Shown here: in pieces, positions 1 to 59,185 of the stretch | Numbering within the stretch: position 1 is the stretch's first letter | Layout: every line of letters starts with the position of its first letter | Assembly (NCBI GenBank): GCA_903928895.1 | Contig: CAIYSR010000005.1 | Coordinates: 1-59,185 of the forward strand | Direction: 5' to 3' | Origin: an uncultured Rhodospirillales bacterium | GTDB lineage: Bacteria; Pseudomonadota; Alphaproteobacteria; Acetobacterales; Acetobacteraceae | DNA length: 59,185 nucleotides | The notes under the pieces: generated by a model | The model's input: the letters and a program-made list of their open reading frames with translations, nothing else | The model's database searches: none | What the model was told of the DNA's origin: nothing | Program-made: the position numbers and the translations under genes

Positions 1-387
1 AACCTGGCTGGTTCCGGTCGAGGTCTGTCCGGCGTTCAGGGTTCCGCCCACGCTCACCGGGCTGTTGTTGCCCGGCACTGCCACATAGGTCGAGCTGTAG
101 TTGTAGTACTGGACGACGTTGTTGAGGTCCGAGCCCTGCTGGGCCAGGCCGCCGAGATTGCCGCCCAGGGTCGAGCCCGAGCCTCCCGATTTCGCCGCGC
201 GATTGCTCTGCGAGACACTCTGCCGGTAGCCCTCCCGGGTGATGCGGGTTCCGTCGTTCTGATTGCTGACCGAAAATCCGAGGGGCCGTTGCTCCCCGTA
301 GCCCTGCGCCTGCGCGCCGAAGGATAAACATGATACCATTCCAACGATTGCGAACGCCGGAAGAAAATTGCGGACACGAACGTTCAT
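1..387 (-). CDS. Secreted low-complexity protein, 3' end outside window
   Basis: The first 129 codons are visible and the gene continues past the left edge. The N-terminus has a basic start (MNVRVRNF), a hydrophobic core and a probable signal-peptidase site after FGAQA around residue 27. The mature part is rich in Gln, Asn, Ser, Gly and Thr, with runs such as SVSQSNRAAKSGGSGS and NNVVQYYNYSS. The ATG overlaps the TGA of the upstream OmpA-like gene by four bases (ATGA), which implies translational coupling and a shared function at the cell surface. I do not recognise the family. Composition would suit an adhesin, matrix or amyloid-like protein, but that is inference. Confidence 0.7.
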   Translation of the reverse strand, partial: MNVRVRNFLPAFAIVGMVSCLSFGAQAQGYGEQRPLGFSVSNQNDGTRITREGYRQSVSQSNRAAKSGGSGSTLGGNLGGLAQQGSDLNNVVQYYNYSSTYVAVPGNNSPVSVGGTLNAGQTSTGTSQV

Positions 388-1238
388 TGGGCGCTCCAGC
401 GAGCAAGGCCCGCGGCGTCCATGACGATCACCCGCACACGGCGGTTCTCGTCCGCGACGGGGCGGGCGGGTTCGGCCAGCCGGTGTTTGCCGAATGCCGC
501 CATCATCACGCGACCGGCCGGGATACCGCGCGACTTGACGAAATAGTCCCGCACCGCTTCGACGCGACGCAGCGAGAGCCTGTCGTTGTAGTCGTCGGTG
601 CCAAGCCCGTCGGTATGCCCTTCGAGCGCGACCCGGAGCCGCTGGTCGGCAATCAGCCGGGCGGCGGCCTGATCGAGCTTGGCGATGTCCACGGGCCGCA
701 GCACCGCGGCATCGAAGTCGAAATGCACCAGGGTTTCGGGCCAGCGCCGCTGCGCCGGCGTTTCCTTTGGCATCACCAGCGCGGTGACGCGGAAGGTGCC
801 GCCACCGGGAAAGAGGCGGACCGCAAAGGAATCGCGGCCCACGAAGCCGTCGCGCGGGCGATATTCGACAAAGGTGTCGTCGATCGTACGGGTGAACCGT
901 ACCTCACCGGCCGCGGGTGCCTCGATCGGCTGCTGTTCGTAATAGGCTCGACGTACCTTGGCTTCCGGATCGCCGATCCACCGGTAGAGGTGGAAGCTGC
1001 ACCAGCCGCCATCGTTGACCACCATCAGGTCCGTCGTGCGGCCGACGGCTGGGCTGTAGGACTTGTCGGGCCAATCGGCGACACAGTATTCGGCAGCGCG
1101 ATCGTCGTTCTCGCGCCCCGGAACCTCTTGCTCTATCGAGTAATAGGTCGGCGCACATGCGGTCATGACACTTAGTATCGAGGCCGCGATGCAGATTTTA
1201 CCGTTGAACACGGCGCTATTATCCCTGTTTGACATCAC
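384..1238 (-). CDS. OmpA-family peptidoglycan-binding lipoprotein
   Basis: A 284-residue protein predicted to be a lipoprotein: the N-terminal hydrophobic stretch ends in VMTAC (about residue 28), a plausible lipobox. Residues about 70-165 form a beta-rich region of unknown type (FVEYRPRDGFVGRDSF resembles bacterial Ig-like cadherin modules). Residues about 175-280 are an OmpA C-terminal domain, with VHFDFDAAVLR, LEGHTDGLGTDDYN and ENRRVRVIV, which binds diaminopimelate in the cell wall. It is followed by the secreted protein with a four-base overlap and preceded, 200 bases away, by a sensor kinase on the same strand. Start is the first of two adjacent ATG codons; the second is equally possible. 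Confidence 0.85.
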   Translation of the reverse strand: MMSNRDNSAVFNGKICIAASILSVMTACAPTYYSIEQEVPGRENDDRAAEYCVADWPDKSYSPAVGRTTDLMVVNDGGWCSFHLYRWIGDPEAKVRRAYYEQQPIEAPAAGEVRFTRTIDDTFVEYRPRDGFVGRDSFAVRLFPGGGTFRVTALVMPKETPAQRRWPETLVHFDFDAAVLRPVDIAKLDQAAARLIADQRLRVALEGHTDGLGTDDYNDRLSLRRVEAVRDYFVKSRGIPAGRVMMAAFGKHRLAEPARPVADENRRVRVIVMDAAGLARWSAQ

Positions 1239-1438
1239 AACTACGGTCCACTTTGGGCGGTCCGTATTTCTTACGATCTAATTCTCCTCGACCAAGGAAG
1301 CCAGATCAACAATTGTTATGATAATAATTCATAAACCGGATATTCGTCGTTTATTAAAATATGTCGCGAAGCTTCACCGCTCGGGTCGGGGGCTCTCGCC
1401 GTGATACGTTCAATCAGTTGCCCGGCAGCGTTCTGGCC
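1239..1438. other. AT-rich intergenic region upstream of the OmpA-like gene
   Basis: Two hundred bases between the histidine kinase stop and the OmpA-like start, both on the minus strand. Bases about 1311-1350 are strikingly AT-rich compared with the surroundings and include an imperfect palindrome, AATTGTTA-tga-TAATAATT, near 1311-1329. This is where the promoter of the OmpA/secreted-protein pair should lie. No -10/-35 pair was assigned with confidence. Confidence 0.35.
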
Positions 1439-3931
1439 TCAGGCCGCGCGCGCCGATGGAAGCTCGACGACAAAGGCGGCGCCGCCATCGCAATTGCGGG
1501 CACTGATCCGCCCGCCCATACTCGTGACAATGCGCTGGCTGATCGACAAGCCGAGGCCGGTTCCCTGTCCCTGCGACTTGGTGGTGACGAAGGGTTCAAA
1601 TATCCGTGCCATCAGCGGCGCGGGAATCCCACCAGCCTTGTCTGACACGGTCAGCAAGACCCGCCCCTCCCGCTCGACCGCCGAAATCTCGATCAAGCGG
1701 CGCTGGCGGTCGACGGCATTGCCCACATATGCGTCGATCGCATTGCCTATGAGGTTCATCAGCACCTGTTCGAAGGAAGCCGCGCGGCCAAGGGCCAGCG
1801 AGGTCGCTTCCGGCAGGGTCGTGACCACCCGCGTGCCGGTCTGCCGCAGCCGCCCCTCCATGATGGTCAGCGACGCCTGGACCGCCGCCGTGAGCACGAA
1901 AGGCACGAGTTCGCCCGCTCCGTCGCGACTGAAATCGCGGATATGTCGGATCGTCGCCGTGGCACGCTCGATCAGCCGGCCAATCGTCTCCAGCCGCCGC
2001 GCAATCGTTGGATTCTGCCGCAACGACGGCGGTAGATCCATCGCGAGGGTCTCGACATGCAGGCCGGCGGCGCCGAGCGGCAGATTGAGCTCATGGGCGA
2101 TGGATGCTGCCATCTCACCGAGAAACGCCAGTTTTCCGGCCTGCTCGAGCTGAGCGCGGACCACGCGCTCCTCGCTGATCTCGGTACAGAGCATCATCAT
2201 CACATGATCGTCGGCCGGCGCGCGCTCGACAACCGTGAGTTGCGTGCGGAGATAGATCTCGCGCCCGTCGGCGCGCATTGCCGAGCCTTCGGTTGTGGCC
2301 CGTTTTCCTTCGATTGCCTGGCGCAGCAATGCTTCCTGCCGGGCCGCCGCACCATGTCCCGCGAACAGGCCGCCCATCTCGATGCCGCGGATGTCCCCGG
2401 GGAGATACCCGGTTATCCGGGCCAACCCGGTCGAGAAAAAACGATATTCCACATCGAGCCGTCCATCGGCACCCTCGCGCACGACCATCTCCTGGGCCCA
2501 GCCCGGATAGTCGCGCATGAAGGCCTCGAGCAGTTGGCGGTTTTCGTCCAGAAGCTGCTCACTCGCGCGCCGCTGCGTCACATCGTGATAGCAGATGAGC
2601 AGCCGCGCCAGCCCCGGCCGCGCCGGATCATCGGCGATTCTCCGCGAGGTCACCTCCATCCACAGGTAACGGCCGTCCCGATGGCGGATACGAAATTCCT
2701 CCGACGTGTTGCAGCCTCCGTCCATGGCGACGTCGAAGCGCTGCCGGCGCCGCGCGACATCGTCAGGATGCGGCTGCAAAAGCGTGTTGTCGGCGATCAA
2801 TTCCGCCGGCGTGTAGCCGAGCAGGGCCATCGCGGCCGGCGAGGCATAGGTGTAGTGCAGCACCCGATCGGCGCCGACATCGGAAATAACCACCAGGTCA
2901 TGTAAATTGTCCTCCATCTCGTCGAGCCGGGTCAGACTTCGCTCGATTGCCAGGCGCTGCGCGCCGGCAATTTGTGCACGCTGCTCCAGGCGGACCAACA
3001 ACAACGCCAGCCCCCCGAGCGCCAGTGCCGCGATCTGCGCCATGACGGACCAGCGCAGATAAGATACGCCCTGCGCATCGACCTCGCGGACGATGTCGTC
3101 GACATCGCGGGTCAGGGCCACCATCAGCCCCCATTTCCGGTCCGACCGCACGCCGAGGAGTTGCGGCCGTCCGTCTGGTGCCGCCATTGATATCGGGACG
3201 CTCGCCGCAGCGGCAGCGTGCAAAGTCGCCAACGCGATGGAAGCCGGCTCCGGTTCCGCCGAGGCGGCCAGTATGACCCCGTCGGCACGATAGATTGCGG
3301 CAGAGACCGGCCTTAAGCTCTCCCCGGTCCGGGCGATGAGCGACAATGCCGCCGGCTCGATCGACACCACCGCGACTGCGACCAGCCCACCGTCAGGCCG
3401 ATGGATAGGCTTCGCAAATTGCAACGACAGCAAGCTGGAGCGATGCCCGCGAACCGGCTGTCCTACGAACATGCCTGCCCCGTGGTCGACGATGGCCCTG
3501 AAATACTCGCGGTTTTTGTGATCCGGGTCGGGAGAGATCGCGTCATCACTGCTCCACACCGTGGTTCCATCGAGTCCGACGGCTGAGACGCGCACGATTC
3601 CGCTGCGCTCCGGAGCAAGATTCGCACGCACCTCGTGGAGCGCGATCGCGTAGGACTGGTCCGACCCAGGGGTCATCATGGCGACGGTGGCGACATTGGC
3701 GAGGCCGTGCAACGCATCGACCCGTTGCAGCAGTTCCTCCACACGTTCCGCAGCATGGCCGGCATCATGAATAAGAAGGTGGCGCGCTTGCTGAAGATGG
3801 GTCGTGTGGAGATAGCGGCGATGGATCTCCACGCCCACCGCTATGGCAAGGATAATCACCAGGGTCAGCCCTGCGACCAGAACCTGCAGTGATCTGAACC
3901 CGCGAGCCTCGCGGACGGACTCGGCGCTCAT
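1439..3931 (-). CDS. Membrane-bound PAS sensor histidine kinase
   Basis: About 830 residues. An N-terminal transmembrane segment (LVAGLTLVIILAIAVGVEI) precedes a roughly 260-residue extracytoplasmic sensor of Cache type, closed by a second transmembrane segment (MAQIAALALGGLALLLV). Two PAS domains follow; the first includes YASPAAMALLGYTPAELI and a PAC-like tail RDGRYLWMEVTSRRI. The kinase core has the H-box SIAHELNLPLGAAG, an N-box (LMNLIGNAIDAY) and G-boxes (VSDKAGGIP, GTGLGLSISQRI). It lies 230 bases downstream of a winged-helix response regulator on the same strand, the likely partner. I chose the ATG at 3931; an in-frame ATG at 3952 would add seven residues. Neither has a clear Shine-Dalgarno sequence. 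Confidence 0.88.
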   Translation of the reverse strand: MSAESVREARGFRSLQVLVAGLTLVIILAIAVGVEIHRRYLHTTHLQQARHLLIHDAGHAAERVEELLQRVDALHGLANVATVAMMTPGSDQSYAIALHEVRANLAPERSGIVRVSAVGLDGTTVWSSDDAISPDPDHKNREYFRAIVDHGAGMFVGQPVRGHRSSLLSLQFAKPIHRPDGGLVAVAVVSIEPAALSLIARTGESLRPVSAAIYRADGVILAASAEPEPASIALATLHAAAAASVPISMAAPDGRPQLLGVRSDRKWGLMVALTRDVDDIVREVDAQGVSYLRWSVMAQIAALALGGLALLLVRLEQRAQIAGAQRLAIERSLTRLDEMEDNLHDLVVISDVGADRVLHYTYASPAAMALLGYTPAELIADNTLLQPHPDDVARRRQRFDVAMDGGCNTSEEFRIRHRDGRYLWMEVTSRRIADDPARPGLARLLICYHDVTQRRASEQLLDENRQLLEAFMRDYPGWAQEMVVREGADGRLDVEYRFFSTGLARITGYLPGDIRGIEMGGLFAGHGAAARQEALLRQAIEGKRATTEGSAMRADGREIYLRTQLTVVERAPADDHVMMMLCTEISEERVVRAQLEQAGKLAFLGEMAASIAHELNLPLGAAGLHVETLAMDLPPSLRQNPTIARRLETIGRLIERATATIRHIRDFSRDGAGELVPFVLTAAVQASLTIMEGRLRQTGTRVVTTLPEATSLALGRAASFEQVLMNLIGNAIDAYVGNAVDRQRRLIEISAVEREGRVLLTVSDKAGGIPAPLMARIFEPFVTTKSQGQGTGLGLSISQRIVTSMGGRISARNCDGGAAFVVELPSARAA

Positions 3932-4233
3932 GTCACAACACCCAGCCGCCATCCGGTCGCGACGCGCGTCGCCGCCGGAACTGCAATGTGTTTGCCGTGG
4001 AATGCCGCAGCCATCTTGAACCCTAGAACCGCCAGCGGGTCGCGGTGTGGCGGACGACCACCGAAAATCCGGACCTTGTCAGTCAACTCTACGCCCAGCG
4101 CAGACGCGGCGTTATCAACAATTTCTACAAATTTATCGCGCTCGCCCAGCCCGCGCCGAAGGTCAGGCGATATCGTTCGCTGTCCGCCGAGCCTCGGCAC
4201 CAACGTCGGATTGGTCGAACCCGTAGAAGACAT
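3928..4233 (-). CDS. Possible small ORF between response regulator and kinase
   Basis: A 101-codon open frame fills the otherwise empty 230 bases between the response regulator and the kinase. Its TGA overlaps the proposed kinase ATG (ATGA), the junction style used throughout the window. Against it, its only ATG lies about 70 bases inside the response regulator gene and has no obvious ribosome-binding site. The segment after residue 30 (DKFVEIVDNAASALGVELT) has protein-like composition, but I recognise no family. It may be a decayed gene fragment or a non-coding spacer. Confidence 0.22.
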   Translation of the reverse strand: MSSTGSTNPTLVPRLGGQRTISPDLRRGLGERDKFVEIVDNAASALGVELTDKVRIFGGRPPHRDPLAVLGFKMAAAFHGKHIAVPAATRVATGWRLGVVT

Positions 4234-4936
4234 AACCTTGGCCCCGCACGTTCTCGAGCTTGAGCACTCCGCCGACCTCGCGGACCCGCCGGCGCACCCG
4301 GCTCAACAAATTGTCCAGCCCACGGCTGTCGGGCTTAGGGATGCCGCGGAACAAAACCTGATTGAGTTCGTCCCGCGTCACCATCCCGCCACGATTTTCC
4401 AGCAGGAACCACAGCGCATCGCGCTCGGCCCCGGTCAGCACCACCGACACCCCGTCGGGACTGCGTATCTCGCGGTTCTGGAACGACATCCACCATCCAT
4501 CCACGCTCAGCGGCGGATGGGCTTGCAGTTCACGCACCGCCTCGGGCTCGCCGGCCGACACCTGTAGCGCCGGCGGGCGCATCGCCGCGCGCAGACGTGC
4601 CAGCAGTTCCCGTGGCGAGATGCTCTTGAGAATGAAGTCGTTGGCGCCAGTCTCAAGCGAGAGGATCCGGTCGACCACATCAGTATTGCTGGTCAGCATC
4701 AAAATCGGCCCCTTATAGGCCGCCCGCACTTCCGGCAATTGAGGAACAAGGTCGAGTCCATCGACGAACTGGTCGAGGATCAGTGCTTGCGGAAGACTGC
4801 GCTCGAGCCCAACCATGGCGGCCGCGAGCGTGGTGACGACAGTAACCTGGATCCCGTGATGACCCAGATAGTCGACCACGCCGCTGGCGTAGTCGGGCTC
4901 GTCTTCAACCATAAGGACTCGGCGCGTCTTGTTCAT
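4163..4936 (-). CDS. OmpR/PhoB-type response regulator
   Basis: A 257-residue two-component regulator. The receiver domain (residues about 5-120) shows the acidic pair in LMVEDEP, the phospho-acceptor Asp in LILDQFVDG, the switch Thr in LMLTSNT and the conserved Lys in ILKSISP. The C-terminal winged helix (about 150-245) includes LTGAERDALWFLLENRGG, LDNLLSRVRRRV and VRGQGYVFYG. An in-frame start further upstream at 5077 is possible, but the ATG at 4936 has a good Shine-Dalgarno sequence (GGGAGA eight bases upstream) and starts directly before the receiver fold. It probably pairs with the PAS histidine kinase downstream; the OmpA-like and secreted genes are candidate targets. Confidence 0.88.
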   Translation of the reverse strand: MNKTRRVLMVEDEPDYASGVVDYLGHHGIQVTVVTTLAAAMVGLERSLPQALILDQFVDGLDLVPQLPEVRAAYKGPILMLTSNTDVVDRILSLETGANDFILKSISPRELLARLRAAMRPPALQVSAGEPEAVRELQAHPPLSVDGWWMSFQNREIRSPDGVSVVLTGAERDALWFLLENRGGMVTRDELNQVLFRGIPKPDSRGLDNLLSRVRRRVREVGGVLKLENVRGQGYVFYGFDQSDVGAEARRTANDIA

Positions 4937-5328
4937 CTTGGTCTCCCGCCAAGCCATATGGCTCAGGCCGATTAAGCCGGTAATCACGGTTTGTTTATCA
5001 TACCCGGCATCACGGCTGCAAACTTCGAGAGCGTCTGCAGCCGGAACCTTAGGACGCCAAAAATTCAGTTTACCCATTGATTTAATTATATCTATTCCTT
5101 TCCCTGCACCTTTCCCTGCACTGCGCCTTGATGCAGATCAAGCCAACGGCAAATATCGTCGGCATTGCGTTGCCATGCGCGGGAAGCCCGGGCGTGCGAG
5201 AAATTGCTTATTTTTACAAAAACCGACCGCGGATGTGAATCTGTGTGGCGGTTTTTACGATTTTTATGGTCGGCCCCCGGCGGTGCGAGACCTAAGATCG
5301 CCAGCGGATTCGCCGCGAGGTCCGTGTC
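4937..5328. other. Intergenic region between divergent response regulator and metalloprotease
   Basis: About 390 bases separating two divergently transcribed genes, so promoters of both should be here. It includes a 12-base tandem direct repeat at 5097-5120 and an AT-rich block at about 5080-5096. No RNA gene or recognisable ORF was seen. Confidence 0.4.
5097..5120. repeat. Tandem 12-bp direct repeat, possible regulator site
   Basis: CCTTTCCCTGCA occurs twice, head to tail and without mismatch. It sits about 160 bases upstream of the response regulator start and about 210 upstream of the metalloprotease start. Direct repeats about one helical turn apart are the usual binding pattern of OmpR-type regulators such as the neighbouring one, so an autoregulatory site is possible; this is inference. 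Confidence 0.35.
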
Positions 5329-7173
5329 ATGATGAACCCACTCAGAGTCTTTAAGCTTCCGGGGTTGGTTTTGCCCTTCCCGCAGTTTGACTGGCTGCCT
5401 GAACAACAGCCGTTGGCGCCGCTCGACGCGATGCCGCTGCCGGATCTCATCCTTTACGATGGCGATCAAGGGGGCGCCGCCAAGGCCGGGCCGCAAGCGA
5501 GCGCGCCGTCCGGCCCCGCCGCAGGCAGCGTCACCGTGTCCTCGGCTTCCCATTTTCTCATCAACATCAGCTGGGACAGCAGCGTCCAGTCCGCGCCGGC
5601 CGGATTCAAGCCTGCCATCCTCGCCGCGGCGAGCTATCTCGAAAGCCTGTTCACCGATGCGGTGACCCTCAACGTCGCGGTCGGCTACGGCGAGGTGCAC
5701 GGTACATCGCTCGGCTCCTCGACCCTTGGCGCCAATCAGAGCTTCCTGAGCCAGACCAGCTACGCCAGCCTGCGCAATGCGCTCGCCGCCGATGCGACCT
5801 CGGCTGACGACAGCGCCGCCCTCGCTTCGCTTCCGCTCACCAGCCCGGTCGGCGGCACACTCTGGACCACCAGTTCCGAGGCCAAGGCCCTCGGCCTCAA
5901 GCCGGCCAACGGGACCGGCCTTGACGGCTATATCGGGTTCTCCTCGGCGTTGCCCTTCACCTACAACAACACCTCCGGCGTCGCCGCCGGCACCTACGAT
6001 TTCAACGGCGTCGCCCTGCACGAATTCACCGAGGTCATGGGCCGCATCGTGCTCGACGGCACCGGCCTCGGCGGGAGCGGATCGAACTACGTGCTGGCCG
6101 ATCTCTTTCACTATTCCTCACCCGGCGCCCGCGACCTTTCAGCTTCCACCGCCGGCTACTTCTCGATCAATGGCGGCATCACCAATCTTGGCAGCTTTAA
6201 TACTCTCGCGAGCGGCGACCCCGGCGACTGGTCGAGTGCCGTGCCGCGCGATTCATTCGACGCCTTCTCCTCCTCCGGCGTGGTCAACCAAGTCTCGGCC
6301 AACGACCTGCGGGTGATGGACGCCATCGGCTGGAACCTCGCCGCCGGCGGAGGCAACGGCAGCAGCGGCTCACCCGCCCCCACTGGCGCCGGGTTCACTG
6401 CGCTCACCGCAGGGCTTGCCTCGGGCCAATCTGCCACCGGTCTGGCGGCCGGGCTCGCACTCGCATCGGTGACGCAGCGGGGCGGTCCGATCGCCGACAG
6501 CTACAGTTTCGCGCTCGGAGGAGCCGACGCCTCGCGCTTTGCCCTCACGAGCAAGAGTGGTGGCACATCGTTGTCTGTGGGCGCCGCGCCGCTTGCTGGC
6601 ACCGCAGGCGGTCAGCTCTACGCCATCACTGTCTCAACCACGGATAGCACGACCGCCGCCCATGCGCCGCTCAGTCCGCTTGCGATCATCGTCGGCAACA
6701 CCGGGCCCGACACCGTCAACGTCGCGGCGTTGACGTCCGGCCTCGGCGCCGCCGCACCCGCCTTCGTCTTCGCGCTCGCCGGCGCCGACCACATCAACGG
6801 CGCCGGCGTGACCGGCCACCTATGGCTTGACGGCGGCGCCGGCGCCGACGTGATGACCGGCGGCGCGGGTGGCACCACCTACGTCTATGCCGCCCCATCC
6901 GACTCGACCGCCACGGCGATGGATGTGATCACCAACTTTCACACGTCCACTGATCTGCTCGACTTCACCGGACTCGGCCAGCATCTCACCGTCGCCGGCC
7001 CTTTGCTCTACGGCTACATCGCTGGCGCCTCCATCGGCTGGCAGGTCAGCGGGGGCAACACCTTCGTCTATATCAACACATCCGGGGCCGCGGCGAGCTT
7101 GGGCGGCGCCAGCATGAAGATCGAACTCGAAGGCAATGTCGGCCTCTCCGCGGCCGCAATTTCCCATCTTTAG
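5329..7173 (+). CDS. Putative secreted metalloprotease with RTX-like C-terminus
   Basis: A 614-residue protein without a classical signal peptide. Residues about 70-345 resemble the NF038122-type metalloprotease family of proteobacteria. The zinc-site signature here is HEFTEVMGR (His231, Glu232), so the second His of the usual HExxH is Glu. Residues about 495-525 contain a glycine-aspartate repeat (GGAGADVMTGGAGG) and the C-terminus carries the DVITNFHTSTDLLDF pattern typical of RTX-type proteins exported by type I secretion. Residues about 345-470 are Ala/Ser/Gly-rich and cadherin-like. No type I secretion genes lie in the window. Two adjacent ATGs could start it; GAGG lies upstream. Confidence 0.7.
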   Translation: MMNPLRVFKLPGLVLPFPQFDWLPEQQPLAPLDAMPLPDLILYDGDQGGAAKAGPQASAPSGPAAGSVTVSSASHFLINISWDSSVQSAPAGFKPAILAAASYLESLFTDAVTLNVAVGYGEVHGTSLGSSTLGANQSFLSQTSYASLRNALAADATSADDSAALASLPLTSPVGGTLWTTSSEAKALGLKPANGTGLDGYIGFSSALPFTYNNTSGVAAGTYDFNGVALHEFTEVMGRIVLDGTGLGGSGSNYVLADLFHYSSPGARDLSASTAGYFSINGGITNLGSFNTLASGDPGDWSSAVPRDSFDAFSSSGVVNQVSANDLRVMDAIGWNLAAGGGNGSSGSPAPTGAGFTALTAGLASGQSATGLAAGLALASVTQRGGPIADSYSFALGGADASRFALTSKSGGTSLSVGAAPLAGTAGGQLYAITVSTTDSTTAAHAPLSPLAIIVGNTGPDTVNVAALTSGLGAAAPAFVFALAGADHINGAGVTGHLWLDGGAGADVMTGGAGGTTYVYAAPSDSTATAMDVITNFHTSTDLLDFTGLGQHLTVAGPLLYGYIAGASIGWQVSGGNTFVYINTSGAAASLGGASMKIELEGNVGLSAAAISHL

Positions 7174-7523
7174 CGGGAGCGGCTCAAAGCGGGTCGGCGT
7201 GATCCGCGTCGAGAAATAACGCCCCCGTCGTTCACGGGATGCATGGACCGACGTCACGCGGCCATTTTCCGTTTCCGGGCGGTGGTCCCGCCGCTTGCGC
7301 CGATGTTCAGGTGTTTATGAGTGCAAGAGCAGTGCGCGGCGAACGCTGCGCCGCCTCGATGGTTGCAACGATGCGCAGTTCGCCTTCATTCCTACGTTAT
7401 CGATGCATATTATGAATAATACGTCGAGCGACCGCGAGGTCGAATTGACAAATTTCTTAGCCGCCGTCACCGTCGATCCAAGATGCCCGTTTTTCCTGGG
7501 GCACCGTTCGCTGGGAGGTCAGT
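7174..7523. other. Intergenic region upstream of the acyl-CoA ligase operon
   Basis: About 350 bases. The second half is less GC-rich (around 7380-7460) and holds a TTGACA at 7445-7450 that could be a -35 element, but no convincing -10 hexamer follows at the usual spacing. A strong ribosome-binding site (GGGAGG) immediately precedes the next gene. I see no gene here. Confidence 0.3.
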
Positions 7524-9011
7524 ATGCCGGGAGTGCCGGTGTCATTTGGTCGTAGGCTCGCCGATCTGACGCGACTGCATCCTGATGCGATCGCTATAAC
7601 CCTCGCCTGCCAAGATGGGACCGAAGACCGGCTTGCCTGGGTGGAGCTAGACCGATGGGTCAACCGGCTGGCGCGACTGATGGCCTCGCGCGGCGTCGGG
7701 CCGGCAACCATGGTCTGCGTCGGCCTCTACAACAGCCTCGAACACTACGCCGCCACCATCGCCGCCTGGCGCCTCGGCGCATGCACCCTGCCCCTGAGCC
7801 CGCGGATGCCGGACGTCGAGTTCCGCGGCATCACCGGCCTGGTGGAAAACCGCCTGGTCATCGCCGACCGCGTCGATGCCGATCTCGCCAAGGCCGACAT
7901 CACCGCCCTGCGCCATGGCGGCCCGTGGGACGATGCCGACCTGCCCGACATCACCGCCCATCCCGGCAAGGCCATCGGCTCCGGCGGCTCGACCGGCCGC
8001 TCGAAGATCATCGTCGAACCCCGCCCCTGGGCGCGCGTGCCGGGCGAGGTGACGCTCGCCTTCGTGGCCGGATTGCGCAGCGGCCAGACACAGCTGGTGG
8101 CCGGTCCGCTCTACCACAACTCGCCCTTCTCCTGGAGCCATTACGGGCTTTTCGAGGAACAGCACCTCGTGGTGATGGAGCGGTTCGACGCTGCCCTGGC
8201 AGTGGACCTCATCGAGCGCCACCGCTGCCAGTTCATGTTCCTGGCGCCGACGATGATGCAGCGCATCGTCCGCCTGCACGACATCGAACAGCGCGATCTC
8301 TCCAGCATTGAATCGGTCTTCCAGACGGCGGCGCCCTGCCCGGTCTGGCTCAAGCGTCGCTGGATGGAGCTGACCGCCCCCGAAAAATTGGTCGAGGGCT
8401 TCGGCAGCAGCGAGGCCGCCGGCAGCTGCCGCATCCGCGGCGATGAATGGCTGGCCCATCCCGGCAGCGTCGGCCGCCCGCAGAACGCCGAACTTCGCAT
8501 CCTCGACGAGAATTTCGGGCAGGTGCCGACCGGCGAAGTCGGAGAAATATTCTTCCGGCCGGACAGCCACCCCGAACCGACCTATTATTACATCGGCTCG
8601 CCCCCGGCCCGCACGACGCCCGACGGCTTCGTCAGCGTCGGCGACATGGGCTATGTCGATGCCGAGGGCTACCTGTTCCTCTCCGACCGCCGGGTCGACC
8701 TCATCATTCGCGGCGGCGCCAACATCTACCCCGCCGAGGTCGAGGCGGCGCTGTCCGAATATCCCGACATCGCCGACGCCGTCGTGGTCGGCCTCCCCCA
8801 CGAGGAACTCGGCAAATCCGTCCACGCCATCGTCGAGCCGCGCTTCGGCGCCGAGATCGACGAAGCCGCCCTGCGTGCCTGGATGCGCGAGCGCCTCACC
8901 CCCTACAAACTGCCCGAAAGCTACGAATTCATGTCCCCCCTGCCGCGTGACCCGTCCGGGAAAATTCGGCGCTCCGCCCTCGCCCGCGAGCGCGCGGAGG
9001 CAGCACGATGA
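7524..9011 (+). CDS. Class I adenylate-forming enzyme (acyl-CoA synthetase/ligase)
   Basis: A 495-residue ANL-superfamily enzyme expected to activate a carboxylic acid as acyl-AMP and transfer it to CoA in the cytoplasm. The phosphate-binding loop is GSGGSTGRSK (from residue 152), the A5-type motif is GFGSSEAAGS (about 293), the hinge region is LSDRRVDLIIRGGANIYP (about 387-404), and the catalytic Lys is in PSGKIRR (about 479). The loop GSGGSTGRSK is close to the canonical SGTTGxPK pattern. GGGAGG lies seven bases upstream of the ATG. It is the first gene of a seven-gene run with overlapping ends; the following thiolase-like, DUF35 and dehydrogenase genes suggest breakdown of the activated acid. 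The substrate cannot be read from sequence. Confidence 0.88.
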   Translation: MPGVPVSFGRRLADLTRLHPDAIAITLACQDGTEDRLAWVELDRWVNRLARLMASRGVGPATMVCVGLYNSLEHYAATIAAWRLGACTLPLSPRMPDVEFRGITGLVENRLVIADRVDADLAKADITALRHGGPWDDADLPDITAHPGKAIGSGGSTGRSKIIVEPRPWARVPGEVTLAFVAGLRSGQTQLVAGPLYHNSPFSWSHYGLFEEQHLVVMERFDAALAVDLIERHRCQFMFLAPTMMQRIVRLHDIEQRDLSSIESVFQTAAPCPVWLKRRWMELTAPEKLVEGFGSSEAAGSCRIRGDEWLAHPGSVGRPQNAELRILDENFGQVPTGEVGEIFFRPDSHPEPTYYYIGSPPARTTPDGFVSVGDMGYVDAEGYLFLSDRRVDLIIRGGANIYPAEVEAALSEYPDIADAVVVGLPHEELGKSVHAIVEPRFGAEIDEAALRAWMRERLTPYKLPESYEFMSPLPRDPSGKIRRSALARERAEAAR

Positions 9012-10156
9012 CCCCGCCGCTCTACATCGCGGGCGTCGCCGAAACCCCGCTCGGCGAGGTCCCCGACCACAACGAACTCTCCATGGTCGCGCTGGCCGCC
9101 CGCGAGGCGCTCGCCGAGGCCGGGCTCCGCCTGCGCGACGTCGATGGCCTGTTCGTCAACTACATGGGCGAGGAAGGCTCGGTCCAGGTCGCCGAGTATC
9201 TCGGCATCACACCCCGCTTCTCCGACAGCTCCGACCTCGGCGGCGCCGCCTTCGAGGCCCAGGTCCACCACGCCATGGCGGCGATCCAGGCCGGGTATTG
9301 CGAGGTCGCCCTGATCGCCTACGCCTCGCGCCAGCGCAGCCGCCGCAGCCGCTCCGTCGCCGCCAGGGCGCCGGCGATGGGGGTGCCGATCATGTACCAC
9401 CTCGAAGACCCCTACGGCCTGCCGCTGCCGATAGGGCGCTATGCCTTGATCGCCGCGCGGCACATGCACCAGTACGGCACCACCCGTGAACACCTCGCCG
9501 AGATCGCGGTGGCCGCAAGGCTCTGGGCGCAGAAGAATCCGAAGGCCTGGGCCCGCGATCCGCTCACCATCGCCGACGTCATCAACGCCCGCCCGATCTC
9601 CGAACCCCTGCACCGACTCGACTGCTGCCTGGTCACCGACGGTGGCGGCGCTGTTGTGGTGACCACCGCGACGCGCGCACGCGATGCCGCCAAAAAAGCC
9701 GTGCGCATCCTCGGCGCCGCCGAGAGCCACACCCACTGGCACATCTCGCAGATGGAGGACCTCACCGTCTCCGCCGGCGCCCGCACCGGGGCGGAGGCCT
9801 TCGGCATGGCCGGGATCAAGCCGTCCGACGTCGATGTGCTCGAACCCTATGACAGCTTCACCATCACCGTGCTGCTGGCGCTGGAGGATCTCGGCTTCTG
9901 CAAAAAAGGCGAGGGTGGCGCCTTCGTCGCCAGCGGCGCCCTGCGCCCGGGCGGCAGCCTGCCTTCGCTCACCTCCGGCGGCGGCCTGTCCTACAACCAC
10001 CCCGGCGCCCTCGGGCTGCTGCTGATGGTCGAGGCAGTGCGCCAACTCCGCGGCGAGGCCGGCGAGCGCCAGGTGCCGAATGCCAAGATCGCCGTCGCCC
10101 ACGGCGTGGGTGGCCTGTTCTCGACCGCCGGAACCGTGGTGATGGCAAATGACTGA
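9008..10156 (+). CDS. Thiolase-like lipid-transfer/acyl-CoA lyase subunit
   Basis: A 382-residue thiolase-fold protein of the SCP-x/lipid-transfer branch. Typical family features are VAETPLGEVPDHNELSMVAL at the N-terminus, a C-terminal glycine-rich LSYNHPGALGLLLMVEA and AHGVGGLFSTAGTVVM. The usual nucleophilic-cysteine region reads DSSDLGGAAFEAQVHH, without an obvious active Cys there. Members of this branch paired with a DUF35 protein, such as Ltp2 with ChsH2 in steroid degradation, work as retro-aldolases rather than thiolases; the DUF35 gene is immediately next door. Its ATG overlaps the ligase TGA by four bases. Function is therefore C-C bond cleavage of a CoA ester, by analogy. Confidence 0.82.
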   Translation: MTPPLYIAGVAETPLGEVPDHNELSMVALAAREALAEAGLRLRDVDGLFVNYMGEEGSVQVAEYLGITPRFSDSSDLGGAAFEAQVHHAMAAIQAGYCEVALIAYASRQRSRRSRSVAARAPAMGVPIMYHLEDPYGLPLPIGRYALIAARHMHQYGTTREHLAEIAVAARLWAQKNPKAWARDPLTIADVINARPISEPLHRLDCCLVTDGGGAVVVTTATRARDAAKKAVRILGAAESHTHWHISQMEDLTVSAGARTGAEAFGMAGIKPSDVDVLEPYDSFTITVLLALEDLGFCKKGEGGAFVASGALRPGGSLPSLTSGGGLSYNHPGALGLLLMVEAVRQLRGEAGERQVPNAKIAVAHGVGGLFSTAGTVVMAND

Positions 10157-10550
10157 CGAAACCCTGCGCATTGACGACCCCAACGCCTTCCCGTTCTGGG
10201 AAGCAGCCCGCCGCCACGAACTCGCGGTGCAGCGCTGCACCCAATGCGGCCACCACCAGTTCTACCCCCGCCCCTTCTGCCTCGCCTGCGACGCCGATGC
10301 CCCGGAGTGGGTCACCTGCTCCGGCGAGGCCACGGTCTATTCCGTCACCACCGTGCACCTGCCCCTGATCCCGGACGTGAAGCCGCCCTACCAGGTCGCG
10401 CTCGTCACCCTGCGCGAGGGCCCCCGCCTGCTGACCGGCATCGTCGGCCAGCCCTGCCGCATCGGCGAGTCCGTCACCCTGGTATGGCGCGAGCGGGCCG
10501 ACGCCCCGCCGCTGCCATGTTTCACCGCCGTCGGGGAACAGTCCGCATGA
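10149..10550 (+). CDS. DUF35 zinc-ribbon/OB-fold acyl-CoA-associated protein
   Basis: A 133-residue protein with a rubredoxin-like zinc ribbon followed by an OB fold. The metal-binding cysteines are in RCTQCGHHQF and PFCLACDADAPEW (residues about 28-58). DUF35 proteins bind CoA esters and act as obligate partners of thiolase-like enzymes. The gene overlaps the end of the thiolase-like gene by eight bases and the start of the dehydrogenase by four, so all three are probably made together. Confidence 0.88.
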   Translation: MTDETLRIDDPNAFPFWEAARRHELAVQRCTQCGHHQFYPRPFCLACDADAPEWVTCSGEATVYSVTTVHLPLIPDVKPPYQVALVTLREGPRLLTGIVGQPCRIGESVTLVWRERADAPPLPCFTAVGEQSA

Positions 10551-11281
10551 TCAGCACCGCCGCGGTCTTCGGCGCCGGCGTGATGGGAGCCGGCATCGCC
10601 CAGGCCCTCGCCGTCGCCGGCTGCGCCGTCCGCCTGACCGATATCTCGGCCGACGCCATCGCCGCCGGAATGGAGCGGATCGAGCATGGCCGCTTCGGCC
10701 TGCGCCGCGCCGTCGCCCGTGGCAAGATGGCGGCGGCCGACGCCGAAGCCGCCTTCGCCCGCATAAGCTCCACCGCCGACGACGCAGCCGCCTGCGCCGG
10801 CGTGGACGCCGTGGTCGAGGCCGTCCCCGAGGACCTGACGCTGAAATGCCGCCTGTTCCGCCGCATCGACGCTTTGGTGCCGGACCATGCCGTGCTCGCC
10901 TCCAACACCGCGGGCCTGCCGATCACCGCCCTCGCCTGGGCCACCCTGCGCCCGGAGCGGGTCATCGGCTGGCACTGGGCCCAGCCGGCGCCCCTGATGC
11001 GGCTGGCCGAAATCATCACCCATCCGGATTGTGCGCCGCGCACCGTTGACCTGATCTGCGACATCGCGCGCCGCGCCGGCAAAAACCCCGTGGTGATCAA
11101 GGATCAGCCCGAGATCTGGGGCTTCGTCGCCAACCGCATCAACCGCGCGGTCCGCATCGAGGCCGCCCGCGTGGTAGCCGAGGGCATCGCCACCGAGGAC
11201 GAGGTCGACACCATCATGAAAGATTGTTTCCGCTGGCCGATGGGTCCGTTCGAGATGCAACGTCCGGGCAGCATGACCTGA
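10547..11281 (+). CDS. 3-hydroxyacyl-CoA dehydrogenase, C-terminally short
   Basis: A 244-residue NAD-dependent enzyme for oxidation of 3-hydroxyacyl-CoA esters. The Rossmann fold begins with VFGAGVMGAGIAQALA and has the acidic ribose-binding position in VRLTDIS. The catalytic segment includes LASNTAGLPITAL and IGWHWAQPAPLMRL. The C-terminal helical domain starts normally (GFVANRINRAVRIEAARVV, FRWPMGPFEM) but then ends abruptly in QRPGSMT, where family members run on for another 40 or more residues. Either the gene is truncated or a frameshift lies near 11265. The start at 10547 overlaps the DUF35 stop by four bases. Confidence 0.8.
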   Translation: MISTAAVFGAGVMGAGIAQALAVAGCAVRLTDISADAIAAGMERIEHGRFGLRRAVARGKMAAADAEAAFARISSTADDAAACAGVDAVVEAVPEDLTLKCRLFRRIDALVPDHAVLASNTAGLPITALAWATLRPERVIGWHWAQPAPLMRLAEIITHPDCAPRTVDLICDIARRAGKNPVVIKDQPEIWGFVANRINRAVRIEAARVVAEGIATEDEVDTIMKDCFRWPMGPFEMQRPGSMT

Positions 11282-11325
11282 ACAGCAACCACCGCCGGCA
11301 CCAATATCAAGGGAGGACACTCAAA

Positions 11326-12876
11326 ATGAACCGCCGCGTCACTGCCACCGCCCGCCGCGCCGGGCTGGCCGCAGCACTCCTGCTCGGCACCACGGCGCTG
11401 ACCGTCGCTCAGACCCGCGGCGGCACCGCCATCGATGCCAATGTCGGCGGCCCCGGCACCTTCGATCCGGCGATGATCGCCACCACCATCGAACTCGAGA
11501 CCCTCAACCAGATGTTCGAGGGCCTCGTGATGATGGACGAGAACTACCGCCCCCGCCCGATGGTCGCCTCCAAGGTCGAAACCGCGCCCGACGGCATGAC
11601 CTACCGCTTCACCCTCCGCCACGGGATCAAATTCCATAACGGCAAGGAGCTCACCGCCGCCGACGTGCTGGCGACCTATGAGCGCTACGCCAAGATCAGC
11701 CCCAACGCCGTCGTGCTCGCCAATGTCGCGGGCTACGACGTGCCGGATCCCTACACCTTCGTCATCCGCCTCAAGGTGCCGTCCGGCGTCTTCCTCGACA
11801 TCCTGAAATCCCCCGCCTACCCGCTCGGCATCATCCCCGCCGAGCAGAAGGACAAGGCCCCGCGCGACCCCGAGGTCAACATTGGCACCGGACCGTTCAG
11901 GTTCGGCGAATGGCAGAAGGACAGCCATTTCATCATGCGCCGCTTCGACGGCTACGTGCCTGACGAAAGCGCCCCCGGCCCCGACGGCTACGCCGGGCGC
12001 AAGACCGTTTATCTCGACGCCGTGCGCTACAATTTCGTCCCCGAAGCCAATGCCCGCGTCGCCGCCCTGCAGGCCGGCGACGCCGATGTCGCACCGAGCC
12101 TGCCGCCCGAACTGCTGCCCCGCTTCAAGGACCGCACCGATATCACGGTCGAGAAGGTCTTCCCCGGCTGCCAGAACATCTTCCTGCTCTCGGCCGGCAA
12201 CCCGCCCACCAACAACGTGCTGATCCGCCGCGCCATCCAGGCCGCCGTCAACACCCAGGACATCGCGGATGCATCGGGCCAGATCACCCGCGAGAACCCC
12301 TCGATCCTCTACGCCGAGAGCCCCTACTACGACGCCGCCGCGGTGAAGCCCTACTACAACATGAACAACCCCGCCAAAGCCAAGGCCCTGCTCGCCGAGG
12401 CCGGCTACAAGGGCGAGAAGATCGTCCTGCAAACCAACTCCAACTACTCCTACATGCGCGACGAAATCCTGGTGCTGGCCGAACAGATCAAGGCCGTCGG
12501 CATGAACGCCGAGGTCCAGGTGGTGGACTGGATGACGAATGCCAACAACATGGCCAATCGCGGCGCCGGCTGGAACGTCTCCACCTCCGGCTTCTGCTCG
12601 CAGCCGCTGCTCGGGCCGCAGCAGTGGCGCAACATGGTCTACAACTTCTCCAACATCAAAGGCGACACCGAGCTTGACGCCGCCTACGACAAGTTCTTCG
12701 CCTCGGTCGATGTCGGCGACCGGCGCAAGGCCTGGCTCGATGCCGAGCAGAGCATCCTGGGCAAGGCCTATTTCATCAAGGTCGCCGATGCCGGCTCAGT
12801 GTTCGCCTACTCGAAGAAGCTTGCCGGCATCAAGCCCTGGTACAACATCCGGTTCTGGAACGTCAGCAAGCAATGA
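11326..12876 (+). CDS. Periplasmic substrate-binding protein, DppA/OppA family
   Basis: A 516-residue extracytoplasmic solute-binding protein family 5 member. It has a signal peptide (LAAALLLGTTALTVAQ) and the family pattern in DGMTYRFTLRHGIKFHNGK (residues about 84-102). AAGGGAGG eleven bases upstream of the ATG makes this the clear start, although the frame is open further upstream. It delivers a peptide-like or other organic ligand to the two permeases encoded directly downstream (four-base overlap). Being part of the acyl-CoA ligase run suggests that the imported compound feeds that pathway, for example after hydrolysis of an amide; this is inference. Confidence 0.9.
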   Translation: MNRRVTATARRAGLAAALLLGTTALTVAQTRGGTAIDANVGGPGTFDPAMIATTIELETLNQMFEGLVMMDENYRPRPMVASKVETAPDGMTYRFTLRHGIKFHNGKELTAADVLATYERYAKISPNAVVLANVAGYDVPDPYTFVIRLKVPSGVFLDILKSPAYPLGIIPAEQKDKAPRDPEVNIGTGPFRFGEWQKDSHFIMRRFDGYVPDESAPGPDGYAGRKTVYLDAVRYNFVPEANARVAALQAGDADVAPSLPPELLPRFKDRTDITVEKVFPGCQNIFLLSAGNPPTNNVLIRRAIQAAVNTQDIADASGQITRENPSILYAESPYYDAAAVKPYYNMNNPAKAKALLAEAGYKGEKIVLQTNSNYSYMRDEILVLAEQIKAVGMNAEVQVVDWMTNANNMANRGAGWNVSTSGFCSQPLLGPQQWRNMVYNFSNIKGDTELDAAYDKFFASVDVGDRRKAWLDAEQSILGKAYFIKVADAGSVFAYSKKLAGIKPWYNIRFWNVSKQ

Positions 12877-13859
12877 GGCCAGGCCAGCCCGGCTTCGCTG
12901 CGCGCGCGGCGGGGGCGGGGCGGCAGATCATCCGCCGCCTCGCCCAGACCATGCCCGTCCTGCTGGTCGTCGCCATCGTCACCTTCACCCTGTTGCACCT
13001 GCTGCCCGGCGACCCCGCGGTGATGATCGCCGGCGATCAGGCCGGGCCGGAGGTGATCGCCCGCATCCGCACCGAGCTTGGGCTTGACCGGCCGCTCCTG
13101 GTGCAACTGCTGCACTGGCTCTGGGCCCTGGTGCAGGGCGATTTCGGGCGCTCATTGCTGCTGAACCAGACCGTGCTGTCCGCGGTGGTGGAGCGGTTGC
13201 CGGTCACCGGGTCGCTCGCCCTGCTGTCGCTCCTGATCACTTTGCCCATCGGCATCCTGCTCGGCACGCTCGCAGCCTATTATCGCGGCACCTGGCTCGA
13301 TTCCACGGTGATGGGCGTGGCGCTGCTCGGCGTCTCAATCCCGAGCTTCTGGATCGGCATCGTCTCCATCCTTGTCTTTGGCGCCATCCTGCACTGGCTC
13401 CCCACCGGCGGCTACGTGCCGCTGGCCCAAGGGCTGCGGCCCTGGCTCGCCTGCCTGGTGCAGCCCGCGGTGGTCCTCGCTTTGTTCCAGATCGGCTTCC
13501 TCGCCCGCCTCACCCGCTCCGCCATGCTCGACACCCTGCACCAGGACTATATCCGAACCGCCCGCGCCAAGGGCCTCGGCGAATGGCTCACGGTCGCGCG
13601 CCACGCCTTCCGCAACACCCTGATCCCGGTGATCACCGCGATCGGCATCATCCTCAGCCTGCTCATCGGCGGCTCCGTCATCGTCGAGCAGGTGTTCGCC
13701 CTGCCCGGCATGGGCCGCCTCGTGGTCCAGGCGATCATGGCGCGCGACTATCCGCTGGTGCAGGGCGCCATGCTGCTGTTCGGCCTCGCCTTCGTGCTGA
13801 TCAACCTCGCCATCGACGCGCTCTACGTCATCGTGGATCCCAGGGTCCGTTATGGCTGA
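12873..13859 (+). CDS. ABC transporter permease, DppB family
   Basis: A 328-residue inner-membrane permease with six predicted helices. The family N-terminus is visible ([20 protein letters not shown]), as are the long periplasmic loop and the EAA-type cytoplasmic loop ([14 protein letters not shown]) that contacts the ATPase. The ATG overlaps the binding-protein stop (ATGA). It forms a channel with the DppC-type protein encoded by the next gene, which overlaps it by eight bases. Confidence 0.92.
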
Positions 13860-14694
13860 CGCGCGCCGGACCCTCTTCCGCCTCGCGCGCCACAACTCCT
13901 TCCGCATCGGCTTCGTCGTCGTGCTGCTGCTGGCCGTCGCCGCCCTGGCCGCCCCCTGGATCACGGCGGACCTTCCCACCGCGATGCGCCTGCGCCTGCG
14001 CTTTCGCCCGCCCTCGCTGGTCTCGCCCTTCGGCACCGACCTGTTCGGCCGCGACATCCTCTCGCGCGTGCTCTACGGCGGCCGCCTGTCGCTCTGGATC
14101 GGCTTCGCCACCGCCGTCATCTCCAGCGTCGCCGGCGCCTTCATCGGCGTTATCTCGGCCCAGTACCGCCGGATCGACGGCATGCTGATGCGCATCATGG
14201 ACGGGCTGATGGCCTTCCCCGCGATCCTGCTCGCCATCGGCGTCAGCGCGGCCCTCGGCCCCCAGACCGGCAGCGTGATCGCCGCCCTCTCCATCGCCTA
14301 CATCCCCCGCACCGCCCGCGTCGTCCGCGCCTCCGCCTTGGTGATCCGCGAACTCGATTTCGTCGATGCCGCCCGCGTCGCCGGCGTCACCGACCTGCGC
14401 CTGATGCTGCGCCACATCCTGCCGAACTGCATGGGCCCGCTGCTGGTCCAGTTCAGCTTCACCTTCGCCTACGCGATCCTGGCCGAATCCGCGCTCAGCT
14501 TCATCGGCGTTGGCCCCCCGCCCCCCGCCCCCTCCTGGGGCAACATCATCGCCGAAGGCCGCGACTACACCATCGAGGCCTGGTGGATCATGCTCTTCCC
14601 CGGCATCGCCATCAGCCTCGCAGCGCTCGGCATGAACCTCCTCGGCGACGGGCTCCGTGACCTGCTGGACCCTCGCCTGAAGATGGACGGCTAA
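13852..14694 (+). CDS. ABC transporter permease, DppC family
   Basis: A 280-residue inner-membrane permease. The family hallmark [20 protein letters not shown] (residues about 62-81) and the EAA loop ([19 protein letters not shown]) are present, along with the C-terminal pattern [20 protein letters not shown]. It completes the membrane part of the uptake system. No nucleotide-binding subunits (DppD/DppF type) follow; 450 bases of non-coding DNA come next, so ATPases must be supplied from elsewhere or were lost. Confidence 0.92.
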
Positions 14695-15142
14695 TCGCGA
14701 TCATGCCCGAGGTCGGTCGAGCGGAAGTGTTCAGACGCGTTGGCGCGTAGGACCGCACCGTTCTGTCGAAGCGCGCCTCATTCGGCCGGCGCAGATCGGT
14801 GACCCGCAGCGCAGAACGGGGGTAGCTCCGTCGTTGGCCGTCGTGGTGCGTTCGGGATCGGATAGGATTGGCATCGACCCCCGAATCCTAGATCAAATCA
14901 GCCGGTTGCCCCTACGCCCGCAAGCCATCGTGCAGGGTCCGCGTGAGATTACGGCAGCGGGCGCTTCACGGGCAATATCGCCCGTATCGCCAGATGGGCT
15001 GGTCATACGGAAAATGGTGAGTGATGATTCGTCACTTGGCCGTTAACGACTCGCAGCAGCGGGCGGCCGGAGGGGGAGCCGGTTGACGCCGTGGCGGAAT
15101 GCGGCATCCCTCGGGGCAAGAGAAAGCGGAAGGAAAACCGTC
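14695..15142. other. Intergenic region between ABC cassette and MFS gene
   Basis: About 450 bases. A 70-codon open frame (14834-15046, TTG start) exists but has no ribosome-binding site or recognisable family, so I did not call it. No clear terminator hairpin with a T-tract was seen after the permease gene. Confidence 0.3.
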
Positions 15143-16444
15143 ATGAGTCAGGCCACCCTCGACCTTCGCTCCCCCGCGGCACAGGCGATCCGCCGACGGG
15201 CCATCGTCTCCTGCGCGGTGGGCAATTTCTTCGAACTGTTCGACTTCGTGCTCTACGGCTTCTTCGCCGTGCCAATCAGCCAAGCCTTTTTTCCAGCCGG
15301 CAACGACACGCTGGCCCTGATCAACACGTTCATCACGTTTGGCGTTGGCTTCCTGTTCCGCCCGCTCGGCGCGGTGATCCTCGGCGCCTACGGTGACCGG
15401 CACGGGCGCCGCGCCGCGCTGGTGGTGACGATCGGGCTGATGGCGGCGGCGACCGGGTTCACCGGGCTGATCCCGACTTACAGCCAGGTCGGGCTCCTCG
15501 CGCCGCTGTTGTTGCTGATCTGCCGCTGCGGACAGGGGTTCTCGACGGGGGGCGAATGGGGCGGCGCGGCGGCGTTCCTGGTGGAATATAGCGAGCCGGG
15601 CAAGCGCGGCCTGACCGGCAGCTGGCAGCAATTCAGCACGCAGATCGGCGCGACTGGGGCGTCGCTGTCCGCTTACCTGCTGGCCAGCAACCTGGCGCCG
15701 GATGTGTTCAATTCCTGGGGCTGGCGCATTCCGTTCGTGTTCGGCTTCCTGCTCGGACCGATCGGCTACTACTTGCGGACCAAAGTGGCGGAGACGCCGG
15801 TGTTCGAGGCGAACGCCGAGAAGCAAGCAATCTCGCACGCGCCGCTGCGCGAGGCGTTATCCTCGCATGGCACGAAAATCGCGCAGGCGTTTTTCCTGTC
15901 GATCATCGGCATCGTCGCCAACTACGTGATGATCGTGTTCATGCCGACCTATGCGGTGAAGACCCTGCACATCAACGGCGGGGACGCGCTGCTCAGCGCG
16001 ACACTGGCCAACGTCGTGGTGATGGTGCTGACGCCGTTCATGGGTGCGTTGTCCGACAAGGTCGGGCGACGGCCGATGATCGGGGCCTGTGGCATTCTCT
16101 ACCTGATCGCGGGGTATCCGCTTTACCTGCTGGTCGGCAACGGCACGTTCCAGACGCTGCTGATCGCACAGCTGATCGTGGCGTGCATCCAATCGCTGTA
16201 CACCGGCACGATCCCGGTGATCCTGTCGGAGATGTTTCCGACGCGGGTGCGCTATACGGCACTGTCACTGAGCTATGGATTCTCTGTGGCGATCTTCGGT
16301 GGGTTCGCACCGTTCGTGGCGAGTTGGCTGATCGCGACGTCCGGCAGCCCGTTGTCGCCGGCGTATCTGGTGATGGCGGCAGGCGCGGCAAGCGCGGTGG
16401 CGATCTGGACGATGAAGGAGTGCATGAACGATCCGCTGGAGTAG
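15143..16444 (+). CDS. MFS transporter, metabolite:H+ symporter (ProP/KgtP-like)
   Basis: A 433-residue transporter with about twelve helices. Diagnostic features are AVGNFFELFDFVLYGFFA in helix 1, the loop 2-3 motif GAYGDRHGRRAA, and the helix 4 region RCGQGFSTGGEWGGAAAF, all typical of the MHS family that imports organic acids, betaines or aromatic acids with protons. AAGGA nine bases upstream supports the ATG at 15143; the frame is open further upstream without a better start. The following oxidoreductases suggest an import-and-oxidise unit for a small organic substrate. Confidence 0.9.
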   Translation: MSQATLDLRSPAAQAIRRRAIVSCAVGNFFELFDFVLYGFFAVPISQAFFPAGNDTLALINTFITFGVGFLFRPLGAVILGAYGDRHGRRAALVVTIGLMAAATGFTGLIPTYSQVGLLAPLLLLICRCGQGFSTGGEWGGAAAFLVEYSEPGKRGLTGSWQQFSTQIGATGASLSAYLLASNLAPDVFNSWGWRIPFVFGFLLGPIGYYLRTKVAETPVFEANAEKQAISHAPLREALSSHGTKIAQAFFLSIIGIVANYVMIVFMPTYAVKTLHINGGDALLSATLANVVVMVLTPFMGALSDKVGRRPMIGACGILYLIAGYPLYLLVGNGTFQTLLIAQLIVACIQSLYTGTIPVILSEMFPTRVRYTALSLSYGFSVAIFGGFAPFVASWLIATSGSPLSPAYLVMAAGAASAVAIWTMKECMNDPLE

Positions 16445-16477
16445 GTTTCCGGCGGAGCGCGACAGCAGGAGGACGAC

Positions 16478-17623
16478 ATGGCCACACGACGCATCGGCGT
16501 GATCATCAACGGCGCGACCGGCCGCATGGGCACGACGCAGCACATGGCGAATCTGTTGGCGATCGCGGGCGAGGGCGGACTGCCGTTGCACAACGGCGAC
16601 CGCCTGGTGCCGGAGCTTCTACTGGTCGGGCGCGATGAGGAGCGCATTTCCGCATTGGCCGCTGCACATGGCGGGCTGCGCTGGACCGCAAACCTCGATG
16701 AGGCGCTTGCTGGTGCCGAGGCGATCTTTATGGATTGCGCTGCGACCGGCGATCGGCCGGCTCGAGTGCGGGCGGCGATCGCAGCGGGCAAGCATATCCA
16801 TATCGAGAAGCCAACGGCGCCCACGGTTGAGGAGGCGATGGCATTGGCCCGGGCAGCTTCGGCAAAGGGGCTCAAGCATGGGGTGATCCAAGACAAGCTC
16901 TTCCTGCCGGGGTTCGCCAAGCTCCTATTCGTGAAAAACGCCGGGTTTCTCGGGCGCATCCTGTCGATCCGGGTGGATGCGGGGTCGTGGGTGTTCGATG
17001 GCACGGTGCAGCCCGGTCAGCGGCCGAGCTGGAACTACAAGAAAGCCGAGGGCGGCGGGCTGGCGCTCGATATGATGGCCCATTGGCGCTACATGATCGA
17101 TCGGCTGGCGGCGCCGGTGACGGCGGTTTCGGCGTTGATGGCGACTGCGATTCCGGAGCGGGTCGACGAGCACGGCAACCGCTACATCGTGGATGTCGAG
17201 GATACCTCGCACGCGCTGTTGCAGTTGCAGGGCGGGGCGGTGGGGATCATCAGCAACACCTGGGCGACGCGGGTGCGGCGCGAGGACACCATGGTCGTGC
17301 AGATCGACGGCACGCTGGGTTCCGCGACGGCGAGTCGGCACCGCTGCTTCACGCAGGCAGCGGTGAACACGCCGGAAGCATTCTTCGGGGGTGCACGCCC
17401 GGGCGGCATGAACTTCATGGAGCAGTGGCAGGAGGTGCCGGATACGTTGCCGGTGACCAATCCGTTCCGGCAGTGCTGGGAGAGGTTCCTCCGCCATGTG
17501 GCGGAGGACGCGCCTTACCTGCCGACGCTGGTCGAAGGGGCGAAGGCGGTGCAGTTGGCGGACCTGGCGTATCGGAGCGTCGCGGAACGGCGCTGGGTGG
17601 ATGTGCCGGAACTGACGCTCTAG
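16478..17623 (+). CDS. Gfo/Idh/MocA-family oxidoreductase
   Basis: A 381-residue NAD(P)-dependent dehydrogenase. The dinucleotide fold is at the N-terminus (GVIINGATGRMGTTQ), and the EKP motif that positions the nicotinamide is in HIHIEKPTAPTVEEA. The C-terminal alpha/beta domain binds a sugar, inositol or polyol in characterised relatives. AGGAGGA lies seven bases upstream of the ATG. It follows the MFS gene by 33 bases and is probably cotranscribed with it. Confidence 0.88.
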   Translation: MATRRIGVIINGATGRMGTTQHMANLLAIAGEGGLPLHNGDRLVPELLLVGRDEERISALAAAHGGLRWTANLDEALAGAEAIFMDCAATGDRPARVRAAIAAGKHIHIEKPTAPTVEEAMALARAASAKGLKHGVIQDKLFLPGFAKLLFVKNAGFLGRILSIRVDAGSWVFDGTVQPGQRPSWNYKKAEGGGLALDMMAHWRYMIDRLAAPVTAVSALMATAIPERVDEHGNRYIVDVEDTSHALLQLQGGAVGIISNTWATRVRREDTMVVQIDGTLGSATASRHRCFTQAAVNTPEAFFGGARPGGMNFMEQWQEVPDTLPVTNPFRQCWERFLRHVAEDAPYLPTLVEGAKAVQLADLAYRSVAERRWVDVPELTL

Positions 17624-17729
17624 CAGCCGTCGCGGAGCGGAGGATCGCACCGGACAATTGAAACCGGCCGCCCATCCGGTACACCATCGGGGGCGGCCAG
17701 GACGGCCAGCCCGGGAAGGAAGCGCCAGC

Positions 17730-18599
17730 ATGAAAATCGGAGTCTTCGCCACGTTCATGTCGCCACTGGCGACACCGCAGATGGTCCGCGACTTCGGTCG
17801 GCGGGCTGAAGGCATCGGCCTCGATTCGATCTGGATGGGCGAGCATGTCGCACTCTTCGACAGGAACACCTTCGGCTACCCCGGCGCGAAGGATGGGCGC
17901 ATCCCGGTCCCGGACGGCGGCGGAATGCTCGATGTCATAGCCACATTTGGCTTCCTCGCTGCCGCCACCACCAAGCTGCGCCTCGGCACCGGCGTCGCCC
18001 TGGTACCGCAGCGTAACCCGATCTACACGGCAAAGGAGATCTGCACGCTCGACTGGTTGACCGAAGGGCGCATTGATTTCGGCATCGGCGTCGGGTGGAA
18101 CAAGGAAGAGGTCGAGGCCTGTGGCTATCGCTGGGAGGATCGTGGCGCCCGCTGCGACGAATTCCTCGAGGTCATGCGCCTCCTATGGACCGAGCCGGTG
18201 GTGGATTTCGCCGGAAAATGGGTGAAATTCGAAACGCTACGGCTCGATCCTAAACCGATCCAAAAGCCGCATGTACCGATCATCGTCGGCGGCTATGCCG
18301 ATGCGGCGCTGCGCCGCGCAGTGCGCTTCGGTGCCGGTTGGTATGGCTTCAATCGCGATCCTGCCGGGACCAAGGAAATGGTCGCCCGGCTTGATGCGGC
18401 ATTTGCGAAAGCCGGCCGCAAGCGCGGCGATGACTTCGAGATCATCATCACGCCGCCGATGGCGATGTCGGTCGACGCCATGCAGGCCTATGCGGAGGCG
18501 GGCGTCGACCGCCTGCTCGTCAATCTCGGTGGCCAGCAGCCCAAGCGCGTCGACCATCGGCTCGCGGAGCTTGAGATGTTGGTTAAGATGGTCGCGTGA
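17730..18599 (+). CDS. LLM-class flavin/F420-dependent oxidoreductase
   Basis: A 289-residue TIM-barrel protein of the luciferase-like monooxygenase superfamily, close to the TIGR03619 subgroup. Recognisable stretches are GLDSIWMGEHVALFDR, LRLGTGVALVPQRNPIYTAK, GRIDFGIGVGWNKEE and PIIVGGYADAALRRAVRFG. Relatives use FMNH2 or F420 to oxidise varied substrates, and the true cofactor cannot be read here. GGGAAGGA upstream of the ATG at 17730 fixes the start. It ends the MFS, Gfo/Idh/MocA, LLM group. Confidence 0.88.
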   Translation: MKIGVFATFMSPLATPQMVRDFGRRAEGIGLDSIWMGEHVALFDRNTFGYPGAKDGRIPVPDGGGMLDVIATFGFLAAATTKLRLGTGVALVPQRNPIYTAKEICTLDWLTEGRIDFGIGVGWNKEEVEACGYRWEDRGARCDEFLEVMRLLWTEPVVDFAGKWVKFETLRLDPKPIQKPHVPIIVGGYADAALRRAVRFGAGWYGFNRDPAGTKEMVARLDAAFAKAGRKRGDDFEIIITPPMAMSVDAMQAYAEAGVDRLLVNLGGQQPKRVDHRLAELEMLVKMVA

Positions 18600-19278
18600 G
18601 TGTGGTCGACTGGGCGTGTCTGGGCGATAACCTGATGCTGATGCCGTTGGGGCCGGACAGCTTCGGGGCGGCTCTGGATGAGCGGCAACCGGCAGAGTTC
18701 GGAGGGCGGAGGCGGAAGGGGGGGCAATTTTAGCGCCTTCGCGTTTAAACCCGGTCAATGGTTCCTGTGAGGTCGTCCTGTCATCGTTGCTGCTGTTCAT
18801 GAGCAGCTCTCGTGGTCGGGGGCAGCGCACCCGCCACATATCCAGCGTAGCAGATTCCCTGCGCCATCTCTGCGGAAGTTGCCGTTTCCGGTTCCGAGGT
18901 TGTGGCGGGGGTGGGTCAGTCGATCGAGGAGCGCGGGACGAATCCCATCGCGTGGCATATCTTTCCATCTGGCTCGCCCCTCTCGCGGCGGTGCCGCCGG
19001 AGCGGCCGACTCGAAAGAGGACCATCCGAGGGCGTGGGACGAGATACGAAATGCCGCAACGGCCTCCCCGCGAGAAGTGGGGATCGAGCCGGCACGGCGC
19101 TTATGACGGCTGCTAAATAATACCGGACACTTCCGGCCTTTGCGTGGGCTGGTATCGCGCGCCAGGTTGGCGGGCGGCGGCGCGCCAAAAGCGTCTCATA
19201 CCGGCCGCCGTTGACCCATTCTTCATGGGTCAATCTTTGCGGCGGTTGGGATGACCGCCAATTTTCCCCGGTGTCCTC
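18600..19278. other. Intergenic region with hairpin repeat copy A
   Basis: About 680 bases between two convergent genes. I see no credible gene; several short open frames are random in composition. The right third carries the hairpin repeat at 19171-19250, which lies just beyond the NRPS stop. Confidence 0.4.
19171..19250 (-). terminator. Hairpin repeat copy A, terminator-like, at the end of the NRPS gene
   Basis: A perfect eight-base inverted repeat, TTGACCCA (19211-19218) and TGGGTCAA (19226-19233), encloses the loop TTCTTCA. An outer pairing of CCGGCCGCCG (19201-19210) with GGCGGTTGG follows after an internal bulge. Read on the minus strand the hairpin is followed by GACGCTTTTGG, giving a short T-tract. 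It starts about 30 bases past the NRPS stop. Related copies are at 32424-32520 and 35540-35660. Confidence 0.55.
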
Positions 19279-22200
19279 CTATGGGAGCCTGTCCCTCTCT
19301 CTCAGGGCGAGGGCCGCCCGACAAATGGCGATCCATTCGTCAAATGGGCCGGAGGATCCGACAAATCGGCCGATCTCAGCGGCATAGAGACCGTCGGCTA
19401 GGCGCCGCGGCAAACTGAGGGGTCCGGCTTGGCCGTCGGGCTTGGCGGTGACGCAGAGCAGCGGTGCCGGGCCGTGCTTTGCCATCGCAACCTTCAACGC
19501 GCGCATATCGGATTCGTCAAACGACGGCGCCGACGACGTGAAAACAAACATCTTCCGCCCCTCCCGAAGATCGTCGAGCAGCTTTCGTCGCAGATACTGC
19601 ATGGCGGCAATCGAGCGCCGGAGCATGACCTCAGTGCGATCCGGCCCAACGTCGTTGAGAGATTGGAACGTATGCATTGTCGCATAGGGCGTTACGAGAA
19701 CATGATCGGGCGCGCTCGGACCGACGGCCAACCGCGTGGGGTCGGCCAGGGCGCCGAAGTCGGAGACGAGGCCGTCGAGAAGGCGCTCATGGTCTGTCGC
19801 CGCCCAGCGCAGCAGACCGAGCGCTACATGGGCGCCAAGACCCTGCTGAACGAAGCCGAATTCGCAGCTACTGCCGAGGCTTTCGAACTCGGCCAGCCAT
19901 TGGTGCCCCCCGCCCCGCGTCTCGATCATCTTGCCTTCGGCCCAGTCCCAGCATCGCAAGATCAGGCGCGCCGGTCCCCGCCATGCCGGGATGAGGTCGC
20001 CTGCAAGGATGGCGTGACCATCGGTCCAGCGGCGACCGCTATGAGGTTCCCAACTATGAAAGCCATCGCCGAGAAACGGCTGGTCGAGCGTCACCTGCTG
20101 CCCCTCCCCCGCCTGCTCCCAGGCGATCGACTCGATCCAAACGCCAAGTCGCCGATCATCCGGCTGCCCGTTGACCTCGCGAGGCACCGCCCAGGGCGAC
20201 ACAATGCGAACGTCGCGGATCGGGAAGTTCAGTTCGAACTCATAGCCCCGCTCGTTCCTTCGGGAGGGCAGCAGTCGCTTGCCGTCGACGATCAGGTGAA
20301 CATGTCGCGGCTGGCCCCGTTGTTCCAGGAACGTCGCGATGCTGGTCAGGCTGAGGCCGGCTTCAATGAGGGCCGGTGGGACCCGCAGCCCGTGCGCTGC
20401 CTCGACTGCGGCGCAGACCAGCACCACGCCGAGCGAATCAACGCCCAGGTCTTCGAGCGTCTGCTCAGCGCCGAAGTCCCCTTCATGGATTGAGGGATGA
20501 TCCAGAACCTCGCGCCAAAGCCCAGCGACTGCCTGCTCCACGGGTGTGAATGGGCGGCGGGCCAACCGCTGTTGCTCCGGAGGCTCCTGCTTCGGCACGG
20601 TCAAGGCGGCACGATCCAGCTTGCCGCTGCTCGTGACCGGCAACGCGTCAAGCAGGACGAACGTCGCAGGGATCATCGCCGTCGGCAGGACCTCCATCAG
20701 CCGCCGCCGGATCACGCGGTCTCCGGGCGAGCCCCCCGGGGCGACGAGCCATGCCACCAGCCGTCGCGCGCCCCCCTTCCCGCGAACTCCGACCGCGGCG
20801 GCCACGATGCCACCGATGCGCAGGATTGCAGCCTCGACTTCACCGGGCTCGATCCTGACGCCGTGCAGCTTGATCTGGCTATCCGCTCGCCCGAGGTACT
20901 GCAGATTTCCGTCCGCGTCCCAACGGACCCGATCTCCGGTTCGATAGATAGGGCCGCCCGCCGGTGTTTCAGTCCCGAAGCGATCTGCTGTCAGATCTGG
21001 CCGGTTCAGGTACCCCGCGGCGATCCCTTCGCCTCCGATGTGAAGCTCTCCCTCGCAACCGCGCGGCAGCAACGCCCCTTGCCGATCGACAACACGCAGC
21101 GACATGTTCTGCAGCGGGCGCCCGATCGTCGGCGCAGCCGGGCTCCTTCCGATGTCCGCGAAGCTCGCATAGACCGTCGCTTCCGTTGGGCCGTACGCAT
21201 TGACCAGGCGCAAGCCGGGCCGCGCCGCCAATAGCCGATCGGACACGTCCCGGCGCAACGCCTCGCCCGCCGAGACGATGGTCATGACGTTTGGCGGCAG
21301 CCCGACCGATCGCACCACGGCGTCCAGCACCGTCGGACTGCTGCTCACCACCAGCGCCTCATCGCGCAGGGGACTCGTCGCCAGCTGGGTGAGATTGTCG
21401 ATCACCAGCACCCGCCCACCCGCCACGAGCGGACTGAACAATTCGAACATCGCGACGTCGAAGGTCAACGATGTGGAGAACACCACGCCCCGGCATGCCG
21501 ATGGTCCCAGCATGCGTGCTCCCCAGATCGCGAGATTGGCGATGCTCCGCTGCCGGATCACGACCCCCTTCGGCCGCCCAGTCGAGCCGGATGTATAGAG
21601 CACATAGGCCACGTCTCCCTCCCGGGCGGGATCAATCGCCGGGGCGGCGGTCTCCATCTCAAACCGGTCCGATCGCAGCTCCGCAACTCCGAGCCCCGCG
21701 TCATCGTCAGTTAGAACGAGGCGGACGCCAGCATCCTCCAGCATGTGGCGCTGCCGGTTGGGCGGATGCCGCGGATCAAGCGGCAGAAACGCTGCTCCCG
21801 CCAGATGGATACCCAGCAAGGCGGCGACCATCTCGGCGCTTCGTGACATCCGTACACCCACGATCGCCCCGCGTCCCTGTCCGGACGCGCGGACGCCCCC
21901 CGCAATGATTTCTGCGCGGAGCATCAGAGTGCGATAGCTCATCTCGACCTTGCCATCGCATACCGCCGGGGCATCCGGGGTGCGCTCCGCCTGGGCTGCG
22001 ATCAGCGCGGGGAGTGTGGCGGGGCGAGGCAGTTCCCGCCGCGGCCCGTCGCCAAGCCGACGCAGCGATCGCTCATCCGACGGGTCCATGATGCGCAATG
22101 AGGATGCCGGGTTGGACAACGAAGCCGGCAAATCATCCAGCAAGCAGCGCCACGCCTGGGCGATCCCGCGCTCTACCGGAATCGCCATCGCTCCCGCGGC

Positions 22201-23766
22201 CTCCATCTGCGGTGAATCCGGGTCATCGGCCTCGTGCATTACAACGACCGGATCGCGATCCGAACCCACCGGATCATCGCGCAACCTGCCCATAATCACC
22301 TTGAGCGCCGCACCGAGGGAATCCGTCGAACGTACCACGAGGGCGAACGACCGCCGCGGCGCCTGCCGCCGCTGAATTGCCACGACGATTTCCTCGTCAA
22401 GTCGATCAAGTACGCGCGCCGCCGCGACTGCGAACAAGCCGGCAGCTAGGCAATCAGGCTGCAAGCTCACCTTGTCGGCAAATTCAACCAGGCGCCCCTG
22501 CACGCCCTTCGGTTGCTCAACGCAATTCTCCTCGTTCAGCCCCGAGATGGTTGCCTGCAACAGCCCCTCGGCATCCCCAGCATTCAGTCGGTTCGGGTCG
22601 TGGTCGAGCGTCAGCGCAAGCCGCGCGCCGGACTCGCAGCACGACAGGATCAACGGTGCGCTGGGCCCATGGTAGCGCCCGACCTCTTCCCAACGCCCAT
22701 TGTCCACCTCGGGCATGTAACTGAAAAGAACGTCGACGGCTTGTGCTCCATCCGTCCCCCGACCACCGCGGGGGAATAGAATACGTCCATGACGGTAAGC
22801 GGTGCTGAGCGTTTTCCCGATCGACGCGGCTAGGTGCGGCACCGGCGCTTCGAGAGCATCGATGCCAACCGGTACGACAGTGGAAAAGCACCCGACCGTG
22901 TCCCTGAACCGGGCGCCTCCGCGCATGTCGACCTGAACCCCGATCCTGATGGCCGAACGCGCGAAGTGTCGACCAAGCGCCTGGGCAAATGCCGCGACCG
23001 CGAGACGCGCAACAGATGTGCCGGCTGCCGCGGCCCGCGCGCGAAGCTGTGCGAGATCGCCGAAGTGCGAACGCCGGAAACCTAGCCGACCGACCGGGGG
23101 GGTGGCCGGCCAGATGCTTCTCGGCAGCCGCGCGAGCGTCGATCGCCAGTAAGCGAGCGCCGCTGTCTGGCGCGCCACGGTTGTGGAACCTACGAAGGCC
23201 TGCAGACATGCTGAATATGGAGTGGGCGCAGGCGGCGCGGCAGCGTGACCGCCAAGGGCCTCCAGATGACTCTGCACCCGTCGGGAGAGTGCCAGGCGAC
23301 TATTTGCGTCGGCGGCGATCTGGGAAATGAAGCGCGCCCATAGGTGGACGTCCTCCTCAAGACGCACCAATGCAAAGCGGACAAGCGGCATGTCGGGTTC
23401 AAAGGCGGCGCCGTGACACTGCGTGTCGAACCACGCGATTGCGACCGCGGAGGGATAGGCGGCGCCGGAAAGATCAATCAATGGGCAATCGACGGCGGTG
23501 GCGCCTCCAACCAGCCTCGGGCGTCCACCAAGCAGCCGCACATGCATTTGGAGCGCTGCGGCCTCGTCAACCGCCTTGGTCAGAGCCTCGCGGAACAAAC
23601 CGACATCCAGAGACCCAGGAATTCGCAACAGGTCAGCCCTAAGACTTGCCGAGCAATCTCCGCGCAATTGGTCCAATTTCCACAATGATTCTTGAGAAGG
23701 TAGAAGTGCGAATGACCTCCTAGATTCTTTTGAGTCAAAACTTATTTTATTATTATAAATTTTCAT
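19279..23766 (-). CDS. Single-module NRPS (C-A-PCP) with unusual C-terminal extension
   Basis: About 1495 residues. Residues about 20-430 are a condensation-like domain whose HHxxxDG motif is replaced by SQIAADA (about 148-154). Residues about 585-1060 are an adenylation domain: LYTSGSTGRPKG, NAYGPTEATVY, YRTGDRVRWDADG, SSGKLDR. My hand-read specificity code is D-V-F-S-V-A-A-V-Y-K, with the Asp expected for an alpha-amino acid. The carrier-protein Ser is in LGVDSLGV (about 1111). Then comes a beta-rich segment (about 1155-1275, RRWTDG) and a final domain (about 1290-1480) with ESLGSSCEFGFVQQ. There is no thioesterase or reductase domain. The ATG at 23766 lacks a strong ribosome-binding site; a TTG at 23844 would add 26 residues. 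No MbtH, phosphopantetheinyl transferase or exporter gene is nearby. Confidence 0.85.
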   Translation of the reverse strand: MKIYNNKISFDSKESRRSFALLPSQESLWKLDQLRGDCSASLRADLLRIPGSLDVGLFREALTKAVDEAAALQMHVRLLGGRPRLVGGATAVDCPLIDLSGAAYPSAVAIAWFDTQCHGAAFEPDMPLVRFALVRLEEDVHLWARFISQIAADANSRLALSRRVQSHLEALGGHAAAPPAPTPYSACLQAFVGSTTVARQTAALAYWRSTLARLPRSIWPATPPVGRLGFRRSHFGDLAQLRARAAAAGTSVARLAVAAFAQALGRHFARSAIRIGVQVDMRGGARFRDTVGCFSTVVPVGIDALEAPVPHLAASIGKTLSTAYRHGRILFPRGGRGTDGAQAVDVLFSYMPEVDNGRWEEVGRYHGPSAPLILSCCESGARLALTLDHDPNRLNAGDAEGLLQATISGLNEENCVEQPKGVQGRLVEFADKVSLQPDCLAAGLFAVAAARVLDRLDEEIVVAIQRRQAPRRSFALVVRSTDSLGAALKVIMGRLRDDPVGSDRDPVVVMHEADDPDSPQMEAAGAMAIPVERGIAQAWRCLLDDLPASLSNPASSLRIMDPSDERSLRRLGDGPRRELPRPATLPALIAAQAERTPDAPAVCDGKVEMSYRTLMLRAEIIAGGVRASGQGRGAIVGVRMSRSAEMVAALLGIHLAGAAFLPLDPRHPPNRQRHMLEDAGVRLVLTDDDAGLGVAELRSDRFEMETAAPAIDPAREGDVAYVLYTSGSTGRPKGVVIRQRSIANLAIWGARMLGPSACRGVVFSTSLTFDVAMFELFSPLVAGGRVLVIDNLTQLATSPLRDEALVVSSSPTVLDAVVRSVGLPPNVMTIVSAGEALRRDVSDRLLAARPGLRLVNAYGPTEATVYASFADIGRSPAAPTIGRPLQNMSLRVVDRQGALLPRGCEGELHIGGEGIAAGYLNRPDLTADRFGTETPAGGPIYRTGDRVRWDADGNLQYLGRADSQIKLHGVRIEPGEVEAAILRIGGIVAAAVGVRGKGGARRLVAWLVAPGGSPGDRVIRRRLMEVLPTAMIPATFVLLDALPVTSSGKLDRAALTVPKQEPPEQQRLARRPFTPVEQAVAGLWREVLDHPSIHEGDFGAEQTLEDLGVDSLGVVLVCAAVEAAHGLRVPPALIEAGLSLTSIATFLEQRGQPRHVHLIVDGKRLLPSRRNERGYEFELNFPIRDVRIVSPWAVPREVNGQPDDRRLGVWIESIAWEQAGEGQQVTLDQPFLGDGFHSWEPHSGRRWTDGHAILAGDLIPAWRGPARLILRCWDWAEGKMIETRGGGHQWLAEFESLGSSCEFGFVQQGLGAHVALGLLRWAATDHERLLDGLVSDFGALADPTRLAVGPSAPDHVLVTPYATMHTFQSLNDVGPDRTEVMLRRSIAAMQYLRRKLLDDLREGRKMFVFTSSAPSFDESDMRALKVAMAKHGPAPLLCVTAKPDGQAGPLSLPRRLADGLYAAEIGRFVGSSGPFDEWIAICRAALALRERDRLP

Positions 23767-24204
23767 TTGCAATATGACGCAGTTGGCATAAATTTTACCA
23801 AATAAATCGCATGATTTGTGCTCGATCTCCCCAGTATTTTGCAATGTCTACGCCATGAAGGATCGCCCCGTCGACCACCTAATCGGCTGCGCTTGGGGCT
23901 GCCCTGGACGGCACCAGGACCCTTGGCCCTGTTCCAAATGCCGGAACCGAAGGTCTTCCAGACCGTCACGGAGCTCTCACCGACAGAAGGCGCCCACAAG
24001 CTACGACCGAACTCAAACAGCTGCGACCCCGCGTGGGAGAAGTGATGGACATGGCCGACCTCAACGACGCGGCTTTGGTCATGGGGAGAGAAGCTTTTAC
24101 CCCCAACACACACCTCCGGTTCGATCCACGACTGCCCGCCGCAAGATCACAGGGTCCCAGAAGTTCCGGGTCAATTGCCCCGGCCGCCGAACGCCCTGCC
24201 CTCT

Positions 24205-24486
24205 TCACCTCCGCGCCCGTCCCGCACCAGCTGACCGGTAGGTCCCGCGACGCCTACTCATAAGACGCTTCCTCATATAAAGTTGGAGCGTGCGGCGAAG
24301 TGCGATGTTGCCAGCATTCGCACTGCCGTCGCTATCCGGCAACTCCCAAAACCTGCCAAGCAACAGGGTCCGCCCGGTTCCACCCCGTGAGAGCCAGACG
24401 CAGCCCGCAACAGCGAAAAGCGCAAACCAGCACCAAAGCAATGCTCCCGATCTAGATGCAAGGATAAGAAAAGTCGGATGCCACAC
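24205..24486 (-). CDS. Possible small single-pass membrane protein
   Basis: A 93-codon frame starting at GTG with a strong Shine-Dalgarno sequence (GAGGAG six bases upstream). Residues about 5-33 form one hydrophobic segment (ALLWCWFALFAVAGCVWL) followed by a basic, arginine-rich tail. It is on the same strand as the NRPS, about 440 bases upstream. No family is recognised. The ribosome-binding site and membrane segment support it; the low-complexity basic C-terminus argues for a decayed or spurious frame. Confidence 0.35.
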   Translation of the reverse strand: MWHPTFLILASRSGALLWCWFALFAVAGCVWLSRGGTGRTLLLGRFWELPDSDGSANAGNIALRRTLQLYMRKRLMSRRRGTYRSAGAGRARR

Positions 24487-24650
24487 GATTGGCTCCTCGT
24501 CAAGATGTCAAAGCCACGCAACCAGTAAGATGCGGAATCCGATTGTGCCGAATTGCTATAGGAAAATCTCGATTGAACATCCGAATGGATCTAATTTGCA
24601 CAGTTCCAAGTTGGATTTGTTAATTTAATTATCGAATTTTCGTTAAAAAA

Positions 24651-24671
24651 TATGATTTTTATATAATCATA
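24651..24671. promoter_or_regulatory. AT-rich palindrome, possible operator
   Basis: TATGATT (24651-24657) and AATCATA (24665-24671) are perfect inverted repeats separated by seven A/T bases. They lie in the most AT-rich part of the window, between the minus-strand NRPS region and the plus-strand liv operon. Such a site could bind a repressor or a nucleoid protein; no regulator gene is adjacent. Confidence 0.3.
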
Positions 24672-25162
24672 ATAACAAACTTGAGTGCAAAACTTACGGA
24701 TACCGCCCCGACGAGGAGCAGCAGACCGAACACGCCATGATTGCATTCGATCCGCGACAGTCGCGTTTTGGTCCGCTTCCAGCGCTCGGCGCAGACGGTT
24801 TCGTCCACGGCGATCTATCGCGCGACTCCCGATGCATTGGCTAGGGGTTACCCATACATTTTCGACGATCCGGACGTTACGGCTGTTGGTTGCGGCACCC
24901 GCCCAGTTGCGATCGAGACCGTCGAGCAGGAGCGCTTCATCCGCGGGTCTATCGTGTGCCGAAGCGGCAACCTGACACCGGTCCGGGGGCTATCCAAGGC
25001 CGGGGCGTCAGCGCCCGGTACGGCCTCACTGTCGGCGACAGCGGCACCGTCAGTCGCGCGGATGGTTACTTTGTGTTCTAGATGGCGGACGCTCAGGATT
25101 CACGGGGCGCATGCAGGGGTAGGAAGGGGGCAGGATATGTCAGCAGGCGAGGCCGTGAGGTC

Positions 25163-26041
25163 GTGACGGACTTTCTTCAGTTGGTGATCGCGGGGATGGC
25201 GACGGGGGGGTGTTATGCGCTCGCGGCGCTGGGTTTCACGCTATTGTGGCAGGCTTCAGGGACGGTAAATTTTGCGCTGGGCGAAATGGTGATGCTGCCG
25301 GCGTTTTTGATGTTGTTTTTTATCAATGTGGTGGGGTTGGCGCTGCCGTTGGCGTTTGTGGCGGCGGTGGGGGTGGCGCTGGTCGTGATGGGGTGGGGGT
25401 TCAAGGTAGCGATTGTTGATCCGCTCATCCGCCATGGCGTGATCCCGCTGGTGATTGCGACGTTGGGGCTTTCTATTGCGATGAAGCAGACCGTGAAGGG
25501 GGTGGCGACGGCGCAGGTGCGGACGTTTCCGTCGATCTTCTCGGATACGCTGCTGAATGTGGGGGGCGTGCATGTTTCGGTGGGGGATATCGGGACCGTG
25601 GTGGTGGCGTGCGCGCTGGTGGCAGGGTTGCAGGCGTTTCTGGGGCGGACACTGACGGGGCGCGCGATGCAGGCGGTGGCGCAGAACCGGGATGCGGCGG
25701 TGGTGCTGGGGATCAATGTCGAGCGGATGGTGTTGTATGCGTTTTTGATCAATGCGTTGCTGGCGGCGGTGGCGGCGTTGTTGATCACGCCGGTGTATCT
25801 GGCGAAGTTCGATATGGGGGATACGCTGGGCCTGAAGGCGTTCTATGCGGCGATCATCGGCGGGTTCAACAACAGCCGGGGTGCGTTGCTGGGGGGGCTG
25901 CTGGTGGGGGTAATGGAGAACCTGGTGGGGGCGTATGTGTCGTCGGGCTACAAGGAGGGGGTGGCGCTGGCGTTGTTCATGGTGGTGATCGTGTTCCGGC
26001 CGCAGGGGCTGTTGGGCACCGTGGTGGAGCGGAAGGTATGA
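25163..26041 (+). CDS. livH: Branched-chain amino acid-type ABC permease LivH
   Basis: A 292-residue inner-membrane permease with about eight helices. Family features are GMATGGCYALAALGFTLLW at the start, ASGTVNFALGEMVML, the cytoplasmic loop around AVAQNRDAAVVLGINVERM and GGFNNSRGALLGGLLVGV. I place the start at the GTG at 25163, which is preceded by GAGG; the frame is open upstream. It pairs with LivM, encoded after a repeat element. Codons end in G far more often than in neighbouring operons. The ligand may be an amino acid, urea or an aromatic acid, since this family is diverse. Confidence 0.88.
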   Translation: MTDFLQLVIAGMATGGCYALAALGFTLLWQASGTVNFALGEMVMLPAFLMLFFINVVGLALPLAFVAAVGVALVVMGWGFKVAIVDPLIRHGVIPLVIATLGLSIAMKQTVKGVATAQVRTFPSIFSDTLLNVGGVHVSVGDIGTVVVACALVAGLQAFLGRTLTGRAMQAVAQNRDAAVVLGINVERMVLYAFLINALLAAVAALLITPVYLAKFDMGDTLGLKAFYAAIIGGFNNSRGALLGGLLVGVMENLVGAYVSSGYKEGVALALFMVVIVFRPQGLLGTVVERKV

Positions 26042-26051
26042 GGGGGGAAGC

Positions 26052-26174
26052 AAGGGCTTCTTTTTTGAAAAAAAGAAGCAAAAAACTTTTATCCGTCGGA
26101 GTCGGTGCTGCCGCCACGACACAGCGAATGGATGAAGTTTTTTTGCTTCTTTTTTTACAAAAAAAGAAGCGCTT
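26052..26174. repeat. AT-rich inverted-repeat element between livH and livM
   Basis: Arms of about 43 bases, 26052-26094 and 26130-26174, are near-perfect inverted copies of each other (left arm begins AAGGGCTTCTTTTTTG). Each arm is itself a smaller hairpin (GCTTCTTTTTT, AAAAAAAGAAGC). The spacer is about 35 bases. The element fills the whole livH-livM gap, and its right end supplies the AAGAAG that probably serves as the livM ribosome-binding site. A second copy is at 47734-47904 and a degenerate half at about 29781-29805. Confidence 0.75.
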
Positions 26175-26177
26175 CGC

Positions 26178-27107
26178 ATGAAATACTTACGCTGGGTTGC
26201 GCTTCTGGCGGTATCGGTGGCGTTGTATTTCGCGCCTGGCCAGATGAAGTCGTATGGGCTGTACATTACCACGTTGTGGGTGGTGTATTGGATTGCCGGG
26301 GTGGGGCTGAATTTGACGGTGGGGTATGCCGGGCAGATTTCGCTGGGGCAAGGGGCTTTTCTCGGGATCGGGGCATATACGGCGGCGGTTCTGAGCAAGG
26401 CGGGGGTGTCGTATCTGGCGATTTTCCCGACTGCGGCCTTGGTGTGTTTTGCGATCGGGTTGTTGCTGGGCTTTCCGGCGTTGCGAGTGCAGCATCATTA
26501 TCTCGCGTTTGCGACGCTGGGGTTCAATATGCTGGTGTTCTTGTTTCTGCGGAACGAGGAGTGGCTGACGGGGGGGACGTTCGGGCTGAATAATATCCCG
26601 CGGCCGGTGATTTTCGATGTGCGGTTTACGCGGCCGTTGGATTTTTATCACCTCAGTTTTGTTGTGCTGGTGGTGATGGGCGGCGTGATGGCGTGGCTGT
26701 TGCGCTCGCCGTGGGGGCGGGCGTTTGCGGCGTTGCGGGACAATCCGATCCGGGCGGAGAGTGTGGGGATCAATACGACGTTTTATACGTTGATGGCGTT
26801 CGCGATCGGGGCGGCTTATGGCGGGGTGGCGGGGGCGTTGTTTGCGCCGCTGGTGCAGTTCGTGGAGCCGGCGCCGTTTTCGGTGGCGAATTCGTTGTCG
26901 ATGTTGCTGATGGTGATCGCGGGGGGCTCAGGCCGGTTTTTCGGCCCTGCGGTGGGGGCGGTGATTGTGGTGTTGCTGCCGGAGTGGTTGCGCGTGGCGC
27001 AGGATTGGTACCTGGCGATTTTCGGGGTGCTGATTGTGCTGATGATGGTCTGGCTGCCCGGCGGGTTGCTGTCGTTGCCGGACCGGCTGCGGGGACGGCG
27101 GGCATGA
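26178..27107 (+). CDS. livM: Branched-chain amino acid-type ABC permease LivM
   Basis: A 309-residue inner-membrane permease. Typical stretches are VGLNLTVGYAGQISLGQGAF, GIGAYTAAVL, the loop LRDNPIRAESVGINTTFY that docks the ATPases, and FGVLIVLMMVWLPGGLL. The ATG lies four bases after the inverted-repeat element, so its translation start region derives from that element. It overlaps livG by four bases. It forms the translocation pore with LivH. Confidence 0.92.
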   Translation: MKYLRWVALLAVSVALYFAPGQMKSYGLYITTLWVVYWIAGVGLNLTVGYAGQISLGQGAFLGIGAYTAAVLSKAGVSYLAIFPTAALVCFAIGLLLGFPALRVQHHYLAFATLGFNMLVFLFLRNEEWLTGGTFGLNNIPRPVIFDVRFTRPLDFYHLSFVVLVVMGGVMAWLLRSPWGRAFAALRDNPIRAESVGINTTFYTLMAFAIGAAYGGVAGALFAPLVQFVEPAPFSVANSLSMLLMVIAGGSGRFFGPAVGAVIVVLLPEWLRVAQDWYLAIFGVLIVLMMVWLPGGLLSLPDRLRGRRA

Positions 27108-27847
27108 GGGCGTTGTTGGAGGTGCGGGATATCCGCAAGGCATATGGCGCGATCCGGGCAGTGGACGGGGTGAGTTTCTCGGTCGCGCCGGGGGAGATAC
27201 TCGGCGTGATCGGGCCCAACGGCTCGGGCAAGACGACGATGTTCAATGCGATCCTGGGGCAGGTGAAGCCCGATGCCGGGGAGGTGATGTTCGAGGGGCG
27301 GGATGTCAGCGGGATCGGGGCGCTGGCGCTGGCGCGGCGGGGGATCGGGCGGACGTTTCAGAGCCTGCAGGTATTCGGCGGATTGTCGGTGCGGGACAAT
27401 CTGATCGTGGCGGGGCAGGAGTTCGTGGGTTCGGCGGGGTCGCGCTTGTTTGCGCGGCCGGATGCGGGGATGGGGCAGAGGGCGGACGAGATCATCGAGC
27501 TGTTCCGCATCGGCCATGTGGCGCATCTGGCGGCGGGGAGCTTGTCGTATGGGCAGCAGAAGTTGGTGGATATCGCGATGGCGTTCATGGCGCGGCCGCG
27601 GCTGGTGTTGCTCGATGAGCCCTGCGCGGGGGTGAATCCGGCGTTGATCGATGAACTGATGGACCTGCTGCGGCGGTTGAACCGGGAGCAGGGGGCGAGT
27701 TTCGTGGTGATTGAGCACAACATGGATTTCGTGATGCGGCTGTGTTCGCGGGTGATTTGTCTCGCGATGGGGACAATGCTGGCGCAGGGGTTGCCGGAAG
27801 AGATGCAGGGCAATCGGGCGGTGCTGGAGGCGTATCTCGGTGTCTGA
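27104..27847 (+). CDS. livG: Branched-chain amino acid-type ABC ATPase LivG
   Basis: A 247-residue nucleotide-binding subunit. Walker A is GPNGSGKTT, the Q-loop region is RTFQSLQVF, the signature is SLSYGQQK and Walker B is LVLLDEPCAG; the switch His is in VIEHNMDF. The gene is read from the ATG at 27104, which overlaps the livM TGA by four bases, although the frame is open well upstream inside livM. It works as a heterodimer with LivF. Confidence 0.93.
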   Translation: MRALLEVRDIRKAYGAIRAVDGVSFSVAPGEILGVIGPNGSGKTTMFNAILGQVKPDAGEVMFEGRDVSGIGALALARRGIGRTFQSLQVFGGLSVRDNLIVAGQEFVGSAGSRLFARPDAGMGQRADEIIELFRIGHVAHLAAGSLSYGQQKLVDIAMAFMARPRLVLLDEPCAGVNPALIDELMDLLRRLNREQGASFVVIEHNMDFVMRLCSRVICLAMGTMLAQGLPEEMQGNRAVLEAYLGV

Positions 27848-28568
27848 GCTCATCACGTTTCAGGATGTGGTGGCGGGATATGGTGCGCTCACCATCCTAA
27901 ACGGCTTGTCCTTCGATGCGCGGGAGGGGGAGATCACGCTGCTGATCGGGCCGAACGGGGCGGGCAAGTCGACGGTGCTGAAGACGTTTTTCGGGCTGGT
28001 GCGGCCGCGAGCGGGGCGGATCACGCTGAAGGGGCAGGATGTCTCGGGGCTGTCGCCGGTGGACAAGCTGCGGCTTGGCGTCGCGTTCGTGCCGCAGGGA
28101 CGGAATTTGTTCGGGGCGTTGTCGCTGCTGCACAATCTGGAGCTGGGGGGGGTGACGTTGCCGCAGGGGGAGCGGGCGGCGCGGATGGAGGAGGTGCTGG
28201 ACCGGTTTGCGCATTTGCGAGAGCGGTTGCATTCGGCTGCGTCGTCGTTGTCCGGCGGCGAGCAGAAGCAGCTGGAGATCGCGCGGGTATTGTTGTTGCG
28301 CCCGTCCGTCCTCTTGATCGACGAGCCCTCGATTGGATTGTCACCCATCGTCAGCCAGCAGGTGTTCAAGCTGTTGCGGATGCTGGCCGACGGTGGCACC
28401 TCGGTCCTGATGGTGGAGCAGAACGTCAGGAGTGCGCTGGCGGTGGCGGATCGGGTGCTGCTGCTGGAATCCGGGCGGCTCACGCTTGACACGCCGGCGG
28501 CGAAGCTCTTGGACGACCCTGACCTCAATCGGATTTTCCTGGGCAAGTCCGCCCACAAGACGACCTAA
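27840..28568 (+). CDS. livF: Branched-chain amino acid-type ABC ATPase LivF
   Basis: A 242-residue nucleotide-binding subunit. It has Walker A GPNGAGKST, signature LSGGEQKQLEIAR, Walker B VLLIDEPSIG and switch region MVEQNVRSAL. The start is a GTG that overlaps the end of livG by eight bases. Together with LivG it powers the permease pair. Confidence 0.93.
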   Translation: MSELITFQDVVAGYGALTILNGLSFDAREGEITLLIGPNGAGKSTVLKTFFGLVRPRAGRITLKGQDVSGLSPVDKLRLGVAFVPQGRNLFGALSLLHNLELGGVTLPQGERAARMEEVLDRFAHLRERLHSAASSLSGGEQKQLEIARVLLLRPSVLLIDEPSIGLSPIVSQQVFKLLRMLADGGTSVLMVEQNVRSALAVADRVLLLESGRLTLDTPAAKLLDDPDLNRIFLGKSAHKTT

Positions 28569-28590
28569 GAAACCTATCGGGAGATAAATC

Positions 28591-29736
28591 ATGCTGAACC
28601 GTCGCGCTGCCCTGACGCTGGGTACTGCTCTTGCTGCTTCCGCTGCCTTGCCGGTGCAAGCGGCGGATGATGTGCTGATCATCGATAATGTCGAACTGTC
28701 CGGACCCGGCGTGACCTCGGGCAGCCAGTGGAAGATGGGGGTTGATCTGGCGGTGGGCGAGATCAATGCGGCCGGGGGGATTCTGGGGCGGAAAATCAAG
28801 ATCCAGCATCTGGACAACCAGTCCCAGGCGCAGATCGCCAAGGCGGTGGCGACGAAGGCGGTGGATGAGGACCCCTATGTGATGCTGGGGCCGATTTTCT
28901 CGGGCGATGTCAACGTGTCGATGTCGGTGACCGAGAATGCCGAGATGCCGATCTTCATCGGCGGCGAGGCCGGAAACCTGACGACGCAGGGGATGAAGTA
29001 TCTGTTCCGCTCGTCGCTGAACCAGGCCTCGGCGATGCCGAAGCTGGCGAATTACCTGGTGAAGTCGGGCGTGAAGTCGCTGGCGGTGGTGTGGGGTGCC
29101 AATGATTTCGGCAAGGGCGGGCGTGATGCGATGGTCAAGGAAATGGCTACGCGCGGCATCGCGCTGGCGGCGGATATCTCGACCGAGCCGGGGCAGATGG
29201 ATTTCTCGGCCGTCGTGGTCAATGCGTCCAAGGCCAATGCGGATGCGATCTTTGCCTACATGAACGAGGAGGAATGCGCGCGCTTCCTGATCGCGCTGAA
29301 GAAGCTCGGCACTGACAAGCCGGTCTATGGCGAAACGGTGTTGGTGAGCCAGAAGGTGATCGAGCTGGCCGGACCGGCAGCGAACGGGGCAAAGGGACAT
29401 GTCGGCCTGTCCGTCGATGCACCCAATCCGCTGGTGCAGGAGTTCGGGCGCAAGTTCGAGGCGGCGTACAAGCAGAAATCCGACCATAACGGCATCAAGG
29501 GCTATACCTCGGTGCATTTGGTGAAGGCGGTGACGGAGAAGCTCGGCAAGTTCGACCGCAAGGCGCTGGCGGCGGCGATCCATGGCGGGAGTTTTTCGGC
29601 CAAGACCAATCCGGGACTGCTGATGGATGTCAGCTTCGACGAGAAGGGCGATCTGGATCGAGAGAGCTATCTGGCAGAGGTGCGCAACGGCCAGCAGGTG
29701 ATCACCGAGACGCTGCCGGCGGTGGGCAAGAAGTGA
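28591..29736 (+). CDS. livK: Branched-chain amino acid-type periplasmic binding protein LivK
   Basis: A 381-residue type I periplasmic ligand-binding protein (Peripla_BP_6). A signal peptide (LGTALAASAALPVQA) is followed by the usual opening LVVGEINAAGG-like segment, here DLAVGEINAAGGILGRKI, and the domain signature VMLGPIFSGDVNVSM. GGGAGA upstream of the ATG supports the start. It is placed last in the operon, 22 bases after livF, and is followed by a terminator-like hairpin. The ligand is not determined; many Acetobacteraceae paralogues take aromatic or other small acids rather than amino acids. Confidence 0.9.
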   Translation: MLNRRAALTLGTALAASAALPVQAADDVLIIDNVELSGPGVTSGSQWKMGVDLAVGEINAAGGILGRKIKIQHLDNQSQAQIAKAVATKAVDEDPYVMLGPIFSGDVNVSMSVTENAEMPIFIGGEAGNLTTQGMKYLFRSSLNQASAMPKLANYLVKSGVKSLAVVWGANDFGKGGRDAMVKEMATRGIALAADISTEPGQMDFSAVVVNASKANADAIFAYMNEEECARFLIALKKLGTDKPVYGETVLVSQKVIELAGPAANGAKGHVGLSVDAPNPLVQEFGRKFEAAYKQKSDHNGIKGYTSVHLVKAVTEKLGKFDRKALAAAIHGGSFSAKTNPGLLMDVSFDEKGDLDRESYLAEVRNGQQVITETLPAVGKK

Positions 29737-29745
29737 TGTTCGTTG

Positions 29746-29776
29746 GGGGCCTTCGCGGGTGATACGCGAAGGTCCC
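29746..29776 (+). terminator. Probable terminator of the liv operon
   Basis: A 12-base-pair stem (29746-29757 with 29765-29776, one G-T pair) and a seven-base loop lie ten bases after the livK stop. A TTTTTT run follows about 12 bases later. The distance of the T-run is longer than in a textbook intrinsic terminator. Confidence 0.5.
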
Positions 29777-30181
29777 TGATGAATGAAGTTTTTTGTTCAT
29801 TTATCATTTCATGCTTGGAGCTATCCGAGAACTCTTGGCTAGGGACGTTTTGGGGGGACTGAGCTGGACCCCATTTCCCCTCCATTCAAAATGCGCGACC
29901 TGGGATTGCTCCACTCCGATCCTGACGGTGTTTCTCTGTTCGGTCGAGCGCCTGTTGATCGGCATCGCGGCTCATCTTGTCCCGGCCTTCGTCGTCGCGG
30001 CAGACGTGCAGCCGCTGTCGCCCGCCATCAGCAACGGCTTGACACCGCGTGATGATCGCACCCAGTTCTCGGGCCGGCGGCCTAGTTGCCGGGACTGTCG
30101 TGAGGGGAATAAGCTTGATATCGTCGAGATCACCGGATGGACCCGGTCGTGTCGAACGTACATCTGACAGGAGAGATATCT
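29777..30181. other. Intergenic region after livK with a half repeat
   Basis: About 400 bases without a credible gene. Bases about 29781-29805 (AATGAAGTTTTTTGTTCATTT) resemble one half of the AT-rich inverted-repeat element seen at 26130-26155. The rest shows no recognisable feature. The promoter of the next gene is presumably here. Confidence 0.35.
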
Positions 30182-31744
30182 ATGCAGCGCCGCACCCTTC
30201 TTGCTGCTGCCGCCGCTGCGTCAGTGGCGCGCCCGGCTATCGCGCAGCCACCGCGCGTGCTCCGCTTCGTGCCGCAGGCCGACCTGGCCAATCCCGATCC
30301 GGTGTGGTCGACCACGGTGATCGCCGCCGAGCATGCCTTCCTGGTCTGGGACAAGCTGTACGATCTCGATGAGGGGGTGATCCCTCGCCCGCAGATGGTG
30401 GGTGGGCAGGAGGTCTCCGATGATGGACTGACCTGGACGCTGACGCTTCGGGACGGGCTGATGTTCCATGATGGCGTACCCGTGATGGCGGCAGACTGCA
30501 TCCCCTCGATCCTGCGGGCGGCGAAGCGGACGCCGATCGTGGAAAGCTTGATGGCGGCGACCTCCGAAATGGTGGCGCTGGACGACAAGCGCCTGCAGTT
30601 CCGGCTGAAGAAGCGCTATGCGCTCCTGCCGTTCTCGCTGTGCAGTGCGTTCATCATGCCCGCACGGATCGCCAAGACCGATGCGTTCACCATGATCAGC
30701 GAGCACGTCGGCAGCGGCCCCTACAAGTTTGTCGCGGCGGAATGGAAAGCCGGGGCCGGGGCACTGTATGTACGCAACGAGCGCTACATACCACGGAGCG
30801 AGCCGGTGAGCATGTGGGCCGGCGGCAAGGTGGCGCATTTTGACCGCATCGAATGGCACACCATTCCAGATCCCAGCACCGCCGCGGCGGCGCTGCAACG
30901 CGGCGAGGTGGATTGGGTAGAGACCCCACTGATCGATCTGGTGCCGTCGCTGTCAAAGACCCCAGGTGTGAACGTCGACACGTTCGACAAGCTCGGCAAC
31001 TGGATGATGCTGGCGTTCAACCACTATCAGCCGCCGTTTGACAACGTGAAGCTACGCCGCGCTGTTTTGGCGGCGGTGAACCAAACGGATTTCGTCGACG
31101 CGGTGGTGGGCGATCAGACCAAGCTGGGGCAGACCGGAGTGGGCTATTTCCCGCCAGCCTCGCCCTATGCCAGCAAGGCCGGGCTGGAGGCAATCACCGG
31201 TCCGCGTGACCTCGCCAAGGCGCGGCAGATGGTGGCCGAAAGCGGCTACAAGGGCGAACCGATCGTCCTGATGTCCCCGTCGGATCAGGCATCAATCCAG
31301 CAATCCGCGCAGGTGGCCAACGCACTGATGAAGTCGCTAGGGTTGAACGTCCAGTACACGAGCCTCGACTGGGCAACGATGCTGCAGCGGCGCAATTCCA
31401 AGGAACTGCCGTCGAAGGGCGGGTGGTCCTGCTACTGCACCTCCTGGGTCGGCCTCTCCGTCGCGAACCCGGCGACACACCTGCCACTGCGTGGGGACGG
31501 GTTTAAGTCCAACGCGTGGTGGCGGCCAATGAACGACCGGATGGAAAAGCTGCGGGACGCCTGGTTTGATGCCCCCGACCTCGCAGCGCAGAAAAAGATC
31601 TGCGAGGATATCCAGTTGATGGCGTTCGAGGAGGTACCGTGCATCCCACTGGGGCTGTCGTTCCAGCCGACGGCGTTTCGCGACACACTGTCCGGGTTCG
31701 CGCGTTCCCCCTACCCAGTGTTCTGGGGGGTGCGGAAAGCCTGA
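30182..31744 (+). CDS. Orphan substrate-binding protein, DppA/OppA family
   Basis: A 520-residue family 5 solute-binding protein. The N-terminus MQRRTLLAAAAAASVARPAIAQ contains a twin arginine and may use the Tat route. Family regions are DGLTWTLTLRDGLMFHDG (about residues 80-97) and the C-terminal hinge-like FEEVPCIPLGL. CAGGAGAG upstream of the ATG sets the start. No permease or ATPase gene is adjacent, so it must share a transporter encoded elsewhere. It is only distantly similar to the binding protein at 11326. Confidence 0.88.
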   Translation: MQRRTLLAAAAAASVARPAIAQPPRVLRFVPQADLANPDPVWSTTVIAAEHAFLVWDKLYDLDEGVIPRPQMVGGQEVSDDGLTWTLTLRDGLMFHDGVPVMAADCIPSILRAAKRTPIVESLMAATSEMVALDDKRLQFRLKKRYALLPFSLCSAFIMPARIAKTDAFTMISEHVGSGPYKFVAAEWKAGAGALYVRNERYIPRSEPVSMWAGGKVAHFDRIEWHTIPDPSTAAAALQRGEVDWVETPLIDLVPSLSKTPGVNVDTFDKLGNWMMLAFNHYQPPFDNVKLRRAVLAAVNQTDFVDAVVGDQTKLGQTGVGYFPPASPYASKAGLEAITGPRDLAKARQMVAESGYKGEPIVLMSPSDQASIQQSAQVANALMKSLGLNVQYTSLDWATMLQRRNSKELPSKGGWSCYCTSWVGLSVANPATHLPLRGDGFKSNAWWRPMNDRMEKLRDAWFDAPDLAAQKKICEDIQLMAFEEVPCIPLGLSFQPTAFRDTLSGFARSPYPVFWGVRKA

Positions 31745-32592
31745 TGAACCCCGACGCCACCGGTGGCTTCGGCTCATCCGCGCCGATGATGCGGAGCATG
31801 TGGCGCATGAGCGGGATGAACTCGTTCTTTGGGTTTGCCAATGTCGTACCGAAGGCCCCGATGGTGCCCCCGCAAAGGCGATCCGCGGGCAAGGAGCCTT
31901 GCCGCGCGTCTTTACGGATGAACCACTCTGACCCAATCGGAACCAAATTGGGCAAAGAGTCCTGCGGATAGTTGAGGTTTGGCCCTCGCCGGTGGCAAAC
32001 GCGCAAGACCCCGCCGACCGCAAGATGCTGATCGACACGACGACGGCGCAGCGGGAACCCGAGCTGTCGGTGAGTGCACCATGGAAATACCGGGGGCAGC
32101 CACAGGCCGTGGACGGCTCCCTGAGAGGCCGGCGCCGCCCCGGCCCGGCGCCGCAGCCAAGGTGCCAGCAGGTGCTGCGGACTGCATTAGACACGGGCTA
32201 CTGCTGCAGGTGGGGGTTCTGCCAGAGACCTGCATCACGACATATCTGGCTTGCCCCGGACATTTACGCGTGGGCGCTATCTTTGATTTCAATGCACTGC
32301 GCGAGATCGTCACGGATCACGAGATTCCATCCGCGTCACCGCGTTGCCATCCGCCTGCTGATGTTTTTGCAATCATACCAAGCCGCCTGGAGGCGGACTC
32401 TTCCGGACGAAGTGTGGATTGGATGGCGCGCGGGGGTTGGTGGAGCGGCTGCGCCACAAAAAAATCTTACCCCGGCCCGCGTCGACCAAGTCTTCACCAA
32501 TCGACATCAATGCGGGTTCGTACCAGATGAAAGAATGCCCTCACCATCACGCCATTTGGCCAGGTCCCTCGACCATGTGGTAGTCTAGCCCC
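31745..32592. other. Gene-poor region with a decayed ORF and repeat copy B
   Basis: About 850 bases. On the minus strand, bases 31741-32006 keep one open frame with protein-like composition (FGTTLANPKNEFIPLMRHM), continuing beyond only in other frames, as expected of a gene remnant; I could not identify it. The hairpin repeat copy B lies at 32424-32520. No intact gene was seen. Confidence 0.35.
32424..32520 (-). repeat. Hairpin repeat copy B, degenerate
   Basis: This copy shares GGCGCGC, GAGCGGC-GCGC, a run of A residues and CCGGCCCGCGTCGACC with copy C at 35540-35660, and the central TCTTCA. The right arm is diverged, so the hairpin is weak here. On the minus strand the conserved arm is followed by TTTTTTT. 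No minus-strand gene is seen ending beside it, unless the decayed frame near 32500-33160 once did. Confidence 0.5.
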
Positions 32593-33651
32593 ATGCAGGA
32601 AACGAACCGACCGGACCGCCCCGCACCGCACCGCCATGCCGCTACGGCGCATGACGTCGCCCGCCATGCCGGCGTTTCGCAATCCGCGGTTTCCCGGACC
32701 TTCACGACCGGCGGCTCCGTCTCGGCCGCCACCCGCGCCCGCGTCCTCGCCGCCGCCGCCGCGCTCGGCTATCGCCCCAACCTCATCGCCCGCTCGCTCA
32801 TCACCCGCCGCACCGGGATGGTCGGTGTCGCCGTGGGTAGCCTCTCGAACCATCTTTATCCCGGCATGCTTCAGGCCCTCGCCGATCGGCTCCAGATCGA
32901 GGGCTATCGCATCCTGCTGCTCACCGCTCCGCGTGATGGCAATGCCGACCCCGAACTCGAGCAGATCATGCGCTACCAGGTGGACGCGCTGGTTCTCGCG
33001 GCCACCACCGTCTCCTCCGCCCTCGCGGACCAGTGCCGTGCCGCCGGCGTCCCCGTCGTTCTGTTCAACCGCACCGGCCGCAGCCTCGACGCCGCCTCCG
33101 TCACCGGCGCCAACCGCGACGGTGCCCGGGACATTGCCTCCCTTATTGCCGCCGCCGGCCACCAGTGCCCCGCCTTCATCGCCGGCGATCCAAATTCCTC
33201 AACGAGCAGGGAACGCGAACTCGGCTTTCGCGAGGGATGCGCCGCACACGGGCTGCCAACGCCGTTGATCGAGATCGGTGGCTACTCCGACGCAGGCGCC
33301 AGCCGGGCGATGACGGCACTACTCGCCCGGCCGCGCCGCCCGGACGCTGTATTCTGCGCCTCGGACCAGATGGCCATCACGGCCCTGGATGTCGCCCGCA
33401 CCGGGCACGGGCTGCGCGTGCCAGAAGATGTCTCCATCGTCGGCTTCGACGACGCCCCACCCTCCGCCTGGCCGCCCTACGCGCTCACGACCTACGCCCA
33501 GCCGGTGCTGCCGATGGTGGCCGCCACCGTCGAACTCATTCTTGAACGCCTCGCCGACCCCGATGCCCCGCCGCGCCGCATCGTCATCGCCGGCCACCTC
33601 GTGCTGCGCGGCTCGTGCCGCCTGCCCCCCGCGCCAGACCCTACGGCGTGA
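32593..33651 (+). CDS. LacI-family transcriptional regulator
   Basis: A 352-residue repressor. The N-terminal helix-turn-helix is DVARHAGVSQSAVSRTFTTG (residues about 19-38), followed by the hinge helix region LGYRPNLIARSLITRRT. The C-terminal sugar-binding fold includes ALVLAATTVSSA-like and DAVFCASDQMAITAL segments. There is no obvious Shine-Dalgarno sequence before the ATG. The nearby gluconate-dehydrogenase-like SDR and broken binding-protein gene suggest it once controlled a small catabolic locus for a sugar acid or similar compound. Confidence 0.9.
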   Translation: MQETNRPDRPAPHRHAATAHDVARHAGVSQSAVSRTFTTGGSVSAATRARVLAAAAALGYRPNLIARSLITRRTGMVGVAVGSLSNHLYPGMLQALADRLQIEGYRILLLTAPRDGNADPELEQIMRYQVDALVLAATTVSSALADQCRAAGVPVVLFNRTGRSLDAASVTGANRDGARDIASLIAAAGHQCPAFIAGDPNSSTSRERELGFREGCAAHGLPTPLIEIGGYSDAGASRAMTALLARPRRPDAVFCASDQMAITALDVARTGHGLRVPEDVSIVGFDDAPPSAWPPYALTTYAQPVLPMVAATVELILERLADPDAPPRRIVIAGHLVLRGSCRLPPAPDPTA

Positions 33652-33738
33652 CCCCGGCGCCCGGGAGAGCGCCGTCGCGCTATCCGATTGCGACGAAACG
33701 CCCGAATGACCTGGTCTCGCGCCACCACCAGACGTGCG

Positions 33739-34644
33739 ATGCAAATCCGCTTTTTCCAGACCAGCCGCCGCCGCCGGTTTCACCTCTCCGGCTCCTGCGT
33801 CTCCGCCAAGGAACTCCGCTGCGGCACCTTCGCCGACGCCCCCCTTCGCCGCCTCCGATGTCAAAACCCGCGAAATGATCGGCTTCGACCTCGATCTCTG
33901 TTACGCCAGCGCCAAGCGCTGGGGCGTCGCCGACAAGATCACCTCTCCGTCGAAGGCCGCATCCCCGTCGTCAAGCTCGGCCGCGTCGACGTCACCATCG
34001 CCAACCTCGCCTCGACCCTCGGCCGCGCAGAACATATCCAGTTCTCCGACCCCTACTACCTCGCCGAGGAAATGCTGGCCGTCATGGCCACCGACCCCGG
34101 CACCACCAAGGCCGACTTCACCGGCAAGCGCCTGGCCTCCACCAAGGACTCGACCTCGCCTCTCGCGATCAAACTCAACAACTCCGCCCCCCTCACCTTC
34201 CAGGACACCGGCTCCGCCTAAGCAAACCCTCTCAGATTTGCGCTCTTGCTGAGAGCTAAGCTGGCTTTCGCCTGCACGATGTTTGCAAATGCATCCGTGG
34301 TCTGTCCTGCGAAAGCCTGCTTAGGTGGCGGTCCAGCAGGACAACGCCATCGGCATGGTCGCCAACACCACGACCATCACCAGGTCGGTCAATGAGTCCA
34401 AAACCGCCGGCGGCCCCTCAAGATGATCGCCGAACCAATGGTTAATCGGCCCATCGGCGTGGGGATGAAGAAGGACGAACCCACCCTCCTCGCCAAAGTC
34501 AATGAAACCCTTCTGGCGATGGACAGCGCCCGGGAAATCAACGCATTGTGGGACAAGTGGCTCGGCCCGAACACCGAGTTCAAGATGGTTCGTACCGACA
34601 AGGTCGTGCCCTTCAAGGACCTAAAGTTCACCCCGCTGCCCTGA
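33739..34644 (+). pseudogene. Amino-acid-type ABC binding protein pseudogene (SBP family 3)
   Basis: Three reading frames together reconstruct one family 3 binding protein of about 265 residues. Frame 1 gives a signal-like start and AKELRCGTFADAP; after a shift in a C-run near 33838, frame 2 gives VKTREMIGFDLDLCYASAK; after a second shift near 33940, frame 1 resumes with GRIPVVKLGRVDVTIANLA to FQDTGSA. An insertion follows at 34219-34323. Then AVQQDNAIGMVANTTTITR, a third shift near 34420, and the normal end IGVGMKKDEPTLLAKVNETL to LKFTPLP. At least four lesions mean it cannot make a functional protein. The intact ancestor would have bound a polar amino acid or small organic cation. Confidence 0.85.
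34219..34323. mobile_element. Small TA-flanked MITE-like insertion inside the pseudogene
   Basis: About 101 bases (34221-34321) bounded by TA on both sides, with short terminal inversion AGCA/TGCT. Inside are CTCTCAG/CTGAGAG and a 16-base inverted pair, CTAAGCTGGCTTTCGC (34256-34271) and GCGAAAGCCTGCTTAG (34309-34324), with one mismatch. Removing the insert with one TA joins GCC to TAG GTG GCG GTC CAG CAG, which brings the upstream and downstream parts of the binding protein into one frame (A-[Y]-[L]-A-V-Q-Q expected). A TA target and such size suggest an IS630/Tc1-mariner-derived MITE. It has no coding capacity. Confidence 0.65.
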
Positions 34645-34700
34645 GCCCGACCACGCTGTGCCGAATTGTGGTCACGCACAGCGCAAAGGAGATCAGCCGG

Positions 34701-35462
34701 ATGCACCTTTTCGATCTTCACGGCAAGCGCGCCTTGATCACCGGTTCCGGCCAGGGCATCGGGCTTGCGCTAGCCGCGGCCCTCGGCGGCGCCGGCGCTG
34801 CCGTGGTGCTGAACGGCCGCGACCCCGGCAAACTCGACCGCGCGGCCGCCGGATTGCGCGCCGCCGGCATCGCGGTCGAATGCGCCGCCTTCGACGTCAC
34901 CGACGCGCCGGCGGTGCACTCCGGCATCGCCCGCATCGAGGCCGAACTCGGCGCCATCGACATCCTCGTCAACAACGCCGGCATCCAGCGACGCGCGCCG
35001 CTGGAGGACTTCACCACCGCGACGTGGCATGAGCTGATGCACACCAACCTCGACAGCGTCTTCTATGTCGGCCAGGCCGTCGCGCGCGGCATGATCGCCC
35101 GCGGACGCGGCAAGATCATCAACGTTTGCTCGGTGCAGAGCGAACTCGGCCGCCCCTCCATCGCCCCGTACGCCGCAAGCAAGGGCGCTGTGAAGATGCT
35201 GACCAAGGGCATGTGCGCGGATTGGGCAAAGCATGGCCTGCAGATCAACGGCCTCGGTCCCGGCTACTTCGCCACCGAGCTGACCCAGGCCCTGGTCGAC
35301 AATCCTGAATTTTCCGACTGGCTGTGCCGACGCACCCCGGCAGGCCGTTGGGGTCGGGTCGACGAGCTCGCCGGCGCGGTCATCTTCCTCGCAGCTCCGG
35401 CCTCCGATTTCGTCAACGGCCAGATCCTCTATGTCGATGGCGGCTTGACCAGCGTGGTATGA
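34701..35462 (+). CDS. SDR oxidoreductase, gluconate 5-dehydrogenase-like
   Basis: A 253-residue classical short-chain dehydrogenase. The cofactor motif is TGSGQGIG (residues about 14-21), NNAG is present (IDILVNNAGIQRRAPLED), the catalytic Ser and Tyr-Lys are in NVCSVQSELGRPSIAPYAASKGA, and the end is NGQILYVDGGLTSVV. The whole sequence matches the IdnO/Gno subgroup that interconverts gluconate and 5-ketogluconate. AAAGGAG lies upstream of the ATG. The LacI regulator and broken binding protein upstream probably belong to the same ancestral locus. Confidence 0.87.
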   Translation: MHLFDLHGKRALITGSGQGIGLALAAALGGAGAAVVLNGRDPGKLDRAAAGLRAAGIAVECAAFDVTDAPAVHSGIARIEAELGAIDILVNNAGIQRRAPLEDFTTATWHELMHTNLDSVFYVGQAVARGMIARGRGKIINVCSVQSELGRPSIAPYAASKGAVKMLTKGMCADWAKHGLQINGLGPGYFATELTQALVDNPEFSDWLCRRTPAGRWGRVDELAGAVIFLAAPASDFVNGQILYVDGGLTSVV

Positions 35463-35539
35463 GCAGCCGGGAGCCCGTCGCTACTCCATGCTTCGGCTCG
35501 GAGCGAGCGGCTCCGCGCCGGTCCTGGCCGGTGCACGGC

Positions 35540-35660
35540 TGTTCAGCGATGGCCGGACGTTGGCGCGCGTAGCGCCGGGTGGGTGAGCGGCGGCGCGCGA
35601 AAAGAGACCCACACCGGCCCGCGTCGACCTATTCTTCATGGGTCAACGCGGGCCGGTGTG
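35540..35660 (-). terminator. Hairpin repeat copy C, terminator-like, at the end of the ptsN-like gene
   Basis: A 22-base-pair stem with two imperfect positions: 35610-35631 pairs with 35639-35660 around the loop TTCTTCA. On the minus strand it is followed by GGTCTCTTTTCGCG, a short T-tract. The arm overlaps the stop codon (35643-35645) of the minus-strand IIA-Ntr gene, whose last codons SHTGPR are encoded by the repeat. The preceding GC-rich part (GGCGCGC, GGGTGAGCGGCGGCGCGC) is shared with copies A and B. Confidence 0.65.
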
Positions 35661-36122
35661 AGACGGTCCCTCCGCCATAAGCGCACGAGCCGCCGCGGCG
35701 GAGGTCGCGATACGCAACGCAGCGGCGATGGATTGGTCACGCAGCAAGCGCGAAAACGCGGCCAGCGCCGACAAATGATCGGAATCGGCAGCCTTCGGGC
35801 TCAGCAGCATCACAATCAGATCAACCGGCTTGCCGTCGATTGCATCGAATGGTGTCGGTTTTTCCAATCGCGCGAACAGGGCGATTGGTCCTGACAGCCC
35901 CTCGATCCGGGCGTGCGGCATGGCGATACCTCCGCCAAAACCGGTGCTGCCCAAGGCCTCGCGCGCTGCCAGGGCCCCCAAGATGATCGGCTCGGCGATC
36001 CCTGTCAGCTTGGACGCCCGCCGTGCGAGTGCCGTCAGCACCGCGGGCTTGCTGCCAGCACGAACTCCAAGGAGAATGTGCGCGTCATCCAACAAACCGA
36101 TGATGAGGCTGGTCGCTTTCAT
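35643..36122 (-). CDS. ptsN: PTS IIA-Ntr-like regulatory protein in the kdp operon
   Basis: A 159-residue EIIA domain of the PTS-Ntr/fructose type. The phosphorylatable His is in IAMPHARIEGL (about residue 66), with the family stretch REALGSTGFGGG before it and PVDLIVMLLSPKAADSDHL after it. Known PtsN controls potassium transport by binding KdpD and TrkA in enterobacteria. Here the gene is fused operonically to kdpE with a four-base overlap, which suggests a dedicated regulator for this system. The last six residues come from the hairpin repeat. The symbol is used for the family; it may be a paralogue of a separate housekeeping ptsN. Confidence 0.85.
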   Translation of the reverse strand: MKATSLIIGLLDDAHILLGVRAGSKPAVLTALARRASKLTGIAEPIILGALAAREALGSTGFGGGIAMPHARIEGLSGPIALFARLEKPTPFDAIDGKPVDLIVMLLSPKAADSDHLSALAAFSRLLRDQSIAAALRIATSAAAARALMAEGPSHTGPR

Positions 36123-36820
36123 TGGGCTTCTTCATCAGGTTGCTCGATCAACGCAAGGCGATATCCGACGCCCGTTTCGGTCAATATCATCCGGGGACGC
36201 TCAGGGTCCGATTCGACCTTTTGACGAATCTGCCTGACGTACACCCGGAGTTGCTGCACGTCACCGCCAGCGCCCCAAAGCTTCGCCAGGATCGCCCGGT
36301 GCGTCAGGACGCGGCCCGCATTCGCGACCATGAGGGTCAAAATATCGTATTCGCGCGGGGATAGATGAACCTCCCGCTCCGCAACGCGCACGATACGCCG
36401 CACCAGGTCGACAGAAAGCGGCCCGCTGCGGAAAATCGGCGCCATGCCGTCCTGCGCGAGACGATGACGCAAGGCAGTGCGCAAGCGGGCGACGAGTTCG
36501 GCCATGCCGAACGGCTTGGTGACGTAGTCATCCGCGCCAAGATCGAGCGCGTCGACCTTTCCGCGCTCGTTGTCGCGGACCGAGAGTATGACGATCGGCA
36601 CAGCCGAGGTTTTCCGAATCGTTCGAATGACATCGACACCGTCTATGTCCGGCAGACCAAGGTCGAGCAGGACGATGTCGGGGTTGCCCGTCGACCTCAT
36701 CACGACCGCTGTGGCGCCGTCCGCCGCCTCGATCGTCCGAAACCCGGCGGCGGCGAGGCCGGTCCGCAGCAAGCGCCGGATCGCCGGCTCGTCATCCACG
36801 ATCAGAACCAACCCACTCAT
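36119..36820 (-). CDS. kdpE: Response regulator KdpE
   Basis: A 233-residue OmpR-type regulator of the kdp operon. The receiver has LIVDDEP, the phospho-acceptor Asp in VLLDLGLPD, LSVRD and the Lys in YVTKPFG. The winged helix includes LSPREYDILTLMVANAGRV and LRVYVRQIRQKVE. The ATG at 36820 overlaps the kdpD stop by four bases and begins exactly at the receiver; the open frame further upstream is inside kdpD. Confidence 0.94.
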   Translation of the reverse strand: MSGLVLIVDDEPAIRRLLRTGLAAAGFRTIEAADGATAVVMRSTGNPDIVLLDLGLPDIDGVDVIRTIRKTSAVPIVILSVRDNERGKVDALDLGADDYVTKPFGMAELVARLRTALRHRLAQDGMAPIFRSGPLSVDLVRRIVRVAEREVHLSPREYDILTLMVANAGRVLTHRAILAKLWGAGGDVQQLRVYVRQIRQKVESDPERPRMILTETGVGYRLALIEQPDEEAQ

Positions 36821-39522
36821 GGCGTCCTCTCGGTCGAAACGGGGAATCGTAGCGAGAACGCCGCGCCGCTTCGATCGGTCCGGTTGCCGGCGCTGATCCG
36901 TCCGCCCATCGCCTCGACGAAGCCGCGGCAAACCGCGAGGCCAAGCCCGGTGCCCGCGCCGGTACGATCCGCGGCATGGACGCGAAAGAATTTATCGAAA
37001 ATCCGCTCGACCAGATCGGCCGGAATACCGGGCCCCTCGTCGATCACCTGCAACTCGACCGAGCGCCCGGATCGATCAAACCATGCGCGCAGCATCACAC
37101 TCGTGCCGACGGGGGCATATTTCGCGGCATTGTCGAGAAGGTTGAATAAAACCTGCTCCAGCAAAACCGCGTCCAGCGGGATCAAAGGCAGATCGGCCGG
37201 CAGATCAAGCGCCACCGTGTGGCGGGCCAAGACCTTGGCCGCGCGCGTCAGCGTGCTGCCAATCAATTCGCGAAGATCGACCTGTTCCTGACGTCGGGTC
37301 ACGGCGCCCGATTCAAGTCGTGTCATATCCAGCAAATTCGCCACGAAACGCCCCATGCGTTCGGCCTCGTCGGCGATCGTCGTCAAAAGTTCGGCTTTCG
37401 ATCCGGCGTCAAGAGTTTCCTCGAAGCTTTGCAGGGTGCTGACGGAACCGACGATCGCGGAGAGCGGGGTGCGCAGATCATGCGATATCGATGTCAGCAT
37501 CGCCTCACGCAGCCGCTCGGTCTCGGACCGCAGGCGCGAGCGCTCGACATCGTCGACCAAATGGATCCGCTCGATCGACACGACCGCCTGATCGCCGAGC
37601 GCATCAAGCAACCGCCGCTCATCGGGCGTGAGAAGGGCGCGTTGCGAACCGAGCTCGTCTGGTGCCCGATCAATGCCGACGATCGCGACCAAGCCTTTGG
37701 CGGTTCCGAACGGGAGGAACAGGCGCGGCGCCCCCGGCAGCGTGTCCGAGCCGCGCCCGGCCGGGCGATTGGCTTCCCAGCTCCATCGCGCCGCCGCCAT
37801 ATCCGCCTCATCCATTTCGTCCTCCGGCGGATACGCGCCGCGCAGCACCAATGTCCTGCCGCCCGGGGCGTCGGGCAGAAGAATGACAACGCGGACGTTG
37901 AGCATCGTTGCAATCTGATAGGCCGTCGCCCACAGAAGATCTTCCAGGCTTGCGATCCCGGCAAGCTTGCGGCTGAACTTGTAGAGTTCCTCCGTCGTGC
38001 GGGCGCGAGCGTTCGCCGCTACGGCCTGATCGCGCGCACGGGCCGCGAGTTTGCTGCCGACCAACGCCGTCAACGCGAAGAAGATCAACGTGACCACGTT
38101 TTCCGGATCGTCGATCGTGAATGTGTAGAGCGGGGGGAGGAAAAAGAAATTATAGGCGAGCACGCTCGCGAGGCAGGCGAACAGCGACGGCCAGAGACCA
38201 AAGCGGACAGCGGTTGCCAGAACCGCCGTGAGGAACACCAGCGCGATGCTGGAGACATTGAGCACCTGGCGCAGCGCCAAGCCGACCACAATGGCCGCGC
38301 CAACCACGCCGGCGGCCCCGAGATAGGCGATCATTGGCCGACCGGGCCCGCCGCGCCGGGCAACCGGTGTTCGGGGAGACGCCTCGGCCGTGGTGCCGAT
38401 CACATGCACGGGAATGTCGTGGGTGGCGTTGATCACCCCCGTGGCGATCGATCGCCTCCACCAGGGTCGCCGCACCATATTGCCGATTACGATGTGGCTG
38501 AAATTGTTGGCTCGCGCATAATCGACGATATCCTTGGCCACGTCGGCGCCAGGGATAGTGACGGTCTCCGCGCCGAGTGCTTCAGCCATTCGCAGCGCAT
38601 CGGCGATCTTGGCATGATCGCCGTCCGAAAGCGTCGCGCCGCTGGGCAGATCGACATGAAGGACGGTCCAGGCAGCGCGCAGGCGCTCCGCCATGCGCTT
38701 TGCATAGCGAACCAATGCCGTGCCGCCACGATGGTCGACGCAAACCAGGATACGATCGCCCGCAGCCCACGGGCCTTGGATCGCATGGGCCTGCATGTGG
38801 TCAAGCAGCTGAGCGTCCACGCGCTGCGCGGTGCGTCGCAACGCGAGTTCGCGCAGCGCAGTCAGGTTGCCGGGCGAGAAATAGTGCCCAAGTGCGCGCG
38901 TCGCGGTCGTATGGACATAGACCTTGCCGTCACGCAGCCGCTGGATGAGGTCATCGGGCGTGAGATCGACCAGCTCGATTTCATCGGCCTGGTCGATCAC
39001 GCTGTCCGGCAGCGTCTCCCGTACCCGGATCCGGGTGATCTGCGCCACCACGTCGTTCAGACTTTCGACGTGCTGGATATTGACGGTCGAATAGACGTCG
39101 ATGCCGGCCGCCAGCAGTTCCTGAACATCGAGGTACCGTTTGTGATGGCGGCTCCCGGGGGCGTTGGTGTGCGCGAGTTCATCGACAAGCACCAGTCGCG
39201 GTCGGCGCGCCAGGATGGCGTCGAGGTCCATCTCCCTCAGAACATGAGACTTATATTCGACGCGGCGCCCTGGGATCACCGCAAGACCGGCGAGCAGGGC
39301 TTCGGTTTCGAGGCGGCCATGGGTCTCGATCACGCCGGCCACGAGATCGACACCCTCCTTTAATCGCTCGTGGGCCGCGGCAAGCATCGCATAGGTCTTG
39401 CCGACGCCAGGAGCCGCGCCGAGGAAAATCTTCAGCCGACCGCGCCCGTCCCGTTGTGCCGCCTTCAGCAGGGCGTCAGGAGAGGGGCGCCCTTCACGAC
39501 CCGAGGTGCTGGCGTCAGACAT
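36817..39522 (-). CDS. kdpD: Sensor histidine kinase KdpD
   Basis: A 901-residue potassium/turgor sensor. The N-terminal KdpD domain has Walker A GAAPGVGKTYAML (about residues 35-47) and LVLVDELAHTNAPGSRHHK. A universal-stress-like domain follows (about 250-370), then four membrane helices (about 395-495), a GAF-like region, the H-box TSISHDLRTPLSAIVGS (about 675) and the ATPase domain with DEGPGIP and GTGLGLAVCRGF. It phosphorylates KdpE at low potassium. The gene is nine bases downstream of kdpC. Confidence 0.95.
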   Translation of the reverse strand: MSDASTSGREGRPSPDALLKAAQRDGRGRLKIFLGAAPGVGKTYAMLAAAHERLKEGVDLVAGVIETHGRLETEALLAGLAVIPGRRVEYKSHVLREMDLDAILARRPRLVLVDELAHTNAPGSRHHKRYLDVQELLAAGIDVYSTVNIQHVESLNDVVAQITRIRVRETLPDSVIDQADEIELVDLTPDDLIQRLRDGKVYVHTTATRALGHYFSPGNLTALRELALRRTAQRVDAQLLDHMQAHAIQGPWAAGDRILVCVDHRGGTALVRYAKRMAERLRAAWTVLHVDLPSGATLSDGDHAKIADALRMAEALGAETVTIPGADVAKDIVDYARANNFSHIVIGNMVRRPWWRRSIATGVINATHDIPVHVIGTTAEASPRTPVARRGGPGRPMIAYLGAAGVVGAAIVVGLALRQVLNVSSIALVFLTAVLATAVRFGLWPSLFACLASVLAYNFFFLPPLYTFTIDDPENVVTLIFFALTALVGSKLAARARDQAVAANARARTTEELYKFSRKLAGIASLEDLLWATAYQIATMLNVRVVILLPDAPGGRTLVLRGAYPPEDEMDEADMAAARWSWEANRPAGRGSDTLPGAPRLFLPFGTAKGLVAIVGIDRAPDELGSQRALLTPDERRLLDALGDQAVVSIERIHLVDDVERSRLRSETERLREAMLTSISHDLRTPLSAIVGSVSTLQSFEETLDAGSKAELLTTIADEAERMGRFVANLLDMTRLESGAVTRRQEQVDLRELIGSTLTRAAKVLARHTVALDLPADLPLIPLDAVLLEQVLFNLLDNAAKYAPVGTSVMLRAWFDRSGRSVELQVIDEGPGIPADLVERIFDKFFRVHAADRTGAGTGLGLAVCRGFVEAMGGRISAGNRTDRSGAAFSLRFPVSTERTP

Positions 39523-39531
39523 GGCGCCACA

Positions 39532-40134
39532 TTATTTGCCAATGTCGTCAAGGGCCAGATTCAAAGCCAGCACATTGACGCGGGGCTCGCCGAGCAAACC
39601 GAGCAGCCGTCCTTGCGTGTGGGCGGTGACGAGCGCGGCGACAGTCGCCTCCGGCAAGCCACGCGCCCGGGCGACGCGCGGCACCTGGAACATGGCCGCG
39701 CGGGGCGAAACGTCCGGATCCAACCCGCTGCCGGACGTCGTCACCAAATCGACCGGCACAACACCCTCGGGATTTTCCAGTTTGAGCTTCACAACATCGT
39801 CCTTCACCCGCTCGACAAGCGCCTTGGCCGTGGGTCCAAGGTTCGAGCCCGAAGAATTCGCGGCATTATAGGGCGCGGCGACCGTCTTGGCACTGTCGGA
39901 CGGATCAGGAGCCGTGGTCGCCGACGGACGGGAATGAAAATACGAAGCGCCGCTGAAATTCTGCCCGATAAGGCTCGACCCGATAACCTTGTTGTCGCGC
40001 TGAACGAGACTGCCCGCGGCTTGATGCGGAAACAATGCGCCTGCCAGGCCGGTCATGGCCAAAGGATAGGCAAGTCCGGTGATGATGGTCATCAGAACGA
40101 TCATCACCAAGGCGGGACGAAGATGGGTGATCAC
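39532..40134 (-). CDS. kdpC: Potassium-transporting ATPase subunit KdpC
   Basis: A 200-residue single-span subunit. One N-terminal helix (ALVMIVLMTIITGLAYPLAM) leads to a periplasmic domain with GSSLIGQNFSGASYFHSRPS, DLVTTSGSGLDPDVSPRAA and the C-terminal VNVLALNLALDDI. The start is GTG, with AAGGAA upstream. KdpC is thought to help potassium reach KdpA and stabilise the complex. Confidence 0.94.
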   Translation of the reverse strand: MITHLRPALVMIVLMTIITGLAYPLAMTGLAGALFPHQAAGSLVQRDNKVIGSSLIGQNFSGASYFHSRPSATTAPDPSDSAKTVAAPYNAANSSGSNLGPTAKALVERVKDDVVKLKLENPEGVVPVDLVTTSGSGLDPDVSPRAAMFQVPRVARARGLPEATVAALVTAHTQGRLLGLLGEPRVNVLALNLALDDIGK

Positions 40135-40145
40135 TGCGTTATTCC

Positions 40146-42206
<2,061 letters not shown>

Positions 42207-42220
42207 GAACGCTCTCCGGT

Positions 42221-43930
42221 TCAAAAGAGTTGACCGGCGGCGAGCGCAAGGTGCTCGACGATCGGACCAAGGGCCAAAGCTGGAAAGAACGTCAAGCCGC
42301 CGACGATCAGAATCACCCCGATTGCAAGCCCGACGAACATCGGTCCGTCGGTCGGGAATGTGCCGGCGCTCGGCGGCACGGCCTTCTTGGCGGCCATCGA
42401 ACCCGCGATGGCGAGCGCCGGAATGATCACGAAGAAGCGCCCGATCATCATTCCGATCCCAAGTGTCGTATTCCAGAAAGGCGCGTTGGCCGACACGCCG
42501 GCGAAGGCGCTGCCGTTATTTGCCGCCGCCGAAACATAGGCATAAAGCGCTTCGCTGAACCCATGCGGGCCGCTTGCCGAAAGTGCTGAAGTGCCCGCCT
42601 CGACGACCACCGCAATCGCGGTGAAGCCCAGCATCACCAGCGGCAGGCAAAGGATGGCCAGCATCGTCATCTTTATTTCTTTCGCCTCGATCTTTTTGCC
42701 CAGAAATTCGGGCGTCCGTCCTACCATCAACCCGGCGACGAAGACGGCGACGATGGCAAACAGGAGAAAACCGTAGAGGCCGGAGCCGACGCCGCCGAAG
42801 ATGAGCTCGCCCAGCATCATGTTGACCATCGCCACCATCCCACCCAGGGGCATGAAGCTCTCGATCATGCTGTTCACCGCACCGCAGGACGCGTCCGTGG
42901 TCACCGTGGTGAACAGCGCGGATTGGACGATCCCGAACCGGACCTCCTTGCCTTCCATGTTGCCCATCCCGCCGTCCACGCCGAGCGCTGTCAGCACCGG
43001 ATTGCCTGCCGCCTCTGCCCAATAGGTGACGGTGACGCCGGCGAGGAACAACAGGCCCATCGCCGCGAAGATCGCCCAACCCTGCCGCTCGCTGCCGACC
43101 ATCCGGCCGAACATGTTGGTAAGTGCGGCCCCAAGGGAGAAAATCGAAATCATCTGCACCATGTCGACAAGGGCCGTCGGGTTCTCGAACGGGTGTGCGG
43201 AGTTTGCATTGAAGAAACCGCCGCCGTTCGTGCCCAGCATCTTGATCGCTTCCTGCGACGCGACCGGGCCGACCGCGATGATCTGCTTCGCCCCTTCCAG
43301 CGTGGTGACCTCAACGGCGCCGCCAAGTGTCTGCGGCACGCCCTGCCAGACCAGAAACAGCGTGACGACGACACACAAGGGGATCAGCGCATAGAGCGTG
43401 ACACGGGTCAGATCGACCCAAAAATTGCCGATCGACTTCGCCGAGCGGCGGGAGAACCCCCGCACGAAGGCCATCGCAATCGCGATCCCGGCGGCGGCTG
43501 ACATGAAATTCTGCACCGTCAGGGCCACCATCTGGGTGGCGTAGCTCATGGTGCTCTCGCCGCCATAGGACTGCCAGTTGGTGTTTGTCAGGAACGAAAT
43601 CGCGGTATTGTAAGCGAGGTCCGGCGTGATCGCTCCTTGTCCGTCGGGATTGAGCGGCAACAGCGTCTGCGCACGCAGGACGCCATAGGCCAGCAGGAAG
43701 CCCATGACCTTGAAGATCAGCATTGCGGTGGCGTAGCCAACCCACCCCTGTTCGTCGCCCGCGCGGACGCCGCAGAGCGTGTAGACACCCCGTTCCACCC
43801 CCCCCAGCACGGGCGACAGGAAATTCCGGCCTCCTGTCGCCAATGATGTCAGGAAGCCACCAAGGGGGCGCGTCATCGCGATGACGATCGCGCAGAAAAG
43901 CGCGATCTGGATCCAGCCGTTGAACGTCAT
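42221..43930 (-). CDS. kdpA: Potassium-transporting ATPase subunit KdpA
   Basis: A 569-residue channel-like subunit of the SKT superfamily. Selectivity-filter-type segments are visible, including [16 protein letters not shown] and [20 protein letters not shown] (about residues 225-245). About ten helices are expected, with a typical end [20 protein letters not shown]-like. GAGG lies upstream of the ATG. It binds and passes potassium in the KdpFABC complex. Confidence 0.95.
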
Positions 43931-43940
43931 GGGAAGGACC

Positions 43941-44030
43941 TCAGAATTTTTCGGGGCGCAGCAGGGCGAAGACCAGATAGGCGAACAGGCCGACCGTCAC
44001 GCCGCCGCCGAGAATGTAGTCGAGTGTCAT
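43941..44030 (-). CDS. kdpF: Potassium-transporting ATPase small subunit KdpF
   Basis: A 29-residue single-helix peptide beginning [14 protein letters not shown] and ending [12 protein letters not shown], the typical KdpF end. GAGGG eight bases upstream supports the start. It lies ten bases ahead of kdpA. KdpF stabilises the complex in the membrane. Confidence 0.92.
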
Positions 44031-44040
44031 GGCAATGCCC

Positions 44041-44124
44041 TCAAAATCGGTCGCAAAGTCGGACGAAGCCGAGGCAGACGGCAAATCCGCCGACTCCCAG
44101 GAAAAGGTAAACTGCATCGAGCAT
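44041..44124 (-). CDS. 27-residue membrane peptide leading the kdp operon
   Basis: A tiny ORF, MLDAVYLFLGVGGFAVC and then LGFVRLCDRF, consisting of one hydrophobic helix and a basic/acidic end. It stops ten bases before kdpF and is on the same strand. I recall similar peptides (ending FVRLCDRL) annotated just before kdpF in other proteobacteria, which supports its being real. The frame is open further upstream without plausible protein composition, so the ATG at 44124 is preferred; there is no strong Shine-Dalgarno sequence. It may be an accessory KdpF-like subunit; function is unproven. Confidence 0.65.
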   Translation of the reverse strand: MLDAVYLFLGVGGFAVCLGFVRLCDRF

Positions 44125-44569
44125 GGCGGTGCTTTCATCGTTGTAAGCCGCTCCAGCATCCACTTCGGCGCATAGGAATTCGAGACTGGAACGCCGGCGC
44201 CGACATAGGGTTTTCATAGGGACGAGGCACGCCTGGTGCGTGGGCGGGTCCCGCTGCGCCATCCGATGCGGGCACTTGACGGTTAGGTAAGCGGCAGCGC
44301 CCCGCTCGGTCCGGTGGCGTATCGCTGCCGCCCCTGGGTCGCCATGAGTAGATTCCGAATCTGTCGTCTTTCGCATGCCCCGCATATGTCAGATCGGCCG
44401 GAAGGTTCGGTTGGTTGATCCGGTATTAGTACGGATTTTGTTCCCGTTCGCACCAGCGATGCGGGGGGGGCTCGGCGTGCGTTGGGTCATTCCGGTCGAA
44501 TCGACAGTCCGCACGCATGCGCGCGGCGCTGTGCCGATGTCTAGCCGCACAACAACAGGGATTCTACGA
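44125..44569. other. Divergent promoter region between kdp and the OmpA-type porin
   Basis: About 445 bases separating the minus-strand kdp operon from the plus-strand porin gene. Both promoters, and any KdpE site, should be here. I could not assign hexamers with confidence. No gene is visible. Confidence 0.3.
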
Positions 44570-45565
44570 ATGCACATGCGCAAACTCCTCGCCGTCATCG
44601 CCTGCATGGCGGCACCGGCGGCAGTCCAGGCCCAGCCGATCACCGGCTGGTATGTCGGCGCCGGCGTCGGCGTCAATCAGTTGCTCGACACCAACGTAAA
44701 GGGCCAGGTCGGCGTCAACGAGATGAACTCGAATCTCGGGCTCGCGGCGCTCGGCAGTGTCGGCTACGGCTTCGGGGGCGGCCTGCGGGCCGAGGTTGAG
44801 GGCAACTGGCGCACCCAGCACAGCAATATCACGCCGCGCGGCGGTTCCGGCACCACCTACAGCTTCGGCCCGATGGTCAACCTGCTGTATGATTTCAACA
44901 GCTATGGCGGGGTCAATCCCTACATCGGCGTTGGCGTGGGCGCGCAATGGTACCATGTCCCGAGACTCGGGAGCTCCGAGGCGCAGCTGGCCGGGCAGGG
45001 CATCGTCGGCGTCGCATTCCCGCTGGGCACACCGGGCTTGGCCATCACCGCCGAAGCGCGCGGCCTGGGTACCTTGGGTGACCAGAAGTTCCGCTCCGGC
45101 GCGCTCAACAACCCCGCCAACGTCTCCGGCCTGCTCGGTCTGCGCTACGCCTTCGGCGGCGCGACAACCTCCCGGATGTCGACCGCCTCCGCCGCTTCTG
45201 CAACCACGCCGGCGCCCGTCCAGCAGGCCGAGGATGCGCGGACCTACCTGGTGTTCTTCGACTGGGACAAGTCCGACCTGTCCGAGCGTGCGCGGCAGAT
45301 CATCGCCGATGCCGCCGCCGCATCCTCACGCCTGGCGGTCACCCGCCTCGAAGTCGCGGGCCATGCCGATACATCCGGCACCGCGCCGTATAACCAGGGG
45401 CTGTCGATGCGTCGCGGCCAGATCGTGGCCGCCGAACTGGTCCGGCTGGGCGTGAAAAAGGAGGCCATCATGCTGACGGCGCTGGGCGACACCCATCCGC
45501 TGGTGCAGACCGGGCCGGGCGTGCGTGAACCGCAGAACCGCCGCGTCGAAATCGTCCTGAAGTGA
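44570..45565 (+). CDS. OmpA-family outer membrane protein (beta-barrel plus OmpA domain)
   Basis: A 331-residue outer membrane protein. A signal peptide (LLAVIACMAAPAAVQAQ) precedes an eight-strand-type barrel (GWYVGAGVGVNQLL, NPYIGVGVGAQWY, GLLGLRYAFGG), a proline/alanine linker (about 205-225), and a C-terminal peptidoglycan-binding domain with VFFDWDKSDLSERA, LEVAGHADTSGTAPYN and EPQNRRVEIVLK. Two nearby ATGs (44570, 44576) are possible. A terminator-like hairpin lies eight bases past the stop. It probably anchors the outer membrane to the wall. Confidence 0.9.
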   Translation: MHMRKLLAVIACMAAPAAVQAQPITGWYVGAGVGVNQLLDTNVKGQVGVNEMNSNLGLAALGSVGYGFGGGLRAEVEGNWRTQHSNITPRGGSGTTYSFGPMVNLLYDFNSYGGVNPYIGVGVGAQWYHVPRLGSSEAQLAGQGIVGVAFPLGTPGLAITAEARGLGTLGDQKFRSGALNNPANVSGLLGLRYAFGGATTSRMSTASAASATTPAPVQQAEDARTYLVFFDWDKSDLSERARQIIADAAAASSRLAVTRLEVAGHADTSGTAPYNQGLSMRRGQIVAAELVRLGVKKEAIMLTALGDTHPLVQTGPGVREPQNRRVEIVLK

Positions 45566-45572
45566 GCGAAAA

Positions 45573-45600
45573 TCGCGCGGGCCAGCCCCGGCCCGCGCGA
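45573..45600 (+). terminator. Strong hairpin after the OmpA-type gene
   Basis: A perfect 11-base-pair stem, TCGCGCGGGCC (45573-45583) with GGCCCGCGCGA (45590-45600), and a six-base loop. It begins seven bases after the stop codon. No T-tract follows, so it may act as a 3' stabiliser or a weak terminator. Confidence 0.5.
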
Positions 45601-45619
45601 TGAGCGGGGGGCAGCATCG

Positions 45620-46546
45620 ATGGATGACCCCTATGCCACGCTTGGCGTGTCCCGCGACGCCGCAGCCGCCGATATCCGCGACGCCTACCGCAAGCTGGCC
45701 AAGAAGCATCATCCCGATCTGAATCCGGGCGACGCCGACGCGGTCTCGCGCTTCCAGGCGCTGACGGCGGCCAACGAAATTCTCTCCGATCCCGAGAAGC
45801 GCGGCCGGTTCGACCGTGGCGAAATCGACGCCGCCGGGCAGGAGCGGCCGCCGCGGCCTTCGTACCGCGATTACGCCGATGGTGCCTCGGGCCGCCGTTA
45901 CGCCAAACCGGGACCGGGGGTGGAGGATTGGGACCAGGACGAATTTGATGACATGCTGGCCTCCCTTTTCAATCGCGATCGGCCACCAGAGGCGGCGGGG
46001 CCACGGCGCGGGCGGGACGAACACTATACGCTGAGCGTGCCGTTTCTTCATGCAGTCAACGGGGCCGTTGAACGGCTGACGCTGCCCGATGGGCGCACGC
46101 TGGATGTGCGTGTGCCGGCGGGCACGACGGACGGCCAGACCCTGCGGCTGCGCGGGCAGGCCGGGGCGGGGCGCAATGGCGGACCGGCGGGGGATGCGAT
46201 GATCGAAATCCATGTGGCGCCGCATGACTTCTTCCGGCGCGACGGCCAGGACATCAGGCTTGTACTGCCCGTGACGCTGGCCGAGGCCGTGCTGGGCGGG
46301 CCGGTGGAAATCCCCACGCCGCACGGCAAGGTGCGCATGCAGGTGCCGCCCCATTCGGACAACGGCACCGAGTTGCGGCTGCGCAAGCGCGGCGTGGCCG
46401 CCCAGGGTGAGCGGCCGGCCGGCGACCTCTATGCGACCTTGCGTGTCGTGCTCGGCGCCCCCGATGCGGCGCTGACGGAATTTCTGCGCGACTGGGTGCC
46501 CGAACATCCCGCCAACCCGCGCGATGCCATGGAGGGTCCGGTATGA
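45620..46546 (+). CDS. cbpA: DnaJ C-terminal domain chaperone, CbpA-like
   Basis: A 308-residue J-domain co-chaperone. Residues 1-65 are the J domain with the HPD motif in KKHHPDLNPGD. There is no zinc-finger region, which separates it from DnaJ proper. Residues about 130-290 are the substrate-binding C-terminal domain (LTLPDGRTLDVRVPAGT, ILGGPVEIPTPHGKV-like). It stimulates DnaK ATPase. The next gene, overlapping by four bases, encodes a CbpM-like modulator, the standard pairing. Confidence 0.9.
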   Translation: MDDPYATLGVSRDAAAADIRDAYRKLAKKHHPDLNPGDADAVSRFQALTAANEILSDPEKRGRFDRGEIDAAGQERPPRPSYRDYADGASGRRYAKPGPGVEDWDQDEFDDMLASLFNRDRPPEAAGPRRGRDEHYTLSVPFLHAVNGAVERLTLPDGRTLDVRVPAGTTDGQTLRLRGQAGAGRNGGPAGDAMIEIHVAPHDFFRRDGQDIRLVLPVTLAEAVLGGPVEIPTPHGKVRMQVPPHSDNGTELRLRKRGVAAQGERPAGDLYATLRVVLGAPDAALTEFLRDWVPEHPANPRDAMEGPV

Positions 46547-46818
46547 CCATGCCGGTGCGGATCACCATCGAGCTGCTGGTGACGCAGCTCTCGGGCTTGC
46601 GGCGCCAGGACGTCGATCGTTGGATCGCCAATGGCTGGGTGCGCCCGGACGGGCCGATCGGGGAGTACCGCTTTCGTGAGATCGACGTGGCCCGGGTCCG
46701 GCTGATCCAGGAACTGCGCGACGATATGGAGGTCAGCGAAAGCACCCTGCCGATCGTGCTGTCCCTGCTTGACCAGATCTATGCACTGCGTCGGCGGATG
46801 GCGCGGCAGGGCTGGTGA
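46543..46818 (+). CDS. cbpM: CbpM-like chaperone modulator (MerR-type fold)
   Basis: A 91-residue protein with a short MerR-like helix-turn-helix fold (DVDRWIANGWVRPDG, YRFREIDVARVRLI) and a C-terminal helix (VLSLLDQIYALRRRM). CbpM binds the J domain of CbpA and inhibits it. The four-base overlap with the CbpA-like gene makes this assignment strong although sequence similarity in this family is low. Confidence 0.85.
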   Translation: MTMPVRITIELLVTQLSGLRRQDVDRWIANGWVRPDGPIGEYRFREIDVARVRLIQELRDDMEVSESTLPIVLSLLDQIYALRRRMARQGW

Positions 46819-46910
46819 ACCGCGACGCCGTCGATAGACCATCGGCTGGGTCTGAAGGCGGCGATCCCGCTCCTGCGCCCTGGCACGAAATTGATAAATC
46901 CGGTCCCCGT

Positions 46911-46928
46911 CGAAGCCCTCCGGCTTCG
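46911..46928. terminator. Short hairpin between convergent genes
   Basis: CGAAGCC (46911-46917) and GGCTTCG (46922-46928) form a seven-pair stem with a four-base loop in the 121-base gap between the cbpM-like gene and the minus-strand SDR. Placement suits a bidirectional terminator, but there is no T-tract on either side. Confidence 0.4.
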
Positions 46929-46939
46929 GCCCGGAGCGA

Positions 46940-47701
46940 TCAATCCGCGGTCCAGCCACCGTCGATGACAAGGGCACTGCCGGTCATCAAGCCCGCCGCA
47001 TCGGAGGCGAGGAAGACAATGGCGCCGGTAAGGTCCTCGACCTGGCCGACGCGACCGAGTTTAATCTTGCCGACAACGGCCGCCTTGAAGGCAGGGTCTG
47101 CGAAGAAGGGCTTGGTCATCGGCGTCTCGATGAAGGTCGGACAGAGCGTGTTGACCCGGATGTTGTGGGGGCCAAGTTCCACCGCCATCGCCTTGGTCAT
47201 GCCCTCCATCGCCCATTTGGACGCGCAGTAGACGCTGCGGCTGGCGGCACCGACATGGCCCATTTGGGAGGAGACGTTGATGATGCTGCCGCCGCGCTTG
47301 GCCGCGACCATGCCTCGAGCGACGGCCTGGGCGACAAAAAAGGCGGAGCGGAGGTTGAGGCTCATGATGGCGTCGAAATTGGCGACGCTGACCTCAAGGA
47401 AGGGCTGCGGGCGGTTCATGCCGGCGTTATTGACCAGGATGTCGAAAGGACCCGACGCGGCGATGGATGTGGCGACGGCGTCGAGGTCAGAGACGTCGAG
47501 CACCAGGGTGTCGGCCTGGCCGCCAGCGGCGCGGATTTCGCCGGCGGCGGCTTCGATCTCAGCGCGGGAGCGGGCGGCGAGGGTGACGTGGGCGCCCGCT
47601 CCGGCGAGGGCCGCAGCGGCGGCGAAGCCGATGCCGCGGCCGGCCCCGCTGATCAGGGCGCGCTTGCCGTCGAGGCAAAAGTTCACGGGATTGGGGAGCA
47701 T
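46940..47701 (-). CDS. SDR oxidoreductase paired with the HisD-like gene
   Basis: A 253-residue classical short-chain dehydrogenase. The nucleotide motif is SGAGRGIG (about residues 17-24), NNAG is in DILVNNAGMNRPQPF, the catalytic Ser is in INVSSQMGHVG and the Tyr-Lys pair in SVYCASKWAMEGM. It ends ALVIDGGWTAD. It lies downstream of the HisD-like gene on the same strand, with the AT-rich inverted-repeat element between them. In sulfopropanediol degradation SDR enzymes (HpsO/HpsP) work with a HisD-like enzyme (HpsN), so a role in oxidising a small diol is plausible but unproven. Confidence 0.85.
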   Translation of the reverse strand: MLPNPVNFCLDGKRALISGAGRGIGFAAAAALAGAGAHVTLAARSRAEIEAAAGEIRAAGGQADTLVLDVSDLDAVATSIAASGPFDILVNNAGMNRPQPFLEVSVANFDAIMSLNLRSAFFVAQAVARGMVAAKRGGSIINVSSQMGHVGAASRSVYCASKWAMEGMTKAMAVELGPHNIRVNTLCPTFIETPMTKPFFADPAFKAAVVGKIKLGRVGQVEDLTGAIVFLASDAAGLMTGSALVIDGGWTAD

Positions 47702-47733
47702 GGATTAGGTCCCAGGACAGGAAAGAAAGAAGG

Positions 47734-47904
47734 AAGGACTTCTTTTTTGAAAAGAAGAAGCAAAAAACTTTTATCCATTTTTGTCGCAACGAAATCGGAC
47801 GGAGGAGATTGGCGACGCCACCAGTTCTTTGGGATTCTCCCCTCTCTTCCTGGAGAATGACGAGTAAAATATTCCAATTCTTCTTTTCAACAAAAGAAGT
47901 CCTT
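47734..47904. repeat. AT-rich inverted-repeat element, second copy
   Basis: The left arm (47734-47776, starting AAGGACTTCTTTTTTG and ending ACTTTTATCC) matches the left arm of the element at 26052 almost base for base. The right arm (47878-47904) is its inverted counterpart over about 27 bases. The inner sequence differs from the other copy and holds a further hairpin (ATTCTCC/GGAGAAT near 47834-47858). It lies between the SDR start and the HisD-like stop, three bases from the latter. It may serve as that gene's transcription terminator as well as being mobile. Confidence 0.72.
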
Positions 47905-47907
47905 CCC

Positions 47908-49215
47908 TCAAGGGGCCGCCTTACCATAGGGCACATTCAACCCTCCGTAGCGGCGCAGGCGGATATTGGCTTGTTCGGCATGGCCGGCGAAGCCTTCGAG
48001 CATGCACAGGCGCGAGCAATATTCGCCCATCAGCACCGAGGCTTCGTCGGTCAGCACCCGCTGGTAGGTGACGGTTTTGAGGAATTTGCCGACCCAGAGG
48101 CCACCGGTGTAGCGGGCGGCTTTTTTGGTCGGCAAAGTGTGGTTGGTGCCGATGACCTTGTCACCATAGGAGACGTTGGTGCGCGGGCCGAGGAAGAGCG
48201 CGCCGTAGTTTTTCATGTGGGCGAGGAAGTAGTCGGGGTCATGGGTCATGACCTGGACATGTTCGGAGGCGATGCGGTCGGCTTCGCGCAGCATTTCGGC
48301 GTCGTCGGCGCAGACGATGACTTCGCCGCAATCGTCCCAGGCTTGCCGTGCGACCTTGGCGGTGGGAAGGATTTTGAGCAGGCGCTCGACTTCGGCCATG
48401 GTTTCGAGCGCGAGTTTGCGCGAGGTGGTGAGCAGGATGGCGGGCGAGGTGGGGCCGTGTTCGGCCTGGCCGAGGAGATCGGTGGCGCAGATTTCGGCGT
48501 CGATGGACTCATCGGCGATGATGAGGGTTTCGGTCGGACCGGCGAAGAGGTCGATCCCGACGCGGCCGTAGAGCTGGCGTTTGGCTTCGGCGACGTAGGC
48601 ATTGCCGGGGCCGACGAGCATGTCGATCGGTTCGATGGTCTGGGTGCCGAGCGCCATGGCGCCGACCGCCTGGATGCCGCCGAGGCAGTAGATAACGTCG
48701 GCGCCGGCGAGGTGCTGGGCGGCGACGATCGCCGGCGCCGGTTTGCCGTTGAAGGGCGGTGCACAGGTGATGATGCGGGGCACGCCGGCGACCTTGGCGG
48801 TGACAACCGACATGTGCGCGGAGGCCAGGAGGGGGTATTTGCCGCCTGGGACATAGCAGCCGACGGACTGGACCGGGATATTCTTGTGGCCAAGAACCAC
48901 GCCGGGGATTGTCTCAACCTCGATGTCGCGCAGGGCCGCGCGCTGGTGTTCGGCGAAATTCTTCACCTGGGCCTGGGCGAACTGGATGTCGGCGATGTCG
49001 CGGGCGCTAAGCTGGGACAGGCAGTCCTGGATTTCGCCGTCGGTCAGGCGGTAGTCGGCGCGGGACCAGTTGTCGAATTTCTCGCTCATTTCGCGCACGG
49101 CCGCGTCGCCACGGGCAGCGATGTCGGCGAGCAGGGTCTCGACAGTGCCGCGGATGCGGGCGTCGTCCTCGGCGACCGTCGCGGCGTCACGCCCGCGCTT
49201 GAGATATTCGGCCAT
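47908..49215 (-). CDS. HisD-family dehydrogenase, sulfopropanediol dehydrogenase-like
   Basis: A 435-residue histidinol-dehydrogenase-fold enzyme. Family stretches are [56 protein letters not shown] and [14 protein letters not shown], with the metal/substrate residues in [13 protein letters not shown]. The wording of these motifs fits the HpsN-like subgroup acting on small diols better than biosynthetic HisD, and no his genes are nearby. AAGGAG lies upstream of the ATG. The neighbouring SDR fits a two-dehydrogenase oxidation. Whether the substrate is sulfopropanediol is inference. Confidence 0.82.
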
Positions 49216-49284
49216 GTCGGGGGGCTCCTTGCTGTCCGGATGGTTGATGCCGGCGAAAACGGGTGCTGTCCAGATCAGGCACGC

Positions 49285-50733
49285 TCAGGGAAGTTCGGTG
49301 GCGGCGATGGCTTCGGCAAGGAAGGCGGCCTGAGAGCGGGCGCGGAAAATGCGCGCGCCGCGCGCGGCTTGGCGGGCGAGGGCGGCAGGGTCGGCGAGCA
49401 GGCCGGCGCAAGCGTCGACGAGGCCGTCATAGGTGGCGCCGTAAACGGCGGGGCGCAGATTGTCCTCGATTTCGGTATCAGGGGCGATTTCGCTGACCAC
49501 CGCCTTGCCGTTCGCCAGCAGATATGAGCAGCGCACGACCTCGAAGATATGGTCATCGAAATAATGGATATTCAGCAGCAGCCGCGACCGCGCGATCCAG
49601 GCATCGCGGGCCTCGCGGAAGGCGCCGAACAAGCGCTGCACCCGCAGGCCGCGCGCCTCCAAAGCGTCGAGGATGGCGCCGCGCCGCGGGTTGATGGCGC
49701 CGTAGAACAGGATGTCGATATCGGGCTCGGGCCCGGCCGGGATGCGGTGCAGTTCCGCGACATGGCCGATCCGCAGCAGGCCGATGCGGCCGACCCCGGC
49801 CTCGCGCAGCGCGGCGATGTTGCGGGGGCTGTAGTCCCACACCGGATAGCGGGCGAGCAGACGACGGTAGACCGGGTTGCGGCCGGACCAGCTCGCCATC
49901 TGCTCCAGGTTCACCAGGACGGTGCGCGGCGGCAAGGCAAGTTCGCCCGCGCGCAAAGCCAGCAGATGCGCACCGACCACGAGGGTCACGCCGTCGGCAC
50001 GGCGCGGCAGGCCGTAGTCGATATCGACGGTGCAGCCGAGTTCGTGCAGGCCGATCGCCAGCCCGTCCATCGTCTCGTCGAAGGTGGCGCCGCTGCCTGG
50101 GCGCGCTTCGGCGCAGATAAGGTGCACCTTCTCCCAGCCCGGCGGCGGCGACGGACGGATGGCACTCGGCCAGGCCGGCGTCGGCCTGGTCTCGCGCAGC
50201 GGCAGCCAGGTGACGAAGCTGCGCACCCTCTCCTGGCGGGCACACGCGGCGGCATGGGCGGCGCGCTCATCCGCGAGGTCGGGATCGGCGTCGCCTGCGG
50301 CGATGAGGGCATCGAGAATCTCGATCGCGCGGTCATGGGCTCCGAGCTGACCGTGGGCGGCCGCGGCCCGGCGGCGCGCCACCGTCTCGGCCGGGGCCAG
50401 AGCGCTGACCCGTTCGTACCAGGCGATCGCTTCGTCGAGCTGCCCGCGCGCGTCGTGGATCGTGCCGATCTGCATCGCGCTGTGATGGAAATCCGGCACC
50501 AGCGCCAGCGCGGCATGGAGATGTTCGATGGCCGTGTCGAAATCGCCGATCTCGGAACAGACGACGCCAGCAATATGGCGGATGCCAACGTCATCGCTGA
50601 CCAGGGCCAAGGCGGCGGCCACGCAGCTTCGCGCGGCGTCCGGCTGCTGGGCGGCCGCATGCGACTGACCCTGGCGCACCAGATCCAGCGCCCGCTCGAT
50701 CGCCGCCGCCCTTAACTCGTCGGTCACCTGCAC
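49285..50733 (-). CDS. TPR protein with C-terminal glycosyltransferase-like domain
   Basis: A 482-residue protein. Residues about 1-160 contain three to four tetratricopeptide repeats (AIEHLHAALALVPDFHHSA, AIAWYERVSALAPAE). From about residue 200 on comes a glycosyltransferase-like fold without an obvious full GT-B signature: RPGSGATFDETMDGLAIGL, DIDILFYGAINPRRGAILD, and a C-terminal SYLLANGKAVVSE followed by YDGLVDACAGLLADPAAL, as in spore-type glycosyltransferases. The start is GTG with AAAGGA upstream. It could modify a surface polysaccharide or glycoprotein. The sulfotransferase-like gene at 57155 belongs to a similar surface-modification category. Confidence 0.7.
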   Translation of the reverse strand: MQVTDELRAAAIERALDLVRQGQSHAAAQQPDAARSCVAAALALVSDDVGIRHIAGVVCSEIGDFDTAIEHLHAALALVPDFHHSAMQIGTIHDARGQLDEAIAWYERVSALAPAETVARRRAAAAHGQLGAHDRAIEILDALIAAGDADPDLADERAAHAAACARQERVRSFVTWLPLRETRPTPAWPSAIRPSPPPGWEKVHLICAEARPGSGATFDETMDGLAIGLHELGCTVDIDYGLPRRADGVTLVVGAHLLALRAGELALPPRTVLVNLEQMASWSGRNPVYRRLLARYPVWDYSPRNIAALREAGVGRIGLLRIGHVAELHRIPAGPEPDIDILFYGAINPRRGAILDALEARGLRVQRLFGAFREARDAWIARSRLLLNIHYFDDHIFEVVRCSYLLANGKAVVSEIAPDTEIEDNLRPAVYGATYDGLVDACAGLLADPAALARQAARGARIFRARSQAAFLAEAIAATELP

Positions 50734-50942
50734 TCCCGTCCTTTGCCGCCGCGTCTCCCCTTAGCGAAACCGGGACGAGGCGACGAGTCCCATCGCGGCG
50801 CCGCGATGAAGTTCCTTCTTGAAATAAACTCGAACCCCACATGCCCATGCGCTTCGCGCTCTCGCGCAAGCGGGCGAATGCAGGAATGCAGGTTTTGCGT
50901 CCCCTTCGAACAGAAGCGCTGACTTCCTCCCCCTTGGGGGCG

Positions 50943-52430
50943 CTACACCAGCTCCATCGGTTCCGCCGGCCAAGAGTGCAGCCGGCCAAAGCGGGCGGTT
51001 TTCTTGGACTGGTGACGGTCCATCCGGCGCAGCACGTCGGCAAGGAAGCGGATCGCCTCGGGCAGGAACGGGCCTTTGTTGAGCATCACGCATTCCGCCC
51101 GTTGCGCCATCGCTGCATCAGTGGTTTCGGCACGGGTCGGGATGCCGTCACTGATCAACCCGTCCAACACCTGGGTGGCCCAGACCACGGGGACATGGGC
51201 CGCTTCGCAGAGCCACATGATCTCCTCCTGGATTTCGGCCATGCGGGCATAGCCGAGTTCGACCGCGAGATCGCCGCGCGCGATCATCACCGCGATCGGG
51301 CCGCCACCGGCGCCCTGGACGAGCAGGCGGGGAAGATTGCTGACGGCCAGGGGCGTCTCGATCTTGAGCACCAGCGGCATCGGCGGCAGGTCGGGCCGGC
51401 GCTGGGCGAGTTCGGCGCGCAGCCAGACGATGTCCTGCGGGCGCTGCACGAAAGAGAAGCCGACCAGATCGGCAACCTCGGCGACCGCATCGAGATCGAT
51501 AAGGTCCTTGTCCGTGAGCGGCGGCATCCGCAGTTCGAGGCCGGGAAAGTTGACGCCTTTTTCCGCCCGCAGGCGCTCCCCCTTGGCCCGGGCGCTGGTG
51601 ACTTCGAGCTCGATCCGGCCCTCTGCGGCGGCAGCGACGCGAGTGCCGATCTTGCCGTCGTTGAACCACACCTCGGCGTCCACGGTGAGGTCAGCCAGGA
51701 TCGCGGGGAAGTTGAGCGTGGCGATCACCGCGTCGTCGCGCCGGGCACGGTCGAGATCGGCGACCAGGACAATGCGGTCGCCGCGGTGCAGGCGCACGCG
51801 ATCGGTGGCGTGGATGGTCTCGATGCGGCATTTCGGGCCGCCGATATCCATCAGCACGCGACAGGTGCGTCCGGCGGCGGCGGCGGCGGCGCGGACATGC
51901 TCGGCCATCAGACGCCATGTGGCGGCGTCGTCATGGGCGCAGTTGATGCGCGCGCAGCTCATCCCGGCCTCGACCAGGCGGGTGGCGAGGCCGGGGTCGC
52001 ACGCGGCGTCCGGAGGCAGTGTGACCATGATGCGGGTGCCGGCGCCGGTCGCGTCATCGCCGAACAGGGCGGTCTTGGCGCGGTTCAGCGCGCGGGCACC
52101 AGCCATCAGCCGGCCGGGAGGCGGGTATGGCGGGGCCGCGGTGCCGGTGATTCGGGCCAAAGTGGCGCAGAGCGCATCGAGCGTGGCGACGACATGACCC
52201 TCGCTGCGGCCGAGCGAGGAAAGTCCGTGCGCCGCGAGGCCGGCCTGGAGGTCGCTGAGGTCGTGCCGCCGCAGTTCAAGATAGGCGGCGAGGTTGCGCG
52301 CGCCGGCGGCGAAGCCGCGGTCGGTAAGCGCGGGCTTCCATTGTGCGAGCGACTTGGCCACGGCGTCGTCCAGGGTGGCGCGCAAGGTTTCGATGCGCTG
52401 GAGGAGGTCAGCGGGGGAATGGGGAGTCAT
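50943..52430 (-). CDS. Pyruvate kinase-like protein, atypical
   Basis: A 495-residue protein. Residues about 1-115 are a helical N-terminal extension not found in standard pyruvate kinase. The barrel follows from about 130: TRIMVTLPPDAACDPGL, ARINCAHDDAATW, VLMDIGGPKCRIE, then VNFPGLELRMPPLTDKDLID and VMIARGDLAVELGYARM. The late segment is WATQVLDGLISDGIPTRAE-TTDAAM, where canonical enzymes read EVSDVANAV, and the usual C-terminal allosteric domain is missing. It may be a degraded or re-purposed paralogue. An ATTGT-ACAAT palindrome (52502-52519) lies upstream of the start. Confidence 0.75.
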   Translation of the reverse strand: MTPHSPADLLQRIETLRATLDDAVAKSLAQWKPALTDRGFAAGARNLAAYLELRRHDLSDLQAGLAAHGLSSLGRSEGHVVATLDALCATLARITGTAAPPYPPPGRLMAGARALNRAKTALFGDDATGAGTRIMVTLPPDAACDPGLATRLVEAGMSCARINCAHDDAATWRLMAEHVRAAAAAAGRTCRVLMDIGGPKCRIETIHATDRVRLHRGDRIVLVADLDRARRDDAVIATLNFPAILADLTVDAEVWFNDGKIGTRVAAAAEGRIELEVTSARAKGERLRAEKGVNFPGLELRMPPLTDKDLIDLDAVAEVADLVGFSFVQRPQDIVWLRAELAQRRPDLPPMPLVLKIETPLAVSNLPRLLVQGAGGGPIAVMIARGDLAVELGYARMAEIQEEIMWLCEAAHVPVVWATQVLDGLISDGIPTRAETTDAAMAQRAECVMLNKGPFLPEAIRFLADVLRRMDRHQSKKTARFGRLHSWPAEPMELV

Positions 52431-52540
52431 CGAACACGCTCCGACATGGCCCGGGTGGGGCGCCAGCGCATAGTATCCGCCTGGCGCGGGGGCGGTGGGC
52501 TGATTGTATTATGACAATTAAGTGACAGAAACAGCCACAA

Positions 52541-53071
52541 TCAGAGGACGAAGGGCAGGTCGGTGTCACCGGTGGCTTCGCCCATCGCGGTGATCAGGGC
52601 GTGGGCCTGGCCGCGGTGATGGGTCTGGTGGTTGAACATGTGGGTGACGAGGAGGCCCCGCGGTTTGCGCATTTCACGTCCAACGCCGCCGCTGAACCAG
52701 GTCAGGTCCTGGTCAAGCCAGTCCTGCGCCAGGGCTTCGGCCCAGGCCACGATGCGGGCGTCATCAGTGGTGCGGGCTTCATGCATCGCGGCGAAATCAT
52801 CATACAGCGTGGGGCTCTGCGCTTGCGCGATGGCGGGTTTGTCCCAACCCGCGAAGCGGGACATCCACATGCGGTCGGCCCAGAGGATGTGTGCCAGCGT
52901 ACCGTGCAGCGAGGCCCAGAAGGCGCCGCGGTCGGCTTTGCGCGCGGCATCGGGAAGGCGGGCGGCGGCGGCGTACCAGCGGCGGTTCACTTCGGCGTTG
53001 TAGATGGCGAGCGTCTGCACAAAGGCGGGGGTGATCACGGCGGCCTCCGGGGTCCATTGTGCCGGCAGCAT
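52541..53071 (-). CDS. DinB/YfiT-family metal-binding four-helix protein
   Basis: A 176-residue protein of the DinB superfamily. The likely metal-binding histidines are in LHGTLAHILWADRMW and in THMFNHQTHHRGQAH, the signature end of the family. Members are thiol-dependent transferases or of unknown role; the substrate is not predictable. It ends 110 bases before the pyruvate-kinase-like gene and is divergent from the amidohydrolase upstream. Confidence 0.85.
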   Translation of the reverse strand: MLPAQWTPEAAVITPAFVQTLAIYNAEVNRRWYAAAARLPDAARKADRGAFWASLHGTLAHILWADRMWMSRFAGWDKPAIAQAQSPTLYDDFAAMHEARTTDDARIVAWAEALAQDWLDQDLTWFSGGVGREMRKPRGLLVTHMFNHQTHHRGQAHALITAMGEATGDTDLPFVL

Positions 53072-53142
53072 TGCATGGCGCCGCGGGCGGGCGTAGCCTT
53101 AAGGGTCATAACAGCTCCCCGCCGCCCGCCGGAGGCCAATCA

Positions 53143-54252
53143 ATGAACGTCCAGCTGCGTGAAACCGCCGCCATCCAGCCTGCCGGCGCCAGCCGGCTGA
53201 CCGTCGCGGATTGCGACATCCATCCCGCGACGCGAAGCGAAAAGGACCTGCATCCGTGGCTCGAACGCCGCTGGATCGAGCATATTGCGCAGTTCGGCAA
53301 GCCTGGCCGCCTCGGCTGGGCCACCGGGCCGGCCTATCCCAAGGGGCAGCCCAATGCCTCGCGGCGCGACGCGCTGCCGCCGGAGGGCGGGCGCCAGGGC
53401 AGCAGCCTTTCGTTCATGCAGTTCCAGCACCTCGATCCCAACAATGTCGAACTCGGCATCCTCAACCCGCTCGGCGCCGGGCAGGGGGTGCAGAATCCGG
53501 AGTTGTCGGCAGCCTTGTGCCATGCCACCAACGAGTGGCAGATCGCGGAGTGGACCAGCAAGGACCGCCGCCTCAAAGGCTCCGTCATGGGCAACTACGA
53601 GGATGCCCCCAGCGCCGCCGCCGAAATCCGCCGCTACGCCGGCAACCCCCATTTCGCCCAGGTGCTGCTGCTGACCCGCACCGCCGAGCCGCTGGGGGCG
53701 CGGAAATACTGGCCGATCTATGAGGCCGCCTGCGAGGCCGGCCTGCCCGTCGCGATCCATGCGTTCGGCTATGGCGGCAGCCCGATCACCACGGCAGGCT
53801 GGCCCTCCTATTATATCGAGGAGATGGTCGGCCACGCCCAGACCAGCGAGGCGGTGGTAACGTCGCTGGTGGTGGAGGGGGTGTTCGCGCGGTTCTCGAC
53901 GCTGAAGGTGATCATGGTGGAGGGCGGCTTCGCCTGGGCGCCGTCGCTGGCCTGGCGGCTCGACAAGGTGTGGCGGCGGCTGAAGGCGGAGACGCCGCAG
54001 CTGACGCGAGCGCCGTCGGAATATATCCGCGACCATGTGTGGTGGACCAGCCAGCCGATGGAGGAGCCCGAACCGCGCGCGCATCTGCTGGACACGATGG
54101 GCTGGATGGGGTGGGACAAGCTCTTGTTCGCGACCGATTATCCGCATTGGGATTTCGACGACCCGGCGACGTGCCTGCCGTTGAAGCTTGACGAGGCGGA
54201 CCGGCGGCGCTTCTTCCTCGGCAATGCCCGGGCCGTCTACGGGCTCGGTTGA
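53143..54252 (+). CDS. Amidohydrolase-2 family metal-dependent hydrolase
   Basis: A 369-residue TIM-barrel hydrolase/decarboxylase of the amidohydrolase-2 group. The N-terminal metal motif is VADCDIHPATRSEKD, a histidine follows in PVAIHAFGYGG, and the C-terminal end of the barrel has LLFATDYPHWDFDDP, with FFLGNARAVYGL closing the protein. Such enzymes decarboxylate or hydrolyse aromatic acids. CCGGAGG lies upstream of the ATG. It is divergent from the DinB-like gene and has no partner in the same direction except the iron-import genes 155 bases on. Confidence 0.85.
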   Translation: MNVQLRETAAIQPAGASRLTVADCDIHPATRSEKDLHPWLERRWIEHIAQFGKPGRLGWATGPAYPKGQPNASRRDALPPEGGRQGSSLSFMQFQHLDPNNVELGILNPLGAGQGVQNPELSAALCHATNEWQIAEWTSKDRRLKGSVMGNYEDAPSAAAEIRRYAGNPHFAQVLLLTRTAEPLGARKYWPIYEAACEAGLPVAIHAFGYGGSPITTAGWPSYYIEEMVGHAQTSEAVVTSLVVEGVFARFSTLKVIMVEGGFAWAPSLAWRLDKVWRRLKAETPQLTRAPSEYIRDHVWWTSQPMEEPEPRAHLLDTMGWMGWDKLLFATDYPHWDFDDPATCLPLKLDEADRRRFFLGNARAVYGLG

Positions 54253-54329
54253 CCGGGCCGGCCGTACCGGTGGTTTGATCGCGGCGGGGCAGGTCCGAGG
54301 TTTTTGCACGATGGACAGTCCCGCGACGC

Positions 54330-54358
54330 TTGCGCGACGCCGACGGGGTCCCTATTTT
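54330..54358 (+). promoter_or_regulatory. Putative sigma-70-type promoter of the cupredoxin-FTR1 genes
   Basis: TTGCGC (54330-54335) and TATTTT (54353-54358) are separated by exactly 17 bases. The expected start site is near 54365, just ahead of a Fur-like palindrome and 40-odd bases before the ATG. Confidence 0.45.
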
Positions 54359-54369
54359 CAGCAGAGAAG

Positions 54370-54386
54370 TTGCAACTCATTCGCAA
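54370..54386. promoter_or_regulatory. Fur-like palindromic site before the iron-import genes
   Basis: TTGCAACTCATTCGCAA has TTGC/GCAA outer symmetry and the ATGA-type core reminiscent of alphaproteobacterial Fur boxes. A perfect palindrome CGCAATTGCG (54382-54391) overlaps its right end. It sits just after the predicted transcription start, a position suited to repression, ahead of two genes for iron uptake. Assignment to Fur is inference; Irr or another regulator is possible. Confidence 0.45.
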
Positions 54387-54407
54387 TTGCGACACCAGAG
54401 GCGCCCC

Positions 54408-54740
54408 ATGCGTATTATCTCCCTTGCGTTCGCCGCCATCCTCGCCGTTCTTGCCGCGACCCCGGCGCAGGCGACCGATCCGAGCTTCACCATCATCATC
54501 CGCGACCACAGGTTCGAGCCCGCCCGCATCGAGGTGCCGGCGGGGCAGAAACTGCTGCTGGTGGTGCGGAACATGGACGCGTCGTCCGAGGAATTCGAGA
54601 GCAAGGACCTCAAGCGCGAGAAGGTGATCGCCGGCGGCAAGGAAGCCACCATCATCGTCGGCCCGCTCGCCGCCGGCACCTACCGGTTCGTTGGCGAATA
54701 CCATGAAGATACGGCCAAGGGCGAACTGGTCGCCAAGTAG
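54408..54740 (+). CDS. Periplasmic cupredoxin-like protein for iron import
   Basis: A 110-residue protein with a signal peptide (SLAFAAILAVLAATPAQA). The mature part is a cupredoxin-like fold (FTIIIRDHRFEPARIEVPAG, RFVGEYHEDTAKGEL). In other bacteria small cupredoxin-domain proteins, or the one in EfeO, are encoded beside FTR1/EfeU and are thought to oxidise or hand over iron. The next gene encodes FTR1, 36 bases downstream. The start at 54408 is preceded by AGAGG. Confidence 0.85.
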   Translation: MRIISLAFAAILAVLAATPAQATDPSFTIIIRDHRFEPARIEVPAGQKLLLVVRNMDASSEEFESKDLKREKVIAGGKEATIIVGPLAAGTYRFVGEYHEDTAKGELVAK

Positions 54741-54776
54741 CCTGCCGCCGCTGCCGTTCGCCGAGGGATCATCGCC

Positions 54777-55604
54777 GTGCTGTCCACCGCCATTATCGTT
54801 TTTCGTGAGATCCTTGAGGCCGCGCTGATTGTCGGCGTGGTCCTGGCCGCGAGCCGTGGGGTGCCGCGGCGAGGCGCAGCCGTGGTCGCCGGGATGGCGG
54901 GCGGGCTCGTCGGAGCCGTGCTGGTGGCGCTGTTCGCCGGCGAGATCGCCGATGCGCTCGCCGGGGCCGGGCAGGAGGTGTTCAATGCCGCGGTGCTGCT
55001 GGTTGCGGTGGCGATGCTGGGCTGGCACAATGTGTGGATGAAGACGCATGGCCGCGAAATCGCGCGCCACATGTCCGCGGTCGGTGACGCGGTGCGTGGC
55101 GGCAGCCAGCCGGTGCGCGCGCTCGCTGTCGTGGTGGGTGCCGCGATCCTGCGCGAGGGCTCGGAGACGGTGCTGTTCCTTTATGGCATTGCCGCCGGTG
55201 CCGGCGGCAGCGCCTGGGAGATGATCGCCGGCGGCGTGCTCGGCATCGTCGGCGGGGTGGCGCTCGGGGTGGCGCTGTATCGCGGGCTGCTGCGGATTCC
55301 GCCACGCCACTTGTTCGCTGTCACGTCTGCGCTGATCCTGCTGATGGCGGCCGGCATGGCGTCCCAGGCGGCGGCATTCCTGGTCGCGGCCGACCTGCTG
55401 CCGGCGCTGGTGCCGCAACTGTGGGACAGCTCGGCGCTGCTCGATCCGGGCAGCCTGCTCGGCCGCACCCTGCATACCCTGATCGGCTACGATGCCCGCC
55501 CGGCGGGTGTCCAACTCGTGGTCTTCGTGGCCACACTCGCGGTGATCGGGGTATCGATGCGCGCGGCTGGCGGCAGGCCGGCGCGGGTCCAGGCGGCGCG
55601 ATAG
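54777..55604 (+). CDS. FTR1-family iron permease
   Basis: A 275-residue inner-membrane protein with about seven helices. The iron-binding motifs are present: REILEAALIVGVV in the first helix (RExLE type) and LREGSETVLFLYG in a middle helix. The start is GTG with GAGGG upstream. It imports ferric or ferrous iron and probably works with the cupredoxin-like protein immediately upstream. No EfeB-type peroxidase is present in the window. Confidence 0.92.
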   Translation: MLSTAIIVFREILEAALIVGVVLAASRGVPRRGAAVVAGMAGGLVGAVLVALFAGEIADALAGAGQEVFNAAVLLVAVAMLGWHNVWMKTHGREIARHMSAVGDAVRGGSQPVRALAVVVGAAILREGSETVLFLYGIAAGAGGSAWEMIAGGVLGIVGGVALGVALYRGLLRIPPRHLFAVTSALILLMAAGMASQAAAFLVAADLLPALVPQLWDSSALLDPGSLLGRTLHTLIGYDARPAGVQLVVFVATLAVIGVSMRAAGGRPARVQAAR

Positions 55605-55634
55605 CGGCGCCGGTCCCGGCGGCGAGGCTTTGCG

Positions 55635-57089
55635 CTATCCCACCAGGGACCAGAACGCCGTTTTCTTCCCGTGGCTGCGCTGCAACTCGGCGACATAGGC
55701 TTCGTGCGGCACGAAAGCGCCGAAATCACGGATCGAAACGGCCAGCCCGGCGCAGTTCGCAAGGTGGCGCGCCGCGTGGCGGTAACGGCTGGTCCGGGTG
55801 TGGCCGAGGGTGAAATCCACCATCGCGCGCAGCAGCAGCGTCGCTGCCAAGGGATGGCGGCCGGCGAGGGCCTCGGCGGCGGGGGACAGGATCTCGTAGC
55901 GGTTGCCGTCGCGTTCCCCGGCACGGGCCAGGACCAGGCCGGCGGCGCGGTCCAGGGCCGGCCACGCGACGAAGAATACCAGCGCGGCGACAAAGCTCTC
56001 GGACTTGGCGACATGGTCCAACGCGCGCTGCTCGGCCTCGACATCGTCGAAATCCGGCAGGCGCTTGAGGTACTCGCGCAAATGAGGGGCGGATAGGGCG
56101 CCGGCGAAGCACTGCCAGCGCGTGGCCTGTGCATCGGCGGCCTTGCCTTGCGCGTCCAGCACCGCGATCAGCGCATCCTCCCAGGCGAAATCCCGTTCCC
56201 AGTCCAAATCCGGCGACCGGTCGCGACGACCGACCGCCGCCTCCAGGGCGTGCTGAGCCTCATCCAGGCGCCCGGCGGCGAGCAGGCGGGTGGCGATCTC
56301 GGCCGCGATCGCGGGCACCTTGCGGGTGGGCGCGTCATATTGGGCGATGAACCCGTCAGCATCGCCCGCGGCATCGGCGATTTCGGCCAAGGCCCGCCGC
56401 GCCGCGCCGCGCCGCGCGGAGTCTTCGAGGGTGTCGGCATAGATCGGTCCGCAGGGACTCCAGCCGATTTTCCTTCGATCCTTTTCAGGAATGACGCAGA
56501 CCGGCTCGCGCTGGACCTCCAGCATGCGTGCCTTGAGATGGGCGAGCCCCTGCGGCCCCAGAGCGGGCACGAGCGTGGCGAGGAGTCGGTCACATTGGCA
56601 GTGGCCGTTGCGCAGCAGTGCCTGGAACGTGCGCTCCGCCAAGTCGATCGGCTCGGCCGGAGCCAGCCCGGCCAGGGTCCCAAGGTTGGCGACTGCGCCG
56701 AGGAAGACATCGAAAATCGCCCCGCTGCTGTCGTCGCAGCGCCCGAAGATGCCCTCGGCCAGGGCCAGGAAGCGCCACATCAGGTCGAGCGCCTCGCCTG
56801 GATCGGCCTTCCCCAGCTTGTCGACGATGGCGCGCTGTTGCACCTCAAGATCGTCAATCAGGGCGCGCCTATTCTGCCAGTCGACAAACGTGCGTGCCCG
56901 GTCGATCGCGGCGAGTCGCTTGCGGATCGCGGTCGCGACCTCGTGCGGGCTGGCCAGGCTGGCCAGTTCAAGCCGAAGGCGCCGCTTGAGCGCAGCGTCG
57001 CCGGTGCTGATCTCGACGAGCAGCGCGGCCAGACGCTCGACGCCGAGTGCCGCGAGGTTTCCGGCCGTCAGCGTTGTCTTCGCGGCCAT
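55635..57089 (-). CDS. DUF6880 family protein
   Basis: A 484-residue cytoplasmic protein of unknown function. The N-terminus (LAALGVERLAALLVEISTGD, DWQNRRALIDDLEVQQRAI) and PGEALDLMWRFLALAEGIF match my memory of the DUF6880 family, common in alphaproteobacteria. It is helix-rich, with a repeat-like architecture; some segments resemble TPR/SEL1 units. AGGGAG lies upstream of the ATG at 57089. It follows the sulfotransferase-like gene by 65 bases on the same strand, and ends facing the FTR1 gene 30 bases away. Confidence 0.82.
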   Translation of the reverse strand: MAAKTTLTAGNLAALGVERLAALLVEISTGDAALKRRLRLELASLASPHEVATAIRKRLAAIDRARTFVDWQNRRALIDDLEVQQRAIVDKLGKADPGEALDLMWRFLALAEGIFGRCDDSSGAIFDVFLGAVANLGTLAGLAPAEPIDLAERTFQALLRNGHCQCDRLLATLVPALGPQGLAHLKARMLEVQREPVCVIPEKDRRKIGWSPCGPIYADTLEDSARRGAARRALAEIADAAGDADGFIAQYDAPTRKVPAIAAEIATRLLAAGRLDEAQHALEAAVGRRDRSPDLDWERDFAWEDALIAVLDAQGKAADAQATRWQCFAGALSAPHLREYLKRLPDFDDVEAEQRALDHVAKSESFVAALVFFVAWPALDRAAGLVLARAGERDGNRYEILSPAAEALAGRHPLAATLLLRAMVDFTLGHTRTSRYRHAARHLANCAGLAVSIRDFGAFVPHEAYVAELQRSHGKKTAFWSLVG

Positions 57090-57154
57090 CCGGTGTCTCC
57101 CTTTGCCCGCGCCGGCTTCGCGCGATTCTGGTTTGGTTGATTTCGCAGCGCCGA

Positions 57155-58606
57155 TCAAGGTCCCGCTGCGCCAACCGGCCCCGGCGCACTCTCCGCTCCC
57201 CCCTGGCGCCGGGCCTCGGCCTGCAACAGCCCGGCGACCAGCGCGATGACCTCTGGCGCCGAAAGTTCGGGCACACACTCCGCCTCCGGCAGACCCAAGA
57301 AATCCGAGGCGAACAGGGCGGGACGTTCGGGAAACCATTCCTCGCGCACCCGCGCATTGCCAGCGGCGAACTGACCGATGAAGGCCTCCGCCCGTCCTCG
57401 CGCCGGCAGCACGCCGCCTCCAGGGGCGCTGCGCCGCAGGTTCGCGGCGACGAACCCGGTCATCCACGCCGCCTCGTCCCGCCCGGCGATGGCGGCAAGG
57501 AAGGCGCGCAGGAACATCTGCGCCGCGGCCGAGATGTTGCCGGCCAGCCGTGGCGGCCGCGCCATGCCGGCGATGTCGACGCCGAGGCGGGCGAAGAGGT
57601 CGGTCACCACGTCGCCGTCGCGCAGTTCGGCGGCTCCATAGATCGCCGGCCGCATCGCCTCGTGGCCAAACACCGCGGCCCAGCGCGCGAGCAGCCTGGC
57701 ATAGTCGAAATAGGCCGGATCGGTGACGCGCGGGCCGGTATAGTCATCCGGATAGGGCAAATGCGGCAGCATCTCGGCGGCAAGGTCGCCGGCGAGCAGC
57801 TGCATCGCGTGTTGGCTCATGGCCAGTTCGTGCTGCGGCCGGAGATAGACCATCACCTCGAAACCGCTGACCCAGGGCGCGAGGAAGCCGTGCAGGGCCG
57901 CGATCTCGTGCAGCAGTTGCATCCGGCTGTGGCAGTGCTCGCTCGACAGCAGCAATGTCGTGCAGCCCTCGGGCGCGGTGGCGATCTCGCTCGCCAGCGC
58001 CGCCGCCGCCTGGGCGCGGAACCGTGCCAGCGCGGCGGCGTCGGTGACGCCGCGGGCCTGCCGCAGTGGGTCGTCGAGCCGCCAGTCCGCCAGCGACATC
58101 GCGGCGAGATCGGAATGGTTAAGCCCCCCCTCCGCATCCGCTGGCGCCAGACTGACCGGCACGAACACGCCTTGCGCCATCAGCGCCTCGCGGTTCTGCG
58201 CCAGGAAACGCTGCACCGAGGTGGTCCCGGTCTTTTCGGTGCCGATATGCAGCACGCAGCGGCGGAACCGCGCCTGCGCCGGGCGCGGCGGCGGCGGCGG
58301 CAGGAACGGGTTGGGCTGCGGCCCGCCATAGGCATCGAACAGCGCGAGGTCGCTGCCCTCGACGCGCAGATGCACCCCGTCACGCTCACCCGGAGCCAGC
58401 TTCCATGGCGGCACGAACCCGAACCCATGGGCACCGACCCCGGCCGCATCGAGATCGGCGCGTGCCGCATCGGCATGGCAGGTGCCGAGCAGGGTGCGGC
58501 CGCTGAACACCTGCAGCCGCAGCACCGCGTCGGGCGCGTCGAGATCCCGCGCCCAGCCGGCGATCCGGTCAGGCTCGCAGACGTCGATATGTCCGTCGAG
58601 CCGCAT
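57155..58606 (-). CDS. Sulfotransferase-like protein with N-terminal beta domain
   Basis: A 483-residue protein. Residues about 1-105 form a small beta-rich domain (GHIDVCEPDRIAGWARD, LGTCHADAARADLDAAG) that is common in front of glycosyl- and sulfotransferase-like domains in alphaproteobacteria. From about 115, LHIGTEKTGTTSVQRFLAQN gives a P-loop-like PAPS-binding 5'-PSB motif. The start at 58606 lies five bases after the preceding gene's stop, so the two are probably cotranscribed. The acceptor is unknown; polysaccharide modification is a guess. Confidence 0.78.
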   Translation of the reverse strand: MRLDGHIDVCEPDRIAGWARDLDAPDAVLRLQVFSGRTLLGTCHADAARADLDAAGVGAHGFGFVPPWKLAPGERDGVHLRVEGSDLALFDAYGGPQPNPFLPPPPPRPAQARFRRCVLHIGTEKTGTTSVQRFLAQNREALMAQGVFVPVSLAPADAEGGLNHSDLAAMSLADWRLDDPLRQARGVTDAAALARFRAQAAAALASEIATAPEGCTTLLLSSEHCHSRMQLLHEIAALHGFLAPWVSGFEVMVYLRPQHELAMSQHAMQLLAGDLAAEMLPHLPYPDDYTGPRVTDPAYFDYARLLARWAAVFGHEAMRPAIYGAAELRDGDVVTDLFARLGVDIAGMARPPRLAGNISAAAQMFLRAFLAAIAGRDEAAWMTGFVAANLRRSAPGGGVLPARGRAEAFIGQFAAGNARVREEWFPERPALFASDFLGLPEAECVPELSAPEVIALVAGLLQAEARRQGGAESAPGPVGAAGP

Positions 58607-58611
58607 GCGGT

Positions 58612-59185
58612 TCAGCCGAGGGCGAGTTCCTCCCGCACCACGTTCACCCACCAAGCCACGCCGAGCGGGATGATCTCGTCGTTGAAGTTGTAATGCGGCG
58701 TGTGCACCTGATGGGTCCGCCCGTCCGCGGCGACGCCATTGCCGATCATGATGAAGGCGCCCGGCTTGGCGTCCAGCATATAGCAGAAATCCTCGCCGCC
58801 GGTGATCGGGGGCGCGTCGGGATTGACATCGGCGTCACCCACCAACGCGCGCGCGGCGGCCACCGCGACATCGGTCTGGTCACGATGATTGACCAGCGGC
58901 GTGGTGCCCCATTTCAGCTCGATCTCGGCAGTGCAGCCGTTGGCCGCGGCCATGGCATGCGCGAGTTCCGCCATGCGCTTGTCCAGAATGGCCAACGTGG
59001 ACTGCGAGAAGCAGCGCTGCGTGCCGGTGATCTCGAGCTCGGAGGGCATCACGTTGGAGGACTGGTTGGAGCCGCCATGGATCGAGCCCACCGAAATCAC
59101 GGCGGCCTCCTGCGGCGAGATGTTGCGGCTGATGATGGTCTGCAACGCCAGCACATATTGCGCGCCCGCCACCGTCACATCCGTC
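58612..59185 (-). CDS. M20-family amidohydrolase (hippurate hydrolase-like), 5' end outside window
   Basis: The C-terminal 190 or so residues are visible; the start lies past the right edge. The dimerisation region (VGSIHGGSNQSSNVMPSE) and the catalytic-domain end (ITGGEDFCYMLDAKPG, HTPHYNFNDEIIPLG) are typical of the M20D group that hydrolyses N-acyl amino acids. It is read in one frame to the edge. A five-base gap separates its stop from the sulfotransferase-like start. Confidence 0.9.
   Translation of the reverse strand, partial: TDVTVAGAQYVLALQTIISRNISPQEAAVISVGSIHGGSNQSSNVMPSELEITGTQRCFSQSTLAILDKRMAELAHAMAAANGCTAEIELKWGTTPLVNHRDQTDVAVAAARALVGDADVNPDAPPITGGEDFCYMLDAKPGAFIMIGNGVAADGRTHQVHTPHYNFNDEIIPLGVAWWVNVVREELALG

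Follow-up and report, generated by a model that had tools for sequence, protein, structure and literature searches.

A recurrent fusion of a lone NRPS module to a DUF1796-like domain in Acetobacteraceae suggests a possible way of passing an activated building block on to an acceptor

NRPS modules generally terminate in one of a few kinds of release domain. In a 59,185-nucleotide contig of an uncultured Rhodospirillales bacterium of the Acetobacteraceae (GCA_903928895.1, CAIYSR010000005.1; hereafter referred to as the window), a single condensation–adenylation–carrier (C-A-PCP) module instead continues into two further domains, T1 and T2. How would an amino acid held on such a module leave it, and what would the tail contribute? 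A sequence-only reading of this DNA had proposed that the tail releases the aminoacyl group, or attaches it elsewhere, in a new way. Here we report that the recurrent architecture is real, and that the uncharacterized T2 tail suggests a so far undescribed route by which an activated building block could reach an acceptor; the reaction itself is a proposal. The gene and its parts are as follows.

19279 to 23766, minus strand: whole gene (P0001), C-A-PCP-T1-T2, 1,495 amino acids; ATG at 23766, stop codon ending at 19279
22780 to 23712, minus strand: condensation-like domain (Pfam Condensation, residues 19 to 329, 64 bits)
20791 to 21939, minus strand: amino-acid adenylation (A) domain, specificity residues DVFSVAAVYK
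20620 to 20841, minus strand: AMP-binding_C, the C-terminal subdomain of the A domain (Pfam, residues 976 to 1049)
20329 to 20532, minus strand: carrier (PP-binding) domain (Pfam, residues 1079 to 1146)
20434 to 20436, minus strand: Ser1111 of the GVDSLG motif, the expected phosphopantetheine site
19921 to 20319, minus strand: T1, beta-rich, containing RRWTDG; a related domain follows Hint_2 in locus L043
19285 to 19920, minus strand: T2, a DUF1796-like domain with ESLGSSCEFG, assigned by profile comparison and predicted fold
19864 to 19866, minus strand: codon of Cys1301, candidate nucleophile (invariant in the 84 aligned T2 sequences)
19672 to 19674, minus strand: codon of His1365, candidate base (His in 80 of those 84 sequences)

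A Pfam scan of the 1,495-residue protein placed the AMP-binding domain at residues 590 to 920 (223 bits), and the NCBIfam amino-acid adenylation model TIGR01733 scored 362 bits against a cut-off of 317.4. The PP-binding match reached 31 bits (cut-off, 20.8), with the attachment-serine motif GVDSLG starting at residue 1108; in the tail, RRWTDG starts at residue 1245 and SLGSSCEFG at residue 1296. Pfam, NCBIfam and the open reading frame thereby bear out the domain order and coordinates of the sequence-only reading, including its two extra C-terminal domains and its positions for Cys1301 and His1365. An alternative TTG start at 23844 is also open for the same frame, and many stops break plus-strand translation of 19279 to 23766. 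Beyond residue 1146, no Pfam family matched the tail of about 350 residues at E ≤ 1, and no thioesterase, reductase or terminal C domain was found there at the same threshold; a standard thioesterase or reductase in this place had been named as a refutation of the sequence-only reading. The first codons of the gene (23700 to 23766) are strikingly AT-rich in a window of 65% GC, with no clear ribosome-binding site by eye.

The module appears to work outside an assembly line. The absence of the usual NRPS partners, first remarked for the neighbourhood, extends to the source genome as a whole: only one of its 22 adenylate-forming matches, the window gene, lies above the amino-acid adenylation cut-off, its single Condensation match falls within the same gene, and no partner NRPS modules were found. 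The genome has one phosphopantetheinyl-transferase match and one match to the T1–T2 tail. In the window protein, the HHxxxDG motif of the C domain, whose second His is the catalytic residue, reads SQIAADA, with Gln in the place of that His. Gln takes this place in four of the five C-bearing sequences, three of the four being closely related; L032 alone retains the second His (NHLVIDR), and its C domain may therefore act, which weighs against our preferred explanation. In L035 (genome G014), no C domain was detected and the layout is A-PCP-T1-T2. Judging from the motif, the window's C-like domain is probably not catalytic, and peptide-bond formation by it is unlikely because the motif is defective and no upstream module was found in the genome. 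The protein thus shares the C-A-PCP order of NRPS termination modules, but differs from them in its C motif, its T1–T2 tail, the lack of a detected thioesterase or reductase and the lack of partner modules in the genome.

The A domain carries a specificity code, DVFSV[A/I]AVYK, that is common to all six fused genes (positions located by motif and numbered as in GrsA). Its Asp and Lys are typical of alpha-amino-acid activation. Four positions of the window's own code, DVFSVAAVYK (A301, A322, V330 and K517), coincide with the phenylalanine code; that the substrate is aromatic or bulky is only a guess from these residues.

Around the window gene, no acceptor, exporter or glycan gene is obvious from gene starts, which weighs against a transfer reaction. 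The one near neighbour that was domain-scanned (17658 to 18599) is a luciferase-like monooxygenase, and a second AMP-binding match of the window lies about 10 kb away, at 7557 to 8999.

We searched 397 genomes of the family, including that of the source, and found the A-PCP-T1-T2 chain in the source genome and in at least five of the other 396, a lower bound because only the best-scoring tail matches were inspected. Since it recurs in at least five further genomes, the fusion is real and an assembly artefact, the refutation that had been foreseen for it, is ruled out. One of these five (G273) has an internal stop: at L051:1385-5908 (the same gene in L031), the fused homologue is interrupted by one in-frame stop and was read as two pieces. 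Between two close copies (L033 and L034), dN/dS is 0.24 for C, 0.18 for A, 0.17 for PCP, 0.22 for T1 and 0.20 for T2; these low values in every domain indicate that all parts look kept by selection, T2 being under purifying selection. In a T2 tree (quick search, no bootstrap, midpoint root), the four NRPS-fused T2s included cluster together (SH-aLRT 98) within the T1T2 group (SH-aLRT 97), a nested position that fits a single fusion of the cassette. Two glycosyltransferases and an ABC transporter adjoin the fused gene in L034, and two ABC transporters, one of them SbmA/BacA-like, lie near that in L035. These neighbours of two fused homologues are the only hints of the transfer to a surface polymer or protein that the sequence-only reading had suggested. 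A T2 search of 150 genomes drawn from the phylum found only one match, the source genome itself, and a search of plasmid records with the tail found a single partial match, 29% identical, in a Paracoccus protein annotated 'hypothetical protein'.

The same parts also occur as separate genes. Among the best 80 of 188 relatives (in named genomes), 28 loci encode T1 with T2, fused to the NRPS in five and stand-alone in 23. A carrier match lies within 60 nt on the same strand of 20 of the 23 stand-alone T1T2 genes and within 1.5 kb of 22, that of L077 being on the opposite strand; L065 has no carrier match. An adenylation domain lies within 408 nt of the T1T2 gene, or overlaps it, in 16 of the 23 loci (on the opposite strand in L060, L061 and L066), whereas the other seven have no nearby adenylation match, which weighs against our explanation. 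These counts come from home-made carrier, FkbH and adenylation models partly trained on loci that were later counted (seven FkbH proteins; the carriers of seven loci and the window; the A domains of the window, L039, L116 and L121), and the loci include near copies or close kin (L051/L053/L054, L071/L081 and L063/L068). Run on chosen examples, Pfam recognized the carrier in both L039 and L045, as well as the L039 A domain. That the parts stand side by side as genes in some genomes and form one protein in others is strong evidence that they work together, and the window NRPS resembles a cassette of this kind joined into a single protein. From these gene arrangements, the link of T1–T2 to carrier proteins is well supported, and the proposed connection to a carrier-bound acyl group gains support with it. 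The code Asp is absent from all 15 stand-alone cassette A domains that have a letter at this position, so the cassettes probably carry acids other than alpha-amino acids, a further point against our explanation.

What does T2 do to the carrier? In an alignment of 84 T2 sequences, comprising the window and 83 of 92 distinct T2 stretches over 140 bits (L051, L054, L081, L101, L104, L116, L120, L126 and L129, mostly near copies or shorter pieces, were left out), Cys1301 is kept in all 84 and His1365 in 80, so the residues singled out by the sequence-only reading are conserved. We favour, at slightly better than even chances, a self-contained protein that activates, carries and transfers, rather than an assembly-line station, in which T2 acts as a Cys–His acyltransferase from carrier to acceptor. 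The four sequences without the His weigh against a catalytic role and are compatible with a different one, in which T1–T2 does no chemistry on the thioester and instead presents the loaded carrier, by docking or positioning it, to enzymes that oxidize, glycosylate or export its cargo in trans. Such docking would also suit the other settings of these domains, T1-like next to Hint_2 and T2 next to TPR and glycosyltransferase domains, but the near-invariance of the Cys and the His exceeds what a scaffold needs, and we consider it fairly unlikely.

T2 also occupies the position of the usual thioesterase, and its conserved Cys and His would also suit a hydrolase that frees the amino acid, perhaps tailored, from the carrier. 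Some cassettes adjoin genes whose first residues suggest tailoring of a carrier-bound acid. Loading followed by hydrolysis would, however, be pointless without a tailoring enzyme, none being evident by eye near the window gene, and neither the window tail nor any of 24 T2s scanned has a Pfam thioesterase match, which makes hydrolysis unlikely. Near the T1T2 cassettes, four genes (L042:5774-6913, L043:6968-8149, L048:4214-5476 and L049:3335-4585) have first residues that look acyl-CoA-dehydrogenase-like by eye; from this resemblance, their products possibly tailor carrier-bound acids. The invariant Cys could, finally, mean that the aminoacyl group stays on T2, with Cys1301 or a neighbouring residue as its final acceptor, where it would serve to tag the protein or as a stored form. 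We regard this as highly improbable: the group is already kept on the carriers, and conservation of the His points to turnover.

T2 had been described as a papain-like or DUF1796-type domain, and the two halves of this description fared differently. A profile of the 84 T2s aligned with four DUF1796 proteins at E = 2e-6 over 184 columns, Cys on Cys and His on His, the match of the Cys being partly by choice because these proteins, from three genomes, were picked from six matches by the motif S-[LIF]-G-x(1-3)-C. All 15 decoys (the reversed profile, ten column shuffles and four unrelated families) gave E = 0.011 or worse. By the Pfam gathering score, DUF1796 (PF08795) was not reached: the window T2 matched no family, and one of 24 T2s matched DUF1796 at E = 0.17. 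A confident model of T2 (residues 1279 to 1495; pLDDT 93, pTM 0.89), in which Cys1301 directly precedes a helix and His1365 lies within a strand, matched eight viral models (E < 1e-3, probability 1.00, query TM score 0.50 to 0.65). Seven of these are named papain-like cysteine peptidase and one, from Pyramimonas orientalis virus, is named glycosyltransferase; we took them as DUF1796 proteins from their names alone. On these profile and fold comparisons, T2 is a remote DUF1796 relative, one that lies beyond the reach of Pfam and, in difference from that family, is tied to carrier proteins.

The papain label, by contrast, is not borne out, because no solved structure matches: a PDB fold search with both predicted models gave no match at E ≤ 1e-3, so that a papain-like fold (clan CA) is unsupported, although failure to find a match counts for little. 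In Pfam, DUF1796 is labelled a putative papain-like cysteine peptidase, and T2 might accordingly be peptidase-like, its link to carriers reflecting shared islands of glycan or secondary-metabolite genes. The seven viral names agree with this, as do the clustering of T2 genes with FkbH and the fusion of some to glycosyltransferases. Against it stand the confident model that matches no solved structure and the ties to carriers, by fusion or through adjoining or overlapping genes, which are tighter than island clustering; we judge a peptidase improbable. PF08795 is absent from the main text of the papain-like classification paper (PMC10318531). In a limited literature collection, no paper mentioned DUF1796 by that name and the peptidase name turned up in one paper on barley; no catalytic activity for T2 or DUF1796 was found, this architecture was not described among the matches listed for unusual or thioesterase-less NRPS release, and a search for Acetobacteraceae NRPSs with adenylation and papain-like domains returned nothing related. 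A sequence search of solved structures with T1–T2 gave two capsid matches at the level of chance (E = 1.6 and 1.7).

The domains also occur in the company that the sequence-only reading had named for them, Hint and glycosyltransferase proteins. At L043:14877-16187 (minus strand), a T1-like domain is C-terminal to a Hint_2 domain, and a Pfam scan of ten T2 proteins found GT61 in one (L090), GT2 in one (L089), WcbI in one and TPR in three, with no Pfam family in six.

T2 is found without T1 at 52 loci, whose examined flanks contain a carrier in 26, FkbH in 17 (weak in L100) and a strong fatty-acyl-AMP-ligase-like match in four; the other 26 have no carrier match in these flanks, which weighs against our explanation. 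Of six carriers at these loci that were scanned, five exceed the Pfam cut-off and that of L122 falls just under it; seven FkbH proteins exceed the cut-off of TIGR01686 (NCBIfam), whereas two ligases scanned matched FAAL models below their cut-offs. FkbH enzymes are described as makers of glyceryl-ACP (PMC7489565). Across the 397 genomes, tail and FkbH co-occur above chance (both in 85, tail only in 68, FkbH only in 58 and neither in 186; Fisher p = 1.5e-10), the 153 tail genomes being those with matches to the whole T1–T2 tail, some weak and some perhaps to T1 alone. Among the matches listed (97 FkbH places at 225 bits or more and 150 tail places), 24 of 97 FkbH genes have a tail match within 5 kb, where a rough uniform estimate expects about 0.3, and 26 of 150 tail matches have an FkbH gene within 5 kb. 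Because T2 is fused to glycosyltransferase domains in some proteins, shared glycan islands remain a confounder, and common residence in such islands may be all that brings FkbH, T2 and glycosyltransferases together.

Under the transfer mechanism that we favour, the A domain would adenylate one alpha-amino acid and then load the fused carrier arm, as follows from the domain families. T2 would accept the aminoacyl group from the carrier, in all likelihood on Cys1301, with His1365 serving as base, and would then deliver it to an acceptor, at a hydroxyl or amine; this acceptor is perhaps a glycan or an exported molecule, while the beta-rich T1 would probably help to bind or place that acceptor.

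The closest system in logic is Dlt (DltA adenylation, DltC carrier, DltB and DltD), which activates, holds and hands on one amino acid in the D-alanylation of teichoic acid. In both, a single amino acid is brought, or would be brought, towards a polymer by a separate A domain working with a small carrier, and an A domain, a carrier and a further protein are encoded together, as seen here from genes alone in 16 of the 23 stand-alone T1T2 loci. In Dlt, a previous study reports, DltC is bound successively by AcpS, DltA and DltB (PMC9338922). The window system differs in that T1–T2 replaces DltB and DltD, in that it forms a single chain, and in that its A domain scores far too low for either DltA model (204 bits where the cut-off is 476, and 201 where it is 560). 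A functional analogue of the proposed role of T2 is BtrH (BtrH_N, PF14399), an acyl carrier protein:aminoglycoside acyltransferase according to the classification paper (PMC10318531), although homology to T2 is undetectable: membership is unsupported, as T2 aligned with BtrH_N at E = 0.099 over 17 columns (eight proteins from nine loci, that of L139 apparently in the wrong frame). Amino acid:carrier-protein ligases, paralogues of aminoacyl-tRNA synthetases, likewise load a lone carrier and have liposaccharide-synthesis genes nearby (PMC2922099), but differ in the loader, which in the window is an NRPS A domain.

It is possible, short of probable, that T2 and its DUF1796-like kin form an unrecognized class of carrier-protein acyltransferases that decorate glycans or exported molecules and are served by several loaders (A domains, FkbH glyceryl loaders and fatty-acyl-AMP-ligase-like proteins), the NRPS fusion being the most compact form and T2 a new NRPS offloading domain. 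If the proposed transfer is correct, a Cys–His transferase of a little-known family would be an additional route of NRPS release, DUF1796, labelled a putative peptidase by Pfam, would gain a testable function, and Dlt-like aminoacylation of surface or exported compounds would be indicated in Gram-negative Acetobacteraceae. The split cassettes supply small proteins that can be tested singly.

At four further places (L080:3948-11008, L091:2-2281, L108:2201-5910 and L113:4889-7633), several T2 domains occur in neighbouring genes or within one protein. Elsewhere in the window, the minus strand at 55635 to 57467 has a very strong match to DUF6880 (586 bits).
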